Origin: Bacteroides sp.
Lineage (GTDB): Bacteria; Bacteroidota; Bacteroidia; Bacteroidales; Muribaculaceae
DNA length: 64,000 nt
Direction: 5' to 3'
Assembly (NCBI GenBank): GCA_014802325.1
Contig: JAAVCK010000010.1
Coordinates: 1 to 64,000 of the forward strand
Position numbers and translations under genes: made by a program. The notes under the pieces are model-generated. The model had not been told where the DNA came from. It ran no database searches and saw nothing but the letters and a program-made list of their open reading frames with translations. Shown one piece after another: positions 1-64,000 of the stretch (position 1 is its first letter; each line of letters opens with the position of its first letter).

Positions 1-31
1 CGGTACGCTATGTTTGTTCCATGAAGATTGA

Positions 32-102
<71 letters not shown>

Positions 103-112
103 AAGAATTGGA

Positions 113-184
113 GCGGAAGACGAGGCTCAAACTCGCGACCCTCAGCTTGGAAGGCTGATGCTCTATCAACTGAGCTACTTCCGC
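113..184 (-). tRNA. tRNA-Gly (TCC)
   Basis: Acceptor GCGGAAG/CTTCCGC, anticodon loop CTTCCAA. Confidence 0.92.
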
Positions 185-205
185 ATTTCTGCGTAGAGTA
201 TTTTG

Positions 206-289
206 TGGGCGAAGATGGATTCGAACCACCGAAGGTAAAAACCAGCAGATTTACAGTCTGCCCCATTTGGCCACTCTGGTATTCGCCCA
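206..289 (-). tRNA. tRNA-Tyr (GTA)
   Basis: Class II tRNA with long variable arm; anticodon loop CTGTAAA. Confidence 0.92.
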
Positions 290-343
290 AAATTTCAATT
301 TCTTTCTTCACGGCTCTCAAGCCGGAATTTTCAGTTAAGTCGA

Positions 344-416
344 GCCTCTTGTCGGATTCGAACCAACGACCCCGAGATTACAAATCACGTGCTCTGGCCA
401 ACTGAGCTAAAGAGGC
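344..416 (-). tRNA. tRNA-Thr (TGT)
   Basis: Acceptor GCCTCTT/AAGAGGC, anticodon loop TTTGTAA. Confidence 0.9.
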
Positions 417-580
417 AATAAGTCGATGTACTCTACTGCTTGTTAGGAGCGTTAGTTCCTTAAAGCGATGCAAAGTTAGAGCATTTAATTTAATTGAGCA
501 AACATTTTAACGATTTTTTTGACTAAAAATCTCAACTTTTTATTCGCGTACTTGATAATCAGCACTTTAACTTTTGCGAA

Positions 581-1867
581 TTATTTATCATCATCCACCG
601 GCACACGCACGTGAATCAAGTCAAGGCGCGTAGCGGTGCGCTTTTTGATGGTAAACGAGATGCCGTCGATATCTATAGTGTCGTCCTGGGCAGGCAGCGA
701 ACCGGTCTTATAGAGTATATATCCGGCGAGGGTCTGATATTCGTCGTCCTCGGGAATATCTATACGGTAATCGTCGCGGAGGGTGCGCACTTCTATGCGG
801 CCCGAGAAGTCATACTCACCGGGAGCGGTCTCCACGGCAGTAAAGCTCGTCTTGTCGTGCTCATCCTGAATATCGCCGAAAATTTCCTCCACGAGGTCTT
901 CGAGCGTCACCATACCTGCCGTGCCTCCAAACTCGTCCACCACTATCGCCATAGATCGCTTCTCGGCCAGCAGTCGCTTCATCATGGTAGGGGCAAGAAG
1001 TGTCTCGGGCGCATAGAGCACTTCCTTGATACTCTCCTTCCAGTCATGAGAGGGGTCAAACAGTTCTGACACGTGGATATATCCGAGTATAGTGTCGATA
1101 TCGTCGCGATATATTATGATTTTACTGCGGCCGCTCTGCGTAAAGAGCTGCGATAGACTGGTACGGTCAGTATCGTCTATATCCACGGCCACGAGCTCAT
1201 TGCGGGGCACCATGCAGTCGCGCAGCGGTGTGCGCGAGAAGTCGAGTGCATTGTGAAATATCTTCACCTCGTTTTCCACCGGAGCCACCTTATCAGCCTC
1301 GACCTCGTCGATGGTCTTCTCAAGATAATTGTTGAGTTCGCTTATCGACAAGACACCCATATTCTGCCCCTCGGCTTTGACACCGGCCAGGTGCATCAGC
1401 ACTTTGGAAATCCATGCCGTGAACCACGACACCGGATAAAGTATGATATAGAATATATATACAGGCAGAGCAAACAGCTTGAGCGACGTATAGGGATTGA
1501 TACGAAACACCGACTTGGGTATAAATTCGCCCGTAAAGAGTATGACAAGCGTGGATATGAGCGACTGGAGCGTAAGCACCACGGCCTGATTGTGGCTGAT
1601 ATGAGCCTCAATCCATGGTTCGAGCAGCGCGGCGGCGCCCATACCGTAGATGACAAGCATGATATTGTTGCCCACAAGTATGGTGGAGATAAAGAAATCC
1701 TGCTTTGAATAGTATCGGCCGATGATGCCGTTGATAAGACCGCCGCGGCTCACGTCGAGCCCTATGCGGACGCGGTCAGAGGTAATGAACGCTATCTCCA
1801 TGCCCGAAAACAGGGCGGAGAACACGAGCGAAATCAGCGCTATGACGAGCCATGCGGTGAGGTCCAT
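581..1867 (-). CDS. CNNM/CBS-domain HlyC/CorC-type membrane protein (GldE-like)
   Basis: DUF21-type TM N-terminus (MDLTAWLVIALISLVFSALFSGMEIAF), CBS pair, CorC_HlyC C-terminus (VVDEFGGTAGMVTLEDLVEEIFGDIQDEHD); ATG chosen at 1867. Confidence 0.9.
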   Translation of the reverse strand: MDLTAWLVIALISLVFSALFSGMEIAFITSDRVRIGLDVSRGGLINGIIGRYYSKQDFFISTILVGNNIMLVIYGMGAAALLEPWIEAHISHNQAVVLTLQSLISTLVILFTGEFIPKSVFRINPYTSLKLFALPVYIFYIILYPVSWFTAWISKVLMHLAGVKAEGQNMGVLSISELNNYLEKTIDEVEADKVAPVENEVKIFHNALDFSRTPLRDCMVPRNELVAVDIDDTDRTSLSQLFTQSGRSKIIIYRDDIDTILGYIHVSELFDPSHDWKESIKEVLYAPETLLAPTMMKRLLAEKRSMAIVVDEFGGTAGMVTLEDLVEEIFGDIQDEHDKTSFTAVETAPGEYDFSGRIEVRTLRDDYRIDIPEDDEYQTLAGYILYKTGSLPAQDDTIDIDGISFTIKKRTATRLDLIHVRVPVDDDK

Positions 1868-1889
1868 ATGCGAAAAAAATGATGATGCG

Positions 1890-2474
1890 TTATTTGACGG
1901 TATCGCGGCGCTCGGGCGTGCGGTCGGCCGGAGCGGCAAACGATGCCGCGGGGAATATACCCGACACGTCGCGGATGGTATAGCGGGTTAATTGTTCGTC
2001 GGATGTGAATCCGTGGCCTTCGAGGGTCTTGTCGATCCGCTCGATGTGGATAAAAGAGTCGGAATACACCTTGTGCTGCTTCTGATCCCAGAAAAGCTGA
2101 TTGGTGAGAAACTTCTCGCCGGCGGTGTTACTGATTCTTACGTGACCGTCAAGACGCCATAGCTGACGCTCCTTGAAATACGTGGCCGAGTCGGCTCTCA
2201 CGGTAGCCTCCACATCCATGTGGTCGCCGAAGCGCTCAAGCAGCAGCGACTCCGGAAAGCGCCACACGGGCGTAGCGGTCTCGTCGTAGATATACCACAC
2301 CGGGGCAGTGATGCGGAAGCGGGTGATTCCGGAGTCGGAGATAAGGGTCTCGACATTGCGCGTGAGCATGGTGGGCGTATGCTCGACGTCGATGTCGGCC
2401 ATACCCACGGGTTTGTCGTCGCTGCATGCGGCAGCGGCTATGGCTACGAGAAATATCAGCGGCAACCGTCTCAT
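1890..2474 (-). CDS. lptC: LPS export ABC transporter periplasmic protein LptC-like
   Basis: Lipoprotein signal with AAAC; LptC-like repeats (TPVWRFPESLLLERFGDHMDVEATVRADSATYF..). Confidence 0.75.
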   Translation of the reverse strand: MRRLPLIFLVAIAAAACSDDKPVGMADIDVEHTPTMLTRNVETLISDSGITRFRITAPVWYIYDETATPVWRFPESLLLERFGDHMDVEATVRADSATYFKERQLWRLDGHVRISNTAGEKFLTNQLFWDQKQHKVYSDSFIHIERIDKTLEGHGFTSDEQLTRYTIRDVSGIFPAASFAAPADRTPERRDTVK

Positions 2475-2484
2475 CTGTCAGGTG

Positions 2485-3717
2485 TCAGCGGATCTTGCTC
2501 TGGAAGAACCAGAGCTGGTTGAATGTGATACCGAGAGTGATATTGTAGTAATTTTCCTTAAGCAGAGCCTGAGGGTAAGCCTGACGGTGTATGTATTCAA
2601 ATCCGAGGTTAATCACCGTCTTGGAGCTGATGGCGGGAAAACCGAAACCGCACGACACGCCGAAATCGCGCACATGGTTATCGTTGACCATTATATAGTC
2701 GCGGTTATAATATCCGCCCAGACGGTAGGCTGTGCGCTTGAAGAAACCGCCTCGGGGATCGGGAGTGTATGATGCTCCGAGCGCCAGACGATAGCGGTCG
2801 TCAAATTTGGTGGAGGTGAAGCTGTCAAATCCCTTGAACTTAGCGTCGGCCCAGTTCTGATAGGTGAAGTCAGCCTCGACGGTGACGGAGTTTTTATAGT
2901 TCCACGCGATGCCGGCGCCATAGGTCGACGGGAGAGAATAGTTGCCCTTGAGCGAGTGTTCGTCCTGACGGGTAGTCTCCGTGTCGGCCGACGTATCGTA
3001 TTTCTGCACGAAAGTGTTGCCGAGCAGAGTCTTCTCGGGTGCGTATGTAAATCCGAGTGTGAGCGAATTATTGCGGTTGAACGGTATAGTATACTGTATA
3101 CCGGCGTCAAAATGGAAGTCCTGCACCTCCATCACCTGCTCGAAGAGCGATGTGCTGCCCTGAGTGGTGGTGGCGTATACATCATTGTAGACATTACCGA
3201 AGAGATACGAGAAGTTGAAACCGATGCGGAAGTTTTTGAACGGCGTGGCTCCAACTCCCAGATACAGCTGATTAAATCCGCCGTTGCCCTGATGTGATGA
3301 AGCGCCGTTGGAAATCTCGTTGCCGAACGAATATCCTACCGACGAGAACGGCACCATACCTATCGACATGCCCAGCCAGCGGGTGACGGGAAAAGCCATA
3401 GTGATATAATCGAGTCCGCCGCCGTAGTCGCTGCGTGAGCCATCGGCATCGTTCTGATTGATAATCGTGAAATCCAGACCCATATCGAAGAGAAATGTGA
3501 GCGAGTCAGTAGCGTCATAAGATGCTGGGTTCATCACATTGACCTGGCGGCCGGTGTGCATGGCGTAGCCCACCCCGCCCATCTGGCGCTGAGCCAGCGT
3601 GGAGTTGTCGCGCAACTGTCCGTAACCGAACATCGAGTAAGGGCTATTGATCTGAGCCGACACCGGCAGGATTACCGCGAGGAGGGCGGCGAATAAAGCA
3701 AGCTTAAATATTTTCAT
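2485..3717 (-). CDS. Outer-membrane beta-barrel protein (FadL-like), function unknown
   Basis: Signal peptide, INSPYSMFGYGQL N-terminus, C-terminal barrel strands. Confidence 0.75.
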   Translation of the reverse strand: MKIFKLALFAALLAVILPVSAQINSPYSMFGYGQLRDNSTLAQRQMGGVGYAMHTGRQVNVMNPASYDATDSLTFLFDMGLDFTIINQNDADGSRSDYGGGLDYITMAFPVTRWLGMSIGMVPFSSVGYSFGNEISNGASSHQGNGGFNQLYLGVGATPFKNFRIGFNFSYLFGNVYNDVYATTTQGSTSLFEQVMEVQDFHFDAGIQYTIPFNRNNSLTLGFTYAPEKTLLGNTFVQKYDTSADTETTRQDEHSLKGNYSLPSTYGAGIAWNYKNSVTVEADFTYQNWADAKFKGFDSFTSTKFDDRYRLALGASYTPDPRGGFFKRTAYRLGGYYNRDYIMVNDNHVRDFGVSCGFGFPAISSKTVINLGFEYIHRQAYPQALLKENYYNITLGITFNQLWFFQSKIR

Positions 3718-4477
3718 TATATCGTAGTATTCTATATAGACCGTTATCTACCAAGTGAGGCTCGGCCACTACATGGCAGTGACTGAGATATGGGGCGAGG
3801 AGGTGTCCGCGTCCGCCCGTGAGCACCACTGCCGCATCACTTCCGGCGGCCACATGGCTGCGGAAGTAGTCCACGGCTCCGGCCATCGACAGCAGACATC
3901 CTGTAAGTATGGCCGAGGGGGTATCGGTGCCGTAAATGGCGGGGGGTGTGACCGGCTCGGAGGGGGCGGTGACGAGCGGCAGGCGCGCCGTGAAGCGGTG
4001 GAGCGACTGAAGCTGCATGTCGAGTCCGGGGGCTATATTACCGCCGCGAAATGTGCCTCGGGAGTCGAGATAGTCGATGGTGATGGCCGTCCCGGCATCC
4101 ACTACCACCGCGTCGCGGTGGGGCAAGAGGTCTGCCGCCCCCACTGCGGCAGCTATACGATCCACTCCGAGGGTGGAGGGTGAAGCGTAGTCCACAGCGA
4201 TAGGCACAGGAGTGAAAGGAGTCATCTCTATCACCAGGTCGGCCAGCGGGCGCAGCGAGTCAGCCAGCGCGGTGTCATATCCGGCCACCGAAGCCATGAT
4301 GATGCCGGCCATACGGCGCCCTCCGGTAAAAGCGGACACCACTTCAGGCGTAACCGCAGGTGCGGTCTGAGTGGCTACGACCCGGCTATCGCCGTTGCGC
4401 AGCGACATTTTTGCTACCGAATTGCCGTGGTCGATGGTGAGATATAACTTTTTCACAACTTTATAATCAAGCGGCAA
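3704..4477 (-). CDS. coaX: Type III pantothenate kinase
   Basis: LTIDHGNSVAKMSL, GVDRIAAAVGA, DAGTAITIDYLD, GGNIAPGLDMQLQSLHRFTARLP motifs. Confidence 0.88.
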   Translation of the reverse strand: MPLDYKVVKKLYLTIDHGNSVAKMSLRNGDSRVVATQTAPAVTPEVVSAFTGGRRMAGIIMASVAGYDTALADSLRPLADLVIEMTPFTPVPIAVDYASPSTLGVDRIAAAVGAADLLPHRDAVVVDAGTAITIDYLDSRGTFRGGNIAPGLDMQLQSLHRFTARLPLVTAPSEPVTPPAIYGTDTPSAILTGCLLSMAGAVDYFRSHVAAGSDAAVVLTGGRGHLLAPYLSHCHVVAEPHLVDNGLYRILRYNENI

Positions 4478-4526
4478 AGTTACGAATTTGCAGCCGAGTA
4501 TGCGAACGGGCGAAAAGTTTTAACAT

Positions 4527-4934
4527 TTATTTCGACTCGCGGGAGCGCATTCGCGGTATCATCACCGATGTATATATCTGAAGTGCTCCTCCGGCAAGGG
4601 TAAACGCAAGCCAGTCAGTAGAGCTGCCTCCGCTGATGAACAGAAACACGGCGGCTGCGACGAAAAAGAGTCCGCAAAACACATCGAGGCGATACAGACG
4701 CTTCAGTCTGAGCGAGGCTCCCTCGGGCACCGGAGTGAACACTTTACCTACAAGCACCAGCGCGGCACCCACGGCATATACTATGCGCGACACCGACACG
4801 GCCGCATGCAGCAGCGGCATGGCAGCCGCCACCATTACAATAATAAGCCCGGCAGTGGCTACGGCCGGGGCAAGGGTGGATTTATTCAAAAATGTAGACA
4901 TCTTCGTTGGGGTGTTGCATATGATGCTGCTCAC
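4527..4934 (-). CDS. Small multi-TM membrane protein, unknown function
   Basis: ORF of 135 aa with ~4 hydrophobic segments; overlaps end of the FtsB-like gene. Confidence 0.6.
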   Translation of the reverse strand: MSSIICNTPTKMSTFLNKSTLAPAVATAGLIIVMVAAAMPLLHAAVSVSRIVYAVGAALVLVGKVFTPVPEGASLRLKRLYRLDVFCGLFFVAAAVFLFISGGSSTDWLAFTLAGGALQIYTSVMIPRMRSRESK

Positions 4935-5172
4935 GCACTATCCGTTCCATAGTCTCGCGGTCAGTGTCGAGCGACGCATTGAGTCGGCGGTAATAATTGA
5001 GTGTATCGAGTTCGTGGCGTATCTCGGTAGTGAGGCGATCTATCTCCTTTTCAGCCTCGTAGGTTTCCACCACCGAGTTATCGTTGAAAAACATCACGAA
5101 GGCGGCCACGGCTATCGCTCCCAGTAATGTAAACGATATGTAGCGGTGGCACCAGGCCATAAATCTTTCCAT
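4882..5172 (-). CDS. Septum formation initiator family protein (FtsB/DivIC-like)
   Basis: Short TM plus coiled coil and REQHHMQHPNEDVYIFE C-terminus; ATG at 5172. Confidence 0.8.
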   Translation of the reverse strand: MERFMAWCHRYISFTLLGAIAVAAFVMFFNDNSVVETYEAEKEIDRLTTEIRHELDTLNYYRRLNASLDTDRETMERIVREQHHMQHPNEDVYIFE

Positions 5173-5207
5173 AGCAGCGTGAGATGTGAGTGGATGTAAT
5201 AACAGGG

Positions 5208-6362
5208 TTAACGTGCAAGAGCGTCGGCTATACGGCCGCAAGCCTTACCATCGCCATAAGGATTGACAGCCTGAGCCATAGAGGTGTAAAGGGCATTGTC
5301 GTCAAGCAGGGCCTGAAGATTTTCCACTATGGCCTCGCGTGATGTACCTACAAGCTTCACCGTCCCTGCTTCGAGAGCCTCCGGACGCTCGGTCGTATCG
5401 CGCATCACGAGCACCGGCTTGCCAAGGCCGGGAGCTTCTTCCTGTATACCGCCGCTGTCGGTGAGTATTACGGAAGCCTTTTCCATCAGATAGACGAATT
5501 TCAGATATTCGAGCGGCTCGATGAAGAATATATTGGGATACGCTTTGAGATCGCTGCCAAACACTTCGGCTATCGGGCGGCGCACGTTGGGATTAAGGTG
5601 CATCGGATACACGAAGTCAACTTCGGGATTAGCCTCGGCCAACTGACGGATAGCGGTGCAGATATTGATAAATCCTTCGCCGAAGTTCTCACGGCGGTGA
5701 CCGGTGATGAGCACCAGACGGCGACCCGACGCGAGGCGGTCAGTATCATAGCCGTCGGCCACTATCTGCTCGTGGAGTGTGGCGCGGAGCTGCGGATCGG
5801 CCTTTATCTTGTCGACCACCATGTAGAGAGCGTCGATTACGGTGTTGCCTGTCACGGTGATAGACTCGGGCGCTACACGCTCCGACAGTAGATTTGATTC
5901 CGATAGCGGTGTAGGCGCGAAGTTATATGTGGCGATGCGCGAAGTGAGCTGACGATTGATTTCTTCAGGCCAGGGAGAGTATATATTATATGTACGGAGT
6001 CCGGCCTCCACATGTCCTACAGGTATCTGACGGTAAAATGCCGCCAGAGCGGCAGCCGTAGAGGTAGTGGTGTCGCCGTGTACGAGCACCACGTCGGGCT
6101 TCTCGGCATCGAGTACGTCGCGCATGCCGGTGAGCACTCGGGCGGTCACGTCATAAAGATCCTGACCGGGCTTCATGATATTGAGGTCGTGGTGGGGAGT
6201 GATATCAAATATCTCAAGCACCTGGTCGAGCATCTCGCGGTGCTGACCGGTCACGGTGACTATAGTCTCAAACTCGGTATCGCGGCTTTGCAGATGCTTC
6301 ACCAGAGGCGCCATCTTTATAGCCTCGGGGCGCGTACCGAACACGAGCATGATTTTTTTCAT
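5208..6362 (-). CDS. wecB: UDP-N-acetylglucosamine 2-epimerase (non-hydrolysing)
   Basis: FGTRPEAIKMAPL, VTGQHREMLDQVL, HVEAGLRT, TDSGGIQEEAPGLGKPVLVMRDTTERPE motifs. Confidence 0.95.
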   Translation of the reverse strand: MKKIMLVFGTRPEAIKMAPLVKHLQSRDTEFETIVTVTGQHREMLDQVLEIFDITPHHDLNIMKPGQDLYDVTARVLTGMRDVLDAEKPDVVLVHGDTTTSTAAALAAFYRQIPVGHVEAGLRTYNIYSPWPEEINRQLTSRIATYNFAPTPLSESNLLSERVAPESITVTGNTVIDALYMVVDKIKADPQLRATLHEQIVADGYDTDRLASGRRLVLITGHRRENFGEGFINICTAIRQLAEANPEVDFVYPMHLNPNVRRPIAEVFGSDLKAYPNIFFIEPLEYLKFVYLMEKASVILTDSGGIQEEAPGLGKPVLVMRDTTERPEALEAGTVKLVGTSREAIVENLQALLDDNALYTSMAQAVNPYGDGKACGRIADALAR

Positions 6363-6402
6363 TCTGTAGGATGTATGATGCTTGGTATGAGAGGATAATG
6401 AG

Positions 6403-7119
6403 TTAGAGCTGCCCTGTGTAGAGCTTAAACGCATAGAGCAGATACGACTTCAGGCGCGGCAGACGCATGGGCGTGGCATAAAACCGGTAGAGAAATTCCA
6501 GATTGTGATTTCGCCACCACCGGGGAGCACGCTGTTGCCGGCCGGTGAATACATCGAAGCTGCCTCCGAGTCCCTGATAGATAGCGGCCGGATGTCGGCG
6601 CTTCATGTCGGCCATCAGTATCTCCTGACGTGGTGAACCCATGGCCACAAAAACCACATCGGGAGCCGTAGCGGCCACGTCGTCGATCAGAGCCGTGCGC
6701 TCGGCATCGTCGGCGATAAATCCGTCGCGATAGCCTTTTACACTTATGTCGGGATACATGTCGCGCAGTTTTTCCACCACCTGGTCCACCACTCCGGGCT
6801 TTCCACCCACGAAATAGAACGACTTGCTGTCGTGGAATCGGTCGATAATCTTGAGCCACAGCTCGCAGCCGGGTATTCTGACTGCCTCGGCGTGGCCCTT
6901 GAGGTGCAGACCCTTGACAGCTCCGGCGCCGTCGCAATAGCCTATGTTGTCGTTGATAATCTCCACCAACTGCGGACCGGCATTGACCACCTTCTCGGCA
7001 TTTACAGCCACGAGTATGGCAGGATGGGCATCCACGTAGTCAATCAGCGCCTCGGGCGAGGTGAAGTTGAACACGTTGATACCTTTCAGTGCTACTGATG
7101 TGAGTGACGGTTCGGGCAT
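6403..7119 (-). CDS. WecG/TagA/CpsF family glycosyltransferase
   Basis: YCDGAGAV, FYFVGGKPGVVDQVVEKL, VFVAMGSPRQEILMADM, GSFDVFTGRQQRAPRWWRNHNLEFLYRFYATPMR. Confidence 0.92.
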   Translation of the reverse strand: MPEPSLTSVALKGINVFNFTSPEALIDYVDAHPAILVAVNAEKVVNAGPQLVEIINDNIGYCDGAGAVKGLHLKGHAEAVRIPGCELWLKIIDRFHDSKSFYFVGGKPGVVDQVVEKLRDMYPDISVKGYRDGFIADDAERTALIDDVAATAPDVVFVAMGSPRQEILMADMKRRHPAAIYQGLGGSFDVFTGRQQRAPRWWRNHNLEFLYRFYATPMRLPRLKSYLLYAFKLYTGQL

Positions 7120-7188
7120 GCGGAAATATAGTTACTCTACAAGGAGTAACGTCGGCTCGCCCGAAATATTGTAAAAAGGCGTTTATAT

Positions 7189-8406
7189 TTATGCTTTACC
7201 GTCGAAAAGGCCGCAGAAATCGAGTATCACCTTGCCGCTGCCGGCTGCGGACAGAGACTTGAACGGAGTGTGGCCGGTAAGAAACGCCACAATGTCGGCG
7301 CTCTCGAATGCCGAGGTCGCCTCGGCCAGTTCAAATTCGGGATGAGTGGGTATATTGGGTTCCACCACCAGAAATTCGGCGTCGGCTGCTGCACGGTTGA
7401 TCACATCGGCGGCTATCTCGGCCGCGGGCGACTCGCGCAGGTCGTCGATATCAGGCTTAAATGCCAGTCCCATCAGCGCCACGCGGGGATTGCGGCCGTG
7501 GTCGACACGGAAACGAAGTATGGCATTGACTATCTTCTCGGCGCTCCACTCGGCCTTGTAGTTGTTGATCGAACGGGCGTCGGCTATCAGGCGCGACTCT
7601 TCGGGATAAGCAGCCGTGATGAAGTAGGGATCGACTGCTATGCAGTGGCCACCCACTCCGCATCCGGGGCGGAGTATATTGACACGCGGATGCTTATTGG
7701 CCAGTGCTATAAGCTCCCACACATTTATACCGGCTCGGTCGCAGATAAGCGACAGCTCGTTGGCAAATGCGATCTGCACGTCGCGCGACGAGTTTTCAGT
7801 GAGTTTGCACATCTCGGCCGTGCGGGCGTTGGTGGCATGAAGGTCGCCCTTCACGAAGTGGCGGTAGAATTCTTTGGCCGCTTCGGTTGATTCGGCATCG
7901 ATACCGCCTATCACGCGGTCGTTATGCACAAGTTCATATATCACATTGCCGGGCAGCACGCGCTCGGGGCAGTAGGCTATCGAAATTTTACCTTTGAGCT
8001 CGGGGCGGAGCGAGAATATCAGCTCGGCCATCTGCTCGGTGGTGCCTACGGGCGAAGTGGACTCTATGACGAATAGATTGCCTTCGCGCAGGAAAGGTAT
8101 GACGCTGCGTGTGGCCGCTTCCACATACGAGATGTCGGGGAGATGGTCACCCTTGAACGGCGTGGGAACCACGATAAAAAATGCGTCGGCCTGAGCCGGA
8201 GTGGTATCCGCGCGGAAAGTGCCGGCTGCAAGCACCTCGCGCAGGAGGTCTTCCATACCGGGCTCTATGATGTGGAGATGACCCGCATTGGTCTGCTCGA
8301 CGACGGCAGGATTAATGTCAACGCCGAGAACGTTTACACCGTGGCGGGCGGCTATGATGGCGGTGGGCAGTCCGATATAGCCCAGTCCTATAAAGCAAGC
8401 GTTCAT
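7189..8406 (-). CDS. wecC: UDP-N-acetyl-D-mannosamine dehydrogenase
   Basis: GLGYIGLPTAIIAARHG, CPERVLPGN, TENSSRDVQIAFANELS, CGVGGHCIAVDPYF motifs. Confidence 0.92.
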   Translation of the reverse strand: MNACFIGLGYIGLPTAIIAARHGVNVLGVDINPAVVEQTNAGHLHIIEPGMEDLLREVLAAGTFRADTTPAQADAFFIVVPTPFKGDHLPDISYVEAATRSVIPFLREGNLFVIESTSPVGTTEQMAELIFSLRPELKGKISIAYCPERVLPGNVIYELVHNDRVIGGIDAESTEAAKEFYRHFVKGDLHATNARTAEMCKLTENSSRDVQIAFANELSLICDRAGINVWELIALANKHPRVNILRPGCGVGGHCIAVDPYFITAAYPEESRLIADARSINNYKAEWSAEKIVNAILRFRVDHGRNPRVALMGLAFKPDIDDLRESPAAEIAADVINRAAADAEFLVVEPNIPTHPEFELAEATSAFESADIVAFLTGHTPFKSLSAAGSGKVILDFCGLFDGKA

Positions 8407-8483
8407 TTTTTCAGATTAAGTTGCGCAAAGTTACGAAATAAATACCAAACTTTTATCCATCTGCGCCAATTTCTTGGATTTAT

Positions 8484-8521
8484 TTAAAAAATCGAGTCCG
8501 TCCCGGCAAGGACAGACTCGA
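8484..8521 (-). terminator. Rho-independent terminator of the lipoprotein gene
   Basis: CGAGTCtGTCCttgccgGGACgGACTCG followed by TTTTTT on minus strand. Confidence 0.75.
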
Positions 8522-8560
8522 CTTCATAATAAAATTTCGTGTAGCCGTGGCAGACTCGCT

Positions 8561-9130
8561 TTATTCTACGGGCAGAGTGTAGCTGAGAGTCTCGATGTAG
8601 TAGCCGAGTTTCACGATACTGTCGGCAGGGTCAGCAGCCATCTGCTCGTCAAGACGAGCCTTAATCTGGCCCACGGTGCCGTATGCTTTAGCTTCGGTGC
8701 CGCAGTGACCTTCCTCACCCTCCTGAGCGGCCTTGATCTTCTCGATAGCCGCATTGATTTCCGAAGCGGTGGCCGAATTGACGCGCACGATACCCGACAC
8801 GGTGATGTTGTGGCCGGGACATTCGGCATCGAAAGCTCCACCTATGGAGTCGGTGGCAAGACAGAGCACGAGGGGAGTCTGAACGGTGGTATCGGCGTCG
8901 GCAAGGAATGCCTTTGTGCCGCCGTGAGCGCAAAGATGACTGCACAAGCCATCGACCAACACGGTGTCACCGTCGTTAAATTCGGTTGCATTAAATGCGG
9001 CCACGCTATAGGCTTCGGGAGCGGCTACTGTCTCTGATTCTTCTTTCTGAGCTTTTGAGCCGCAGCTACCAAGCATTACACTTGCACCGAAGGCAAGTGC
9101 GAGAGCGATTATGCAATGTGTAAAACGCAT
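8561..9130 (-). CDS. Putative lipoprotein with Cys/His motif, unknown function
   Basis: Lipobox MLGSCGS; LCSHLCAHGGTKAF motif. Confidence 0.75.
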   Translation of the reverse strand: MRFTHCIIALALAFGASVMLGSCGSKAQKEESETVAAPEAYSVAAFNATEFNDGDTVLVDGLCSHLCAHGGTKAFLADADTTVQTPLVLCLATDSIGGAFDAECPGHNITVSGIVRVNSATASEINAAIEKIKAAQEGEEGHCGTEAKAYGTVGQIKARLDEQMAADPADSIVKLGYYIETLSYTLPVE

Positions 9131-9312
9131 GATGAAAAGATGTTTATGAAAATATTAGGTAATTGATACAAGGTTGTCGCGCCGATGCAAAAATTCATCG
9201 TAAACGGCTGCAAAGTTAGTGATTTAATCCGTAATTTACAACCAAATTCGATTTTATCGTCACCACGCGGGCGCAGGTGTAAATTTTTAATTGACAATAC
9301 GGGAATATTTTG

Positions 9313-9320
9313 TAACTTTG
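9313..9320 (+). promoter_or_regulatory. Bacteroidetes -7 promoter motif (TAACTTTG) upstream of pta
   Basis: Match to TAnnTTTG; followed by a GC-rich leader hairpin. Confidence 0.6.
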
Positions 9321-9405
9321 TGGCACGGGGGCGTCGCGCTGCGCGACGCTCTCCCCTGTACCATCGGATCAATCAATTCTTTTAACATACTAAATAACCT
9401 TAACT

Positions 9406-10416
9406 ATGGGTCTTTTTGAAAAATTAACCGTGAAAGCCAAGTCGATGCCCCAGCGCATCGTGCTTCCCGAAGGAACCGAACCTCGTACACTCACTGCCGC
9501 CGACCGCATCCTCAGTGAAGGCATCGCCGAAATCATACTCATAGGCGACCCCGAAGCCATCAAGGCCAAGGCTGCCGAACTTAACCTCGCCAATATTGAC
9601 AAGGCCACTATAGTAGATCCCGCCGACGAAAAAGTGATCGACAAATATGCTCCCGTCTACTACGAGCTCCGCAAGAAAAAAGGCATCTCTATGGAAGAAG
9701 CCCGCGCCACCGCAGCCAACCCCCTCTATCTGGGCTGCCTCATGGTGAAGGCCGGCGACGCTGACGGCCAGGTAGCCGGCGCCCTCAACACCACCGGCAA
9801 CGTGCTCCGCGCCGCATTCCAGGTGATCAAGACCAAACCCGGTATCGACGTGGTGTCGGGTGCATTCGTCATGGTACTTCCCGAAGGTTCGCCCTATGGC
9901 TCCGACGGTCTGCTCATCTTCGCCGACTGCGCCGTAGTGCCCGAGCCTGATGCCAAGCAGCTCGCCCAGATAGCCGTATCGGCTGCGCAGACCGCCCGCG
10001 ACATCGCCGGCATAGATCCCCGCGTGGCTATACTTTCGTTCTCTACCAAAGGCTCAGCCAAGAGCGAACGTGTCGACAAGGTGATCGAAGCCACCGCAAT
10101 AGCCCACGAAATGGATCCCGAACTCATGCTCGACGGCGAACTTCAGGCCGACGCCGCTCTCGTGCCCTCAGTAGCATCAAGCAAAGCTCCCGCCAGCCCC
10201 ATCAAGGGTCAGGCCAACGTACTGGTATTCCCCTCGCTTGAAGTGGGCAACATCGCCTACAAGCTCGTGCAGCGTCTCGGCGGCGTAGAAGCCGTAGGTC
10301 CCGTGCTTCAGGGTCTGGCCGCTCCCGTCAACGACCTCTCGCGCGGTTGCTATCCCGAAGACATCTACAAGACCATCATCATCACCTGCAACCAGGCTAT
10401 CGGTGCCAAGGCATAA
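9406..10416 (+). CDS. pta: Phosphate acetyltransferase
   Basis: Full-length Pta; IVLPEGTEPRTL, GLVADGQVAGALNTTGNVLRAAFQVI-type region. Confidence 0.95.
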   Translation: MGLFEKLTVKAKSMPQRIVLPEGTEPRTLTAADRILSEGIAEIILIGDPEAIKAKAAELNLANIDKATIVDPADEKVIDKYAPVYYELRKKKGISMEEARATAANPLYLGCLMVKAGDADGQVAGALNTTGNVLRAAFQVIKTKPGIDVVSGAFVMVLPEGSPYGSDGLLIFADCAVVPEPDAKQLAQIAVSAAQTARDIAGIDPRVAILSFSTKGSAKSERVDKVIEATAIAHEMDPELMLDGELQADAALVPSVASSKAPASPIKGQANVLVFPSLEVGNIAYKLVQRLGGVEAVGPVLQGLAAPVNDLSRGCYPEDIYKTIIITCNQAIGAKA

Positions 10417-10455
10417 TTCCATATAATCATTCACTTACAAGTACGTATATAAATC

Positions 10456-11658
10456 ATGAAAATCCTCGTGCTTAACTGCGGCAGCAGTTCTGTAAAATAC
10501 AAACTCATCGACACCACCACCGACGCCGTACTCGCTGAAGGCGGCGTGGAAAAAATAGGTCTGCCCGACGGCTTCATCAAGTTCAAGAAAGCCGACGGCT
10601 CTAAGGAAATCATCGAGCTCGGCCACATAGACCACCTTGCAGCCGTCAAGGCAATTCTCGACCGCCTCACCGACAAGGTGGACGGTTGCATAGAATCGTT
10701 TGACGAAATCGACGCCGTAGGCCACCGCGTGGTACACGGAGGCGAGAAATTCAACGCTTCTGTGCTCATCGACGACAACGTAAAGGATATGATCAAGCAG
10801 TGCTACGACATAGCACCCCTCCACAACCCCGCAAACATGACCGGTATCGACGCTATCACCGAGCTCATGCCCGGCACTCCTCAGGTAGCAGTATTTGACA
10901 CCGCCTTCCACCAGACCATGCCCGCCAAGTCATTTATGTATGCCCTCCCGATAGAGTATTACAAAAACGACGGCGTGCGTCGCTACGGCTTCCACGGCAC
11001 AAGCCACCGCTACGTGTCGCAGCGCGTATGCGAGATTCTCGGCGTAAGCCCCGAGGGCAAGAAGATCATCACCTGCCACGTGGGCAACGGCGGCTCGATT
11101 ACCGCTGTGGTCGACGGCAAGTCGATCGACACCTCTATGGGTCTCACCCCCACCGAAGGCCTCATGATGGGTACACGTGTGGGCGACGTAGATCCCGGTG
11201 CGCTCGTATATCTCATGCTCAAGCACAATCTCTCGGCCAACGACATCCAGACCATCATCAACAAGAAGAGCGGTGTGCTGGGCGTAAGCCAGGTATCGAG
11301 CGACATGCGCGAGATCGACGACGCCATCGCCAAGGGCAACGAGCAGGCTATCCTGGCCTTTGACATGTATAAGCAGCGCATAGTGAAATATGTAGGCGCT
11401 TATGCTGCCGAAATGGGTGGCGTAGACATCATCGTATTCACCGGCGGCGTGGGCGAGAATCAGGCTGCGGTGCGCCAGGACGTATGCGACCACCTCGCAT
11501 TTATCGGCGTGGAAATAGACCGCGAACTCAACGAGAAGACCCGCGGCACCGAGACCGTGCTTTCGACTCCCGCTTCGAAAGTGCAGGTAGTGGTGGTACC
11601 CACCGACGAGGAACTCATGATAGCCCGTGACACTCAGGAAATCGTAAAAGCACTCTGA
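10456..11658 (+). CDS. ackA: Acetate kinase
   Basis: MKILVLNCGSSSVKYKL, VFDTAFHQTMP, GFHGTSHRYV, GVGENQAAVR. Confidence 0.97.
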   Translation: MKILVLNCGSSSVKYKLIDTTTDAVLAEGGVEKIGLPDGFIKFKKADGSKEIIELGHIDHLAAVKAILDRLTDKVDGCIESFDEIDAVGHRVVHGGEKFNASVLIDDNVKDMIKQCYDIAPLHNPANMTGIDAITELMPGTPQVAVFDTAFHQTMPAKSFMYALPIEYYKNDGVRRYGFHGTSHRYVSQRVCEILGVSPEGKKIITCHVGNGGSITAVVDGKSIDTSMGLTPTEGLMMGTRVGDVDPGALVYLMLKHNLSANDIQTIINKKSGVLGVSQVSSDMREIDDAIAKGNEQAILAFDMYKQRIVKYVGAYAAEMGGVDIIVFTGGVGENQAAVRQDVCDHLAFIGVEIDRELNEKTRGTETVLSTPASKVQVVVVPTDEELMIARDTQEIVKAL

Positions 11659-12560
11659 TGAACAGCAAACCGATCCGTGCAGCCGTAGTGGGTTACGGCA
11701 ATATTGGCCGCTTCACTGTAGAAGCCCTCGAAGCTGCACCTGACTTTGAAATCGCAGGAATAGTGCGCCGCTCGGCGGCGCACATTCCTTCTGAAATAGC
11801 CCAATATCCCGTGGTGACCGACATCACCATGCTCAACGACGTAGACGTGGCTATCCTGGCCACTCCCACCCGTGAGGTGGAGACTCACGCTCTGCACTGC
11901 CTGGCCGCCGGCATCAATACTGTCGACAGCTTTGACATCCACACCTCTATCGTCGACCTCCGCCGCAGCCTCGACGCCGCAGCCAAGGCCGCCGGAAGAG
12001 TTTCGGTCATATCGGCCGGATGGGATCCGGGTAGCGACTCGATAGTGCGCACGCTGCTCGAAGCAGCCGCTCCCAAGGGATTGACCCACACCAACTTCGG
12101 ACCCGGCATGAGTATGGGCCACACCGTGTGTGTCAAGTCCAAGCCCGGTGTGAAGGACGCTCTGTCAATGACTATGCCCAAAGGCGACGGCATGCACCGC
12201 CGCATGGTGTATGTGGAGCTTGAGGACGGTGCATCGCTCACCGACGTGACTCGCGCCGTGAAGGAAGACCCCTATTTCGCATCCGACGAGACACATGTGA
12301 TGGCCGTAGAGTCGGTCGACGCAGTAAAGGATATGGGCCACGGAGTGCACATGGTGCGCAAGGGCGTATCCGGACGCACACAGAACCAGCGCTTTGAGTT
12401 CTCGATGTCGATCAACAACCCCGCCCTCACCGCACAGATACTCGTGGCTGTGGCTCGCGCCTCGATGCGTCTTCAACCCGGCGCTTACACCATGATAGAG
12501 ATACCCGTAATCGACCTCCTTCCGGGCGACCGCGAGAATATCATCGGCCATCTGGTGTGA
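11658..12560 (+). CDS. ddh: meso-diaminopimelate dehydrogenase
   Basis: IRAAVVGYGNIGRFTVEALEAAPDFEIAGIVRR, SAGWDPGSDSIVRTL, GPGMSMGHT; overlaps ackA stop by 1 nt (TGATG). Confidence 0.92.
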   Translation: MNSKPIRAAVVGYGNIGRFTVEALEAAPDFEIAGIVRRSAAHIPSEIAQYPVVTDITMLNDVDVAILATPTREVETHALHCLAAGINTVDSFDIHTSIVDLRRSLDAAAKAAGRVSVISAGWDPGSDSIVRTLLEAAAPKGLTHTNFGPGMSMGHTVCVKSKPGVKDALSMTMPKGDGMHRRMVYVELEDGASLTDVTRAVKEDPYFASDETHVMAVESVDAVKDMGHGVHMVRKGVSGRTQNQRFEFSMSINNPALTAQILVAVARASMRLQPGAYTMIEIPVIDLLPGDRENIIGHLV

Positions 12561-12629
12561 AACCTTCCGGTGTCGGTAGACGTTATAGTCAGAGTAACGC
12601 ATCTGTATCACCACTTTACCTCTGATCTT

Positions 12630-13682
12630 ATGAAAATAGAAACATCGACCGCCTCCTGCCCCGCAGGAACCATCAAATTATTTACCATCACCAATGCAAG
12701 CGGTGCCTCGGTGACTCTGTCATCACTCGGTGCCGGCATTGTGTCGCTCACCGCACCCGACGCTGAGGGCAAGCTCGCCGACGTAGTGCTCGGATATAAA
12801 GACCCGGCCTCGTATCTCAACGACGGTCCTTGCGCCGGCAAGATACCGGGACGATATGCCAACCGCATAGGCCACGGCACGTTCTCGCTCCGTGGCAAGG
12901 AATATCATCTTGAAATCAACAATGGTCCTAATGCGCTCCACGGAGGCACCGATGGTTTCCAGAACCGATTGTGGGATGCCGCAGCTGTCTCCGACGACAC
13001 GGTGGAATTCACCCTCCACTCCCCCGACGGCGATGCCGGCTACCCCGGTAATCTTATGGTTAAGGCATCATATAAGTGGACTGACGACTGCACTCTTACG
13101 CTCAACATCACTGCTACCACCGATGCCCCCACAGTGGTAAACCTCACCAACCACGCCTATTTCAACCTCGACGGCGAGGATGCCGGCAGCGTGCTCGGCC
13201 ATGAGCTGAAGCTCAGCGCCCCCTCCTATCTCGTCGCCGACGTGAACCTACTTCCCACCGGCGAGCTCGACCCCGTTGAAGGCACTCCTATGGACTTCCT
13301 CGATTTCAACACACTTGGCAGCCGCATCAATGCCGACTTCCCGGCACTGAAATTCGGCAACGGCTACGACACTTGCTTCGCCGCCGAAGATTATGCCACT
13401 GAGCCGCATAAGATGCGCACCCTCGCGGTGCTCCGCTCTCCGCGGTCACGTCGCACACTCACCGTTGAGTCCACCCAGCCCGGCATTCAGGTATATACCG
13501 GCAACTGGCTGTCAGGCTGCCCCGAAAGTATTTCGGGTCACGCTTATGCCGACTATGACGGTGTGGCTCTTGAGTGTCAGCACTTCCCCGACTCGCCCAA
13601 CCATCCCGAATTTCCCACCACCGAGCTGCTGCCCGACGGGAAATATGACGAAACCATAATTTTCAAATTCGCCACATATTAA
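12630..13682 (+). CDS. galM: Aldose 1-epimerase
   Basis: Galactose mutarotase motifs: GRYANRIGHGTFSL, NNGPNALHGG, LTNHAYFNL, ALECQHFPDSPNHPEFPTTEL. Confidence 0.93.
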   Translation: MKIETSTASCPAGTIKLFTITNASGASVTLSSLGAGIVSLTAPDAEGKLADVVLGYKDPASYLNDGPCAGKIPGRYANRIGHGTFSLRGKEYHLEINNGPNALHGGTDGFQNRLWDAAAVSDDTVEFTLHSPDGDAGYPGNLMVKASYKWTDDCTLTLNITATTDAPTVVNLTNHAYFNLDGEDAGSVLGHELKLSAPSYLVADVNLLPTGELDPVEGTPMDFLDFNTLGSRINADFPALKFGNGYDTCFAAEDYATEPHKMRTLAVLRSPRSRRTLTVESTQPGIQVYTGNWLSGCPESISGHAYADYDGVALECQHFPDSPNHPEFPTTELLPDGKYDETIIFKFATY

Positions 13683-13686
13683 TAAT

Positions 13687-14592
13687 ATGAAACCTACTCT
13701 TTACGTACTGGCAGCCGGAATGGGCAGCCGCTACGGTGGTCTGAAACAGCTTGATCCCCTCGGTCCGCAGGGACAGACCATTATGGACTACTCGATCTAC
13801 GATGCCATCCGCGCCGGCTTCGGCAAAGTGGTTTTCGTGATCCGCAAAGACTTCGAGCAGGACTTCCGCGACAAGATTCTATCGAAATACGAAGGCCATA
13901 TACCGGTGGAAGTTGTATTCCAGAGCACCGACAAGCTGCCCGAAGGATACACCTGCCCGCCCGACCGCACCAAGCCCTGGGGCACAAACCATGCGGTGAT
14001 GATGGCTTCCGACGTGATCAAGGAACCGTTTGCCGTAATCAACGCCGATGACTTCTATGGCCGCGACGCTTTCGAGGTAATGGCACGCGACCTGATGCGC
14101 CCCCGCGACCACAAGGGCGACTATTCGATGGTAGGATTTCGCGTGGGCAACACCATGACCGAAAACGGCTCTGTGTCGCGCGGAGTGTGCTCGACCGATG
14201 CCGACTCTAATCTCACCACCGTGGTAGAGCGCACCGCCATAGCCTACGACCCCGACGGCTCAATAGCGTTCACTGACGAAAACGGCGACAAACAGACCCT
14301 CGACCCTGCCACTCCCGTGTCAATGAATCTGTGGGGTTTCACGCCCGACTATTTCGACTTCAGCGACCGCGAGTTCCGCAAATTTCTCGACAAGGATCTC
14401 AATACGCCCAAGGCAGAATTCTTCATCCCTCTCGTTGTAGATACACTCATACACAGCGGCGAGGCCACGGTAAAAGTGCTCGACACTGATTCGCGCTGGT
14501 TTGGCGTGACCTACGCTGCCGACCGTCCCGGCGTGGTAGCTAAACTGGCCGAACTGCATGCGGCCGGCGTATATCCCGACAAGATGTTTTAA
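13687..14592 (+). CDS. Sugar-phosphate nucleotidyltransferase family protein
   Basis: LAAGMGSRYGGLKQLDPLGP, GTNHAVMMA, VINADDFYGRDAF. Confidence 0.85.
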   Translation: MKPTLYVLAAGMGSRYGGLKQLDPLGPQGQTIMDYSIYDAIRAGFGKVVFVIRKDFEQDFRDKILSKYEGHIPVEVVFQSTDKLPEGYTCPPDRTKPWGTNHAVMMASDVIKEPFAVINADDFYGRDAFEVMARDLMRPRDHKGDYSMVGFRVGNTMTENGSVSRGVCSTDADSNLTTVVERTAIAYDPDGSIAFTDENGDKQTLDPATPVSMNLWGFTPDYFDFSDREFRKFLDKDLNTPKAEFFIPLVVDTLIHSGEATVKVLDTDSRWFGVTYAADRPGVVAKLAELHAAGVYPDKMF

Positions 14593-14611
14593 CTCACCTC
14601 CATCAGATCAT

Positions 14612-15754
14612 ATGACACTCAAAGACAAAGTAACAGAGGCTTTTAAAAGCCACTTCACCGGCGAAGGCACTCTCTATACCTCGGCCGGACGCATCAATCT
14701 GATAGGTGAGCACACTGACTATAACGGCGGCTTCGTTTTCCCCGGAGCTATCGACAAGGTGATACTCGCCGACATCCGCCCCAATGGCACCGACCGGGTG
14801 AATATCTACTCGGTCGACATCGACGAGTCAGCCTCCTTCGGTCTCGAAGAAAACGACAAACCGGCTCAGCAGTGGGCACGCTACATCTTCGGAGTGTGCC
14901 GCGAGACTATCAAGCGCGGATTCAAGGTAGAAGGATTTGATGCTGCCTTCGCCGGCGACGTGCCTTTAGGCGCAGGTCTGTCTTCGTCAGCCGCTCTCGA
15001 ATCATGCTTTGCGTTCGCTCTCAACGATCTTTTCAACTCCAATGCCATTCCCAAATTTGAACTTGCCCGCATAGGTCAGTCTACCGAGCACAACTACTGC
15101 GGAGTAAACTGCGGCATAATGGATCAGTTTGCCTCGATTTTCGGAAAAAAAGACTGCCTGATGCGTCTTGACTGCCGCTCGCTTGAGCACGAATATTTCC
15201 CTATACATCTTGACGGCTACCGTCTGGTACTTGTTGACTCGGTGGTGAAACACGAGCTCGTGGACTCACCTTACAACCGTCGCCGCCAGTCGTGTGAAAA
15301 CGTCGCCGCCGCTCTGGGCGTAGACACTCTGCGCGATGCCACCCTCGAAATGCTCAATGCTGCCAAAGACAAAATCTCAGCCGAAGACTACAAGCGCGCC
15401 AAGTTTGTGATCGGTGAAAAAGACCGCGTGTTGGGTGTGTGTGAAGCTCTCGGTCGCGACGACATCGCCACCGTCGGTAAGCTCATGTACGAGACCCACG
15501 AAGGACTCTCGAAAGAATATGAAGTATCGTGTGAAGAACTCGACTACCTCGTGGAGATAGCCCGCGAGTGTGGCGTGACCGGTTCACGTATCATGGGCGG
15601 AGGTTTCGGAGGCTGCACCATCAATCTTGTGGCCGACAGCGTATACCCATCGTTTATCGACACCGTCACCAAGAAATTCGCTGCCCGCTACGGCCATGCT
15701 CCCCGCATCTACGACGTAGTGATTTCCGACGGCGCCCGCCGATATGAAGAATAA
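14612..15754 (+). CDS. galK: Galactokinase
   Basis: GRINLIGEHTDYNGGFVFPGAID, GDVPLGAGLSSSAALE, GSRIMGGGFGGCTINLV. Confidence 0.95.
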   Translation: MTLKDKVTEAFKSHFTGEGTLYTSAGRINLIGEHTDYNGGFVFPGAIDKVILADIRPNGTDRVNIYSVDIDESASFGLEENDKPAQQWARYIFGVCRETIKRGFKVEGFDAAFAGDVPLGAGLSSSAALESCFAFALNDLFNSNAIPKFELARIGQSTEHNYCGVNCGIMDQFASIFGKKDCLMRLDCRSLEHEYFPIHLDGYRLVLVDSVVKHELVDSPYNRRRQSCENVAAALGVDTLRDATLEMLNAAKDKISAEDYKRAKFVIGEKDRVLGVCEALGRDDIATVGKLMYETHEGLSKEYEVSCEELDYLVEIARECGVTGSRIMGGGFGGCTINLVADSVYPSFIDTVTKKFAARYGHAPRIYDVVISDGARRYEE

Positions 15755-15785
15755 TAATCAATAATCACAATAAGTAAAATCAATC

Positions 15786-16106
15786 ATGACATTCACTGAC
15801 GAAAACGTAAAAGAAATCATCGCTTCAGGCAAGCCCGTAGTCATCGACTTCTGGGCTACATGGTGCGGTCCCTGCATGAAAATGGCTCCCCTCATCGACG
15901 AGCTGGCCAAAGAATACGAAGGCCGCGTGGTAATAGGCAAATACAACATCGAGGAAGAAGTGGAACTCCCCGGCGAATACGCCATCCGCTCCATCCCCAC
16001 CCTGCTTTATTTCAAAAACGGCGAGATGATCAAGGATCTCCGCATGGCCGGCTCTCAGTCGCGCGACGCGCTGGTGGCCAACATCGAGAAACTCCTCGCA
16101 CTCTAA
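15786..16106 (+). CDS. Thioredoxin
   Basis: VIDFWATWCGPCMKMAPLIDELA active site. Confidence 0.95.
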   Translation: MTFTDENVKEIIASGKPVVIDFWATWCGPCMKMAPLIDELAKEYEGRVVIGKYNIEEEVELPGEYAIRSIPTLLYFKNGEMIKDLRMAGSQSRDALVANIEKLLAL

Positions 16107-16296
16107 TTGATTTATGATTCACGATTTATAATTCATGACTATTATTGCTGTAATCATGAGTTATAAATCATAAGCCATTGAGCATAAATCAAAAAAGAAT
16201 CATATATCCTGAAGCAATAAAGGATAATAAATTGTTATCTATTAATCATGAATCGTGAATCATGAATTATAAATCATAAATCAAAAATCGTAAAAA
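16107..16296. repeat. AT-rich ATTCATGATT/AATCATGAAT imperfect repeat array
   Basis: Repeated 7-11 bp units (gattcacgattt, aatcatgaatcgtgaatcatgaattataaatcataaatc), left half inverted relative to right half. Confidence 0.75.
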
Positions 16297-16297
16297 G

Positions 16298-16693
16298 ATG
16301 TATCAGTATCAAGTATCATTCAGCGATGCAGTGCGCCGCGCACTCACCGTCAACTACTGCAACTTCCAAGGCCGCGCAAGCCGCTCGGAATTCTGGTGGT
16401 TTTTCCTGTTCAGCAATATTGTTGGATGCATTATCTCACCCCTCTACCTTTACAGCGGCTCGTCAACTTTAAGTCTGATATTTGGCATTTTATATTATGC
16501 TATATCTCTATACTTCCTCTTACCCTCATTGGGTCTTTTGGTACGCCGTCTCCATGACACAAGCCGGTCGGCCTGGAACCTCTTATGGTGGCTTCTTCCC
16601 GTAATCGGATGGATTGTATTAATCGTATATCTCGTGCAGGATTCCACTCCCGGCGACAACGAATACGGCCCCGCGCCCAACGTCACCGAGTGA
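16298..16693 (+). CDS. DUF805 family membrane protein
   Basis: FQGRASRSEFWWFFLF, RRLHDTSRSAWNLLWWLLPVIGWIVLIVYLVQDSTPGDNEYGP. Confidence 0.92.
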   Translation: MYQYQVSFSDAVRRALTVNYCNFQGRASRSEFWWFFLFSNIVGCIISPLYLYSGSSTLSLIFGILYYAISLYFLLPSLGLLVRRLHDTSRSAWNLLWWLLPVIGWIVLIVYLVQDSTPGDNEYGPAPNVTE

Positions 16694-16722
16694 CGCAGAC
16701 ATCACCCGCGATTTAAACCATC

Positions 16723-16763
16723 AAGGACGATTAAGACTATCATAAGATGCCTTAATCGTCCTT
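16723..16763 (+). terminator. Hairpin, probable terminator after DUF805 gene
   Basis: Perfect 13-bp AAGGACGATTAAG/CTTAATCGTCCTT stem; weak T tract. Confidence 0.5.
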
Positions 16764-16918
16764 ATCATATAAAACGATAAAAATTTTTCCGTAAAGTTTT
16801 GAAATAAGCAAAATTATGCATAATTTTGCAGTCGCAATGGAAATTTGCGGGGCGCATTGTGTCCCGCCCCCATGCATCAAAGCTTTTTAATTAACCCTAT
16901 TTATTAACCCATTTTTTA

Positions 16919-18715
16919 ATGACTGAAGAAGTAAAAAACTCCCCTATCGAGGATTTCGATTGGGAAGCTTATGAAAAAGGCGAGACCAAGGGCGAGAAAT
17001 CGCGCGAAGAGCTCACCAAGACCTATGATGAATCGCTCAACACCGTGCGCGACAAGGACGTAATCGAAGGTACCATCATCTCGCTCAACAAGCGCGAAGC
17101 AGTGGTTAACATCGGCTACAAGAGCGACGGCATCATCCCCGTAAGCGAATTCCGCTACAACCCCGACATCAAGGTTGGCGACACTGTCGAAGTGTTCATC
17201 GAGAACCAGGAAGACAAGAAAGGCCAGCTCATCCTCTCTCACCGCAAAGCCCGCGCAGCCCGCTCATGGGATCGTATCAACGAGGCTCTGGAGAAGGACG
17301 AAATCATCAAGGGCTACATCAAGTGCCGCACCAAGGGCGGTATGATCGTAGACGTATTCGGTATCGAGGCATTCCTCCCCGGATCGCAGATCGATGTTAA
17401 GCCCATCCGCGACTACGATATGTTCGTGGGCAAGACCATGGAATTCAAGGTAGTCAAGATCAATCAGGAATTCAAGAACGTCGTTGTAAGCCACAAGGCT
17501 CTCATCGAAGCCGAACTTGAGCAGCAGAAGCGCGAGATCATCGCCAAGCTCGAAAAGGGTCAGGTACTCGAAGGTACTGTCAAGAACATCACCAGCTACG
17601 GTGTGTTTATCGACCTCGGTGGCGTAGACGGTCTCATCCACATCACCGACCTCTCTTGGGGCCGCGTGAATCACCCCGAAGAAGTTGTGGCTCTCGACCA
17701 GAAGCTCAACGTGGTTATCCTCAACTTCGACGACGAGAAGAAGCGTATCGCTCTCGGTCTGAAGCAGCTCCAGCCCCATCCCTGGGATGCCCTCGATGCT
17801 GACCTCAAGGTTGGTGACAAGGTTAAGGGCCGCGTAGTGGTTATGGCCGACTACGGTGCATTCGTTGAAATCGCCCCCGGCGTGGAAGGTCTTATCCACG
17901 TGAGCGAAATGTCATGGTCGCAGCACCTCCGCTCGGCTCAGGACTTCCTCAAGGTTGGCGACGAAGTTGAAGCCGTTATCCTCACCCTCGACCGCGAAGA
18001 CCGCAAGATGTCGCTCGGCATCAAGCAGCTCAAAAATGATCCCTGGGAAGACATCGAAACCAAATACCCCGTTGGCAGCAAGCACACCGCACGCGTGCGC
18101 AACTTCACCAACTTCGGCGTATTCGTTGAAATCGAAGAAGGCGTTGACGGTCTTATCCACATCAGCGACCTCTCTTGGACCAAGAAAGTTAAGCACCCCA
18201 GCGAATTCACTGAAATCGGTGCTGACATCGACGTTCAGGTACTCGAAATCGACAAGGAAAACCGTCGTCTCTCTCTCGGTCACAAGCAGCTCGAAGAAAA
18301 TCCCTGGGATGTATTCGAGACCATCTTCACTGTAGGCTCTGTTCACGAAGGTACTATCGTGGAAATGGTAGAGAAGGGTGCTGTAATCGCTCTCCCCTAC
18401 GGCGTGGAAGGATTCGCTACTCCCAAGCACCTCGTTAAGGAAGACGGCTCTAAGGCCGGCGTTGACGAGAAGCTCAGCTTCAAGGTGATCGAATTTAACA
18501 AAGACTCCAAGCGCATCATCCTCTCTCACAGCCGCATCTTCGAAGATGAAGCTAAGGGCGAACAGCGCACCGAAACCGCTCGCAAGCCCCGTCGCAACGG
18601 TGGTAACAACCGTCGCGCCGAAGAGCAGCCCATGCTCAACGCTCCCCTCGAAAAGACCACCCTCGGTGATCTCGAAGCACTTGCAGAGCTCAAGGAGAAA
18701 CTCTCTAAGAAGTAA
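16919..18715 (+). CDS. rpsA: 30S ribosomal protein S1
   Basis: Multiple S1 repeats (GVFIDLGGVDGLIHITDLSWGRVNHP etc.). Confidence 0.97.
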   Translation: MTEEVKNSPIEDFDWEAYEKGETKGEKSREELTKTYDESLNTVRDKDVIEGTIISLNKREAVVNIGYKSDGIIPVSEFRYNPDIKVGDTVEVFIENQEDKKGQLILSHRKARAARSWDRINEALEKDEIIKGYIKCRTKGGMIVDVFGIEAFLPGSQIDVKPIRDYDMFVGKTMEFKVVKINQEFKNVVVSHKALIEAELEQQKREIIAKLEKGQVLEGTVKNITSYGVFIDLGGVDGLIHITDLSWGRVNHPEEVVALDQKLNVVILNFDDEKKRIALGLKQLQPHPWDALDADLKVGDKVKGRVVVMADYGAFVEIAPGVEGLIHVSEMSWSQHLRSAQDFLKVGDEVEAVILTLDREDRKMSLGIKQLKNDPWEDIETKYPVGSKHTARVRNFTNFGVFVEIEEGVDGLIHISDLSWTKKVKHPSEFTEIGADIDVQVLEIDKENRRLSLGHKQLEENPWDVFETIFTVGSVHEGTIVEMVEKGAVIALPYGVEGFATPKHLVKEDGSKAGVDEKLSFKVIEFNKDSKRIILSHSRIFEDEAKGEQRTETARKPRRNGGNNRRAEEQPMLNAPLEKTTLGDLEALAELKEKLSKK

Positions 18716-18741
18716 TCAGCCCAACCACTGATATATTTCCA

Positions 18742-18777
18742 CGGCGGCCGGATATCACATCCGGCCGCCGATTTTTT
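18742..18777 (+). terminator. Rho-independent terminator after rpsA
   Basis: CGGCGGCCGGAT..ATCCGGCCGCCG-ATTTTTT. Confidence 0.9.
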
Positions 18778-19185
18778 GCATCCGGCAAGCGGGCCATTCC
18801 GGAGGGTATGTGATTCTTGTAGGGACGCTCACTGGGGAGCGTCCGACGGTAGATGGTGCGCGACTACAGCGATAAAGAATGTATTCCTGCCGTGGGGCGA
18901 GAACCGGGTGGAGTCGGCCAGGTCAAGGCCACCGATAAGTCCGGCAAACTTTCTGTCTTGAAACAATAGCTGCCACGAATAGCTCGGATAAGCCACGTTG
19001 AGTATGAAACACCGGTCGCGGTCGCTAAGACACATTACTGCCGATTTCACCGCTCATGGGCGAAATTTATGGCAAGATACTATGAAAAAAATCCTAAAAT
19101 CAGGCCTGAAACGGCTTTAATCGGGGAAAATGTAGTAACTTTGCCGGACAATTACGCGAAATTATATCAAATTAACTTATAAAAA

Positions 19186-21240
19186 ATGAAATCGTTACAC
19201 ATTGCATTAGCTTTTGCAGCCACTGCCGTGGCCGCTGCCACCGGCTGCCAGGGCTCTCGCTCAGAACACATGAAAAGTCTTAATCAGGCCTACTTCGACT
19301 CTACAGTCACCGCCGGCGAGGACTTCTACACCTTCGTCAATTCCGGTTGGGAAAAGGCTCACCCCCTCACCGCAGAGCATGCCCGTTACGGCCAGTTCAA
19401 TATCCTCAACGACTCGTCTGAAGAGCGCGTGAAGCAGCTCATACTCCACCTTGGCGACCGCAATCCCCAGCCCGGTACCGTAGACCACAAGGTGTGGACC
19501 ATCTATAGCCAGGCCATGGACTCGGCTCGCCGCAATGCCGAAGGAGCTGCTCCTATTCAGGCTCATCTGCAGAAGATCGAAAATACTCCTCACGAGGAGA
19601 TGACCGACCTTTTCCTGTGGATGCACGGCAACTATGCAAGCCCCCTCTTCGGCGCTGGCCCGATGGAAAATCTTGCCAACTCCAATGAGTATGCCATGTA
19701 TGTATCGGGTGGTAGCCTCGGACTGGGCGACCGCGATTATTATCTCGAAAACGACGCCCGCAACACCGAAGTGCGCGAGGCTTACAAGAAACTCATCGTG
19801 ACCCAGATGATGAATGCCGGTCTTGCCGAGGCCGACGCTCGCCGCATCATGGACAATGTGATGAAGATCGAGACCTCGATAGCCGAATCGGCTCTTACCC
19901 GCGAGGAGTCGCGCAACATCGTGGCTATGAACAACCCCCGCTCGTTTGCTGAGCTCAAGGCTGAGTATCCCAACATCCCCTGGGATCGCTTCTTCATCGA
20001 GACGATGGGTATCGAGTCGCCCGACACCGTGATCATCACCGAGCTCAAGGGTCTTGATAAGTCCAACAAACTTTTCGCCCAGCTCAACGACCGCGAACTC
20101 AAGGACTACTATCTCTGGAAATATGTGGCTCAGGCAGCTCCCACTCTCTCCGACGCATTTACCGACGCATCGTTTGAATTCAACAAGGTGATGAGCGGAG
20201 TGCAGGAGCAGCGTCCCCGCTGGAAGCGCGCTCTCGGAGCCACCGAAAGCGCTCTCGGCGAAGCTGTAGGTCAGCTCTACGTGGAGAAATATTTCCCTGA
20301 ATCGTCCAAGCAATACATGCTCGGCCTGGTAGAGAATCTCCGCGAGGCTCTGGGCGAGCACATCAACAACCTCGAATGGATGACCGACTCCACAAAAGCT
20401 CAGGCGCTCAAGAAGCTCAACTCTTTCACCGTGAAGATCGGCTACCCCGACAAGAGGAAAGACTACTCAAGCATGGAGATCGACCCGGCCCTCAGCTATT
20501 ACGAGAATATGCACAATGTGTCGATGTGGCATCAGCGTGACCTCTACTCGAAGTGGGGCAAGCCCGTCGACAAGAGCGAATGGGGCATGACTCCGCAGAC
20601 CGTCAACGCTTACTACAACCCTATGGCCAACGAAATCGTGTTCCCCGCCGCCATCCTTCAGGCTCCCTTCTTTGATCCCGAAGCAAGCGACGCCGAAAAC
20701 TACGGTGGTATCGGCGTGGTGATCGGCCACGAGATGACCCACGGATTTGACGACCAGGGTCGCAACTTCGACGCTCAGGGCAACATGACCGACTGGTGGA
20801 CCGCCGAAGACGCCAAGGCATTTGAGGAAAAGACAAAAGGTCTGATAGCTCAGTTTGATGAGGTGGAAGTACTTCCCGGACTTCACGCCAACGGTCAGTA
20901 TACTCTCGGCGAAAATATCGCTGACCAGGGTGGTCTGCGCGTAGCAATGACCGCATTCCTCAACTCACAGAAAAAGAAAGGCGTAGACGTGAACTCCGAA
21001 GAAGCCAAAATCGACGGCTACACTCCCGCTCAGGTATTCTACATGAACTATGCCAACCTGTGGGCCAACAATATCCGCGAGGCTGAGATACGCTCGCTCA
21101 CCACGGGCGACGTTCACTCACTCGGCCGCAACCGCGTCAACGTTACCCTGCGTAACCTCGCTCCCTTCTTCGAGGCATTCTCCATCAAGGAAGGCGACCC
21201 CATGTATCGTCCCGAAGCAGAGCGCGTGGTGATCTGGTAA
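19186..21240 (+). CDS. M13 family metallopeptidase (PepO/neprilysin-like)
   Basis: VIGHEMTHGFDDQGRNFD zinc motif, ENIADQGGL, NAYYNPMANEIVFPAAILQ. Confidence 0.96.
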   Translation: MKSLHIALAFAATAVAAATGCQGSRSEHMKSLNQAYFDSTVTAGEDFYTFVNSGWEKAHPLTAEHARYGQFNILNDSSEERVKQLILHLGDRNPQPGTVDHKVWTIYSQAMDSARRNAEGAAPIQAHLQKIENTPHEEMTDLFLWMHGNYASPLFGAGPMENLANSNEYAMYVSGGSLGLGDRDYYLENDARNTEVREAYKKLIVTQMMNAGLAEADARRIMDNVMKIETSIAESALTREESRNIVAMNNPRSFAELKAEYPNIPWDRFFIETMGIESPDTVIITELKGLDKSNKLFAQLNDRELKDYYLWKYVAQAAPTLSDAFTDASFEFNKVMSGVQEQRPRWKRALGATESALGEAVGQLYVEKYFPESSKQYMLGLVENLREALGEHINNLEWMTDSTKAQALKKLNSFTVKIGYPDKRKDYSSMEIDPALSYYENMHNVSMWHQRDLYSKWGKPVDKSEWGMTPQTVNAYYNPMANEIVFPAAILQAPFFDPEASDAENYGGIGVVIGHEMTHGFDDQGRNFDAQGNMTDWWTAEDAKAFEEKTKGLIAQFDEVEVLPGLHANGQYTLGENIADQGGLRVAMTAFLNSQKKKGVDVNSEEAKIDGYTPAQVFYMNYANLWANNIREAEIRSLTTGDVHSLGRNRVNVTLRNLAPFFEAFSIKEGDPMYRPEAERVVIW

Positions 21241-21264
21241 CCCATCTCCACCCCTACTCCATCA

Positions 21265-21297
21265 TCCCGGCCCCCAAAAGGCCGGGATTTTTTTATT
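21265..21297 (+). terminator. Rho-independent terminator after M13 peptidase
   Basis: TCCCGGCC..GGCCGGGA + TTTTTTT. Confidence 0.88.
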
Positions 21298-21341
21298 TAT
21301 ATCTAAATTGCATTTAGCCCCTCACATATAACATTTTTTTG

Positions 21342-21349
21342 TATCTTTG
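21342..21349 (+). promoter_or_regulatory. Bacteroidetes -7 promoter motif (TATCTTTG) upstream of structured RNA
   Basis: TAnnTTTG match. Confidence 0.65.
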
Positions 21350-21421
21350 CACAGAATCACTAACATCATAGAGTTGATATACACGTGATTTCGTACATAC
21401 AAAGGTGTTATTGAAATTTTA

Positions 21422-21596
21422 TCTTCTAAAGTCAAACTTCGCAACTTTGATAATCAGCATGAAGATGAGATTGGCAATAGCACCTGCATCGGTAGCTTAT
21501 ATTCTGTCGAGATCGACAGTTACATAGCTATATCGGTGTGGGGCTATTGTTTTATCCATGCTGATAGGTAATGCGAAGACCTGACTTTAGGATAGA
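21422..21596 (+). ncRNA. Long rod-like structured RNA, candidate 6S RNA (SsrS-like)
   Basis: Nested complementary arms: tTCTAAAGTCA/TGACTTTAGGA; CTTCGCA/TGCGAAG; ATCAGCATG/CATGCTGAT; asymmetric bubble; CAATAGC/GCTATTG; CTGTCG-AGAT-CGACAG apex; ~175 nt; no ORF. Confidence 0.55.
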
Positions 21597-21685
21597 ACAA
21601 GATACATTCCTCACACCTTTTATTTTTTTACCTTAATTATCATCGCGTCTTTTCAAAGGAGGATAAGAGAAGAGCAAAAAACACT

Positions 21686-22081
21686 ATGGATGCTTTAGTA
21701 AAATCTCAATTCCTCTGCCTTTATTGCATGGTGCTGGCCGACGGCATTATCGATGCCCTCGAGATGGAGAAACTTTACAAGATCGGAACGGAGCAATACG
21801 GCTTGACGCAGGCCGAAATAACTTCCGCGGTCAGAGATGCCGGTACTTCATTTATCTTTCCCGAATCTCTGCCTGACAAAATTCGTCTGCTGATGAATCT
21901 TGCTGAAATCGCTCTTGCCGACAATGACATCGACCCTACCGAAAAAGCCCTGATGAGAAAATATATCATCAAGATGGGTTTCCTCGAATCTAATGCCGAC
22001 GGAATTTCAGATTTCATTTTCTCGGCAGTACAAAATCACCTAACACTCGAACAAGTACTTAACTCCATTTCCAATAATTAA
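21686..22081 (+). CDS. TerB-like (tellurite-resistance fold) helical protein
   Basis: All-helical 131 aa with ADGIIDALEMEKLYKIG and IALADNDIDPTEKALMRKYIIKMGF motifs typical of TerB-like proteins. Confidence 0.5.
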   Translation: MDALVKSQFLCLYCMVLADGIIDALEMEKLYKIGTEQYGLTQAEITSAVRDAGTSFIFPESLPDKIRLLMNLAEIALADNDIDPTEKALMRKYIIKMGFLESNADGISDFIFSAVQNHLTLEQVLNSISNN

Positions 22082-22083
22082 TT

Positions 22084-23301
22084 ATGGCATTTACAAATCC
22101 ATTAGCACAACTTTTTGCTACAGCCCCATCATCCACTCCAAAACCGCAACAAAATCAAGATTCAATACTTGAAGGTGAAACCTATGTGTTTTACGGCACA
22201 CGCCTGTGCGGTAAAGTAACAGCAAGTCATCAGGCATTGAGCGCTTATCTCCCGAAGATATACAATCAAGAAAAACAGCGTCAATATGACAATGCCGATC
22301 TACAGGAGGAATTGAGCAACAAACGCAGACATGAAATTGAATCCTTCAAGCAAAAGAATGCCCGTGAAAACACTAATATCGAACAACTTGAAAATGGTAT
22401 TGATGAAGATAAACGCAAAATTCAGGAAGCACGTGAAGAACTTGAAAGCGCAAAAGCAAAAAACGGCGAGGTTAATAAAATGACAAAGGTTAAGATGGTA
22501 GTCGGCATAGCTATCCTCTCCATCCTTACCGTTTACCTCTTTATCTTTTACAGCTCAACTTTCTACTCTGCATTTTTCCGAACGTTCGACGATAATGTAA
22601 ATGTCGGGCAAGCAATGTTTTATGCAAATTCGATATATGCTTCTTATCAACAGGGCATTGGTCAATTGCTATTTATAATTTGCGCTCCAATTATTTTTAT
22701 GGGGCTCGGTTATACACTTCACTATTTCAGTGTGCAGGAATCTTGGACGAAATACCTGAAAATAACTTCAGTGATAGCGATTACCTTTGCTTTTGACTGT
22801 ATTCTTGCATACCTTATAGCGGAAAAAATTTACATTATAATTATAAGTTCAACACCCGGAGTTTTCCCTCCCTTTGGTCTGGATATTGCTATACATGATA
22901 TCAATGTATGGGCTGTAATTTTCTGCGGGTTCATCGTGTACGTTATATGGGGTATTGTTTTTGACATGACTATTACAGCTTACGGTGATTTAAGGTCTAA
23001 TGAAAAGGAAATAAAAATACTTAATTCAAGAATAGAATCACTCAACGGAGCTATTGCTGAGAAGAAAAATAATATCATCGACTGCAAAGGTCGGATTTCG
23101 GCTAATGATAATAAAATTGAGTCTTTGACGAAAGCATTAGCCTCTGCCAAGCTATTCAATCCTCATATAATCAAGATTGCGCTGAATGATTTCTTTGCAG
23201 GCTGGCTCACCATGATGAGCACATTGAATCGTACAAGTGAAGATCAAGAAGCAGCGAAAAAAGTATATAATGATGCGATTAATAACCTATTTACTGAATA
23301 A
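22084..23301 (+). CDS. Coiled-coil multi-TM membrane protein, unknown function
   Basis: 405 aa: N- and C-terminal coiled coils flanking ~4 TM segments; AT-rich composition. Confidence 0.7.
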   Translation: MAFTNPLAQLFATAPSSTPKPQQNQDSILEGETYVFYGTRLCGKVTASHQALSAYLPKIYNQEKQRQYDNADLQEELSNKRRHEIESFKQKNARENTNIEQLENGIDEDKRKIQEAREELESAKAKNGEVNKMTKVKMVVGIAILSILTVYLFIFYSSTFYSAFFRTFDDNVNVGQAMFYANSIYASYQQGIGQLLFIICAPIIFMGLGYTLHYFSVQESWTKYLKITSVIAITFAFDCILAYLIAEKIYIIIISSTPGVFPPFGLDIAIHDINVWAVIFCGFIVYVIWGIVFDMTITAYGDLRSNEKEIKILNSRIESLNGAIAEKKNNIIDCKGRISANDNKIESLTKALASAKLFNPHIIKIALNDFFAGWLTMMSTLNRTSEDQEAAKKVYNDAINNLFTE

Positions 23302-23305
23302 AAAA

Positions 23306-24181
23306 ATGAAACAAAGAAATCTAATTATTGCTTTAGCAGTGTTTATAACTTTTTTAATTGTATGTGTCGTCAGTTGTAATGGTTCAGGCAGTCAGACCGA
23401 CGGGTCAGGAACGGATAGCGTCACTGCGACACCACATAAAATAAATAAGGACAACTTACCCATCAATCTTTCGGTATTTATCGACCTTTCCGATCGCATT
23501 GTGCGACCCAATCCGACTCAAGTTGAACTTGACACAGCCATTGTAAACCAACTTATCGACTTTTTTATTGAAAATTCATTTAAAGGTGGGAAACTCCTTT
23601 CATGCAAAAACAAATTTAATGTATTTTTTTATCCGGCACCAACAGATGCATCTGTAACAACTCTTGCCAAGGGTCTGAATATAGACCTGTCCATACTGCA
23701 AGGAGCGCAGAAGAAAGAGAGGCTCGCTGAGATGAAAGAAACATTTGACAATAATCTTGCCCAGATATATTCATTAGCCATAAAAAATAAGAAATTTATA
23801 GGATGTGATATATGGGGATTCTTTACTGACAAAAAAGTTGATAATCTATGTATGTCGCCCGGCTACCGTAACATTTTGGTGATACTGACTGACGGTTACT
23901 TATACCACATACATAATAAAAAGCAGGATGGCAATGCCTATTCTTACTTAAACCCGCAGAACCTTATGCTTCCCGGAACTTCCTTGATAGTAGGTCGTGA
24001 CGGGCTTGAGGATCTCGAGGTTTTAATGCTCGAAGTCAATCCCTCGCAAATCAGTCAGCTTCACACAATGGAAGATATAATTGAAACTTGGATGAAAGGC
24101 ATGGGTGTTGAGCACTATATGGTAGCAGGGACTGATCTTCCTTCTAACACCGCAAAGTATATCTCGAATTTCTTGAAATAG
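23306..24181 (+). CDS. Putative lipoprotein with VWA-like domain
   Basis: Lipobox VVSCNG; NLSVFIDLSDR (MIDAS-like) and ILVILTDGYLY; ATG at 23306. Confidence 0.6.
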   Translation: MKQRNLIIALAVFITFLIVCVVSCNGSGSQTDGSGTDSVTATPHKINKDNLPINLSVFIDLSDRIVRPNPTQVELDTAIVNQLIDFFIENSFKGGKLLSCKNKFNVFFYPAPTDASVTTLAKGLNIDLSILQGAQKKERLAEMKETFDNNLAQIYSLAIKNKKFIGCDIWGFFTDKKVDNLCMSPGYRNILVILTDGYLYHIHNKKQDGNAYSYLNPQNLMLPGTSLIVGRDGLEDLEVLMLEVNPSQISQLHTMEDIIETWMKGMGVEHYMVAGTDLPSNTAKYISNFLK

Positions 24182-24203
24182 CTTCGGACTCAACCCACGT
24201 CAA

Positions 24204-24497
24204 GAGGCCGTGTCAAAATTAATACGAATACCCCAGGGCATTGACTTCTTCGTAACTGGCGCCGCCGCAAAGCTACGGCGGCGCCGGCTATAGGCCTGTT
24301 AACTTTGGCGTCCGCAAGGGCGCCGATTGCATAACTTGTTGATTCGCTTTTTTATTCGGAGCCTATCGGGCGCCTATTGGATATCTAACTTTTACCCGGG
24401 GCGCCTCCGGATCGCTACGGCGACCTGGGCTTCAATTAAATCAGCGTCCTGTGGACGCTTGTACTGGTTATGAAATAGTCTATTTAGACGCAGCTTC
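24204..24497. repeat. MITE-like multi-hairpin repeat, copy 1 (degenerate)
   Basis: Aligns by eye to copies at 28402 and 48033 (gaggccgtgtcaaaat..gcgccgccg..ggcgtccgcaagggcgcc..gtctatttagacgcagcttc). Confidence 0.8.
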
Positions 24498-24588
24498 CTG
24501 AATTTTAACCAACGGTTTTTTGTTAAAAGTCTGACGGATTTTTCGGCGATAGGGCGGGGAGATTGTGAATTTTTTGATTATCTTTGCG

Positions 24589-24596
24589 GAAGCGTA
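24589..24596 (+). promoter_or_regulatory. -7 promoter motif TATCTTTG upstream of GH31
   Basis: TAnnTTTG match 28 bp before the ATG. Confidence 0.6.
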
Positions 24597-24623
24597 AAAA
24601 GTTTTATCATTTTTTCTTCCGAT

Positions 24624-26987
24624 ATGAAAATCTCATACTCTATGATGGCTCTGGCGGCTCTGCTTTGGGGTGCCGGTCAAGCCGCGGCTTATACTGTGAC
24701 TACTCCTGCCGGTCAGACGGTGGACGTAACGTTTATGAACGATAACATACTGCGTGTGACTTCGCTGCATGCGGGTCAGGCAGCGGCTGCTCCGACTGCG
24801 GCCGTGATGAAGCCTGAAGCGGTGGACGTCACTGTGACCGATGGTCCGATAGTGACGCTGACCTCGCCGTCGGGGCTATCGGCTACGGTAGACAAATCGA
24901 GCGGTGCGGTAAATATATCAAGCGGCGGCGCGCGGATGGTCTACGACGCGGGAGTGCGCACCACCGATGCCGACGGCCATCAGTCGCTATCGCTGGCTTA
25001 TCTTGGCAAAGGCACATTCTACGGTGCCGGAGAGCGAGGCCACAGTGTGAACCTCGAAGGCGACACGCTCGTGATGTATAACAGGCAGAACTACGGCTAC
25101 ACCGCCGGCGATCCGCGCATCTCGCAGATGAACATCACCATGCCGCTGTTTGTGGCCAAGGCGGGATATGCCATAGTGTTTGACGACTACGCAGCCGCCA
25201 CCATGGTAATGGGTAATCCTATAGTCTATACCACCGAGTCAAGCGAACCGGTGACCTATTATTACATCGACGGCCACGGCAGTCTGCCCGAAGTGTCGCA
25301 TCTGCTCACCGAACTTGTGGGTCGCCAGGACCTCCCGCCGCTGTGGGCGCTGGGCTACATCACTTCAAAATACGGCTATCATGACCGCCGCGAGACCACG
25401 GGTGTGATCGACACCCTGCGCCGCGAGGGCTATCCGGTCGACGGTGTGGTGCTTGATCTCTATTGGTATGGCAAGGAGCAGGATATGGGTCGTCTTGACT
25501 GGGATCCGGTGCAGTGGCCCGACCATAGCCGCATGCTCGCCGACCTTAAGAAGCGTGGCGTGAATACCGTGGCGATATCGCAGCCCTACGTGCTTCGCAA
25601 CGGTCGCGGAGTGGATAATTACAATGAACTGCGCGATGGCGGCATGCTGCTCCGCGACACCACCGGCGCTCCGCAGGAGGTGAAGATATGGGTAGGCGAA
25701 GGCGGAATGCTCGACGTATCTAATCCCGACACACGAGCATGGCTACGCGACCGTTACCGCCGTCTGACCGACGAGGGTATCACCGGATGGTGGGGTGACC
25801 TGGGCGAGCCCGAGGTGCATCCCGAGACGGGCGTGCACCACAACGGTCTGCCCACACGGCTCTATCACAATCTCTACGGTAACGACTGGAGTGCGATCAT
25901 TTACGATCTTTTCGCCGAGGAATATCCTGACACCCGACTGATGACGATGATGCGCGGCGGCACTACGGGTCTGCAACGCTACAGCGTGTTCCCGTGGTCG
26001 ACCGACGTGAGCCGCTCATGGGGAGGTCTGCAACCGCAGATAACGATAATGCTCAATTCCGGTCTGAGCGGCCTGGGCTACATGGGCCACGACGTAGGCG
26101 GATTTGCCATCGATCCCGCGGCACCTTACGATCCCGAACTTTATGTGCGCTGGCTCCAGCTCGGCACATTCTCGCCCATACTCCGCACTCACGCTCAGGC
26201 CACGGCCGAGCCTTATCACTATCCTCAGCAGCGCGACATCATACGTCCGCTCATACTGGAGCGCTACCGCTGGCTACCCTACAACTACACGCTTGCCTAC
26301 CGTAACTCGCTCTTCGGCGAACCACTGGTGCAACCCATAGGCTACTACGACGATGAGTCGCTGCCGGCATCGCCCGACGTGACTGACCAATACCTCTGGG
26401 GCCGCGACGTGATGATAGCGCCCGTGCTCACTCAGGGGGCCACTTCGCGCGAGGTAGTCTTCCCGCAGGGCAAGTGGGTCGACATGCGCAGTCCCGCTGC
26501 TGTATATGCAGGAGGCACCACCGCCACTGTCGACGCGCCGCTCGAAGTGCTTCCGATGTTTGCCCGCGCCGGTGCTATAATCCCGATGGCCGACTACAAG
26601 ATGGACAACACCACGCAGTACCGCACCGACACATATACCCTCAACGTGTATCCTGTAGAAGGCGAGAGCGGCAGCTACACGCTCTATGAAGACGATCTGA
26701 CCTCGCGCTCAGCCATCGCCGCGGGCCGATATGCCGCAGTGGATATGACCGACTCCATGACCGACGGCAAAGTCACATTCACGGCAAAGTTCTCAGGCTC
26801 CTACCCCGGCCTTAAGCCGGTGAAAAAACTCACTGTGAAGTTTCACGGCATAGACACAGCTCCGGCAGCTGTGACTGTCGACGGCAAGACACTTCGCGGA
26901 AAAGCAGTGAAATACACCCCCGAAGATGGTATTCTTACCATTACTACCGACTGGAATATCTCAAATGGACTAAAAATTGAATTTTGA
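24624..26987 (+). CDS. Glycoside hydrolase family 31 (alpha-glucosidase/xylosidase-like)
   Basis: GYITSKYGYHDR, VVLDLYWYGKEQDMGRLDWD, WWGDLGEPE, MGHDVGGF motifs. Confidence 0.95.
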   Translation: MKISYSMMALAALLWGAGQAAAYTVTTPAGQTVDVTFMNDNILRVTSLHAGQAAAAPTAAVMKPEAVDVTVTDGPIVTLTSPSGLSATVDKSSGAVNISSGGARMVYDAGVRTTDADGHQSLSLAYLGKGTFYGAGERGHSVNLEGDTLVMYNRQNYGYTAGDPRISQMNITMPLFVAKAGYAIVFDDYAAATMVMGNPIVYTTESSEPVTYYYIDGHGSLPEVSHLLTELVGRQDLPPLWALGYITSKYGYHDRRETTGVIDTLRREGYPVDGVVLDLYWYGKEQDMGRLDWDPVQWPDHSRMLADLKKRGVNTVAISQPYVLRNGRGVDNYNELRDGGMLLRDTTGAPQEVKIWVGEGGMLDVSNPDTRAWLRDRYRRLTDEGITGWWGDLGEPEVHPETGVHHNGLPTRLYHNLYGNDWSAIIYDLFAEEYPDTRLMTMMRGGTTGLQRYSVFPWSTDVSRSWGGLQPQITIMLNSGLSGLGYMGHDVGGFAIDPAAPYDPELYVRWLQLGTFSPILRTHAQATAEPYHYPQQRDIIRPLILERYRWLPYNYTLAYRNSLFGEPLVQPIGYYDDESLPASPDVTDQYLWGRDVMIAPVLTQGATSREVVFPQGKWVDMRSPAAVYAGGTTATVDAPLEVLPMFARAGAIIPMADYKMDNTTQYRTDTYTLNVYPVEGESGSYTLYEDDLTSRSAIAAGRYAAVDMTDSMTDGKVTFTAKFSGSYPGLKPVKKLTVKFHGIDTAPAAVTVDGKTLRGKAVKYTPEDGILTITTDWNISNGLKIEF

Positions 26988-27068
26988 GTGAACCATCGGG
27001 CCTTGTTACGGGTTATAAAGGTGAAAAGAAATAAAACAGTTATTACCCTTACATAACAAGACACAAAA

Positions 27069-27650
27069 ATGGCGACAAAATCAATCAAAGGAACTAAGAC
27101 CGAACAGAATCTTCTCGCAGCTTTCGCGGGTGAAAGCCAAGCACGCACACGCTACACTCTCTTTGCCAAAAAGGCCAAGGAAGAAGGCTACGAGCAGATA
27201 GCACATATATTCAAGATCACCGCCGAGCAGGAGCTCGCCCACGCCACCGCATTCTTCAGCCGTCTGGAGGGAGGAATGGTGGAAATCAAGGCAGCCTATC
27301 CCGCCGGAGTGGTGGCCGACACTCTCACCAACCTGCGCGAGGCCGCAGCCGGCGAGCGCGAGGAGTGGAGCGCTCTTTACTCTGACTTCGCCGGCGTGGC
27401 AGCTGAGGAAGGCTTCCCCGAAATCGCAGCCCTCTTCCGCAACGTAGCCAAGGTGGAAGTGGTACATGAAGACCGCTACAACCGTCTGGTAAAGCGCCTG
27501 GAGTCAGGCACCGAATTCTCGGTCGACGAAGATATAGAGTGGCAGTGCACCCACTGCGGATTTGTCTACACCGGCAAGACCGCGCCCAAGAAATGCCCCG
27601 TATGCGGCATGCCTCAGGGATTTTTCGAGCGCAAGGCCGAAAACTATTGA
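27069..27650 (+). CDS. rbr: Rubrerythrin
   Basis: Ferritin-like AFAGESQARTRYTLFAKKAKEEGYEQIAHIF plus C-terminal rubredoxin CTHCGFVY..CPVCGMPQGFF. Confidence 0.97.
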   Translation: MATKSIKGTKTEQNLLAAFAGESQARTRYTLFAKKAKEEGYEQIAHIFKITAEQELAHATAFFSRLEGGMVEIKAAYPAGVVADTLTNLREAAAGEREEWSALYSDFAGVAAEEGFPEIAALFRNVAKVEVVHEDRYNRLVKRLESGTEFSVDEDIEWQCTHCGFVYTGKTAPKKCPVCGMPQGFFERKAENY

Positions 27651-27675
27651 TAAGCAGCGATTATCCTTATATTCC

Positions 27676-27718
27676 CGAGCAACCGGAGCAGGAGAGCAAA
27701 AGCTCCTGCACCGGTTGC
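27676..27718 (+). terminator. Strong hairpin after rubrerythrin
   Basis: GCAACCGG-GCAGGAG / CTCCTGC-CCGGTTGC; no clear T tract. Confidence 0.5.
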
Positions 27719-27745
27719 TTAACTTATCCACGAATCCATCATCTT

Positions 27746-28360
27746 ATGCCCTCTATCAACTCACTACTCTTCAATATCAGCATGTCTTCCGGTATCACTC
27801 CCGAAGCCGGCTCGCTGCTCGTGGCCGAACCGTTTCTGGCCGAACCGTTTTTTCACCACGGTGTAGTGCTGCTGATCGACACTGACGAGGAGACTGACCA
27901 CACCGCCATGGGGGTGGTGCTGAATCTGCCTATCGGAGCCACACTCCACGATGCGCTGCCCGACTGCGGACGCGCCGCCCGCGATGTGCCTCTGTATTGC
28001 GGAGGCCCGTTGTCGCATGACCGTCTTTACTTCATCCATCGGCTCGGTCCGCTTATTCCCGACAGCCGTCTGCTAAGAGATGACCTCTACGTGGGAGGCG
28101 ACTTTGAAGCCGTGATGGAATACATAGAGCAGGGAGGCCGGGTAGACGGGATGATACGGTTTTTCGTAGGCTACAGCGGATGGAGCCGCGGCCAGCTCGA
28201 CGAAGAGATCAGCAGCGGAGTGTGGGCCGTGGCATCGTGGAAAGATCCGCGCGAAATTCTCACCGGCTCTGACAACGCTTTCTGGCATCGCTGCGTGCGT
28301 TCACTCGGTACCCATTACCGCGGCTGGCTCTACCATCCCCGCGACCTCCACTCCAACTGA
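27746..28360 (+). CDS. YqgE/AlgH family protein
   Basis: GSLLVAEPFLAEPFFHHGVVLLIDTDEETDHTAMGVVLN, FVGYSGWSRGQLDEEI; start at 27746 (or 27782). Confidence 0.92.
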   Translation: MPSINSLLFNISMSSGITPEAGSLLVAEPFLAEPFFHHGVVLLIDTDEETDHTAMGVVLNLPIGATLHDALPDCGRAARDVPLYCGGPLSHDRLYFIHRLGPLIPDSRLLRDDLYVGGDFEAVMEYIEQGGRVDGMIRFFVGYSGWSRGQLDEEISSGVWAVASWKDPREILTGSDNAFWHRCVRSLGTHYRGWLYHPRDLHSN

Positions 28361-28401
28361 CCATCGATCCGATCCACTCCCTTCGATCGGAATAAACTCA
28401 T

Positions 28402-28696
28402 GAGGCTGTGTCAAAATAAAAAAAGAATGCCCGCAGGGCATTGAGTTAATCGTAACCGGCGCCGCCGTAGCTATGCGGAGGCGTCGCCGGTTATTGGGTT
28501 GTTAACTTTGGCGTCCGTCAGGCCGCCGATTATATAACTTATTGAGTTTTATTCGGCGGCCTATCGGACGCCTTTTTGGTTTCGGCATTTAACCCCGGGG
28601 CGCCTACGCAGAGCTTCGGCGACCCGGGTTACGATTAAGTCAGCGTCCGACGGACGCTTATAGCTGCTTTGAAAAAGTCTATTTCGACACAGCCTC
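28402..28696. repeat. MITE-like multi-hairpin repeat, copy 2 (most intact, 11-bp perfect TIRs)
   Basis: GAGGCTGTGTC..GACACAGCCTC termini; internal inverted repeats AATGCCC/GGGCATT, GGCGTCCGTCAGGCCGCC/GGCGGCCTATCGGACGCC, GCGTCCGACGGACGC; outer ATAAACTC/GAGTTTAT at 28392 and 28699. Confidence 0.85.
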
Positions 28697-28755
28697 ACGA
28701 GTTTATCAGGATACAACCGCGGAGGCGGTGGGTCACATAGCGCTACGGTCGGAAA

Positions 28756-28980
28756 TCACTTGGACTTATTGTAATTTTTTATAGCAGCTTCTACGCCCGC
28801 GGCAGTTGCTTCCAGGCCACGCTCGGCGATCTTACCGGCAGCTTTCACACCTTTTCCTACAGCATTTACTCCGGCATTTAGCGCGTCGTCAATAGTATTT
28901 CCTACCTTCTTACCAATCTCCGATTCGCCGATAGCTTCAGCTACTTTGTGAACTGCTGCATGAATCAATAAATGTAACAT
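28756..28980 (-). CDS. Small Ala/Gly-rich amphipathic-helix protein (74 aa), unknown
   Basis: Complete ORF with regular amphipathic pattern NTIDDALNAGVNAVGKGVKAAGKIAERGLEATAAGVEAAIKNY. Confidence 0.55.
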   Translation of the reverse strand: MLHLLIHAAVHKVAEAIGESEIGKKVGNTIDDALNAGVNAVGKGVKAAGKIAERGLEATAAGVEAAIKNYNKSK

Positions 28981-29492
28981 TTCGATATATGTGTTGTTAT
29001 ATTTGCCTACGGCAAGTCTCTGACCTCGGCAGTAAAAATGATATTATAACTGCACAAGAAAAGGCGTAAAGGAGACTTACTCGCTTTACACCCGTTATCA
29101 GGTATCGCCAAACACCTTGCAGAAGGTGCAAAGCAGAAGAAAATACAACCGTTACGCCGTCTCGTATCTGAGGTAAGTCAGAATCCGTTACGGGTACTCT
29201 CCTATCTTTCACTATAATATAAAAAGCCTTTATGCAGTACACCCTGGTCGGGTATACAACATCTTGACTCTTTTCCATTTAGTGAAAAAGAGGAGCCTAG
29301 ATTGCAATATCCTTCTGCGAATTTTGGCGATTTCGATAACAGGACAAGCAACTTTAGCCTTATCTTGTGGATAATGTAGTCTGATTGACTTTGTTATCCG
29401 GAAACAAAACTACGAAATTTTTTGCAATCTTTGCTCTGTAAAGTTGTATTTTCTTCAAAAATATTGTTGATGAATGAGTAATAGTCCTCCTC

Positions 29493-30698
29493 TTACCCCT
29501 CAAGTAGGAAATCCCTGAGCGACATCATCTTTATTCCTTCGTAGGTATTCGGAGTGGAATTATGGAGTGTAACGATGATTTTTTCATAGTTATCCGATAT
29601 CTCCAGCAGGTTTCCGAATTCGCGCTCAGCCGTTGCTGTATTGTCTACGTTAACGGCCACTTGAATATATCGACGTTCACCGTCACGCTCTGCTACAAAA
29701 TCAATTTCACGACCTTTAGACATAACTCCCACCTTAACGTCAAAACCATCGCTCAATAGCTTGTTATATACTGCATTTTCAAGGATGCCCGAGATATCCG
29801 TCGGGCGATAACCTACGATGGAGTTGCGTATGCCCAGATCTTCAAAATAATACTTCTCGCCGATTTCAAAAAATTTTTTACCTTCTATATCCCATCTTTG
29901 AGCTTTGTTTACCAAATAGGCATCGCATATATAGTCAGCATACGTCTGTACACTGGCTACCGTTCCGCCTATCCGTTGCGATTTAAGATAGTCGGCTATA
30001 CGTTTAGCCGTGAACAGCTGCCCTATATTGTCAGCGAGATACATAAGCATACGTTGGAGGAAATCGGTATTGCGCAGCGAGTGGCGGCTCACGATATCGC
30101 GGTAGACGAGAGCATCAGTGATACCTGTGAGATATTCCCCCCAGGTTTCGCGTGATGGTAGATTTCTGAGAAACGGCATTCCTCCGTAGCGGAGGTAAGT
30201 GTTGACGGCATCATCGCTATCCTCTACACTGTGAAATTCAAGAAATTCAGTATATGATAGTGGATGTATTCTGAATTCAATGTTCCTGCCGGCCAGTCGG
30301 GATGCTATTTCCGACGATAGCATCGTCGAGTTACTTCCCGTGACATATATGTCATTATTGTTGTCGAGATTAATTGAGCGCAACACCCTTTCAAATCCCT
30401 CAACTTCCTGGACCTCGTCTATGAAGATAAAATTAGGCCGCGAAGCTGAAAGTCGGCAGGCTATCTCTTTGTTGAGGCTTTCGGCATCGGTGATATGCGA
30501 GAATGCATAGTCTTCAAGGTTTATTATGATAAAATTGCCGTCAATGCCTTTTTTTCGTATTTCCTCCTCAATAGCCCGTAATATGTAACTCTTTCCCACG
30601 CGGCGCTGGCCGGTGAGAACTTTTATAAGACCTTTGCCCACATAAGGCATTATCTTATCAAGATAGTGGTGTCGGGGAATTATTTCAGAAATTTTCAT
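29493..30698 (-). CDS. AAA ATPase, DUF4143 family (AAA_14)
   Basis: Walker A GQRRVGKS, Walker B FIFIDEVQ, DUF4143-type C-terminus ending REIDFVAERDGERRYIQVA; ATG at 30698. Confidence 0.9.
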   Translation of the reverse strand: MKISEIIPRHHYLDKIMPYVGKGLIKVLTGQRRVGKSYILRAIEEEIRKKGIDGNFIIINLEDYAFSHITDAESLNKEIACRLSASRPNFIFIDEVQEVEGFERVLRSINLDNNNDIYVTGSNSTMLSSEIASRLAGRNIEFRIHPLSYTEFLEFHSVEDSDDAVNTYLRYGGMPFLRNLPSRETWGEYLTGITDALVYRDIVSRHSLRNTDFLQRMLMYLADNIGQLFTAKRIADYLKSQRIGGTVASVQTYADYICDAYLVNKAQRWDIEGKKFFEIGEKYYFEDLGIRNSIVGYRPTDISGILENAVYNKLLSDGFDVKVGVMSKGREIDFVAERDGERRYIQVAVNVDNTATAEREFGNLLEISDNYEKIIVTLHNSTPNTYEGIKMMSLRDFLLEG

Positions 30699-30792
30699 TA
30701 TAATTGAAGCTTTCTGCAAAAATAGTAAAAGTTTCAATTATAATGAAAACTTTTATTGATATCTGCAAGAGTTTTCAGTATAATGAAAACTT
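30691..30792 (-). promoter_or_regulatory. Three palindromic AAAGTTTTCATTATAATGAAAACTTT-type units around promoter/start of DUF4143 gene
   Basis: Units at 30691-30712, 30726-30753, 30767-30792; minus-strand TATTTTTG -7 motif lies between the first two. Confidence 0.75.
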
Positions 30793-30797
30793 TCCTC

Positions 30798-31442
30798 TCA
30801 TTTCCTGCCGAAATCAGCGGGTATTTCGCCCCACTCGTCGGTATTCCATTTTATGATAGGATTCTGCACCGGGTGAGTATCCATCCACGCAATAGCGCGG
30901 GCGAGTATGGAGCGTATCGGTTCGTTTTCGGGCGTGGGAGTAAGTGTGGTCTTGACTTTGCGGTGGCGCAGCCACGACTGAGCCGTGACCGAATCGGAAT
31001 AAATCGGTATATCAGGGCGGCCTTTACGCGCACACAGAGCCAGCGCGTGGATCAGAGCGCAGAACTCGCCAATATTGTTTGTGCCCCCGGCAAGAGGCCC
31101 TACATGAAAAAGTTGCTGTCCGGTGCGCACCCACACACCGCGATACTCCACCGGCCCGGGATTACGCGAGCATGCGGCATCCACGGCTATGGCATCGAGT
31201 TTTATCTCCGGAATAGCGGCATAGTTCACTACGGGAGCCGAGTGAGTGGCAATATTACGTATCATATCGATCTGTGCAGCAGGATCGCCACGATAGGCAG
31301 CCACAGCCTCATCAGCAGAATTGAAACTCTTGAATTTGGCGCCGGGATAGCCGGTGACCTGAAGCTGACATTCCTCCCAGGAGTCAAACACCCCGGTGGC
31401 AAACCCTTCCCACACTACGTAGTACTTCTTTTTTGTAGCCAT
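30798..31442 (-). CDS. Ribonuclease H family protein with N-terminal viroplasmin domain
   Basis: KKKYYVVWEGFATGVFDSWEECQLQVTGYPGAKFKSF, IAVDAACSRNPGPVEYRGVW, NNIGEFCALIHAL, IYSDSVTAQSW. Confidence 0.92.
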   Translation of the reverse strand: MATKKKYYVVWEGFATGVFDSWEECQLQVTGYPGAKFKSFNSADEAVAAYRGDPAAQIDMIRNIATHSAPVVNYAAIPEIKLDAIAVDAACSRNPGPVEYRGVWVRTGQQLFHVGPLAGGTNNIGEFCALIHALALCARKGRPDIPIYSDSVTAQSWLRHRKVKTTLTPTPENEPIRSILARAIAWMDTHPVQNPIIKWNTDEWGEIPADFGRK

Positions 31443-31461
31443 ATGATGTAAGCAGTGTGCT

Positions 31462-32637
31462 TTATGACAATGTAAGGAATATCGAAATATCTACACCGGT
31501 CATGCCCGCCGCCCGAGCCACATCCTCGTTGACAGGCTTGCCGAGAAATGTGAGCACACTGCGGCGTATCTCAGGGCGCAACCTTATCACGGCATTCACG
31601 CCCTCGCTGGCATCTATGCGGTCGAGCAGCGTGAGCAGCGAGTTGCTCAAAGCCATAGCTGCGGTGCGCGCCACCGCACTTCCGGCGTTGACAAGACACA
31701 GGCGACCCTGCACACTGGTCGACGGATCACTTGCCGCCACGGCAGCAAGATCCACAGCTCTCATCGAGGGAAATGCTTTACCACCCGCCAGGTCAAACAC
31801 CACGACTCCACGCTTCATCAGGCGCACAAGGTCGTCAGACGCGTGAAAATCGGTGCATGTCACCACTACCACGTCAGCACTTCTCATGGCGCCGGCAAGC
31901 ACCTTAGGGTGAAGCACCGACGTGATCACGCCCCCACCCAGCTCCATCGAAGCGCGGCGCAGAGAGTACACGTCGTCATCAAACATTCTCACCATCGCCC
32001 CCAGTCCCAGAGCCGAACGGGCCGCTGCCACGGCCGCGATGCCCGAACCTATCACCGTGACTTCGCAGGGCACCACTCCGGCTATGCCACCGAGCAATAT
32101 ACCCTTGCCACGGCGCGGATCGGCAAGGAGCGACGAGGCAAGCGCTATCGAAGCGCGGCCATCGATTTCAGCAAGTATGTCGGCAAACGGAGTGTTGCCT
32201 TTGGCATCGGTCACCAGATCGAGAGCCAGCGAAAGCACCTTGCGGTGAAGCAATGCCTCGATTGACGCCGGACTTGACACCACGGGGTGAAGAAACGTGA
32301 GCAGCATGGCTCCGGGGCGCATCATGCCGGCATCGTGGCGCGACAGGCCCGAAGGGTATATCACCACTTCAGCCCCGAAAGCATCGCGGCGTGAACTGAT
32401 GACCGCACCGGCCTCGGCATACTGGGCGTCAGTGTAATTGATCGACGCGGCCGCACCGGCCTCCATCACCACTCTGAATCCACGCTCCACGAGCATAGCC
32501 ACAGCCTCGGGCGTCAGCGGAAATCTACGCTCCGAACCATCAAGGCATGCCGGCAGACCTATCTTCAGACGACGGCGCAGTATAGCCACCGCACACGGCT
32601 GTTCAAGCGTGACAGCCGAAAAATCCGACAGTTTCAT
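31462..32637 (-). CDS. Alanine dehydrogenase/NAD(P) transhydrogenase-family protein
   Basis: ERRFPLTPEAVAMLVERGFRVVMEAGAAASINYTDAQYAEAGA; VIGSGIAAVAAARSALGLGAMVRMFDDD Rossmann motif. Confidence 0.82.
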   Translation of the reverse strand: MKLSDFSAVTLEQPCAVAILRRRLKIGLPACLDGSERRFPLTPEAVAMLVERGFRVVMEAGAAASINYTDAQYAEAGAVISSRRDAFGAEVVIYPSGLSRHDAGMMRPGAMLLTFLHPVVSSPASIEALLHRKVLSLALDLVTDAKGNTPFADILAEIDGRASIALASSLLADPRRGKGILLGGIAGVVPCEVTVIGSGIAAVAAARSALGLGAMVRMFDDDVYSLRRASMELGGGVITSVLHPKVLAGAMRSADVVVVTCTDFHASDDLVRLMKRGVVVFDLAGGKAFPSMRAVDLAAVAASDPSTSVQGRLCLVNAGSAVARTAAMALSNSLLTLLDRIDASEGVNAVIRLRPEIRRSVLTFLGKPVNEDVARAAGMTGVDISIFLTLS

Positions 32638-33173
32638 ATCTTAGCGGGTATATTGAATTTCTTGATAAAAAGGTCGGCCGTAGCGGCCACTTCATCAGCA
32701 GTCTCAAGCAGAGAACTGTCAAACCGATTGCCGGCTTTCGCGTAGTGCTCGCGGCGGCGCTCAAGGTCGCGCTCCATCACTCGCTTCACCTCATCGTCGG
32801 GCAGCGAGGCTATGAGCGGCCGGCCGGCACGTCCTTCGAGCAGACGGCGCAGCAGGCGGTCGCGACTCGCCTCAAGCCACACTGTGACGCCCCGGCTGTT
32901 CATGAGTTCCATATTGGCAGACCGGCAGGCAGTACCGCCCCCGCATCCCACCACCACATTGTCAAGCAAAGCCACCCGCGCAAGAACTTCTGACTCAAGA
33001 CGGCGAAATTCCACCTCGCCCATCCTTGCAAAAATCTCACTCACGCTCATGCCCTGCTCCTCCACGATGAGATCGTCAAGATCTATATACGTCACACCGG
33101 CACGACTTTCGAGCGCCCGCCCTAAAGTAGTCTTGCCGCTGCACATATATCCAATGAGGAATATCGGTTTCAT
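32634..33173 (-). CDS. aroK: Shikimate kinase
   Basis: IFLIGYMCSGKTTLGRALE, DLDDLIVEEQGMSVSEIFARMGEVEFRRLE, VVGCGGGTACR, RPLIA. Confidence 0.93.
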   Translation of the reverse strand: MKPIFLIGYMCSGKTTLGRALESRAGVTYIDLDDLIVEEQGMSVSEIFARMGEVEFRRLESEVLARVALLDNVVVGCGGGTACRSANMELMNSRGVTVWLEASRDRLLRRLLEGRAGRPLIASLPDDEVKRVMERDLERRREHYAKAGNRFDSSLLETADEVAATADLFIKKFNIPAKI

Positions 33174-33331
33174 TTTGCAAAAATAAGCAAAAAAATCAAT
33201 AAATCAGCCCTTAAAAGCCCGCTTGGAAAAGAATCGATGCAAAAACACCTCAAAAAATTTGTAGGAAACAAAATTCTTCACTACCTTTGCATCACGAAAC
33301 CGAAGCGCGTCAATCCGACGCCGACGTTCGA

Positions 33332-33405
33332 GGTCCTATAGCTCAGTTGGTTAGAGCAACAGACTCATAATCTGTGGGTCCTAGGTTCAAGCCCTAGTGG
33401 GACCA
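33332..33405 (+). tRNA. tRNA with CAT anticodon (elongator Met or Ile2)
   Basis: GGTCCTA/TGGGACC acceptor, CTCATAA anticodon loop. Confidence 0.92.
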
Positions 33406-33430
33406 CACAATGCGAAAGCAAATTCGCGGA

Positions 33431-33472
33431 AGAATCCTGAAAATCGTTGATTTTCAGGATTCTTTCTTTTTC
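33431..33472 (+). terminator. Rho-independent terminator after tRNA
   Basis: GAATCCTGAAAATC-gtt-GATTTTCAGGATTC-TTTCTTTTT. Confidence 0.9.
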
Positions 33473-33864
33473 TCCACCACCGCAGAATCCGGCACAAGCC
33501 ACATTCAGGGTCAGCGGATATTTATGGTGGATGCCGATAGAAAAATATGTGTCATCGGATTTTCGGGTTGAGGAGCTAAGATACCGCATAGCCTGTAGGG
33601 GTGCTTCGCAGGAGCACCCAGGCTGAGCAAATTGGTAATTTTATCGCCGTAGTCGCGCACCATCTACCTCCGGATATATCTACTGACCCCATACTCACTC
33701 ACATCTATGGGCGAATCAGCGATACCGCCGGTGATGCAGATGGGCTATTGGGGTGAATCAGTGGGAAGCTACAACGGATGACCGCAGCCTGACTTACAGG
33801 CCGATAATGTGGCCGATATTTCAGATTGTGGGTGGTTAACGCTGAATAATCCAAAAATTTTTCG

Positions 33865-33872
33865 TAACTTTG
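33865..33872 (+). promoter_or_regulatory. -7 promoter motif TAACTTTG
   Basis: TAnnTTTG match upstream of 33897 CDS. Confidence 0.6.
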
Positions 33873-33896
33873 CGCTCTAAATTATACACTTACAAG

Positions 33897-34715
33897 ATGA
33901 CGAACAACAAAGTCCTTTATATTTCTCAGGAAATACATCCTTATCTTCCCGAATCAACTCTCTCACTGCTTGGACGCAATGTGCCGACGGGTCTTCAGGG
34001 CAAAGGATTTGAGGTGCGCACCTTCATGCCCAAATACGGTATGATCAACGAGCGCCGCAATCAGTTGCACGAAGTGATACGCCTGTCGGGCATCAATCTT
34101 GTAATCGACGATTCAGATCACCCCCTGATACTAAAGGTGGCTACCCTGCAGCCCTCGCGCATGCAGGTGTATTTCATCGACAACGACGATTATTTCCAGT
34201 CACGCGCCACAAAAGATCTTGAAATCAATCTTTCGCCCGAGGACAACGACGAGCGCATGATGTTTTTCATTCAGGGCGTGGTGGAGACCGCCAAAAAGCT
34301 CCGCTGGCAGCCGGCCATAATCCACTGCTCAGGCTGGATTTCGGCTCTCGCACCTCTGTATCTTCGCCGCAAATATGGCGATGACCCCGCATTTTCCGAC
34401 GTAAAAATCATATACTCGCTCTACGACGGAGGTTTTGACGGCACTCTCGACAAGCGATTTGTAGAGAAACTTGTCATGGCCGGCTTCACGGCCGACGATC
34501 TCGCTCTGCTCGGCGACGGTCCGGTAGATGCTGCCACCCTCAATAAAATTGCCATACAATATGCCGACGCCGTGATCGAATCTACTCCCGGCGTGCCGGC
34601 CGAACTGGTGGATTTTGCTGAAAATACAGGCAAGCCGTTTCTCCGCTTTCCCGGCGAAGAAGAGCGCATTGAATCTTACAATAAATTTTACCGCTCGCTC
34701 ATAGGCGAGGAATAA
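33897..34715 (+). CDS. Glycogen/starch synthase catalytic-domain (GT5 N-terminal half only) protein
   Basis: KVLYISQEIHPYLPESTLSLLGRNVPTGLQGKGFEVRTFMPKYGMINERRNQLHEV, PAIIHCSGWISALAPLYLR; ends before any GT1-type C-terminal half. Confidence 0.85.
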   Translation: MTNNKVLYISQEIHPYLPESTLSLLGRNVPTGLQGKGFEVRTFMPKYGMINERRNQLHEVIRLSGINLVIDDSDHPLILKVATLQPSRMQVYFIDNDDYFQSRATKDLEINLSPEDNDERMMFFIQGVVETAKKLRWQPAIIHCSGWISALAPLYLRRKYGDDPAFSDVKIIYSLYDGGFDGTLDKRFVEKLVMAGFTADDLALLGDGPVDAATLNKIAIQYADAVIESTPGVPAELVDFAENTGKPFLRFPGEEERIESYNKFYRSLIGEE

Positions 34716-34742
34716 TTCCCACTCACCCCTCCTCCAGCCAAC

Positions 34743-36191
34743 ATGCATATACTCAACCATCCGTTGCGATTCGCAGCCGCTTTAGCTCTTACGGCAGCCG
34801 TAGTGACTATGTTAAGCGCCTGCGACGACTCCACATCCATGGCCGGCGGCTCGCTCGTGCAGGACAATGTGGATGTGATAATGGACTCCACATACACCGT
34901 CACCGGACATTCGAGCCCATACACCGAAGTTCCCTCCCGCACCACCATGCAACTCCTTGGTAGCCTTAAGGCCAAAGGCTTCGGCGAAATAAGCTCTGAT
35001 GTGGTGACTCAATACATGCCCTCGGCAAGCGTCGACACACAATACGTGACCGCCGACGACATCGACTCCGTGAAAATGATCATGGCTATCTACGCCGACG
35101 GCTTCACCGGCGACTCGGCCATGCCCATAGGCATCACCGTGTATCCGCTTACCCGCCAGCTCCCCTCGCCCATCTACTCATCGTTTGACCCCACGGGTTA
35201 TTACGATGCGTCAAATCCCTGGGGCTCCACCACTTTCTCCACTCTCATAAAGGGAGCGGAATACACCGGAGCTGACTCCAACGGTAAGATTTTCAAGAAT
35301 ATCGCCGTAGATCTCCCCGTGCAGCTTGGCCGCGATCTCTATAATCAGTACAAGGAAAGCCCCGAGACTTTCAGCACCCCTCAGAGCTTCGCCCAATGGT
35401 TTCCGGGACTTTACATCACGTCGACTTTCGGCTCGGGCCGCGTCACCCGCATTGACAACAATGTCATCACCGTATATTACCACCGCACTCTTCCCCCCGA
35501 AGTCACCGGGCAGGAGACCGACACCGTGGTAGGCGCCACCGCAAGCTACATGGGTGTGACTCCCGAGATTATAACCAACAACAATATCCGCCTCAGCCTC
35601 TCGGACGACATCACCCGACGCGTGGCCGACGGTGAGCAACTCGTAGTGGCTCCCCTGGGCTATGACGTGGAATTTACTTTCCCCGGACGCAAGATTGTAG
35701 ACGACTACAACGCTCAGGCAGGTCCTCTCGCCGTGATCAACTCGCTCTCATTCTCGCTCCCCGCCGAGCAGATAAGCAATGACTACGGTATCACACCTCC
35801 GCCCTATCTGCTTATGGTAAAGAAGTCGGAGCGCGATAATTTCTTCCTCAAAAATCAGGTCAACGACAATGTGACGTCATTCTACGCCACCTACAACTCC
35901 TCGACGCGCTCATATGAATTTTCATCGATGCGTGAGTATGTGCTCGACCTCCTCAGCAAAGATGAGGTGACCGATGAAGACTGTGAATTTGTGCTCACAC
36001 CCGTCTTGGTGGCGTTCTACGAAAACTCTTCATCGTCAAGCTACTACAGCTATTATTACTACACCAGCCCTTCAACTACACAGATTGTGGCTCAGATCTC
36101 ACCCTACGTCACAGAGCCTGTCATGGCGCGCCTGAACTTCGAGAAAGCAAAAATTAAATTCACATTTAGCCGTCAATCCATAAAAAATTAG
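34743..36191 (+). CDS. DUF4270 family lipoprotein
   Basis: Lipobox LSACDDS, size and FDPTGYY../repetitive beta content typical of Bacteroidetes DUF4270. Confidence 0.75.
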   Translation: MHILNHPLRFAAALALTAAVVTMLSACDDSTSMAGGSLVQDNVDVIMDSTYTVTGHSSPYTEVPSRTTMQLLGSLKAKGFGEISSDVVTQYMPSASVDTQYVTADDIDSVKMIMAIYADGFTGDSAMPIGITVYPLTRQLPSPIYSSFDPTGYYDASNPWGSTTFSTLIKGAEYTGADSNGKIFKNIAVDLPVQLGRDLYNQYKESPETFSTPQSFAQWFPGLYITSTFGSGRVTRIDNNVITVYYHRTLPPEVTGQETDTVVGATASYMGVTPEIITNNNIRLSLSDDITRRVADGEQLVVAPLGYDVEFTFPGRKIVDDYNAQAGPLAVINSLSFSLPAEQISNDYGITPPPYLLMVKKSERDNFFLKNQVNDNVTSFYATYNSSTRSYEFSSMREYVLDLLSKDEVTDEDCEFVLTPVLVAFYENSSSSSYYSYYYYTSPSTTQIVAQISPYVTEPVMARLNFEKAKIKFTFSRQSIKN

Positions 36192-36199
36192 TATATTTG
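36192..36199 (+). promoter_or_regulatory. -7 promoter motif TATATTTG upstream of tRNA-Thr
   Basis: TAnnTTTG match. Confidence 0.6.
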
Positions 36200-36243
36200 C
36201 ACCGCCGTTGTGAAGTTAAGCCTTGACTACGGCTGCAAACCAA

Positions 36244-36316
36244 GCCGCAATAGCTCAGTCGGTAGAGCATTTCATTCGTAACGAAAAGGTCGTGGGTTCG
36301 AGTCCCACTCGCGGCT
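36244..36316 (+). tRNA. tRNA-Thr (CGT)
   Basis: GCTCAGTCGGTAGAGC D-arm, TTCGTAA anticodon loop, GTGGGTTCGAGTCCCAC T-arm. Confidence 0.9.
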
Positions 36317-36320
36317 CCGC

Positions 36321-36366
36321 AACAAGCCCCTCAACTTTCATCAGTCGAGGGGCTTGTTATATTTTC
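36321..36366 (+). terminator. Rho-independent terminator after tRNA-Thr
   Basis: AACAAGCCCCTC..GAGGGGCTTGTT followed by ATATTTT. Confidence 0.85.
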
Positions 36367-36372
36367 GGGCGA

Positions 36373-36516
36373 TCAGCCCCCCATGGCACGTGAATAGACT
36401 TGCAGGCCACCCGCTTTCGGCTTATCTTGTGAGTCACTGCTGTTCGATCCGGAATTACAAGCTACCATCATCAAGGAGAGGATAGAAATTCCTAAAATAT
36501 GGACATAAGTTTTCAT
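36373..36516 (-). CDS. Small putative lipoprotein (47 aa), not in supplied ORF track
   Basis: Hand translation: MKTYVHILGISILSLMMVACNSGSNSSDSQDKPKAGGLQVYSRAMGG*; signal peptide plus lipobox-like MVAC. Confidence 0.6.
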   Translation of the reverse strand: MKTYVHILGISILSLMMVACNSGSNSSDSQDKPKAGGLQVYSRAMGG

Positions 36517-36762
36517 TTAGAGATTATTATCGTTAACAGTCAAACATCTATAACTATCCTGTTATCTACGGCATTACATTCAGCTATCAGTGTTTTACTG
36601 CATGACATCATAACAAAGCTCCATATTTTAATGATCAGAAACTGCAATCACTCGATGAACTATCTTCCCAAAAGCGTATGAATTAATGATTCAAGCCCTA
36701 TGAGCCTGACAATCTCACTGGACAGACAACATCGACTCAGGGCGACAGCGGCCGCCCTGAGG

Positions 36763-38118
36763 TCATATCAGTCCGATACTGTTGAGGAATATCAGAGTTA
36801 TGGCTACCGGACACACCCAGCGGAGCACAAACATCAGCAGTCCATACCATGCGAAAGGATAAGCACCTCCGTCGGTCATCTGGTCTTTGGTAAATTTCTT
36901 TGGCACTACCCAACCTACATATAGCGATATAGCAAGTCCGGCAAGGGGCAGGCAGATATTGGAGGTGACGAAATCAAGCGCGTCGAAGAGCGACAGACCG
37001 AATATCTCTATCCCGCCAAGAGGGCCGAAACTGAGCGCACATATGGTGGCTCCGGCCATCACTATAGCCGTGGATACGAGTGTGGCTTTGCGGCGCGACA
37101 TCTTAAGGTCTTCCGAGAAATATGATATGGAAATCTCGCTGAGCGACACTGTGGACGTGAGCGACGCCACTATGAGCAACAGAAAGAAGATCGACGACCA
37201 TATCATGCCACCGGGCATGCGGCCGAACACCACGGGAAGCACCTGAAATACGAGCGCAGGACCCTGCTCGGGCGAAAAACCGTAGGTAAACACGGCCGGA
37301 AATATTATCACTCCGGCCAGTATGGCAACCATAGTGTCGAGCAGAGCTGTCGACATGGCAGTGCGGCCCAGACGGCTGTCTTTGTTGAAATACGACGCAT
37401 AGACCGTCATACACCCCATACCTATCGAGAGCGAGAAAAAGGCCTGACCCATAGCGCCGAGAAGCACTTCTGACGTAATCTTGGAGAAGTCAGGCCGAAA
37501 CAGAAATGTCAAGCCGGCCTTGAGCCCGTCGAGCGAGAGCGAGTTGACACACAGCACGAGCAACAGCACAAATAGCAGTGGCATGAGCAGATTAGATGCA
37601 CGCTCTATACCCTTGGTGACTCCTCCGAGCAATACGGCTGCGTTAGCCGTCAGAAACACCAGCGTCAGCACCACATTGCGCCACCCCGAAGTCATTTCCG
37701 CGAAGTGCTCGCCTATATCGGCTGTATCCATGCCGGCTATCACTCCGGTCACCGAGTCGTAGCAGTAGCCCAGGGTCCATCCGGCCACCACCGAGTAAAA
37801 CCACAGTATCATCACCGAAGCTATTATCACCATATACCCTGTGCCCACCCAGTAGCGTCCGGAGGGCGAGGAATGGCGGAATGCGCCGAGAATATTGCTG
37901 CGTGTACCTCTGCCGAGCATAAACTCCGCACATAACAGAGGCACCCCTAATACCAGCACAAACACTATGTAGCAAGCTATAAACGCTCCGCCACCGTGCA
38001 CGCCTGTCTCGTAAGGAAAGCGCCATATATTACCGAGTCCTACCGCCGAGCCTACCGTGGCCGCTACGGCTCCTATCTTTGTGGCGAAAACCGCCCGCTG
38101 CGTGTTGTCTTTGCTCAT
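36763..38118 (-). CDS. Sodium-dependent transporter (SNF/NSS family)
   Basis: VGSAVGLGNIWRFPYETGVHGGGAFIACYIVFVLVLGVPLL, ~12 TM. Confidence 0.95.
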   Translation of the reverse strand: MSKDNTQRAVFATKIGAVAATVGSAVGLGNIWRFPYETGVHGGGAFIACYIVFVLVLGVPLLCAEFMLGRGTRSNILGAFRHSSPSGRYWVGTGYMVIIASVMILWFYSVVAGWTLGYCYDSVTGVIAGMDTADIGEHFAEMTSGWRNVVLTLVFLTANAAVLLGGVTKGIERASNLLMPLLFVLLLVLCVNSLSLDGLKAGLTFLFRPDFSKITSEVLLGAMGQAFFSLSIGMGCMTVYASYFNKDSRLGRTAMSTALLDTMVAILAGVIIFPAVFTYGFSPEQGPALVFQVLPVVFGRMPGGMIWSSIFFLLLIVASLTSTVSLSEISISYFSEDLKMSRRKATLVSTAIVMAGATICALSFGPLGGIEIFGLSLFDALDFVTSNICLPLAGLAISLYVGWVVPKKFTKDQMTDGGAYPFAWYGLLMFVLRWVCPVAITLIFLNSIGLI

Positions 38119-38231
38119 TTTATATCAATTAGCTATGTGTGATTTAAATCTATCGCATAAATCCACTGCAAAAGTAACGAATTTTAATCATTTTACAAAA
38201 TATCGTTACACTTTCCTCTCCGTTGCTACAT

Positions 38232-38281
38232 AAAAAAGACCGCGGGTACTGTGCACGCAAGCGGCACATCCCCGCGGTCGA
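38232..38281 (-). terminator. Terminator of pyrH-frr operon
   Basis: GACCGCGGGGATGTGCC..GTGCACAGTACCCGCGGTC-TTTTTTA on minus strand. Confidence 0.85.
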
Positions 38282-38318
38282 AGACTCACGCCAGTCTTTC
38301 TTTATTATCTGACAGTCA

Positions 38319-38876
38319 TCACACAGTGAGAATCTCTTTTTCCTTAGCGGCAAAGAGTTCGTCGATCTGCTTGAGATACTTGTCGTGGAGTTTCTGAGCC
38401 TGACCTTCGGCATCTTTCTCGGCGTCCTCGCTCAGACCCTGCTTTACGGCTTTTTTCAGACCGTCGATAGCGTCGCGGCGGGCGTTGCGCACCGACACCT
38501 TGGCCTGTTCGGCCTCGGCCTTCGACTGCTTTACCAGAGCCTTGCGACGCTCCTCGGTGAGCGGCGGAATAGTGAGGCGGATCACTTCACCGTTGTTTTC
38601 AGGCGTGATACCAAGCTCCGAGTTGATAATGGCTTTTTCGATTTCCTTAAACATGGCCTTCTCCCAGGGAGTGATCACGATGGTACGGGCATCGGGCACC
38701 GACACGTTTGCCACCTGGGCTATGGGCATAGCGCTTCCGTAATATTCCACACGAATGCCGTCGAGGATTTTGGGATTGGCTTTACCGGCGCGGATGTGGG
38801 CGAGAGATTCGTCGAGATACTCCACGGCCATCTGCATTTTTTCCTGAGCAGGATCAAGATAGTCTTTAACGTCCAT
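38319..38876 (-). CDS. frr: Ribosome recycling factor
   Basis: [47 protein letters not shown]. Confidence 0.97.
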
Positions 38877-38896
38877 GATATATAGGGTATTATTGA

Positions 38897-39607
38897 TTAA
38901 TATACGAGTGTACCGATCTTCTCACCGGCTATCACTTTGGCGAGATTTCCGGGAGTGTCCATGTCAAACACGATAATGGGCATACCGTTCTGCTTGCAAA
39001 GGGCGGTGGCTGTAAGGTCCATCACCTTAAGATTGCGGTTGTAGACCTCGTCGTAGGTGATTTCGTCAAACTTTGTTGCCGTGGGGTCTTTCTCAGGATC
39101 GGCTGTATATACGCCATCCACACGTGTGCCCTTGAGCATCACGTCGGCCTGCACCTCGATAGCGCGGAGAGCCGAGCCGGTGTCGGTGGTAAAGAACGGA
39201 CATCCGGTACCTCCGGCAAGTATAGCCACCTCGTTACGGTCAAGAGCCTCGATAGCGGTACGGTGGGAGTAGTGCTGACCGATTGGGAACATATTTATGG
39301 CCGTGAACACACGAGCCGGCTGGCCTATGGCTTCGAGAGCCGAGCTTAGGGCGAGAGAGTTGATCACAGTGGCGAGCATACCCATCTGGTCGCCTTTCAC
39401 ACGGTCAAAACCCTTGGAAGCGCCCGTGAGTCCGCGGAATATATTGCCGCCGCCTATCACAATGGCCACCTGAACACCCTGAGCCACGATTTCGGCTATC
39501 TGACGGGCATATTCGTTTAGGCGCTCGGTGTCGATGCCGTAGCCCTGATGGCCCATCAGCGATTCGCCCGAGAGCTTGAGAAGAACTCTGCTGTATTTAG
39601 TGCGCAT
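38897..39607 (-). CDS. pyrH: UMP kinase
   Basis: [47 protein letters not shown]. Confidence 0.97.
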
Positions 39608-39745
39608 ATATCGGTAGATTTGATTGATCTTTGTTAGGAAAACAAAGATAGGGAATTATTCTGAATAATCCCCCAACGCGACACGGAAAAATTTCCCTAT
39701 TCCGTTAAGAATCTTAATCAAGAAGCTGCATGAAAGAAAAATTCA

Positions 39746-40144
39746 TCAGCTTCTGATTATCGAAAGTAAAGTCGCAATAAAATTCTCCACAAGGGGGATT
39801 AGCGGCAACACATCTTCCGATTCCCAGTCAAATAAATCGTCGTAATCACCGGACTGACGCATCGTGAACAGACGTCTGTACAGACTGCCATCTTCCTTTG
39901 ATATCAATCCTGTAGAAATATACTTGCGACTAAAGATGGCAAACGCTCCATTATGCGTCTTGGCCTGATCGCCGTCTTTAATTATCAAAGCTAATATAAG
40001 ATAAAATGCTGAATAATACAGTCTGTTGGCCGTCAAGCTCCAATATCCTAAAGCAGCATTATCCTTAGCTTCCTTTAATGTCAGGAGCGATTTCTCAATC
40101 CGATATTCAATGACCGCATTTCTTTCTTCTATATTAAGTGTCAT
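39746..40144 (-). CDS. HEPN domain protein (partner of MNT nucleotidyltransferase)
   Basis: YWSLTANRLYYSAFYLILALI and RRLFTMRQSGDYDDL; adjacent to MNT gene. Confidence 0.85.
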   Translation of the reverse strand: MTLNIEERNAVIEYRIEKSLLTLKEAKDNAALGYWSLTANRLYYSAFYLILALIIKDGDQAKTHNGAFAIFSRKYISTGLISKEDGSLYRRLFTMRQSGDYDDLFDWESEDVLPLIPLVENFIATLLSIIRS

Positions 40145-40151
40145 CTATATA

Positions 40152-40490
40152 TCAGCTTTGAAATATTATTATGGCATCATTCTCGACGTTTTTGTAAAAA
40201 GGTAGAAAACTACGCTTGAGCCAACCTGCTATTGAATAAAGGCGTGGATTAATAATTTCATCAAACATCAAGCCTACATCAGAAAACGGCCACGCATAAC
40301 GGTCATACATACTCCAGCCGAGTTTCTCCGGGCCAGGTATCATGACATGCAAATCCCAGTCAGAATCAGCATGGGCATCACCACGGGCTCGTGAACCGTA
40401 GAGCGCCAATCTGGATCCCTCAGGTAAAATCTCGGCAGCTTTCTCTTTCAAAGCTTGGATGAGTTTTTTGTATTTTACATCGTCAGACAT
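40152..40490 (-). CDS. MNT-type nucleotidyltransferase domain protein
   Basis: LYGSRARGDAHADSDWDLHV (GS-x10-DxD). Confidence 0.9.
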   Translation of the reverse strand: MSDDVKYKKLIQALKEKAAEILPEGSRLALYGSRARGDAHADSDWDLHVMIPGPEKLGWSMYDRYAWPFSDVGLMFDEIINPRLYSIAGWLKRSFLPFYKNVENDAIIIFQS

Positions 40491-40521
40491 TATGATAATT
40501 TTCTTACTGTATAGCAGTATT

Positions 40522-41436
40522 TCACTTCATGGCTTTCTCGAAGGAGATGGGGACGGGAGTGGAAAATTCCATCAGCTTGCGGGCGACGGGATGAATGAAT
40601 TTCAGAGTCATGGCATGCAGACACATGCGATGGGCGGGTGATGGCTTGCCACCATAGCGGCGGTCGCCCGAGATAGGACAGCCGAGATCTTTCATGTGAA
40701 CACGTATCTGATTTTTACGACCGGTATCGAGCGAAAGCTCCACAAGCGAGTAGCCATGACCGGAGGCCAGTGTGCGATAGCGCGTTACGGCCAGTTTGCC
40801 TTCTTCGGGATTTTTGGTGGAATACACCTCGTAGCGTGAATTTTCAGCCAGATAGCTTCTGTAAGAACCTTCCTCGGGATCGGGACGACCGTCGACGAGC
40901 GCCACATACTTGCGTTCGCGTACCATATTTTTCCAGTTATACTGCATGGCCTCCTTAGCTTCCTCAGTCTTGGCAAACATCATGAGGCCGGAGGTATCGC
41001 GGTCGAGGCGATGCACTATAAAGAGCTTGTTGGCCGGATTCTGCCATTTCACCCAGTCGCGCAGCAGTTCGTAGGCCGTGCCGTCCTTGATCTTATCGGT
41101 ACCCATCGAGAGGAGTCCGTAGCCCTTGTTGACCACGATAATATCGTCGTCCTCATAGAGGATTTTCAGGCGACGGTTGTAAAACGAGCGAAACTCGCGT
41201 GTGAAATTGACTTTCACCACCGCGCCGGGATGCACCGGAGTGTCAAACTGCGTAGTCACTGCGCCATTGACCATCACTTGATTGTGGGCGAGTTTCTGCT
41301 TAACGGCAGTGCGTGACTGCTCCGGCATCGAGGCAATCAGGAAGTCGATAAGTCGACACTCTGTATCGGCGTGAAATGTCTTAATCACATCCGGACGGTA
41401 GGCCGGACCTCTGTCAGTATCGTTGCGGCGTGGCAT
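40522..41436 (-). CDS. RluA family 23S/tRNA pseudouridine synthase
   Basis: S4-like N-terminus, VHRLDRDTSGLMMFAKTEEAKEAMQ, KNQIRVHMKDLGCPISGDRRYGG. Confidence 0.93.
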   Translation of the reverse strand: MPRRNDTDRGPAYRPDVIKTFHADTECRLIDFLIASMPEQSRTAVKQKLAHNQVMVNGAVTTQFDTPVHPGAVVKVNFTREFRSFYNRRLKILYEDDDIIVVNKGYGLLSMGTDKIKDGTAYELLRDWVKWQNPANKLFIVHRLDRDTSGLMMFAKTEEAKEAMQYNWKNMVRERKYVALVDGRPDPEEGSYRSYLAENSRYEVYSTKNPEEGKLAVTRYRTLASGHGYSLVELSLDTGRKNQIRVHMKDLGCPISGDRRYGGKPSPAHRMCLHAMTLKFIHPVARKLMEFSTPVPISFEKAMK

Positions 41437-41447
41437 AGGGATCAGTA

Positions 41448-43778
41448 TTATTTTTTGGCGGCTCGGCGCGCGGTGGTCTTTTTAGGTTTGGTATCCTGCT
41501 CGGCGATGATAGCCATCACGTCGTCGATAGTGAGGGCGGCGGCATCGCTTACAGTCTTGGGTATCTTGTAATTGGATTTCTTATATGAGATATAAGGGCC
41601 GAAGCGTCCGCGGAGTATGCTCAGGTCGTCGGCGCCCTCGAAAGTCTTGATCACTTTCTCGGCATCGGCCTTGCGCTTGGCATCGATGAGAGCTATAGCC
41701 TCGTCGATGGTTATGGACGTGGGGGCATAGTCGGCGGGAATAGATACGAATTTGCCGTCATGGCGCAGATACGGGCCGAACCGTCCTATGGCGGCTACCA
41801 CATCCTTACCTTCGTATTCGCCTACGGTACGCGGGAGATCAAACAGCTTGAGCGCCTGCTCAAGCGTCAGGTCAAATATCGACTGATCCTTGCGCAGCGA
41901 CGCGAAGCGGGGCTTTACTTCGCCCTCGCCGGTACCTATCTGCACCACAGGGCCGAAGCGGCCTATCTTTACGCTCACAGGCTCACCGGTAGCAGGATCA
42001 GTGCCAAGCATGCGCTCGCCCACCTTGTGCTCGGTGCGGGTCTCGGAGGCCTTGTCGACCTGCGGGTGAAACAGTTCGTAGAACCGCGCTATCTCCTTCT
42101 GCCACTCGGAGTTGCCCTCGGCTATATGGTCAAACTTCTCTTCCATCTCGGCCGTGAAGTCATAGTCGAGTATATCGGGGAAATTCTCGGTAAGATATTC
42201 GTTGACTATCACACCCGTATCGGTAGGTATCAGTTTACCTTTGTCGCCACCTGCTATCTCGGTGTGGATGTGCGACGATATGGTGCCTTTGTAGTCGAGT
42301 GTAAGCACCGTAAGATCTCGCGGAGTACCCTGCTTCTCACCTTTCTCCACATATTCGCGTGCCTGGATGGTGGATATGGTGGGAGCGTAGGTAGAAGGAC
42401 GGCCTATGCCGAGATCTTCCATCTTCTTCACCAGCGAGGCTTCGGTGTAACGAGGGGGTGCGAGTGTATAGCGCTCGGTGGCGGTGACATCGGCGGCTGT
42501 CAGACTTTCGCCTACGGTCATGGGCGGAAGCATCGACTCGGTCTCTGACTCGGTCTCGTCGTCGGTGCTCTCGAAATACACGCGCAGAAAACCGTCAAAC
42601 TTCACCACTTCGCCCGTAGCGACGAAATGCTCCGGACGGTTATCGGGCATGATTTCCACGGTGGTCTTTTCGATCTGCGCGTCGGCCATCTGCGAAGCGA
42701 GTGTGCGCTGACGTATGAGGCGATACAGGCGCTTCTCCTGCGACGTGCCGTCAATGGTTTCCTTGTCGACGTAGGTAGGACGGATAGCTTCGTGAGCCTC
42801 CTGAGCGCCTTTCGACGAAGTGTGATACTTACGTATGTGCAGATATTTCTCGCCCAGCTCTTCAGTGATAAGCGAGGCTATGGAGTTAAGTGCGAGTTGC
42901 GAAAGATTGAGCGAGTCGGTACGCATGTAGGTGATGTGTCCGGCCTCGTAGAGGCGCTGCGCCACCATCATGGTCTGCGATACGGTAAATCCGAGCTTAC
43001 GCGAAGCCTCCTGTTGCAGCGTGGAGGTGGTGAATGGAGGCGCGGGTGACTTCTTGAGCGGCTTGACGCTTATGTCGGTCACCTTATACGAACCCGTCGA
43101 GCAGTCCTTTAGAAATTCGCGGGCCGACTCTTCGTTGGGCAGTCGGCGCGAGAGCTCCGCACGGAGCACGGTGCCGTCAGGTAAAGTAAATCTGGCGGTG
43201 ACACGGTAGTAAGGTTCCGACTTGAAATTTTCCACTTCTTTCTCGCGGTCAACGATCAGTCGCACAGCAACTGACTGCACACGTCCGGCCGACAGCGACG
43301 GCTTGATCTTGCGCCACAACACGGGCGAGAGCTCGAAGCCCACTATGCGGTCGAGCACACGGCGCGCCTGCTGCGCATCCACAAGATCAATATCTATGTC
43401 GCGCGGATGCTCGATAGCATTGAGTATAGCGTTTTGGGTGATCTCATGAAACACGATGCGACGTGTCTTGGCCGGGTCGAGTCCGAGCACCTCGAAGAGA
43501 TGCCAGGCTATGGCCTCACCCTCGCGGTCCTCATCGGAAGCGAGCCATACGGTCTCGGCCTCCTTGGCTGCCTTCTTCAGGTCGGCCACGAGCTGCTTCT
43601 TATCGGCGGGGATTTCATATACAGGGGCAAAGTCATGATCTACGTCGATACTTATATCCTTCTTGCGCAGGTCGCGGATATGACCGTAGCTTGACATTAC
43701 CTTATAGTCCTTGCCGAGAAATTTTTCTATGGTCTTGGCCTTGGCCGGAGACTCTACTATGACGAGATTTTTCACCAT
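41448..43778 (-). CDS. topA: DNA topoisomerase I
   Basis: NLVIVESPAKAKTIEKFLGKDYKVMSSYGHIRDL, AGRVQSVAVRLIVDRE, ITYMRTDSLNLS, C-terminal repeats. Confidence 0.97.
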   Translation of the reverse strand: MVKNLVIVESPAKAKTIEKFLGKDYKVMSSYGHIRDLRKKDISIDVDHDFAPVYEIPADKKQLVADLKKAAKEAETVWLASDEDREGEAIAWHLFEVLGLDPAKTRRIVFHEITQNAILNAIEHPRDIDIDLVDAQQARRVLDRIVGFELSPVLWRKIKPSLSAGRVQSVAVRLIVDREKEVENFKSEPYYRVTARFTLPDGTVLRAELSRRLPNEESAREFLKDCSTGSYKVTDISVKPLKKSPAPPFTTSTLQQEASRKLGFTVSQTMMVAQRLYEAGHITYMRTDSLNLSQLALNSIASLITEELGEKYLHIRKYHTSSKGAQEAHEAIRPTYVDKETIDGTSQEKRLYRLIRQRTLASQMADAQIEKTTVEIMPDNRPEHFVATGEVVKFDGFLRVYFESTDDETESETESMLPPMTVGESLTAADVTATERYTLAPPRYTEASLVKKMEDLGIGRPSTYAPTISTIQAREYVEKGEKQGTPRDLTVLTLDYKGTISSHIHTEIAGGDKGKLIPTDTGVIVNEYLTENFPDILDYDFTAEMEEKFDHIAEGNSEWQKEIARFYELFHPQVDKASETRTEHKVGERMLGTDPATGEPVSVKIGRFGPVVQIGTGEGEVKPRFASLRKDQSIFDLTLEQALKLFDLPRTVGEYEGKDVVAAIGRFGPYLRHDGKFVSIPADYAPTSITIDEAIALIDAKRKADAEKVIKTFEGADDLSILRGRFGPYISYKKSNYKIPKTVSDAAALTIDDVMAIIAEQDTKPKKTTARRAAKK

Positions 43779-43971
43779 TTACACATTAATTATAAAGTGG
43801 AATCGATTTCAGCCCACAAAGGTAGGAGAAATTTTTAAAACAAAACGCCCCCGCAGTGAAAAAAGTTGTAAATCTGCATTATTCGCACCATTTGCTGTAA
43901 TCTGCCCCACTTGCCGAGGGCTATCAGGTCACAGGATTCGCACCCTGCCATATCAGTTTACGAAAAAAGGA

Positions 43972-44084
43972 TGTAAAAATAAGCCACAATTTTCACGCGA
44001 TTTCGCCTTATTTTGACATTTTTGTAAAAATAAGCATATTTCACATATACTTATTTTGACATTTTTGTTGTAATAAGCATATTT
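43972..44084. repeat. Left ~110-bp palindrome-rich direct repeat flanking DUF4143 ATPase
   Basis: gtaaaaataagccacaattttcacgcgatttcgccttattttgacatttttgtaaaaataagcat...; nearly same at 45541. Confidence 0.88.
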
Positions 44085-44090
44085 TTGATG

Positions 44091-44098
44091 TATATTTG
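44091..44098 (+). promoter_or_regulatory. -7 promoter motif TATATTTG
   Basis: TAnnTTTG match 28 bp before ATG of ATPase. Confidence 0.6.
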
Positions 44099-44125
44099 CG
44101 CTTAAAATATACAAACGCTCAATTC

Positions 44126-45550
44126 ATGGTAAATTTCCCCGAAGAACAGATATTGAAACGAATGGTGCTCGATAACCCCTGGTGGAGCAATGGCACAATC
44201 TTCAACGATTTTGATTCTATGAAGCCGCGACTGTTTCTGCGTCCTTTTGTGGAGCTGGTAACAACCTTACCTAGGGGCAGAAGTGTAATCCTACTCGGTC
44301 CCCGACGCGTGGGGAAGACCGTGATGATGTTCCATACTATCAAGAATCTGCTACAGTCAGGCGTGGATCCACGCAGAATATTGTATCTGACTATAGATGC
44401 TCCGCTCTACAGCGGGCTGTCGCTTGATGAGATGCTTCAGTATCTTATGAAAGCATCGAAGTCGGAAGCGACCGATGATCTCTTTTATGTGTTCTTTGAT
44501 GAAATTCAATATCTGAAAGATTGGGAGGTGCACCTGAAAGTATTGTGTGATACTTATCGTAATATCAGATTTGTTGCGTCCGGTTCAGCAGCTGCAGCAT
44601 TGAAAATGAAGTCGGTGGAAAGTGGTGCAGGTAGATTCACTCACTTTTCGCTACCACCGCTTTTATTCTGTGAATACCTCGCTATGGTGGGAGACGATTC
44701 GATAGTAGTGCCGGCCAATGTGGACTGGTTTGGCGACAGGGTGCGCGGATATGACGTAATGGATATGGCAAAGCTGAATGACCGGTTTATTGATTACATT
44801 AATTTCGGCGGATATCCTGAAGTGGTATCAAGCATGCAGCTGCGTAAAAACCCCGGACGGTATATAAAGGAAGACATTGTCGACAAGGTACTTATGAAAG
44901 ATCTTCCGGGATTATATGGCGTGAATGATACGAGAGACCTCTACCGACTGTTTGTTCATATAGTTTTCCGTTCGGGTGAAGAATTCTCATTTGAAGATCT
45001 GGCTAAGGAATCTGGTATAAAAAAAGAGATCATAAAGAAATATGTTGATTATCTCGAGTCAGCATTTCTTATCAAAGTGCTTCATAAGATTGACGAGAAC
45101 GCGCGCAGATTCCAGCGTGTCACTACATTTAAGATTTACATAACCAATCCGTCGATTTTCGCGGCAGTATTCTCTCCACTTGCACAGACTGACGCAGCCT
45201 TCAATCACCTTGTGGAAACAGCTGTATTCTGCCAACTTGCGTGGGATATACATGAGCTGTATTATGCCAACTGGAAAAAGGGTCGCACTCATGGAGAGGT
45301 GGATCTGGTGAGACTTGATATTCTTTCGCAGAAGCCTGACCGTATCGTTGAGATAAAGTGGAGTGACCGCTATTATGAGCATCCAGCCGAATTGAAATCG
45401 CTGCTTACTTTTATGGAAACCAATCATCTGAAGCAGGCTGTCGTTACATCAGTGTCTAATACCGGAGTGAAAAATATGGAATGTGGACAGCTGCACTTCG
45501 TACCTACTGCACTCTATACTTATGTGAAAGGAATGGACTGTGTAAAATAA
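44126..45550 (+). CDS. AAA ATPase, DUF4143 family with PD-(D/E)XK-like C-terminus
   Basis: LLGPRRVGKTVMMF Walker A, YVFFDEIQYLKDW Walker B, GEVDLV...RIVEIKW C-terminal motif; ATG at 44126. Confidence 0.9.
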   Translation: MVNFPEEQILKRMVLDNPWWSNGTIFNDFDSMKPRLFLRPFVELVTTLPRGRSVILLGPRRVGKTVMMFHTIKNLLQSGVDPRRILYLTIDAPLYSGLSLDEMLQYLMKASKSEATDDLFYVFFDEIQYLKDWEVHLKVLCDTYRNIRFVASGSAAAALKMKSVESGAGRFTHFSLPPLLFCEYLAMVGDDSIVVPANVDWFGDRVRGYDVMDMAKLNDRFIDYINFGGYPEVVSSMQLRKNPGRYIKEDIVDKVLMKDLPGLYGVNDTRDLYRLFVHIVFRSGEEFSFEDLAKESGIKKEIIKKYVDYLESAFLIKVLHKIDENARRFQRVTTFKIYITNPSIFAAVFSPLAQTDAAFNHLVETAVFCQLAWDIHELYYANWKKGRTHGEVDLVRLDILSQKPDRIVEIKWSDRYYEHPAELKSLLTFMETNHLKQAVVTSVSNTGVKNMECGQLHFVPTALYTYVKGMDCVK

Positions 45551-45653
45551 GCCCCAATTTTTCACGCGATTTCGCCTTATTTTGACATTTTTGTAAAAAT
45601 AAGCATGTCTGACATGTGCTTATTTTGACATTTTTGTAAAAATAAGCATATTT
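45541..45653. repeat. Right ~110-bp palindrome-rich direct repeat flanking DUF4143 ATPase
   Basis: gtaaaataagccccaatttttcacgcgatttcgccttattttgacatttttgtaaaaataagcat...; includes the ATPase stop codon. Confidence 0.88.
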
Positions 45654-45730
45654 CATGGATGAAAACATGCTTATTTTGCATCTGTACGTGTACCCGGTCA
45701 CGATCGCTACATATGCGGCTGGAGCGATAG

Positions 45731-45738
45731 TAATTTTG
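45731..45738 (+). promoter_or_regulatory. -7 promoter motif TAATTTTG upstream of capsid cassette
   Basis: TAnnTTTG match 28 bp before ATG. Confidence 0.6.
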
Positions 45739-45765
45739 CAGTGTAATCATTAACTCTTCATATAT

Positions 45766-45984
45766 ATGACTGACACTGTAGAAACACAGGCCACTCCCGT
45801 CGATGACGTGACCACCCCCACCCCTGCCGAATCTCCTCCGCAGACCGACAATCCCGCACCTCTACTGGGCACATTTGAACTCCTGCGCACCCCCGGCGCT
45901 GCCGACGATCCCGTCACATCGCCCGACGATGATGTGACTGCCTTTGTGCTCTCGCGCACCCGCCGCAGCGTGTGGGACCTTTGA
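45766..45984 (+). CDS. Small Pro/Thr/Asp-rich protein (72 aa), unknown
   Basis: Low-complexity acidic N-terminus, then LLGTFELLRTPGAADD...FVLSRTRRSVWDL; promoter upstream. Confidence 0.6.
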   Translation: MTDTVETQATPVDDVTTPTPAESPPQTDNPAPLLGTFELLRTPGAADDPVTSPDDDVTAFVLSRTRRSVWDL

Positions 45985-46151
45985 TGATTCATAATTCACG
46001 ATTCATGATTCACGATTTTTCTGTTTAAGATTCGTGATTGATATGAGATTAAGTAATCATGAATCATGAATTGTAAATCATGAATTAAAAAGGTGAATTA
46101 TGAATTATGAATCAGACGGAATTATGAATTTTAAATCTTAAATCGAAAAAG
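45985..46151. repeat. AT-rich ATTCATGATT/AATCATGAAT imperfect repeat array
   Basis: Same repeat style as 16107-16296; both end just before an ATG (aaatcgtaaaaagATG / aaatcgaaaaagATG). Confidence 0.75.
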
Positions 46152-47348
46152 ATGGCTTTTACTTCAGAAACACTCACCACTCAACTCGCCGGGCAGCTTT
46201 CGCCCGAACTGCTTGAAGACAGCGTAGAGTCGCGTATCGTCAAGATACGCCCGGCTGCAACTCCTCTCGATCAGATAACCCGTTGCATAGGCTCACGCCG
46301 CTGCGACTCAATGAAAGTATCGTACTACTCCGTCGATCTCAAACCCGGTTCAGCCACCGTGGCGGCTGCCGTGGCCGACGGCTTCTCTCCCCTCGACGAC
46401 ATAGAGATAACCGTCGACACCGAGGGTGTATTCGCTCCCACCGACACCATAATGCTCCCGGGGGTGAAACTCACCGCTGCCGGACGAGCCGAAGCTCTGC
46501 GCGGATATGTAAAGGAGGTCAACGGCACGAAACTCACCGTGCGTCTCACCGACATTCCCGGTGCCGAGAGCGAATTTCCGGCTATAAAGAAGGGCGAGAC
46601 CATAGTGAGGATGGGACGTGCGGCCTCCGAGCTCGACGTCATGACCGGCCTCTACAACTCGCTACCCGTCAAGGACTTCAATTACTGTCAGATATTCAAG
46701 ACCCAGATAGAATCCTCGGCCATGCACAATCTGGCCCGCAAGGAAGTGGGGTGGGGATTTCACGATCAGGAGGAAGTGGCTATAATGGACATGCGTCTCG
46801 GCATGGAAAAGTCGTTTCTCTTCGGTCTGCGCGAACAGTTTGACGACCTCGACGACAACCGCGAGGTGCTCCTCACCGGCGGCATATGGCATCAGGCCGG
46901 GCGTGACTATACGTTTGGCGGAAAAGTCAACACCACAAGTGTAGCCGCCCTGATGCGCAGCGCCTTCACTCTCAGCGGCGGATCTCGCGCCAAGGTGATG
47001 ATAGCCGGTTCGGGACTGATAGAGCGATTCTCGGCTCTCGACTATACACGCACCGTGCAGTCGACGGGCAAAAACGTCCACTGGGGCATTGACTTCGACA
47101 CCGTCGTGTCTAAATTCGGCACTCTCCACGTGATCCATTCCGAGATCTTCGACCTCTGCGGCCATGAGGACGATGCAATAGTGATAGACCCCGAATACGT
47201 GACCAAATACACCCACATACCTTTCAACGCCCAGAAGTTGCACCTCAAGCAGGCCGGTCTACGCAATACCGACGCTGTGGTGATGACCGAGGCCTCGTGT
47301 GTGGTGCTCCGCTACCCCGATGCCCACGTACGCGTGACATTTGCCTGA
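46152..47348 (+). CDS. SU10/HK97-like major capsid protein family (DUF5309-like), orphan
   Basis: NYCQIFKTQIESSAMHNLARKEVGWGFHDQEEVAIMDMRLGMEKSFLFG...LTGGIW; C-terminal FGTLHVIHSEIFD...; matches remembered SU10 MCP pattern. Confidence 0.65.
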   Translation: MAFTSETLTTQLAGQLSPELLEDSVESRIVKIRPAATPLDQITRCIGSRRCDSMKVSYYSVDLKPGSATVAAAVADGFSPLDDIEITVDTEGVFAPTDTIMLPGVKLTAAGRAEALRGYVKEVNGTKLTVRLTDIPGAESEFPAIKKGETIVRMGRAASELDVMTGLYNSLPVKDFNYCQIFKTQIESSAMHNLARKEVGWGFHDQEEVAIMDMRLGMEKSFLFGLREQFDDLDDNREVLLTGGIWHQAGRDYTFGGKVNTTSVAALMRSAFTLSGGSRAKVMIAGSGLIERFSALDYTRTVQSTGKNVHWGIDFDTVVSKFGTLHVIHSEIFDLCGHEDDAIVIDPEYVTKYTHIPFNAQKLHLKQAGLRNTDAVVMTEASCVVLRYPDAHVRVTFA

Positions 47349-47438
47349 CGTCTCTGCCGCTTTCCACCCTACGCCTCCCGCAACCATTCGGCTGCGGGAG
47401 GCGTTATAGTATGTAGAAAAAACTAACACCCTACTACA

Positions 47439-47993
47439 ATGGACAGCAAAGAACTTGTAAAGAAATTTGAAGAAAAAACCGGAGAGGATCTGCGCTCGTT
47501 TCTGCAGAAGAAAGAAGCACTCGACGCCCACGTGCCCGAATGTCCCGACGTGGAAGAGCGTTGGGGCGAGATAGCACGCGCATATATGCCCGACGGCGCA
47601 CGCGAGTTTGCACAATATCCCGTGGTGTCGCTCGGATGGATGATGCTCATTGGTATGACTATGGCTTATTACTGGGATACCGACTGGGAGCGATATTCCA
47701 AAGAAAAAGACCTGTATGAGAAGATTCGTGACATGCGCGGATATGACAATATGGACGAGGCCGTGGTACAAGACATTCTCGGCTATCGCGACGAAGCCGC
47801 CGAAAAGATCACCGAACTGGTGGCCGAATGTGCGTCGCGCGTCTACTCTCTTCTCAACCATGAGCACGTAGAGCCCGGCACTGAAGCGGCTCTGGGCTGC
47901 TACGTGGCCGCTCTACATCAACTCTATCTGGCCGGTATGGCCATGGAGCTCAATGCCCTCGGCTATCACATGACTCCGCTCAACAATGCCTGA
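47439..47993 (+). CDS. All-helical hypothetical protein (184 aa) downstream of capsid-like gene
   Basis: Complete ORF MDSKELVKKFEEKTGEDLRSF...; same strand, GC-matched. Confidence 0.7.
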   Translation: MDSKELVKKFEEKTGEDLRSFLQKKEALDAHVPECPDVEERWGEIARAYMPDGAREFAQYPVVSLGWMMLIGMTMAYYWDTDWERYSKEKDLYEKIRDMRGYDNMDEAVVQDILGYRDEAAEKITELVAECASRVYSLLNHEHVEPGTEAALGCYVAALHQLYLAGMAMELNALGYHMTPLNNA

Positions 47994-48032
47994 CGGTACG
48001 AGCGAGTACAATATAGATTTTTAAAATTTAAG

Positions 48033-48234
48033 AAGGCTGTGTCAAAATAAAAAAGAATGCCCGCAGGGCATTGAGTTATTCGTAACCGGCGCCGCCGTAG
48101 CTATGCTGAGGCGTCGCCGGCCATTGGCCTGTAAACTTTGACGTCCGTCAGGGCGCCGATTATATAACTTATTGAGTTTTAATCGGCGGCCTATCGGACG
48201 CCTTTTTGGTTTCTGCATCTAACCCCGGGCGACG
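48033..48234. repeat. MITE-like multi-hairpin repeat, copy 3 (right end truncated)
   Basis: aaggctgtgtcaaaataaaaaagaatgcccgcagggcattgag..; alignable with copy 2 until aaccccggg. Confidence 0.85.
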
Positions 48235-48245
48235 AAGATATATAA

Positions 48246-48286
48246 AAAACCAAACGAGAAGATGTTTCACAACGTCTTCTCGCTTA
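48246..48286 (-). terminator. Probable terminator on minus strand
   Basis: GAGAAGACGTT-gtga-AACATCTTCTC followed by GTTTGGTTTTTT on minus strand. Confidence 0.6.
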
Positions 48287-48408
48287 GATAATAAACCAAT
48301 CATTATCACATTTCTTGCAATGGAAAAAGTAATCTTGCTATGTATCTATAAAACACACACCGGGTGAAATGGTTTAACGCGCGGCGAATTTTTTTTTGAA
48401 AAAAAATA

Positions 48409-50610
48409 TTATTTGCCGGTGTGCTTGCGGTAGACGCGGGTGAAATAGTAGGGATCGGTGTAGCCGCACGCTTCGGCGACTTCGGCCGTAGAGCGTGACC
48501 CGTCGGCAAGCAGGGCTGAGGCGCGGTTCATGCGCGCTTCGAGAAGCAGTCGGGCGGCCGACACTCCCATCAGCGAGCGCAGGCGGCGGTTGAGCGTTGC
48601 TCGGCTCACGGCCGAAGCCTCGGCCATAGAGTCGATATTTGCTTGGGGATTAGCGATGTTTTCCTCGATGTAGGCTTGCACGCGCTTCAGGAAAGCGGCA
48701 TCCTCAGCCGATTCCACTACGGGAGTTTCCTCGGGGGCGGATGCTCCGGCCGACGCGGATGCATCGAGCAACGCCATATATTTGGCAAGGAGTTCGCGGC
48801 GCTGGCGGTTGACTCGGCGTATGTAGACCACGAGCCACACTCCGGCGGCTAAGGCGGCCGCGCCAAAGATGATAAACAATGTCATGGCCCACCATGTCTC
48901 ATACCACCACGGGGCTACGGTGACGGTGAGAGCAAGCGTATTGTCTACTCGGCGGCCATAGCGGTCGGTCGACTGAAGGTCAACGATGTGGGTGCCGGCG
49001 GTGAGATTAAAAAGTGTCAGCGTGCGTGCGGAGCGGTAGGCTGACCACGGCGAGCCGTCGACCCGGTAGCGGTAAAGGATATGGGTATTGTCCACATAGT
49101 CTATCGCCGCGAAACGCAGGGTAATGTTGCGGCTGCGGCTGTCGAGATCGAGATGGCCGTCGGGAAGAAAGGTGAGACGGTCAGGGCCGCCGTTGACCGA
49201 TACGGCCGTAACGACCACCGGAGGAATATACCCGCGCGAATAAAGCGAATGAGCCGACGCCGTGAGCACTCCGCGCGAAGTGGCGAAAGCCCATGTGCCA
49301 TCAGTCTGACGGGCCGGCGTGCCCTCGGCGAAAGTGACGTCGTCGCCCCAGAACGGCATACTGTAGCCGATGCTGATGCCGCTGACTGGATTGAGTATCA
49401 TCACCCTGTCAGGCCCGGTGATGATAAGCGTGGAGTCGTTTTCTATCGCCATGCCATAGATCTCATCGCGGTCGAGCGACGAGTTTCTTACATTATAGTG
49501 GGAGAACGAAGGCTTTTCGCTGAAAAGCGACTCTTCGGTCACCCGGCTTATGCCCGAGCTCTCGGTAGCCACGTAGATATTTCCCGCCGAGTCCTGCGCG
49601 AGGCTTATGGTGGAGTTAGAGCCGAGAGCCGCCGCATCGCCGGGACTGCGGCGCACTGCCGATACAGTCAGACTGTGGAGACTGACGGTAAGAAGGCCGT
49701 CGGAGGTCGCGGCCACGAGATTCCCTCCGCGTGTCACAAGCAGTTTCCTCACCTTGCGCCCTGCGCCAAGAGGAGTTACCACGGGATTGTCGCCCGAAGG
49801 ATCGGAAATATACTTTATACCCTCGCCCCACGTGGCGAGCCACAGCCGTCCGGCCGAATCCTCGACCATGTCATATACCACATCGACGCTTATCTTCATG
49901 CCGTCGGTCACCCTCACGAGACCGCCGGGTTTACCGCCGGCAAACACCAGTCCCGACGAAGTCTCATATATGCTGTAGGGTGTGAAGTCAAGCCGCATGG
50001 AGTCGATACGCCCGCCGCGGTCATACATCGAAAGCTGCGGATAAGCGCGGACACCGGTCCAAAGGCGTCCGGCGCGGTCGGTCATCACAGTGCGCGGCTC
50101 CACTCCGGCTGTCCCCTTCAGGAGCCGGGCCGGGTGATGGGACTCAAATTCCTTGCCGATGCCCTCGGTGGAGCCGGTCCAGAGAATATCGGTATCGCCC
50201 TGCCTGACGGTGGTGCCGTGCCACACGCGGCGAAGCCGGCTCATGAGCGAGTCGGCCTCGGGCGACGGAATGTCGCGAAACGACATCGTGGCGAGGTCAA
50301 ATTCATATACACCGTCGTCGGTGCGGCAAAGGATATTACCCGACGGCGCTTTGGCGATAGTGCGGATAAGATTGGTGTTGATCGACGCGCTGTCGCCGGG
50401 CGCGATGCTTACGCGGTAGAAATCATATCCGTCAAAGCAGTGCAGTCCGTTCCATGTGGCAAACCACATAAGCCCGTTGTCGCCCTGTATGCCGCCGCCT
50501 ACGATAGGACTTGACAATCCGTCGGCACGGTCATAGCGCACCGCCTCACCGCTCACCGAAAAAAGAGCGAGAAGCACCACTGCCAGCAGATATATACGGT
50601 ATCGATTCAC
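48409..50610 (-). CDS. Propeller-TM-AraC one-component regulator (SusR-like; no kinase/receiver)
   Basis: Two-component propeller repeats (NGLMWFATWNGLHCFDGYDF), Y_Y_Y domain, single TM, C-terminal AraC HTH (ACGYTDPYYFTRVYRKHTGK). Confidence 0.9.
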   Translation of the reverse strand: MNRYRIYLLAVVLLALFSVSGEAVRYDRADGLSSPIVGGGIQGDNGLMWFATWNGLHCFDGYDFYRVSIAPGDSASINTNLIRTIAKAPSGNILCRTDDGVYEFDLATMSFRDIPSPEADSLMSRLRRVWHGTTVRQGDTDILWTGSTEGIGKEFESHHPARLLKGTAGVEPRTVMTDRAGRLWTGVRAYPQLSMYDRGGRIDSMRLDFTPYSIYETSSGLVFAGGKPGGLVRVTDGMKISVDVVYDMVEDSAGRLWLATWGEGIKYISDPSGDNPVVTPLGAGRKVRKLLVTRGGNLVAATSDGLLTVSLHSLTVSAVRRSPGDAAALGSNSTISLAQDSAGNIYVATESSGISRVTEESLFSEKPSFSHYNVRNSSLDRDEIYGMAIENDSTLIITGPDRVMILNPVSGISIGYSMPFWGDDVTFAEGTPARQTDGTWAFATSRGVLTASAHSLYSRGYIPPVVVTAVSVNGGPDRLTFLPDGHLDLDSRSRNITLRFAAIDYVDNTHILYRYRVDGSPWSAYRSARTLTLFNLTAGTHIVDLQSTDRYGRRVDNTLALTVTVAPWWYETWWAMTLFIIFGAAALAAGVWLVVYIRRVNRQRRELLAKYMALLDASASAGASAPEETPVVESAEDAAFLKRVQAYIEENIANPQANIDSMAEASAVSRATLNRRLRSLMGVSAARLLLEARMNRASALLADGSRSTAEVAEACGYTDPYYFTRVYRKHTGK

Positions 50611-50724
50611 AGGTTACTGATTTACGGCTCAAAGATAACACAAATTTCAGTCATTCCTATGCTATTTGAGCCGATTTTCCGAATCATTGAGCCGATTTTT
50701 ACCTGATATACGCCTCTGTGCAGC

Positions 50725-50732
50725 TACTTTTG
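50725..50732 (+). promoter_or_regulatory. -7 promoter motif TACTTTTG
   Basis: TAnnTTTG match upstream of GH95. Confidence 0.55.
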
Positions 50733-50772
50733 CAAAAAAACATTCTTAACCTTAACTCCCCATTTTTCTCCA

Positions 50773-53700
50773 ATGAAAACTCTTCACACAGCCCTGCTGG
50801 CAGCCGCCGTCATCGCGGCAACAGCATCGCTCCGGGCAGCCGAACAGTCGGTAGTCGCCCACTGGGAATTCACCTCGGGTTACGACGAGGTGAAAGACGG
50901 AACCACCGCCATCTACACTCCCAACAATGCCGGATGGTCAGCCACCGCCAACGTAGCATGGAAAACCCTCCAGCCGCAACTCCGCCCCAATACCTGCGCG
51001 CTCGACCTCGACAAGTGCAGCGTATCGCTCAAGACATCCGACGGCAAGTGGCAGCTTACATCGAGCGGCTCCACTCCCAGCTATCTGTTCAGACTCAATA
51101 CCGCATCGACCGACAAATTCACCGCCAAGGCCGACTATACCGACGGGGCGAAACATGACCAGTATTTCGAGATCTCGATGCCCACCACCTCGCTCGCCAA
51201 CGTAAACATCAATTTCGCCATTGGCGACGGCTCCAGCTCATCGACAAAATTCGGCGTGGTCTACTCCACCGACGGCGGCGCTACTTGGACCGTGCTCCCC
51301 GACTACACCGCGGCATCCCACTGGAACACCTACACCGATAAGAGCTACAGCCTCAACGCCGACAATAAGGAGAGCCTCATAGTGCGCATGCTTATCCAGT
51401 CGGCCACAAAGACAAGCAACTATAACCTTAAATACGTCAACGTGCTTGCCGATGACCATCAGGCTCCCGCGCTGCTCAGCTCCACACCCGCCGATGGCGA
51501 CACCTCGGTATCGCCCACCGGCCGCGTATCGCTCGTGTTCAACGAGAGCGTGGTGCTCAACAAAGGTGTCACCGCCTCGCTCACCGGCAACAACGTCACC
51601 AAGTCAGCCACACCTGCCGTGAACAACAACAAGCTCGTGATGGAGTTCGGCGACCTTGACCTATCCACCGCCTATACCTTCACCCTCCCCGGCTCGTCGC
51701 TGACCGACCTCGCCGGAAACGTTTGCACCGAACCCGTGACCTTCACGTTCACTACCGGCGACAAGCGTCCGGTTCCCCCACCCGTGCTTGACAGCCACAA
51801 CCGCCTGTGGTACAACCGCCCCGCGGCCTACTGGGAAGAAGCCCTCCCCCTCGGCAACGGCCGCCTCGGAGCGATGGTGAGCGGCAGCGTCGCCTGCGAC
51901 ACACTTCAGCTCAACGAGGATACCTTCTGGGGACAGTCGCCCAACAGCAACCATAACCCCGACGCCAAAACCGCTCTGGCCCAGGTGCAGCAGCTCATCT
52001 TTGACAAGAAATATACCGAAGCCCAGAAACTCGCCATCCCCGCATGGCAGTCAAAGGCCTCGCACGGCGCCCAGTATCAGGCTGCCGGATGCGTGCTCGT
52101 AGGTTTCCCCGGCCACCGCTTCAATGACGAGGAACACGGAGCTGCCGAAAATGCAGCCGACGCCGAGGGATACGTGCGCGACCTCGACATGAACACAGCA
52201 GTCGCCACCACCACCTACGTGGTCGACGGCGTGACCTACACACGCCGAGTATTCACCTCAATGGCCGACAATGTGACCGTGATGCAGATCGAAGCGTCCG
52301 AACCCGGCAAGCTCAATTTCGACGTGTGCTTCGCGGCTCCCATCAAGACCAATATGGCCAAGGCCGGTGTAAACACCATGGCCGGCGAAGGTCTCATAAA
52401 GGCTTCGCTCGTACCTGCCAAGACCCAGACCGAAAATGTCGACAACAAGCTCAACTGCTTCACATTCATCAAAGTGATCAACGACGGCGGCACACTGTCA
52501 TCATCGACTAAAAACGTGGTGCACTACGGCATCGTGGCCGGGCAGAACAATGTGCCCGCCATCACCGTCAGCGACGCCAATGCGGCCACCATCATCATCT
52601 CCTCGGCCACCAATTTCGTGAACTATGCCGACGTGAGCGGCGATGCCGAAGCAAAAGCCCTCGGCTACCTCAACGACTATCTCGACAAGAACATCGACGC
52701 CGAAACCGCCATGGCGGCACACTCGGCACGCTACAGCGAGCAGTTTGACCGCGTGAGTATCGACCTCGGCCACAATCCCGCGCAGGAGGTCAAGAATACC
52801 GAGCTGCGCATCAAGGAATACTACACCTATGCCGACGATCCCCAGCTCATAGCCAATTACTTCCAGTTTGGCCGCTATCTTCTCATCAGCTCCTCGCAGC
52901 CCGGCAGCCAGCCCGCCAACCTGCAGGGTCTCTGGAACCCCAACGCACGCCAGTATCCGGCATGGGATTCCAAATACACCACCAACATCAACGTGGAGAT
53001 GAACTACTGGCCCGCCGAGGTCACGAATCTCGCCGAGTGTCACGATCCGTTTATCGAGATGGTGAAGGATGTAGCAGTGACCGGTGCAGTCACGGCAAGC
53101 GAGATGTATGGTGCCCGCGGCTGGACTCTCCACCACAACACCGATATATGGCGCACGACTGGTGCCGTAGACAACGGCTCGGTAGGTGTATGGCCCACCT
53201 GCAACGCATGGTTCGCCTCTCACCTCTGGGAAAAATACCTCTTCTCGGGCGACAAGGAATATCTCGCCTCGATCTACCCCGTGCTTAAAGGCTGCGCAGA
53301 GTTCTATCAGGATTTCCTCGTCACCGACCCCAACACCGGTTATAAAGTCGCAGCGCCTTCCAACTCCCCCGAGAATCACCCCGGCCTCTGGTCATATACC
53401 AACGATGAGGGCAAGAGCATGAACGTGGCTCTCTTCGGCGGCGTGGCTATGGACAACCAGATGATTTATGACGTATTGAAAAATACCGCCGAAGCAGCGC
53501 GGATACTCAACACCGATCCCCAGTTTGCCCACGAGCTCGATGAACTGAAAGCCAAGCTCGTACCCTACAAGATAGGCAAATACGGTCAGGTACAGGAATG
53601 GCAGGAAGACTGGGACCGCGAGTCGTCGTCACACCGTCACCTCTCCCACCTGTGGGGTGCCTATCCCGGCAATCAGGTATCGCCTTATGTCAACACCACC

Positions 53701-54477
53701 ATATTCCAAGGAGTGCACAAGTCACTCGTAGGCCGCGGTGACGCAGCCCGCGGATGGTCGATGGGCTGGAAGGTATGCGAATGGGCCCGAATGCTCGACG
53801 GCGACCACGCCCTCAACATCATAAAAAATCAGATGCGTCTCGTGTCGCCCAACATCACCTCATCCGACCCCAACGGCGGAACATATGCCAATATGTTTGA
53901 CTCCCACGCTCCGTTCCAGATCGACGGCAACTTCGGCTGCACCGCCGGTATAGCCGAGATGCTCCTCCAGTCACATGCCGGCTTCATCCACCTGCTCCCC
54001 GCCCTCCCCTCGAAATGGGCCGACGGCAATGTCAACGGTCTCCGCGCCCGCGGCGGCTTTGAAATCAAGGAAATGAGCTGGAAAAACGGCAAGATCGAGC
54101 GCGTAGTAATCAAGTCGACCCTCGGCGGCAACCTTCGTCTGCGCTCGCTCACTCCCCTGCAGAATGCCGACGGCTCCGCTCTCACCTCCGCATCGGGCGA
54201 GAACGCCAACGAACTCACCCGTCCCTATGTGATGCCCGATCCTATCGTGGCCGACATGAAGAAAATCCCCGAGACCAAGCTTCCCGAAACATGGCTCTAC
54301 GACATAGCCACCGTGCCCGGTCAGGAAATCGAGCTTACCGCAGGCTCATCGTCGATAGCCGAAGTGGCTGCCGACGCTGTGGCTGCCGGTCAGGGTTTCG
54401 ACATACTCGGGCGCCCCGTATCAGCCGACGCCAAAGGCCTCGTGGTCACGCGCAATCACAAGTACATCAACAGATAA
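50773..54477 (+). CDS. Glycoside hydrolase family 95 (alpha-L-fucosidase-like) with N-terminal Ig-like domain
   Basis: [99 protein letters not shown]. Confidence 0.95.
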
Positions 54478-54503
54478 CGAACTTTTTATGTAAGTAATAC
54501 AGG

Positions 54504-54545
54504 CCGGGGGCGGATTCGTGAGAACCCGCCCCCGGTGCTTTTGTA
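54504..54545 (+). terminator. Rho-independent terminator after GH95
   Basis: CCGGGGGCGG..CCGCCCCCGG + TGCTTTTGT. Confidence 0.8.
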
Positions 54546-54577
54546 TATATGCAACTGCGTTGCACTGATATTTTTCG

Positions 54578-54585
54578 TACCTTTG
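54578..54585 (+). promoter_or_regulatory. -7 promoter motif TACCTTTG upstream of RND operon
   Basis: TAnnTTTG match. Confidence 0.6.
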
Positions 54586-54604
54586 TGGAAAATTCAGTAA
54601 GAGT

Positions 54605-57600
54605 ATGTTTCGACGCCTCATCAGATATTCAATCGATCACAAGACCGTGATCTTCGCCCTGACTCTTTTGCTCATAGCGTGGGGCGGATATTCGCTTTAT
54701 ACTCTGCCGTTTGACTCCACCCCCGACATCACCACAAATCAGGTGCAGGTGATCACCACAGCGCCGTCGATGGGAGCGCAGGAGGTGGAACAGTATATCA
54801 CCACTCCCGTAGAGATGGCCATGGCCAATATCCCGCGTGTCGAAGAGCGCCGCAGCATAAGCCGCAGCGGTCTGTCGGTGGTGACGCTGGTGTTTGACGA
54901 CCGCGCCGACATATACTGGGCGCGCGAGCAGGTGGCTCAGGCCCTGCGCGAGGCTGAGGAAGCGATGCCCAAGTCCGACGTATCGGTAGGCATGGCTCCT
55001 ATCACCACCGGTCTGGGTGAGATTTACCACTACACTATCCGCGCCGCCGAGGGATATGAAGACCGCTATTCGCTCGATCAGTTGCGCTCTATGCAGGACT
55101 GGGTGGTGCGCAAGCAACTGTCGGGCACCGAGGGTGTGGCCGAAGTGAGCGGCTGGGGCGGATATGTGAAGCAATATGAAGTGGCGGTGGACAATCAGCG
55201 TCTCTACGCTGCCGGGGTGACTCTGCCGGAGGTTTTCGATGCTATCGAAGCCAACAACTCCAATACAGGCGGCAGCTATATAGAGAAAAACTCCCGCCAG
55301 TATTTCATCCGAGGCATAGGAAGCGTGACCTCGCTCGACGACATAGCCCGTATTCCCGTAAAGGTGGTAAACGGCACTCCGGTGACCGTAGGCGACGTGG
55401 CCGACGTAAGGCAGGGAAGTGCCACACGCTACGGCGCTGTGACCCGCAACGGCGAGGGTGAAGTGGTGGCCGGTATAGCGCTTATGCTTAAGGGCGAGAA
55501 TTTTCAGGAAGTGAGCCGAAATGTCAAGGAGCGTATCGAACGTATCCGCCACACTCTTCCCGAAGGTGTGGTGATAGAGCCGTTCATTGACCGCACCGAA
55601 CTTGTCAACCGCGTGAGCGGCACTATCACACGCAATCTCATCGAGGGCGGACTGATCGTGATATTCATTCTGGTGCTGTTTCTGGGCAATTTCCGAGCCG
55701 GACTGGTTGTGGCATCGGTGATTCCGCTGGCCATGCTTTTTGCGTTCGGCATGATGAAAGCCACAGGTATATCAGGCAACCTCATGAGCCTCGGCGCCAT
55801 AGACTTCGGTCTGATAGTGGATGGAGCCGTGATAATAGTGGAGGCGGTGGTGGCCCACGTGGCCGCGCGCACTTCGCGGCAGCCGCTGTCGCGTCAGGAG
55901 ATGGATGAGGAGGTGTATCGCTCGGCGTCGACCATTCGCAGCAGCGCCGCCTTCGGCGAGATCATCATAATGATAGTCTACCTCCCGCTCATGACCCTCG
56001 GCGGCATCGAGGGTAAGATGTTTCGCCCGATGGCTCTTACGATATTCTTCGCCATACTTGGCGCCTTCATACTCTCACTCACCTACGTCCCGGCAGCCTC
56101 GGCGGCATTTCTCAGCCGCAAGCCCGGCGGACACAAGGGCTTTTTCAGCGACATATCGGCGCGTATCATGGACTGTCTGCAACGCCTCTACCGGCCGGTG
56201 CTCACATTCTGTCTTGACAAGGCCCGTGCTGTCATAGCCTTTATGGTGGTGCTTCTGGCCGGAGCCGTGTGGCTCTTCACCACTCTCGGGGGCGAGTTTA
56301 TCCCCAGTCTTGAAGAGGGCGACTTCGCAGTGGAGATGTCGATGGCTCAGGGTACGTCGCTTTCACAGATGGTGGAGTCAGCATCGCTTGCCGAAAAGAT
56401 ATTGCGCGACAGTTTTCCCGAGGTGCGCCAGGTGGTGACACGCATAGGCAGCGCCGAGATTCCTACCGACCCTATGCCGGTGGAGCGCGCCGACATGCTC
56501 ATCTCGCTCATACCCAAGAAGCAGTGGACATCGGCACACACTAAGGACGAGCTGATGGAGCGTATGGAGCACGCTCTGTCCATGATACCCGGTATGGAAG
56601 CTGAGATGACTCAGCCCATACAGATGCGAAACAACGAACTTATCACGGGCATCAAGCAGGATGTGGCCGTGCTGATCTATGGCAACGACCTCGACGTGCT
56701 CCAGCAGCAGGCGCGCCGCGTGGCTTCGCTCATCCACGATGTCGACGGAGTGATGGAGCCGAAAGTCGAGAAAGTGGCCGGACTGCCGCAGATACAGGTG
56801 GAATATGACCGCGAACGCATGGCTCGTTACGGCATATCTGTTGCCGCGGCCAACGATGTGCTCGCCACGGCTTTCGCCGGTAAAAAAGCCGGCGACGTGT
56901 ACGAGGGCGACCGCCGCTATGACCTGACCGTGCGTCTTGACAAAGACGTGAGCACCGATATCGACGCCGTGCGCGAGCTGCTCGTACCCATCCCCTCGGG
57001 AGGCTCGGTGACTCTCGAAAATATTGCCGACGTGGCCTACCGCGACGCACCCGCCCAGATAGCCCACGACGACGGCGAACGACGGATATATGTGGGCTTC
57101 AACGTAAGAGGCCGCGACGTGCAGTCAACCGTGAGCGAGATCCGCGGCATACTCGAAAGCAATCTTCATCTGCCTCCGGGCTACCGCTATGACTACGGCG
57201 GTGAATTCCTCCATCTTCAGCAGGCTATGAGCCGACTGGCCGTGGCCGTGCCCGCAGCGCTAATACTCATCCTTGCACTGCTCTACGCCACCCTCCGAAG
57301 CATCCGCGAGACACTTCTGGTATTCTCGGCCATACCGCTTGCCCTGATAGGCGGCGTATGCTCGCTGTGGCTGCGCGGCATGCCGTTCAGCATCTCGGCC
57401 GGCGTGGGATTCATAGCGCTTTTCGGCGTGGCCGTACTCAACGGTCTTGTGCTCGTGGGCCAATTCAACAATCTCGAACGAGCGGGAGTGGCCGATGTGC
57501 GACGCCGTGTCACCGAAGGTTGCCGCGAGCGCCTGCGACCCGTGATAATGACCGCCCTCGTGGCCTCGCTCGGCTTCCTGCCTATGGCGCTGAGCAACGG

Positions 57601-57727
57601 CGACGGAGCCGAGGTGCAGCGTCCGCTCGCCACTGTGGTAATAGGCGGCCTCATCACTTCGACCATCCTCACTCTGATGGTACTTCCAGCAATCTACGAA
57701 ACAGTATATAAGAGCTATAAAAAATGA
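54605..57727 (+). CDS. CusA/CzcA family heavy-metal efflux RND transporter
   Basis: 1040 aa RND; PFDSTPDITTNQVQVIT, SLGAIDFGLIVDGAVIIVE, GGEFIPSLEEGDFAVEM. Confidence 0.96.
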   Translation: MFRRLIRYSIDHKTVIFALTLLLIAWGGYSLYTLPFDSTPDITTNQVQVITTAPSMGAQEVEQYITTPVEMAMANIPRVEERRSISRSGLSVVTLVFDDRADIYWAREQVAQALREAEEAMPKSDVSVGMAPITTGLGEIYHYTIRAAEGYEDRYSLDQLRSMQDWVVRKQLSGTEGVAEVSGWGGYVKQYEVAVDNQRLYAAGVTLPEVFDAIEANNSNTGGSYIEKNSRQYFIRGIGSVTSLDDIARIPVKVVNGTPVTVGDVADVRQGSATRYGAVTRNGEGEVVAGIALMLKGENFQEVSRNVKERIERIRHTLPEGVVIEPFIDRTELVNRVSGTITRNLIEGGLIVIFILVLFLGNFRAGLVVASVIPLAMLFAFGMMKATGISGNLMSLGAIDFGLIVDGAVIIVEAVVAHVAARTSRQPLSRQEMDEEVYRSASTIRSSAAFGEIIIMIVYLPLMTLGGIEGKMFRPMALTIFFAILGAFILSLTYVPAASAAFLSRKPGGHKGFFSDISARIMDCLQRLYRPVLTFCLDKARAVIAFMVVLLAGAVWLFTTLGGEFIPSLEEGDFAVEMSMAQGTSLSQMVESASLAEKILRDSFPEVRQVVTRIGSAEIPTDPMPVERADMLISLIPKKQWTSAHTKDELMERMEHALSMIPGMEAEMTQPIQMRNNELITGIKQDVAVLIYGNDLDVLQQQARRVASLIHDVDGVMEPKVEKVAGLPQIQVEYDRERMARYGISVAAANDVLATAFAGKKAGDVYEGDRRYDLTVRLDKDVSTDIDAVRELLVPIPSGGSVTLENIADVAYRDAPAQIAHDDGERRIYVGFNVRGRDVQSTVSEIRGILESNLHLPPGYRYDYGGEFLHLQQAMSRLAVAVPAALILILALLYATLRSIRETLLVFSAIPLALIGGVCSLWLRGMPFSISAGVGFIALFGVAVLNGLVLVGQFNNLERAGVADVRRRVTEGCRERLRPVIMTALVASLGFLPMALSNGDGAEVQRPLATVVIGGLITSTILTLMVLPAIYETVYKSYKK

Positions 57728-58950
57728 ACCGATACATCACCCTTACAGTTCTCGTATTAGCTGCCTCGGCTGCAGCTCAGCAACCCGCCAACCTGACGCT
57801 TGACGAGTGTCTGCACCGCGCCGGGACTTTCTCGCCCGTCGTGCGCGCCGGTTCGGTAGCCGTGGAAAAAGCCCGTATCATGCAGGGCACGGCGTTTGAC
57901 CCCGATATGACCGAAGTGTCGCTCACGCAGGAGACCACCACCGGCGACAGCCCCGACAACGGTGTGAACTTCACCCAGGCCTTTGACTTCCCTACCCTCT
58001 ATGTGGCACGCCACAAAGCTCTGAAGGCCGAGACCGCTCTGGCCGGACGCACACTCGACAGTCAGAAAGCTCAGGTGGAACGCGAGGTGACGTCGCTCTA
58101 CTACACGATGCTTCACGCACGCAATCGAGTGAAACTCCTTGCCCTGACCGACAGTACTTTCACGTCGCTCCTCAATCTCACCTCCTCACGCTATACCAAC
58201 GGCGAGGTGAGCCGTCTTGATGTAATCAACGCTCGTCAACTCGCAGCTGCATGCAGAGCCGACTATCACGATGCCGTCGACTCTTACTATCTCCTGACAC
58301 TCAAGATGCAAAATCTGCTCGGTGCGGAGTGTCCGGTCGAACCCGCTGCCGCCGATACCCTCAGCGCCCTACCCCTTCCTGCGGCCGGCGAATACTCCTT
58401 CGCCACCACAGTGCGCGGCCGTGAGGCCGACGCAGGTGTGGAGCTGAGCCGACGCAACCTGTCGGTGGCACGCAACGAGTTTGCCCCCTCCATATCACTT
58501 TCGGCCACCACACGCTGCCTGATCAAGAGTTTCAATCCTTACGACGTGGAGCGCGAGGCATTCAAAGGACATTTCATGAAATTTGAGGTCGGAGTGGGTG
58601 TACCGCTGTTTTTCGGCGCACGACGTGCCCGCGCCCGCGCTGCTGCACGCGATCTGACCATGGCACGCCTTGACCGCGAGTCGGCCGAGACAGAAGCCGT
58701 CAACGAGTATCTGGCTGCGCGCTCCGAGATGCTCACCGCCGCCCATAATCTGGAATATCACACCACCACCGGTGCATCGGAGGCCGACGAACTTGAGCGA
58801 CTCGCCACCGTCTCTTACACTCTGGGCGAAATCAACGAGATAGAACTAATCCAATATCTGCAATCGGTATCCGACATGCGCTCGCGCCACGCCGATGCCA
58901 TCGAGCGATACAATCAGTCAGTTATCAACCTCAAATATCTATCGAAATGA
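57724..58950 (+). CDS. TolC family outer-membrane efflux protein
   Basis: OEP-like heptads; overlaps RND ORF by 4 nt. Confidence 0.92.
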   Translation: MNRYITLTVLVLAASAAAQQPANLTLDECLHRAGTFSPVVRAGSVAVEKARIMQGTAFDPDMTEVSLTQETTTGDSPDNGVNFTQAFDFPTLYVARHKALKAETALAGRTLDSQKAQVEREVTSLYYTMLHARNRVKLLALTDSTFTSLLNLTSSRYTNGEVSRLDVINARQLAAACRADYHDAVDSYYLLTLKMQNLLGAECPVEPAAADTLSALPLPAAGEYSFATTVRGREADAGVELSRRNLSVARNEFAPSISLSATTRCLIKSFNPYDVEREAFKGHFMKFEVGVGVPLFFGARRARARAAARDLTMARLDRESAETEAVNEYLAARSEMLTAAHNLEYHTTTGASEADELERLATVSYTLGEINEIELIQYLQSVSDMRSRHADAIERYNQSVINLKYLSK

Positions 58951-60149
58951 CACGCCATATACTCCGTACGATCATATCAGCGTCTGCCACGGCTTTATTG
59001 CTCGCAGGATGCTCCGGACGTACTTCCCAAGCCGGAGAGGCCTCCGATGAGCACGGCCACAGCCATGAGGCTCAAGATGAAGTCCACATCACCCGCGCCC
59101 AGACCGATATAGTAGGCATACGGTTCGGCTCACCTGTTTACACCGAGATAGCCACCACGCTGAAGTGCTCGGGACGTCTGGCAGTGAATCCTGCTGCCGA
59201 CGCAGCTGTTACGCCGCTCATGCCGGGTGTAGTGACACGCATACTTGTCAAGGCCGGTCAGCACGTCAGCGCCGGTCAGCCCGTAGCCGAAATCGAAAAC
59301 ACCGAGGCCGTTGCCCTGCAGCAGCAGTATATCCAGGCCGTTGAACGCCTTGAACTGGCCAAGAAAGAACTCGTGCGTCAGCAGACTCTCGCCGACCAGG
59401 GAGCAGGCATAGCACGCAATCTCCACGCCGCTACAACGGACTGCTCAGTTGCCTCTACCGAGGTCTACGGTCTGGGCGTGAGGTTGCGCATGGCCGGAAT
59501 TGATCCGGCAAGCATTTCGGCCACATCTCTCTCCCGCACCATGACGGTGCACTCCCCTATCACCGGCACGGTAAGTTCGATCGACGTGACCACAGGCGCG
59601 TATGCCGACGGCACATCGCCCATTATGACAATACTTGACGCCTCGGGTGTGTATTGCATCGCCACCGTGTTTGAAAAAGACATTCCCCTCATAGCCACCG
59701 GCGAGACTGCCACGGTGACACTTCTCAATAATCCTGACACGGTAATTCCGGGCACAATAGCGGCGGTCAGCCCTATGATCGACCCGTCGACCAAGGCCGT
59801 GGAAGTGCGTATTGATCTTCATGACCTGCCTGCCGATACACGACTGCTCCCGGGCATGGGGGTCACGGCGCGCCTCAACACCGGCACTCAGTCACAACTC
59901 ACTCTCCCCACAGAGGCTTTCACTTCCGAAGGTGGCAAACACTATGTATTTGTAATCGAACACGAGGATGATGACGAACTGCACCTCGTAAAGACTGCCG
60001 TGACAACCGGCATAAGCGCCGACGGCCTTACCACTATCCTCCCCTCGCCCGACGGCTCGATGCCGGTAACTACTGACTCTAAAGTGGCCGTTGACGGTGC
60101 GTTTTACATCTCGTCGATGGCATCAGACCACGGCGAGCACAGTCACTGA
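58947..60149 (+). CDS. Efflux RND periplasmic adaptor (CusB/CzcB-like)
   Basis: Lipobox LAGCSG, His-rich EHGHSHEAQDE, barrel-sandwich LMPGVVTRILVKAGQHVSAGQPVAEIE. Confidence 0.94.
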   Translation: MTRHILRTIISASATALLLAGCSGRTSQAGEASDEHGHSHEAQDEVHITRAQTDIVGIRFGSPVYTEIATTLKCSGRLAVNPAADAAVTPLMPGVVTRILVKAGQHVSAGQPVAEIENTEAVALQQQYIQAVERLELAKKELVRQQTLADQGAGIARNLHAATTDCSVASTEVYGLGVRLRMAGIDPASISATSLSRTMTVHSPITGTVSSIDVTTGAYADGTSPIMTILDASGVYCIATVFEKDIPLIATGETATVTLLNNPDTVIPGTIAAVSPMIDPSTKAVEVRIDLHDLPADTRLLPGMGVTARLNTGTQSQLTLPTEAFTSEGGKHYVFVIEHEDDDELHLVKTAVTTGISADGLTTILPSPDGSMPVTTDSKVAVDGAFYISSMASDHGEHSH

Positions 60150-60285
60150 CGCCCCTGCTTTTTCAGAATTGAAAATTTAGGATGGAGAATTTAAAATCAT
60201 TCGGCACACCGGCCCGATTTTAAATTCTCCATCCTAATTATTCATCCCTCACGGGCATGAATGAAAAAATTCTAAATTCTAAATG

Positions 60286-60747
60286 TTATTCATACCTCAC
60301 GGGCATGTCGCGGTGTATCGACTCTTCGAGCGATATGAGGGTCTCGGTGCCCGTGACTCCGGGGATATTCTGGATATGAGAGTTGAGCAGCTCCATCAGG
60401 TGCTCATTGTCACGCGCATACACCTTTATCAGCATGGTGTAAGGGCCGGTGGTGAAATGACACTCCACCACTTCGGGTATCTTCTCAAATTCGGGTACGA
60501 CCTGACGGTACATACCGCCGCGCTCAAGATTCACGCCTATGTAAGTGCAAGTGCGATAGCCGAGCACCTTGGGATCGACAGTGTAGCCCGAACCCGTGAT
60601 AACGTCCACATCTATCATGCGCTGGATGCGCTGGTGAATGGCCGCACGCGATACACCGCACTCCTGCGCCACATCCTTTGAAGGGATGCGAGCATTGCGC
60701 ATGATTATCTCAAGTATTCTGCGGTCAAGATTATCTATTTTTTCCAT
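60286..60747 (-). CDS. Lrp/AsnC family transcriptional regulator
   Basis: NLDRRILEIIMRNARIPSKDVAQECGVSRAAIHQRIQRM plus RAM domain; ATG at 60747. Confidence 0.95.
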   Translation of the reverse strand: MEKIDNLDRRILEIIMRNARIPSKDVAQECGVSRAAIHQRIQRMIDVDVITGSGYTVDPKVLGYRTCTYIGVNLERGGMYRQVVPEFEKIPEVVECHFTTGPYTMLIKVYARDNEHLMELLNSHIQNIPGVTGTETLISLEESIHRDMPVRYE

Positions 60748-60932
60748 TCTTGTTAGATTTTTCTGTATTTCCCTGCAAAAATACGTATTTTTTTGCATAT
60801 TCATAACAATTTGCCATAAAAATCAACCATTTTAACATTTCAAGCTATTTTCAGGTAATCTCACACCACCTGCGCGTGCTGACTCGAATTATTTTTTGAC
60901 TGATGCGTGGGAGATAAATGAGTATTTTGTTG

Positions 60933-60940
60933 TATCTTTG
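60933..60940 (+). promoter_or_regulatory. -7 promoter motif TATCTTTG upstream of pheT
   Basis: TAnnTTTG match. Confidence 0.6.
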
Positions 60941-60969
60941 TACTTTGAAATAAACTAATCTCCCATCCT

Positions 60970-63438
60970 ATGAATATTTCATATAAATGGCTTAAACAAT
61001 ACGTCAATCTTCCGCTGTCGGCCCACGAAGTGGCCGACGCTCTGACTTCGATCGGTCTGGAGACCGGCTCGGTAGAAGAGGTGGAGTCGATCCGCGGCGG
61101 ACTGAAAGGCATTGTAATAGGTAAGGTGCTCACCTGCGTGGAACATCCCAACAGCGATCACCTCCACATCACCACCGTAGATTTAGGCGACGGTCAGGCT
61201 ACACAGATAGTGTGCGGCGCTCCCAATGTGGCTGCCGGCCAGACAGTAGTAGTAGCCACCGTGGGCTGCACGCTCTACGATGGCGACAAGGAATTCAATA
61301 TCAAGAAATCCAAGATCCGCGGCGTGGAATCGTCGGGCATGATATGCGCCGAGGATGAAATAGGCATCGGCACGTCACACGACGGTATAATGGTGCTCCC
61401 CGACGGCGCCGCTGCTCCGGGCACTCCGGCCGCAGAATATTTCGGCATAGAGTCAGACTATGTGCTTGAAGTAGACCTCACACCCAACCGTATTGACGCC
61501 GCATCACACTACGGTGTGGCGCGCGACCTGGCTGCTTGGATGACCCGCCACGGATACACTCCCGACCTTCATCGCCCCGGTGTAGACGACTTCAAGGTGG
61601 AGAAACCCGAAGGCGGTATACCCGTAGAGGTGCGCAATTCCGAGGCCTGCATACGCTACTGCGGCGTAACGATCGAAGGCGTGAAAGTAGCCGAGTCGCC
61701 CGACTGGCTCAAAAACCGCCTGCTCACCATCGGCCTGCGTCCCATCAACAATATTGTCGATATCACCAACTATCTCCTGCACGCCACAGGTCAGCCCCTC
61801 CACTGCTTCGATACCACCAAAATCAAGGGTGGCAAGGTAGTGGTGGACACCGCGCACGCAGGCTCCAAATTCGTGACCCTCGACGGTGTGGAACGCACCC
61901 TCACCGATGCCGACCTGATGATATGCAATGCCGACGAACCTATGTGTATCGCCGGTGTGTTCGGTGGTCTTGACTCGGGTGTCACCGAGAGTGCCACCTC
62001 GGTATTCCTCGAAAGCGCATGCTTCCATCCTACGTGGGTGCGCAAGACAGCCCGCCGTCAGGGACTCAATACCGACGCATCGTTCCGCTTCGAGCGCGGA
62101 GTTGACCCCAACGGTTGCATGTATGTGCTCAAACTCGCCGCTCTGATGGTGAAAGAGCTTGCCGGAGGCACTGTCACCGGCCCTGTGACCGACTACTACC
62201 CCACTGTGGTCGAACCCGTGAAGGTAGAACTGACCTACGATTACATCAACGGCCTTATCGGCAAAGCCATCGAGCCTGACACCGTGGTGAAAATACTCGA
62301 AAGTCTTGAAATGGCGGTAATAGACCGCACCGACACCGGACTGACCGTGGCCGTGCCCACGTATCGCGTGGATGTCACCCGACCCTGTGACGTAGTGGAA
62401 GACCTGCTCCGCATCTATGGCTACAACAATGTGGAGATTTCCACCACACTCCACTCCTCGCTCTCGTTCAAGAGCCGTGAGGACGAAGACAATACGCTCC
62501 GCAACCTCGTGTCGGAACAGATGACCGCACGCGGATTCAACGAAATACTCAACAACTCGCTTACCGCCGAAGCCTACTATACCGAACTCAAGCAATATCC
62601 CGCCGATCACTGCGTGAAACTGCTCAACCCGCTGAGCAACGATCTCAACGTGATGCGTCAGACCCTCCTTTTCGGTGGTCTTGAATCCATAGCTCACAAC
62701 GTCAACCGCAAGGCCCCTGACCTGATGATGTATGAGTTTGGCAACGTGTATTTCTTCAATCCCGCCGCCGAATCCACCGCCGAGCGTCCGCTGACACCCT
62801 ACAGCGAGTCAGCTCGTCTGGCAGTGTGGATGACGGGGTCGATGAGTGCCGCCAACTGGGCACGCCCGGCATTGGAAGCAACATTCTTTGACCTCAAAGC
62901 CGTGGTGGCCAATATTTTCTCACGTCTCGGCATATCCGCTCAGAGCCTCAAATTCACCCGAGGCGAAAGCGACATTTACTCGGCTTCGCTCGACATAGCC
63001 ACCCGTTCGGGCAAACATCTCGGCTCGATGGGCATCGTATCGCCCTCGCTGCTGCGACGCATGGACATCAAGGTGCCCGTGGTCTACGCCGAACTCAACT
63101 GGCACGAACTCGTAACGCTGGCTCTCAAACACACCGTCAGCTTCACCGCACTCCCCAAGACCATGCCCGTGAAGCGCGACCTGGCTCTGCTGGTCGACAA
63201 TGCCGTGACATTTGAGCAGATTCAGACCATCGTGGCCGAAAGCGAGCGCAAACTGCTGCGCGACGTGGTGCTTTTCGACGTATACGAGGGTAAAAATCTC
63301 CCTGTCGGCAAGAAGTCTTACGCCATATCCATGACGCTTCAGGACTACGAAAAGACTCTCAACGACAAGGCCATCGACGCCGTGATGAACAAGATAATCA
63401 AGAATCTCACCACCCGTCTGGGTGTCGAACTACGATAA
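60970..63438 (+). CDS. pheT: Phenylalanine--tRNA ligase beta subunit
   Basis: MNISYKWLKQYVNLPLSAHEVADALTSIGLE, tRNA-bind, B3/B4, B5, FDX-ACB domains. Confidence 0.97.
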   Translation: MNISYKWLKQYVNLPLSAHEVADALTSIGLETGSVEEVESIRGGLKGIVIGKVLTCVEHPNSDHLHITTVDLGDGQATQIVCGAPNVAAGQTVVVATVGCTLYDGDKEFNIKKSKIRGVESSGMICAEDEIGIGTSHDGIMVLPDGAAAPGTPAAEYFGIESDYVLEVDLTPNRIDAASHYGVARDLAAWMTRHGYTPDLHRPGVDDFKVEKPEGGIPVEVRNSEACIRYCGVTIEGVKVAESPDWLKNRLLTIGLRPINNIVDITNYLLHATGQPLHCFDTTKIKGGKVVVDTAHAGSKFVTLDGVERTLTDADLMICNADEPMCIAGVFGGLDSGVTESATSVFLESACFHPTWVRKTARRQGLNTDASFRFERGVDPNGCMYVLKLAALMVKELAGGTVTGPVTDYYPTVVEPVKVELTYDYINGLIGKAIEPDTVVKILESLEMAVIDRTDTGLTVAVPTYRVDVTRPCDVVEDLLRIYGYNNVEISTTLHSSLSFKSREDEDNTLRNLVSEQMTARGFNEILNNSLTAEAYYTELKQYPADHCVKLLNPLSNDLNVMRQTLLFGGLESIAHNVNRKAPDLMMYEFGNVYFFNPAAESTAERPLTPYSESARLAVWMTGSMSAANWARPALEATFFDLKAVVANIFSRLGISAQSLKFTRGESDIYSASLDIATRSGKHLGSMGIVSPSLLRRMDIKVPVVYAELNWHELVTLALKHTVSFTALPKTMPVKRDLALLVDNAVTFEQIQTIVAESERKLLRDVVLFDVYEGKNLPVGKKSYAISMTLQDYEKTLNDKAIDAVMNKIIKNLTTRLGVELR

Positions 63439-63477
63439 CCGCCTACAAGAAAAATATCATACAATTAATACTTCACT

Positions 63478-64000
63478 ATGGGAAGAGCATTTGAATACCG
63501 TAAAGCCCGCAAGCTCAAACGCTGGGGCAACATGTCACGAACATTCACCCGCATCGGTAAGGAAATCACCATCGCCGCCAAGGCCGGCGGTCCGGATCCT
63601 TCTACCAACCCCCGTCTGCGCGCTCTCATGCAGAACGCCAAGGCTGCCAACATGCCCAAGGACACCGTGGAACGCGCCATCAAAAAGGCTACCGACAAGG
63701 ACGCCGGCGACTACAAGGAAATCGTATATGAAGGATACGGCCCCTTCGGCATCGCGATATTCGTAGAGGCTGCCACCGACAATAACACCCGCACCGTGGC
63801 CAACGTCCGCTCGTATTTCAACAAACACGGCGGCTCGCTCGGCACTCAGGGCTCACTCACTTTCCTCTTTGACCACAAGTCCGTATTCAAGATCAAACCC
63901 AAAGACGGCGTGAGCCTCGATGATCTCGAACTCGAACTCATTGACTACGGCGTAGACGAACTCGGCCACGATGAAGACGAGGAAGGCAACGAGCAGATCG
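63478..64000 (+). CDS. YebC/PmpR family DNA-binding protein (runs off window end)
   Basis: MGRAFEYRKARKLKRWGNMSRTFTRIGKEITIAAKAGGPDPSTNPRLRALMQNAKAANMPKDTVERAIKKA; no stop before 64000, so absent from ORF track. Confidence 0.95.
   Translation, partial: MGRAFEYRKARKLKRWGNMSRTFTRIGKEITIAAKAGGPDPSTNPRLRALMQNAKAANMPKDTVERAIKKATDKDAGDYKEIVYEGYGPFGIAIFVEAATDNNTRTVANVRSYFNKHGGSLGTQGSLTFLFDHKSVFKIKPKDGVSLDDLELELIDYGVDELGHDEDEEGNEQI

Follow-up and report, generated by a model that had tools for sequence, protein, structure and literature searches.

The window, that is, the whole stretch of 64,000 nucleotides of a Muribaculaceae genome that was analysed here, carries three consecutive open reading frames for proteins of 72, 398 and 184 amino acids, all of them present as an earlier note on this DNA had described them (Table 1). 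The 398-aa product is a true HK97-fold major capsid protein (MCP) of the SU10/DUF5309 type, as that note had recognised. In profile searches it exceeded the curated score of Pfam SU10_MCP (PF17236; 4e-45, 155 bits, cut-off 24.1) and matched PHROG 26635 at 8e-72, and the capsid of phage VP1 was found as a remote sequence match (8.6e-10). When its AlphaFold model (mean pLDDT 82) was compared by Foldseek with known structures, phage capsids came out on top. The best PDB matches were Vibrio phage VP1 (E=1e-24), phicrAss001 and SU10; HK97 stood further down and family 2 encapsulins lower in the list. The capsids of SU10 and VP1 thus share both the Pfam family (SU10) and the HK97 fold with the window protein, but they are parts of viruses, whereas the window capsid is a stable chromosomal gene. 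A hydrophobic, membrane-anchor-like N-terminus is seen on phage capsids and on some cassette capsids (L051, L049, L065, L032); the window protein has none.

Table 1. Features of the capsid locus and the unlinked portal gene (window positions unless a contig is named).
Feature	Position	Strand	Evidence or remark
Shared promoter element, GATCGC-N23-TAATTTTG, one mismatch to TATCGC-N23-TAAYTTTG	45702..45738	+	27 nt upstream of first gene; whole-genome pattern search
72-aa Pro/Thr/Asp-rich protein, putative scaffold remnant	45766..45984	+	Position and C-terminal motif as in longer scaffold-like proteins
RRSVWDL C-terminal tail, putative shell-binding peptide	45961..45981	+	ORFs preceding the capsid gene mostly terminate in S-x-W-D or a close variant
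MCP, SU10_MCP/DUF5309 family, HK97 fold, 398 aa	46152..47348	+	Profile, remote match, fold, family-wide conservation, dN/dS
184-aa helical protein, judged outside the system	47439..47993	+	Homologues away from the capsid gene
Portal, window's genome	C10:121739-123028		Homologue search with the portal; ~75 kb from the capsid gene

The genes adjacent to the capsid gene vary among genomes, and in the window's genus the capsid and the tail-bearing protein stood out as the one pair of neighbours that is conserved. Of 61 genomes, 15 have homologues of the 184-aa protein that are encoded away from the capsid gene, and only in the window's genome do the two genes adjoin. The synteny of the 72-398-184 aa trio therefore does not hold, what had been taken for a three-gene cassette becomes two genes and a neighbour, and the 184-aa protein was ruled out as cargo.

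The ORF just upstream of the capsid ends in S-[VIA]-W-D at 74 of 107 loci under a strict rule, and about 28 further loci carry close variants of this tail as judged by eye (SVWE, SAWN, SAWP, SVWS). Phage examples of the tail are RRKSVWDD and GKSVWD. In other genera the scaffold-like protein has 130-175 aa and a G..RGRN..I segment, and it matches the C-terminal part of a ~270-aa phage protein that has the same position and the same ending. We read the 72-aa protein as a scaffold that was probably stripped down to its putative shell-binding tail. The earlier idea that this small protein works with the shell finds support, in the role of a scaffold remnant and not in that of a cargo.

The spacer between the 72-aa and capsid genes (45985-46151) is made of short repeats (ATTCATGATTCACGATT), and the corresponding spacers in relatives (upstream regions of L072 and L248) hold telomere-like TTAGGTTTTAGGG repeats. 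Upstream in the window, an AAA_14/DUF4143 ATPase gene (44096-45550) has related repeats on both flanks (43953-44114 and 45504-45701), with the reverse-strand reading KISxCxxCLFLQKCQNKAKSRE at both ends. This gene and its flanking repeats may form a mobile or recombining unit.

Among 101 relatives searched, almost all genomes of the family have a full-length capsid homologue, as do 3 from the rest of the order. With profile searches of genomes at least 90% complete, the MCP was detected in 174 of 225 Muribaculaceae genomes and 25 of 26 genera, full length and usually as a single copy; many of the capsid-less genomes belong to one genus (g30), which mostly lacks this capsid type. Carriers include Duncaniella MAGs (90-91% identity), Paramuribaculum, Heminiphilus and Muribaculaceae isolates, and the cassette is present in the genomes of two strains available from culture collections, Paramuribaculum intestinale DSM 100749 and Heminiphilus faecis AM35. 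The truncation of the capsid gene in G012 and G024 falls on an assembly gap or on the end of a contig. Only in G026 (L216, contig C33) does a capsid gene in mid-contig look truly truncated, possibly a recent loss.

The capsid and rpoB trees have 12 of 25 bipartitions in common (random maximum 3) and no strongly supported conflict, and the Mantel correlation of 0.67 was reached by none of 5000 permutations. The dN/dS of the window gene against two relatives of 90-91% identity is 0.05-0.06, and that between these two is 0.03, indicating strong purifying selection. The near-universal distribution, the agreement with rpoB and these dN/dS values show that the window capsid gene is a host gene under strong selection and not a remnant. 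The domestication of the shell gene that the earlier note had entertained is thereby borne out. In favour of its other proposal, a decaying prophage or satellite, taken here as remnants kept by chance or repeatedly re-acquired, the phage lineage from which all genes derive lives on in prophages of the family and as Bacteroides phages. This proposal is, however, highly improbable and already contradicted by dN/dS and distribution: an integrase or attachment sites and a patchy distribution would mark such an element, yet the copies are intact, near-universal, usually single and in agreement with rpoB, their promoter covaries (see below), and no integrase was recognised in the gene lists beside the contiguous cluster or near the dispersed units.

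The capsid gene had been called an orphan, which holds within the window; elsewhere in the same genome lie a portal, a terminase, an adaptor and a virion structural gene. Our first reading from the neighbourhoods, a lone domesticated shell, was dropped when unlinked portal and terminase genes were found in nearly every genome. The cassette of other genera continues with an adaptor-like protein, a ~480-aa portal (PHROG 156 at 1.5e-42; Pfam P22_portal) and two small genes. Homologues of this portal, which is shorter than the phage portal, occur in 36 of 37 family genomes examined, including 26 of 27 from the window's genus, where they are unlinked to the capsid gene. Only 2 of 24 other-order genomes have one, and both also match the capsid and terminase profiles. 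The large terminase (TerL) was found in 211 of 225 family genomes (94%; genomes at least 90% complete), a count in which some matches are prophage copies and the larger g30 proteins may be a different version. Of 16 dispersed copies examined, 15 have kept both the ATPase and the nuclease motifs intact. In many genomes the terminase adjoins a 720-935-aa protein homologous to gp26 of Bacteroides phage BS-TP4 (PHROG 32516), and this gp26-like virion structural protein is near-universal in the family. Purifying selection acts on all units when the window's closest relatives are compared, with dN/dS of 0.03-0.06 for the MCP, 0.06-0.12 for the portal, 0.09 for TerL and 0.12-0.15 for the virion protein.

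Some genomes depart from this pattern. G003 and G031, which are 99% complete and keep the capsid, yielded neither a terminase nor a virion-protein gene, and in G002 only a terminase fragment was found. In G013 (L247, contig C7) the terminase gene is apparently frameshifted, possibly a recent loss. Most g30 genomes are without this capsid type and have larger terminase relatives (650-840 aa), which would be either common prophages or another version of the system.

Homologues of the portal, terminase, scaffold, capsid, adaptor and virion protein are found in the Bacteroides temperate phages BS-TP4, BKO1-TP3 and BF1-TP2 and in related prophages, whose capsids have 34-36% identity to the window protein. 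These phages differ in their size of 64-68 kb and in many further genes, including the 2645-aa gp14 of BS-TP4. A gp14-like large protein was rejected as a component of the present system, being absent throughout the Muribaculaceae except for a few genomes with phage-like copies. The 850-aa virion protein was considered as a tail nozzle, and we do not make this claim because its AlphaFold model, obtained from four sequences, has a mean pLDDT of 41 and is not interpretable. Among the system genes we identified neither a small terminase nor a receptor-binding fibre, nor any link to DNA uptake.

In the window's genome the system comprises the capsid operon and three further units, namely the adaptor-portal unit with two small head genes, TerL, and the virion structural protein. 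The neighbourhoods of dispersed units consist of cellular genes. In the genus of L049 and L109, all eight genes are contiguous over ~10.5 kb, with an RND efflux-pump gene and an acyltransferase-like gene beside the L049 cluster. No integrase was recognisable next to this contiguous cluster or near the dispersed units in the gene lists, which are not an exhaustive scan. Since the eight genes stand together in this genus, the system most likely descends from a head-and-packaging cluster of a phage, whose genes dispersed later.

The dispersed units have a promoter element in common. The -7 motif reported upstream of the first gene is indeed there (TAATTTTG at 45731-45738, 27 nt before the ATG). 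As a mark of a vegetative promoter of its own, however, TANNTTTG alone is common, with 46 matches in the window, and the special part is the linked upstream element. The combination TATCGC-N22/23-TAAYTTTG is common to the capsid operon, the partner units, a holin-like gene and an endolysin of phage type. Before the units of the window's genome and of its two closest relatives stand (T)ATCGC, exactly 23 bases and TAAYTTTG, and across the genus nearly every unit has the element with a spacing of 22 or 23 bases. A pattern search of the 2.34 Mb genome, on which the regulon counts rest, returned 10 sites with at most one mismatch against none in the reversed control. Four of the 10 belong to the capsid, portal, terminase and virion-protein units, and some sites before ordinary genes are probably due to chance. 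The motif was defined post hoc. The exact match before the holin-adaptor-portal operon and the sites of the G005 terminase and of the scaffold genes of two close relatives were not used in its definition, and they are therefore independent recoveries.

The element also changes in concert within genomes. Similarity between elements of one genome amounts to 10.5 of 16 positions, compared with a permuted mean of 8.8, and none of 2000 permutations reached this value. Lineage-specific changes are common to both units (16/16 positions in G013, 14/16 in G032, 13/16 in G002), and the TCGC core is present at 34 of 49 system sites as opposed to 4 of 142 other TAAYTTTG sites. Such covariation is characteristic of a regulon whose predicted DNA-binding regulator co-evolves with its sites.

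Several small proteins lie directly behind the element: L315, L318, L319 and L320 (G014), L321 (G001), and L322 and L323 (G009). Most of them have an R-S-A-K-A-R-like segment, four related copies occur in G014, and no significant Pfam match was obtained for any of these proteins; they are possible further members of the regulon. Exact matches of the element at G000:C10:202108-202144 and G005:C88:24889-24925 (L304, L305) stand 370-560 nt before a related small membrane protein of 88-96 aa.

A phage-type amidase (endolysin) carries the element 11-31 nt upstream in four genomes and matches a PHROG lysis family at 3e-57. The holin-like gene is the first of the portal operon in the window's genome, where its match to Pfam Phage_holin_4_1 (0.0023) is below the cut-off; a homologue behind the element in another genome passes (2.5e-5). 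The amidase and the holin-like gene are putative lysis genes that would be under common control.

These results bear on the encapsulin-like compartment, with the 72-aa or 184-aa protein as cargo or adaptor, that the earlier note had suggested as one of two outcomes. In another form of this proposal, the capsid protein would build a shell and the S-V-W-D tail would bring in the cargo. As in encapsulins, there is a cell-encoded HK97-fold shell and a short C-terminal peptide on a partner, the two genes are the only conserved pair in the window's genus, and family 2 encapsulins do appear, if lower, in the Foldseek list. We nevertheless consider this explanation very unlikely. An encapsulin shell would work without portal or terminase, whereas both co-occur with this capsid and share its promoter, together with the adaptor, the virion protein, the amidase and the holin-like gene; no encapsulin system is known to have a promoter in common with portal and terminase. 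Neither is there a conserved enzyme cargo gene with a targeting peptide beside the capsid: the neighbours vary, the 184-aa gene is unlinked in other genomes, and the tail of the 72-aa protein is scaffold-like.

A domesticated particle for protein delivery or killing, such as a bacteriocin-like agent or an anti-phage decoy, seems unlikely as well, although less so. Its heads would be empty or filled with protein and released by lysis, DNA packaging having been lost or become irrelevant. The few genomes that keep capsid and portal with an absent or broken terminase agree with this, as does the shell gene being the best conserved part close to the window. On the other hand, TerL is present in 94% of the family genomes with intact motifs and has a dN/dS of 0.09 among the window's closest relatives, and this prevalence and selection are hard to explain if packaging were unused.

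Head, packaging and lysis genes are all present, and one could also think of a new class of functional phage with a genome split over the chromosome and still spreading. This is the least probable of the alternatives. No replication, integration or immunity genes were seen with the units, and IMG/VR contains no complete virus with this capsid version, which occurs there only on short fragments, the other viruses having capsids of 29-43% identity. Four short IMG/VR contigs catalogued as viral (L152-L155) carry a cassette-type capsid and partner genes; they look like chromosomal pieces of the system and not like viruses.

It is reasonable to think that the capsid belongs to a packaging particle of phage origin, whose genes, lysis genes included, are dispersed but regulated together. 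This system, which resembles a gene-transfer agent (GTA), is quite probable, and we prefer it over an encapsulin or a decaying prophage. The fit to GTAs comes from a gene set that reaches from capsid to lysis and is dispersed, vertically inherited and under a common promoter, with no replication or integration genes recognised beside it in the gene lists. MCP and TerL prevalence and the agreement with rpoB indicate that these phage-derived structural genes are fixed in the lineage. We write "GTA-like", and place good but incomplete confidence in the full GTA reading, because of the missing or apparently broken terminases of G003, G031, G002 and G013 and the short portal, and because the search for a fibre, a small terminase and a regulator gave no candidate.

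In the working cycle of such a GTA, a regulator would turn on all units at once, probably in part of the cells. The S-V-W-D tail of the scaffold remnant would hold capsid subunits while assembly proceeds around the portal, and the terminase would fill the head with DNA. This DNA would have to be largely host chromosome, given the dispersal of the genes and the lack of accompanying replication or integration genes. Holin and amidase would then lyse the cell and free short-tailed particles, which would deliver the DNA to relatives. Co-induced units and host DNA of one size in particles are the predictions of the GTA reading.

Known GTAs, such as RcGTA of Rhodobacter, BaGTA of Bartonella, the Caulobacter GTA and FpGTA of Faecalibacterium, likewise have phage-derived head and packaging genes that are chromosomally fixed at several loci. 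FpGTA is a gut GTA with two operons ~125 kb apart, and in Bacteroides lateral transduction by phage has been reported (PMC12946183). The system described here differs in its phylum, in its SU10/crAss-like capsid and P22-type portal ancestor, and in having at least 4 units under one common promoter element. We found no GTA reported from Bacteroidota, Bacteroidetes, Bacteroides or Muribaculaceae in the open-access literature, where subscription papers may be missed, and no description of this capsid system in PubMed Central. We lean toward an ancient, family-wide GTA of podovirus-like descent, whose genes are scattered yet tied by a co-evolving promoter; it would be the first in Bacteroidota and would preserve a record of stepwise dispersal. 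If this is true, the dispersal series would run from one 10.5-kb cluster to at least 4 regulon members.

Muribaculaceae are dominant bacteria of the mouse gut, and conjugation and ordinary phages are usually seen as the routes of gene exchange among gut Bacteroidota. A packaging system run by the host and conserved throughout this family would add a further one. It would also explain why a virus-shell gene sits alone in Muribaculaceae chromosomes, and the passage from contiguous cluster through split cassettes to dispersed regulon would offer a natural series in which to study how a phage is turned into cell machinery.
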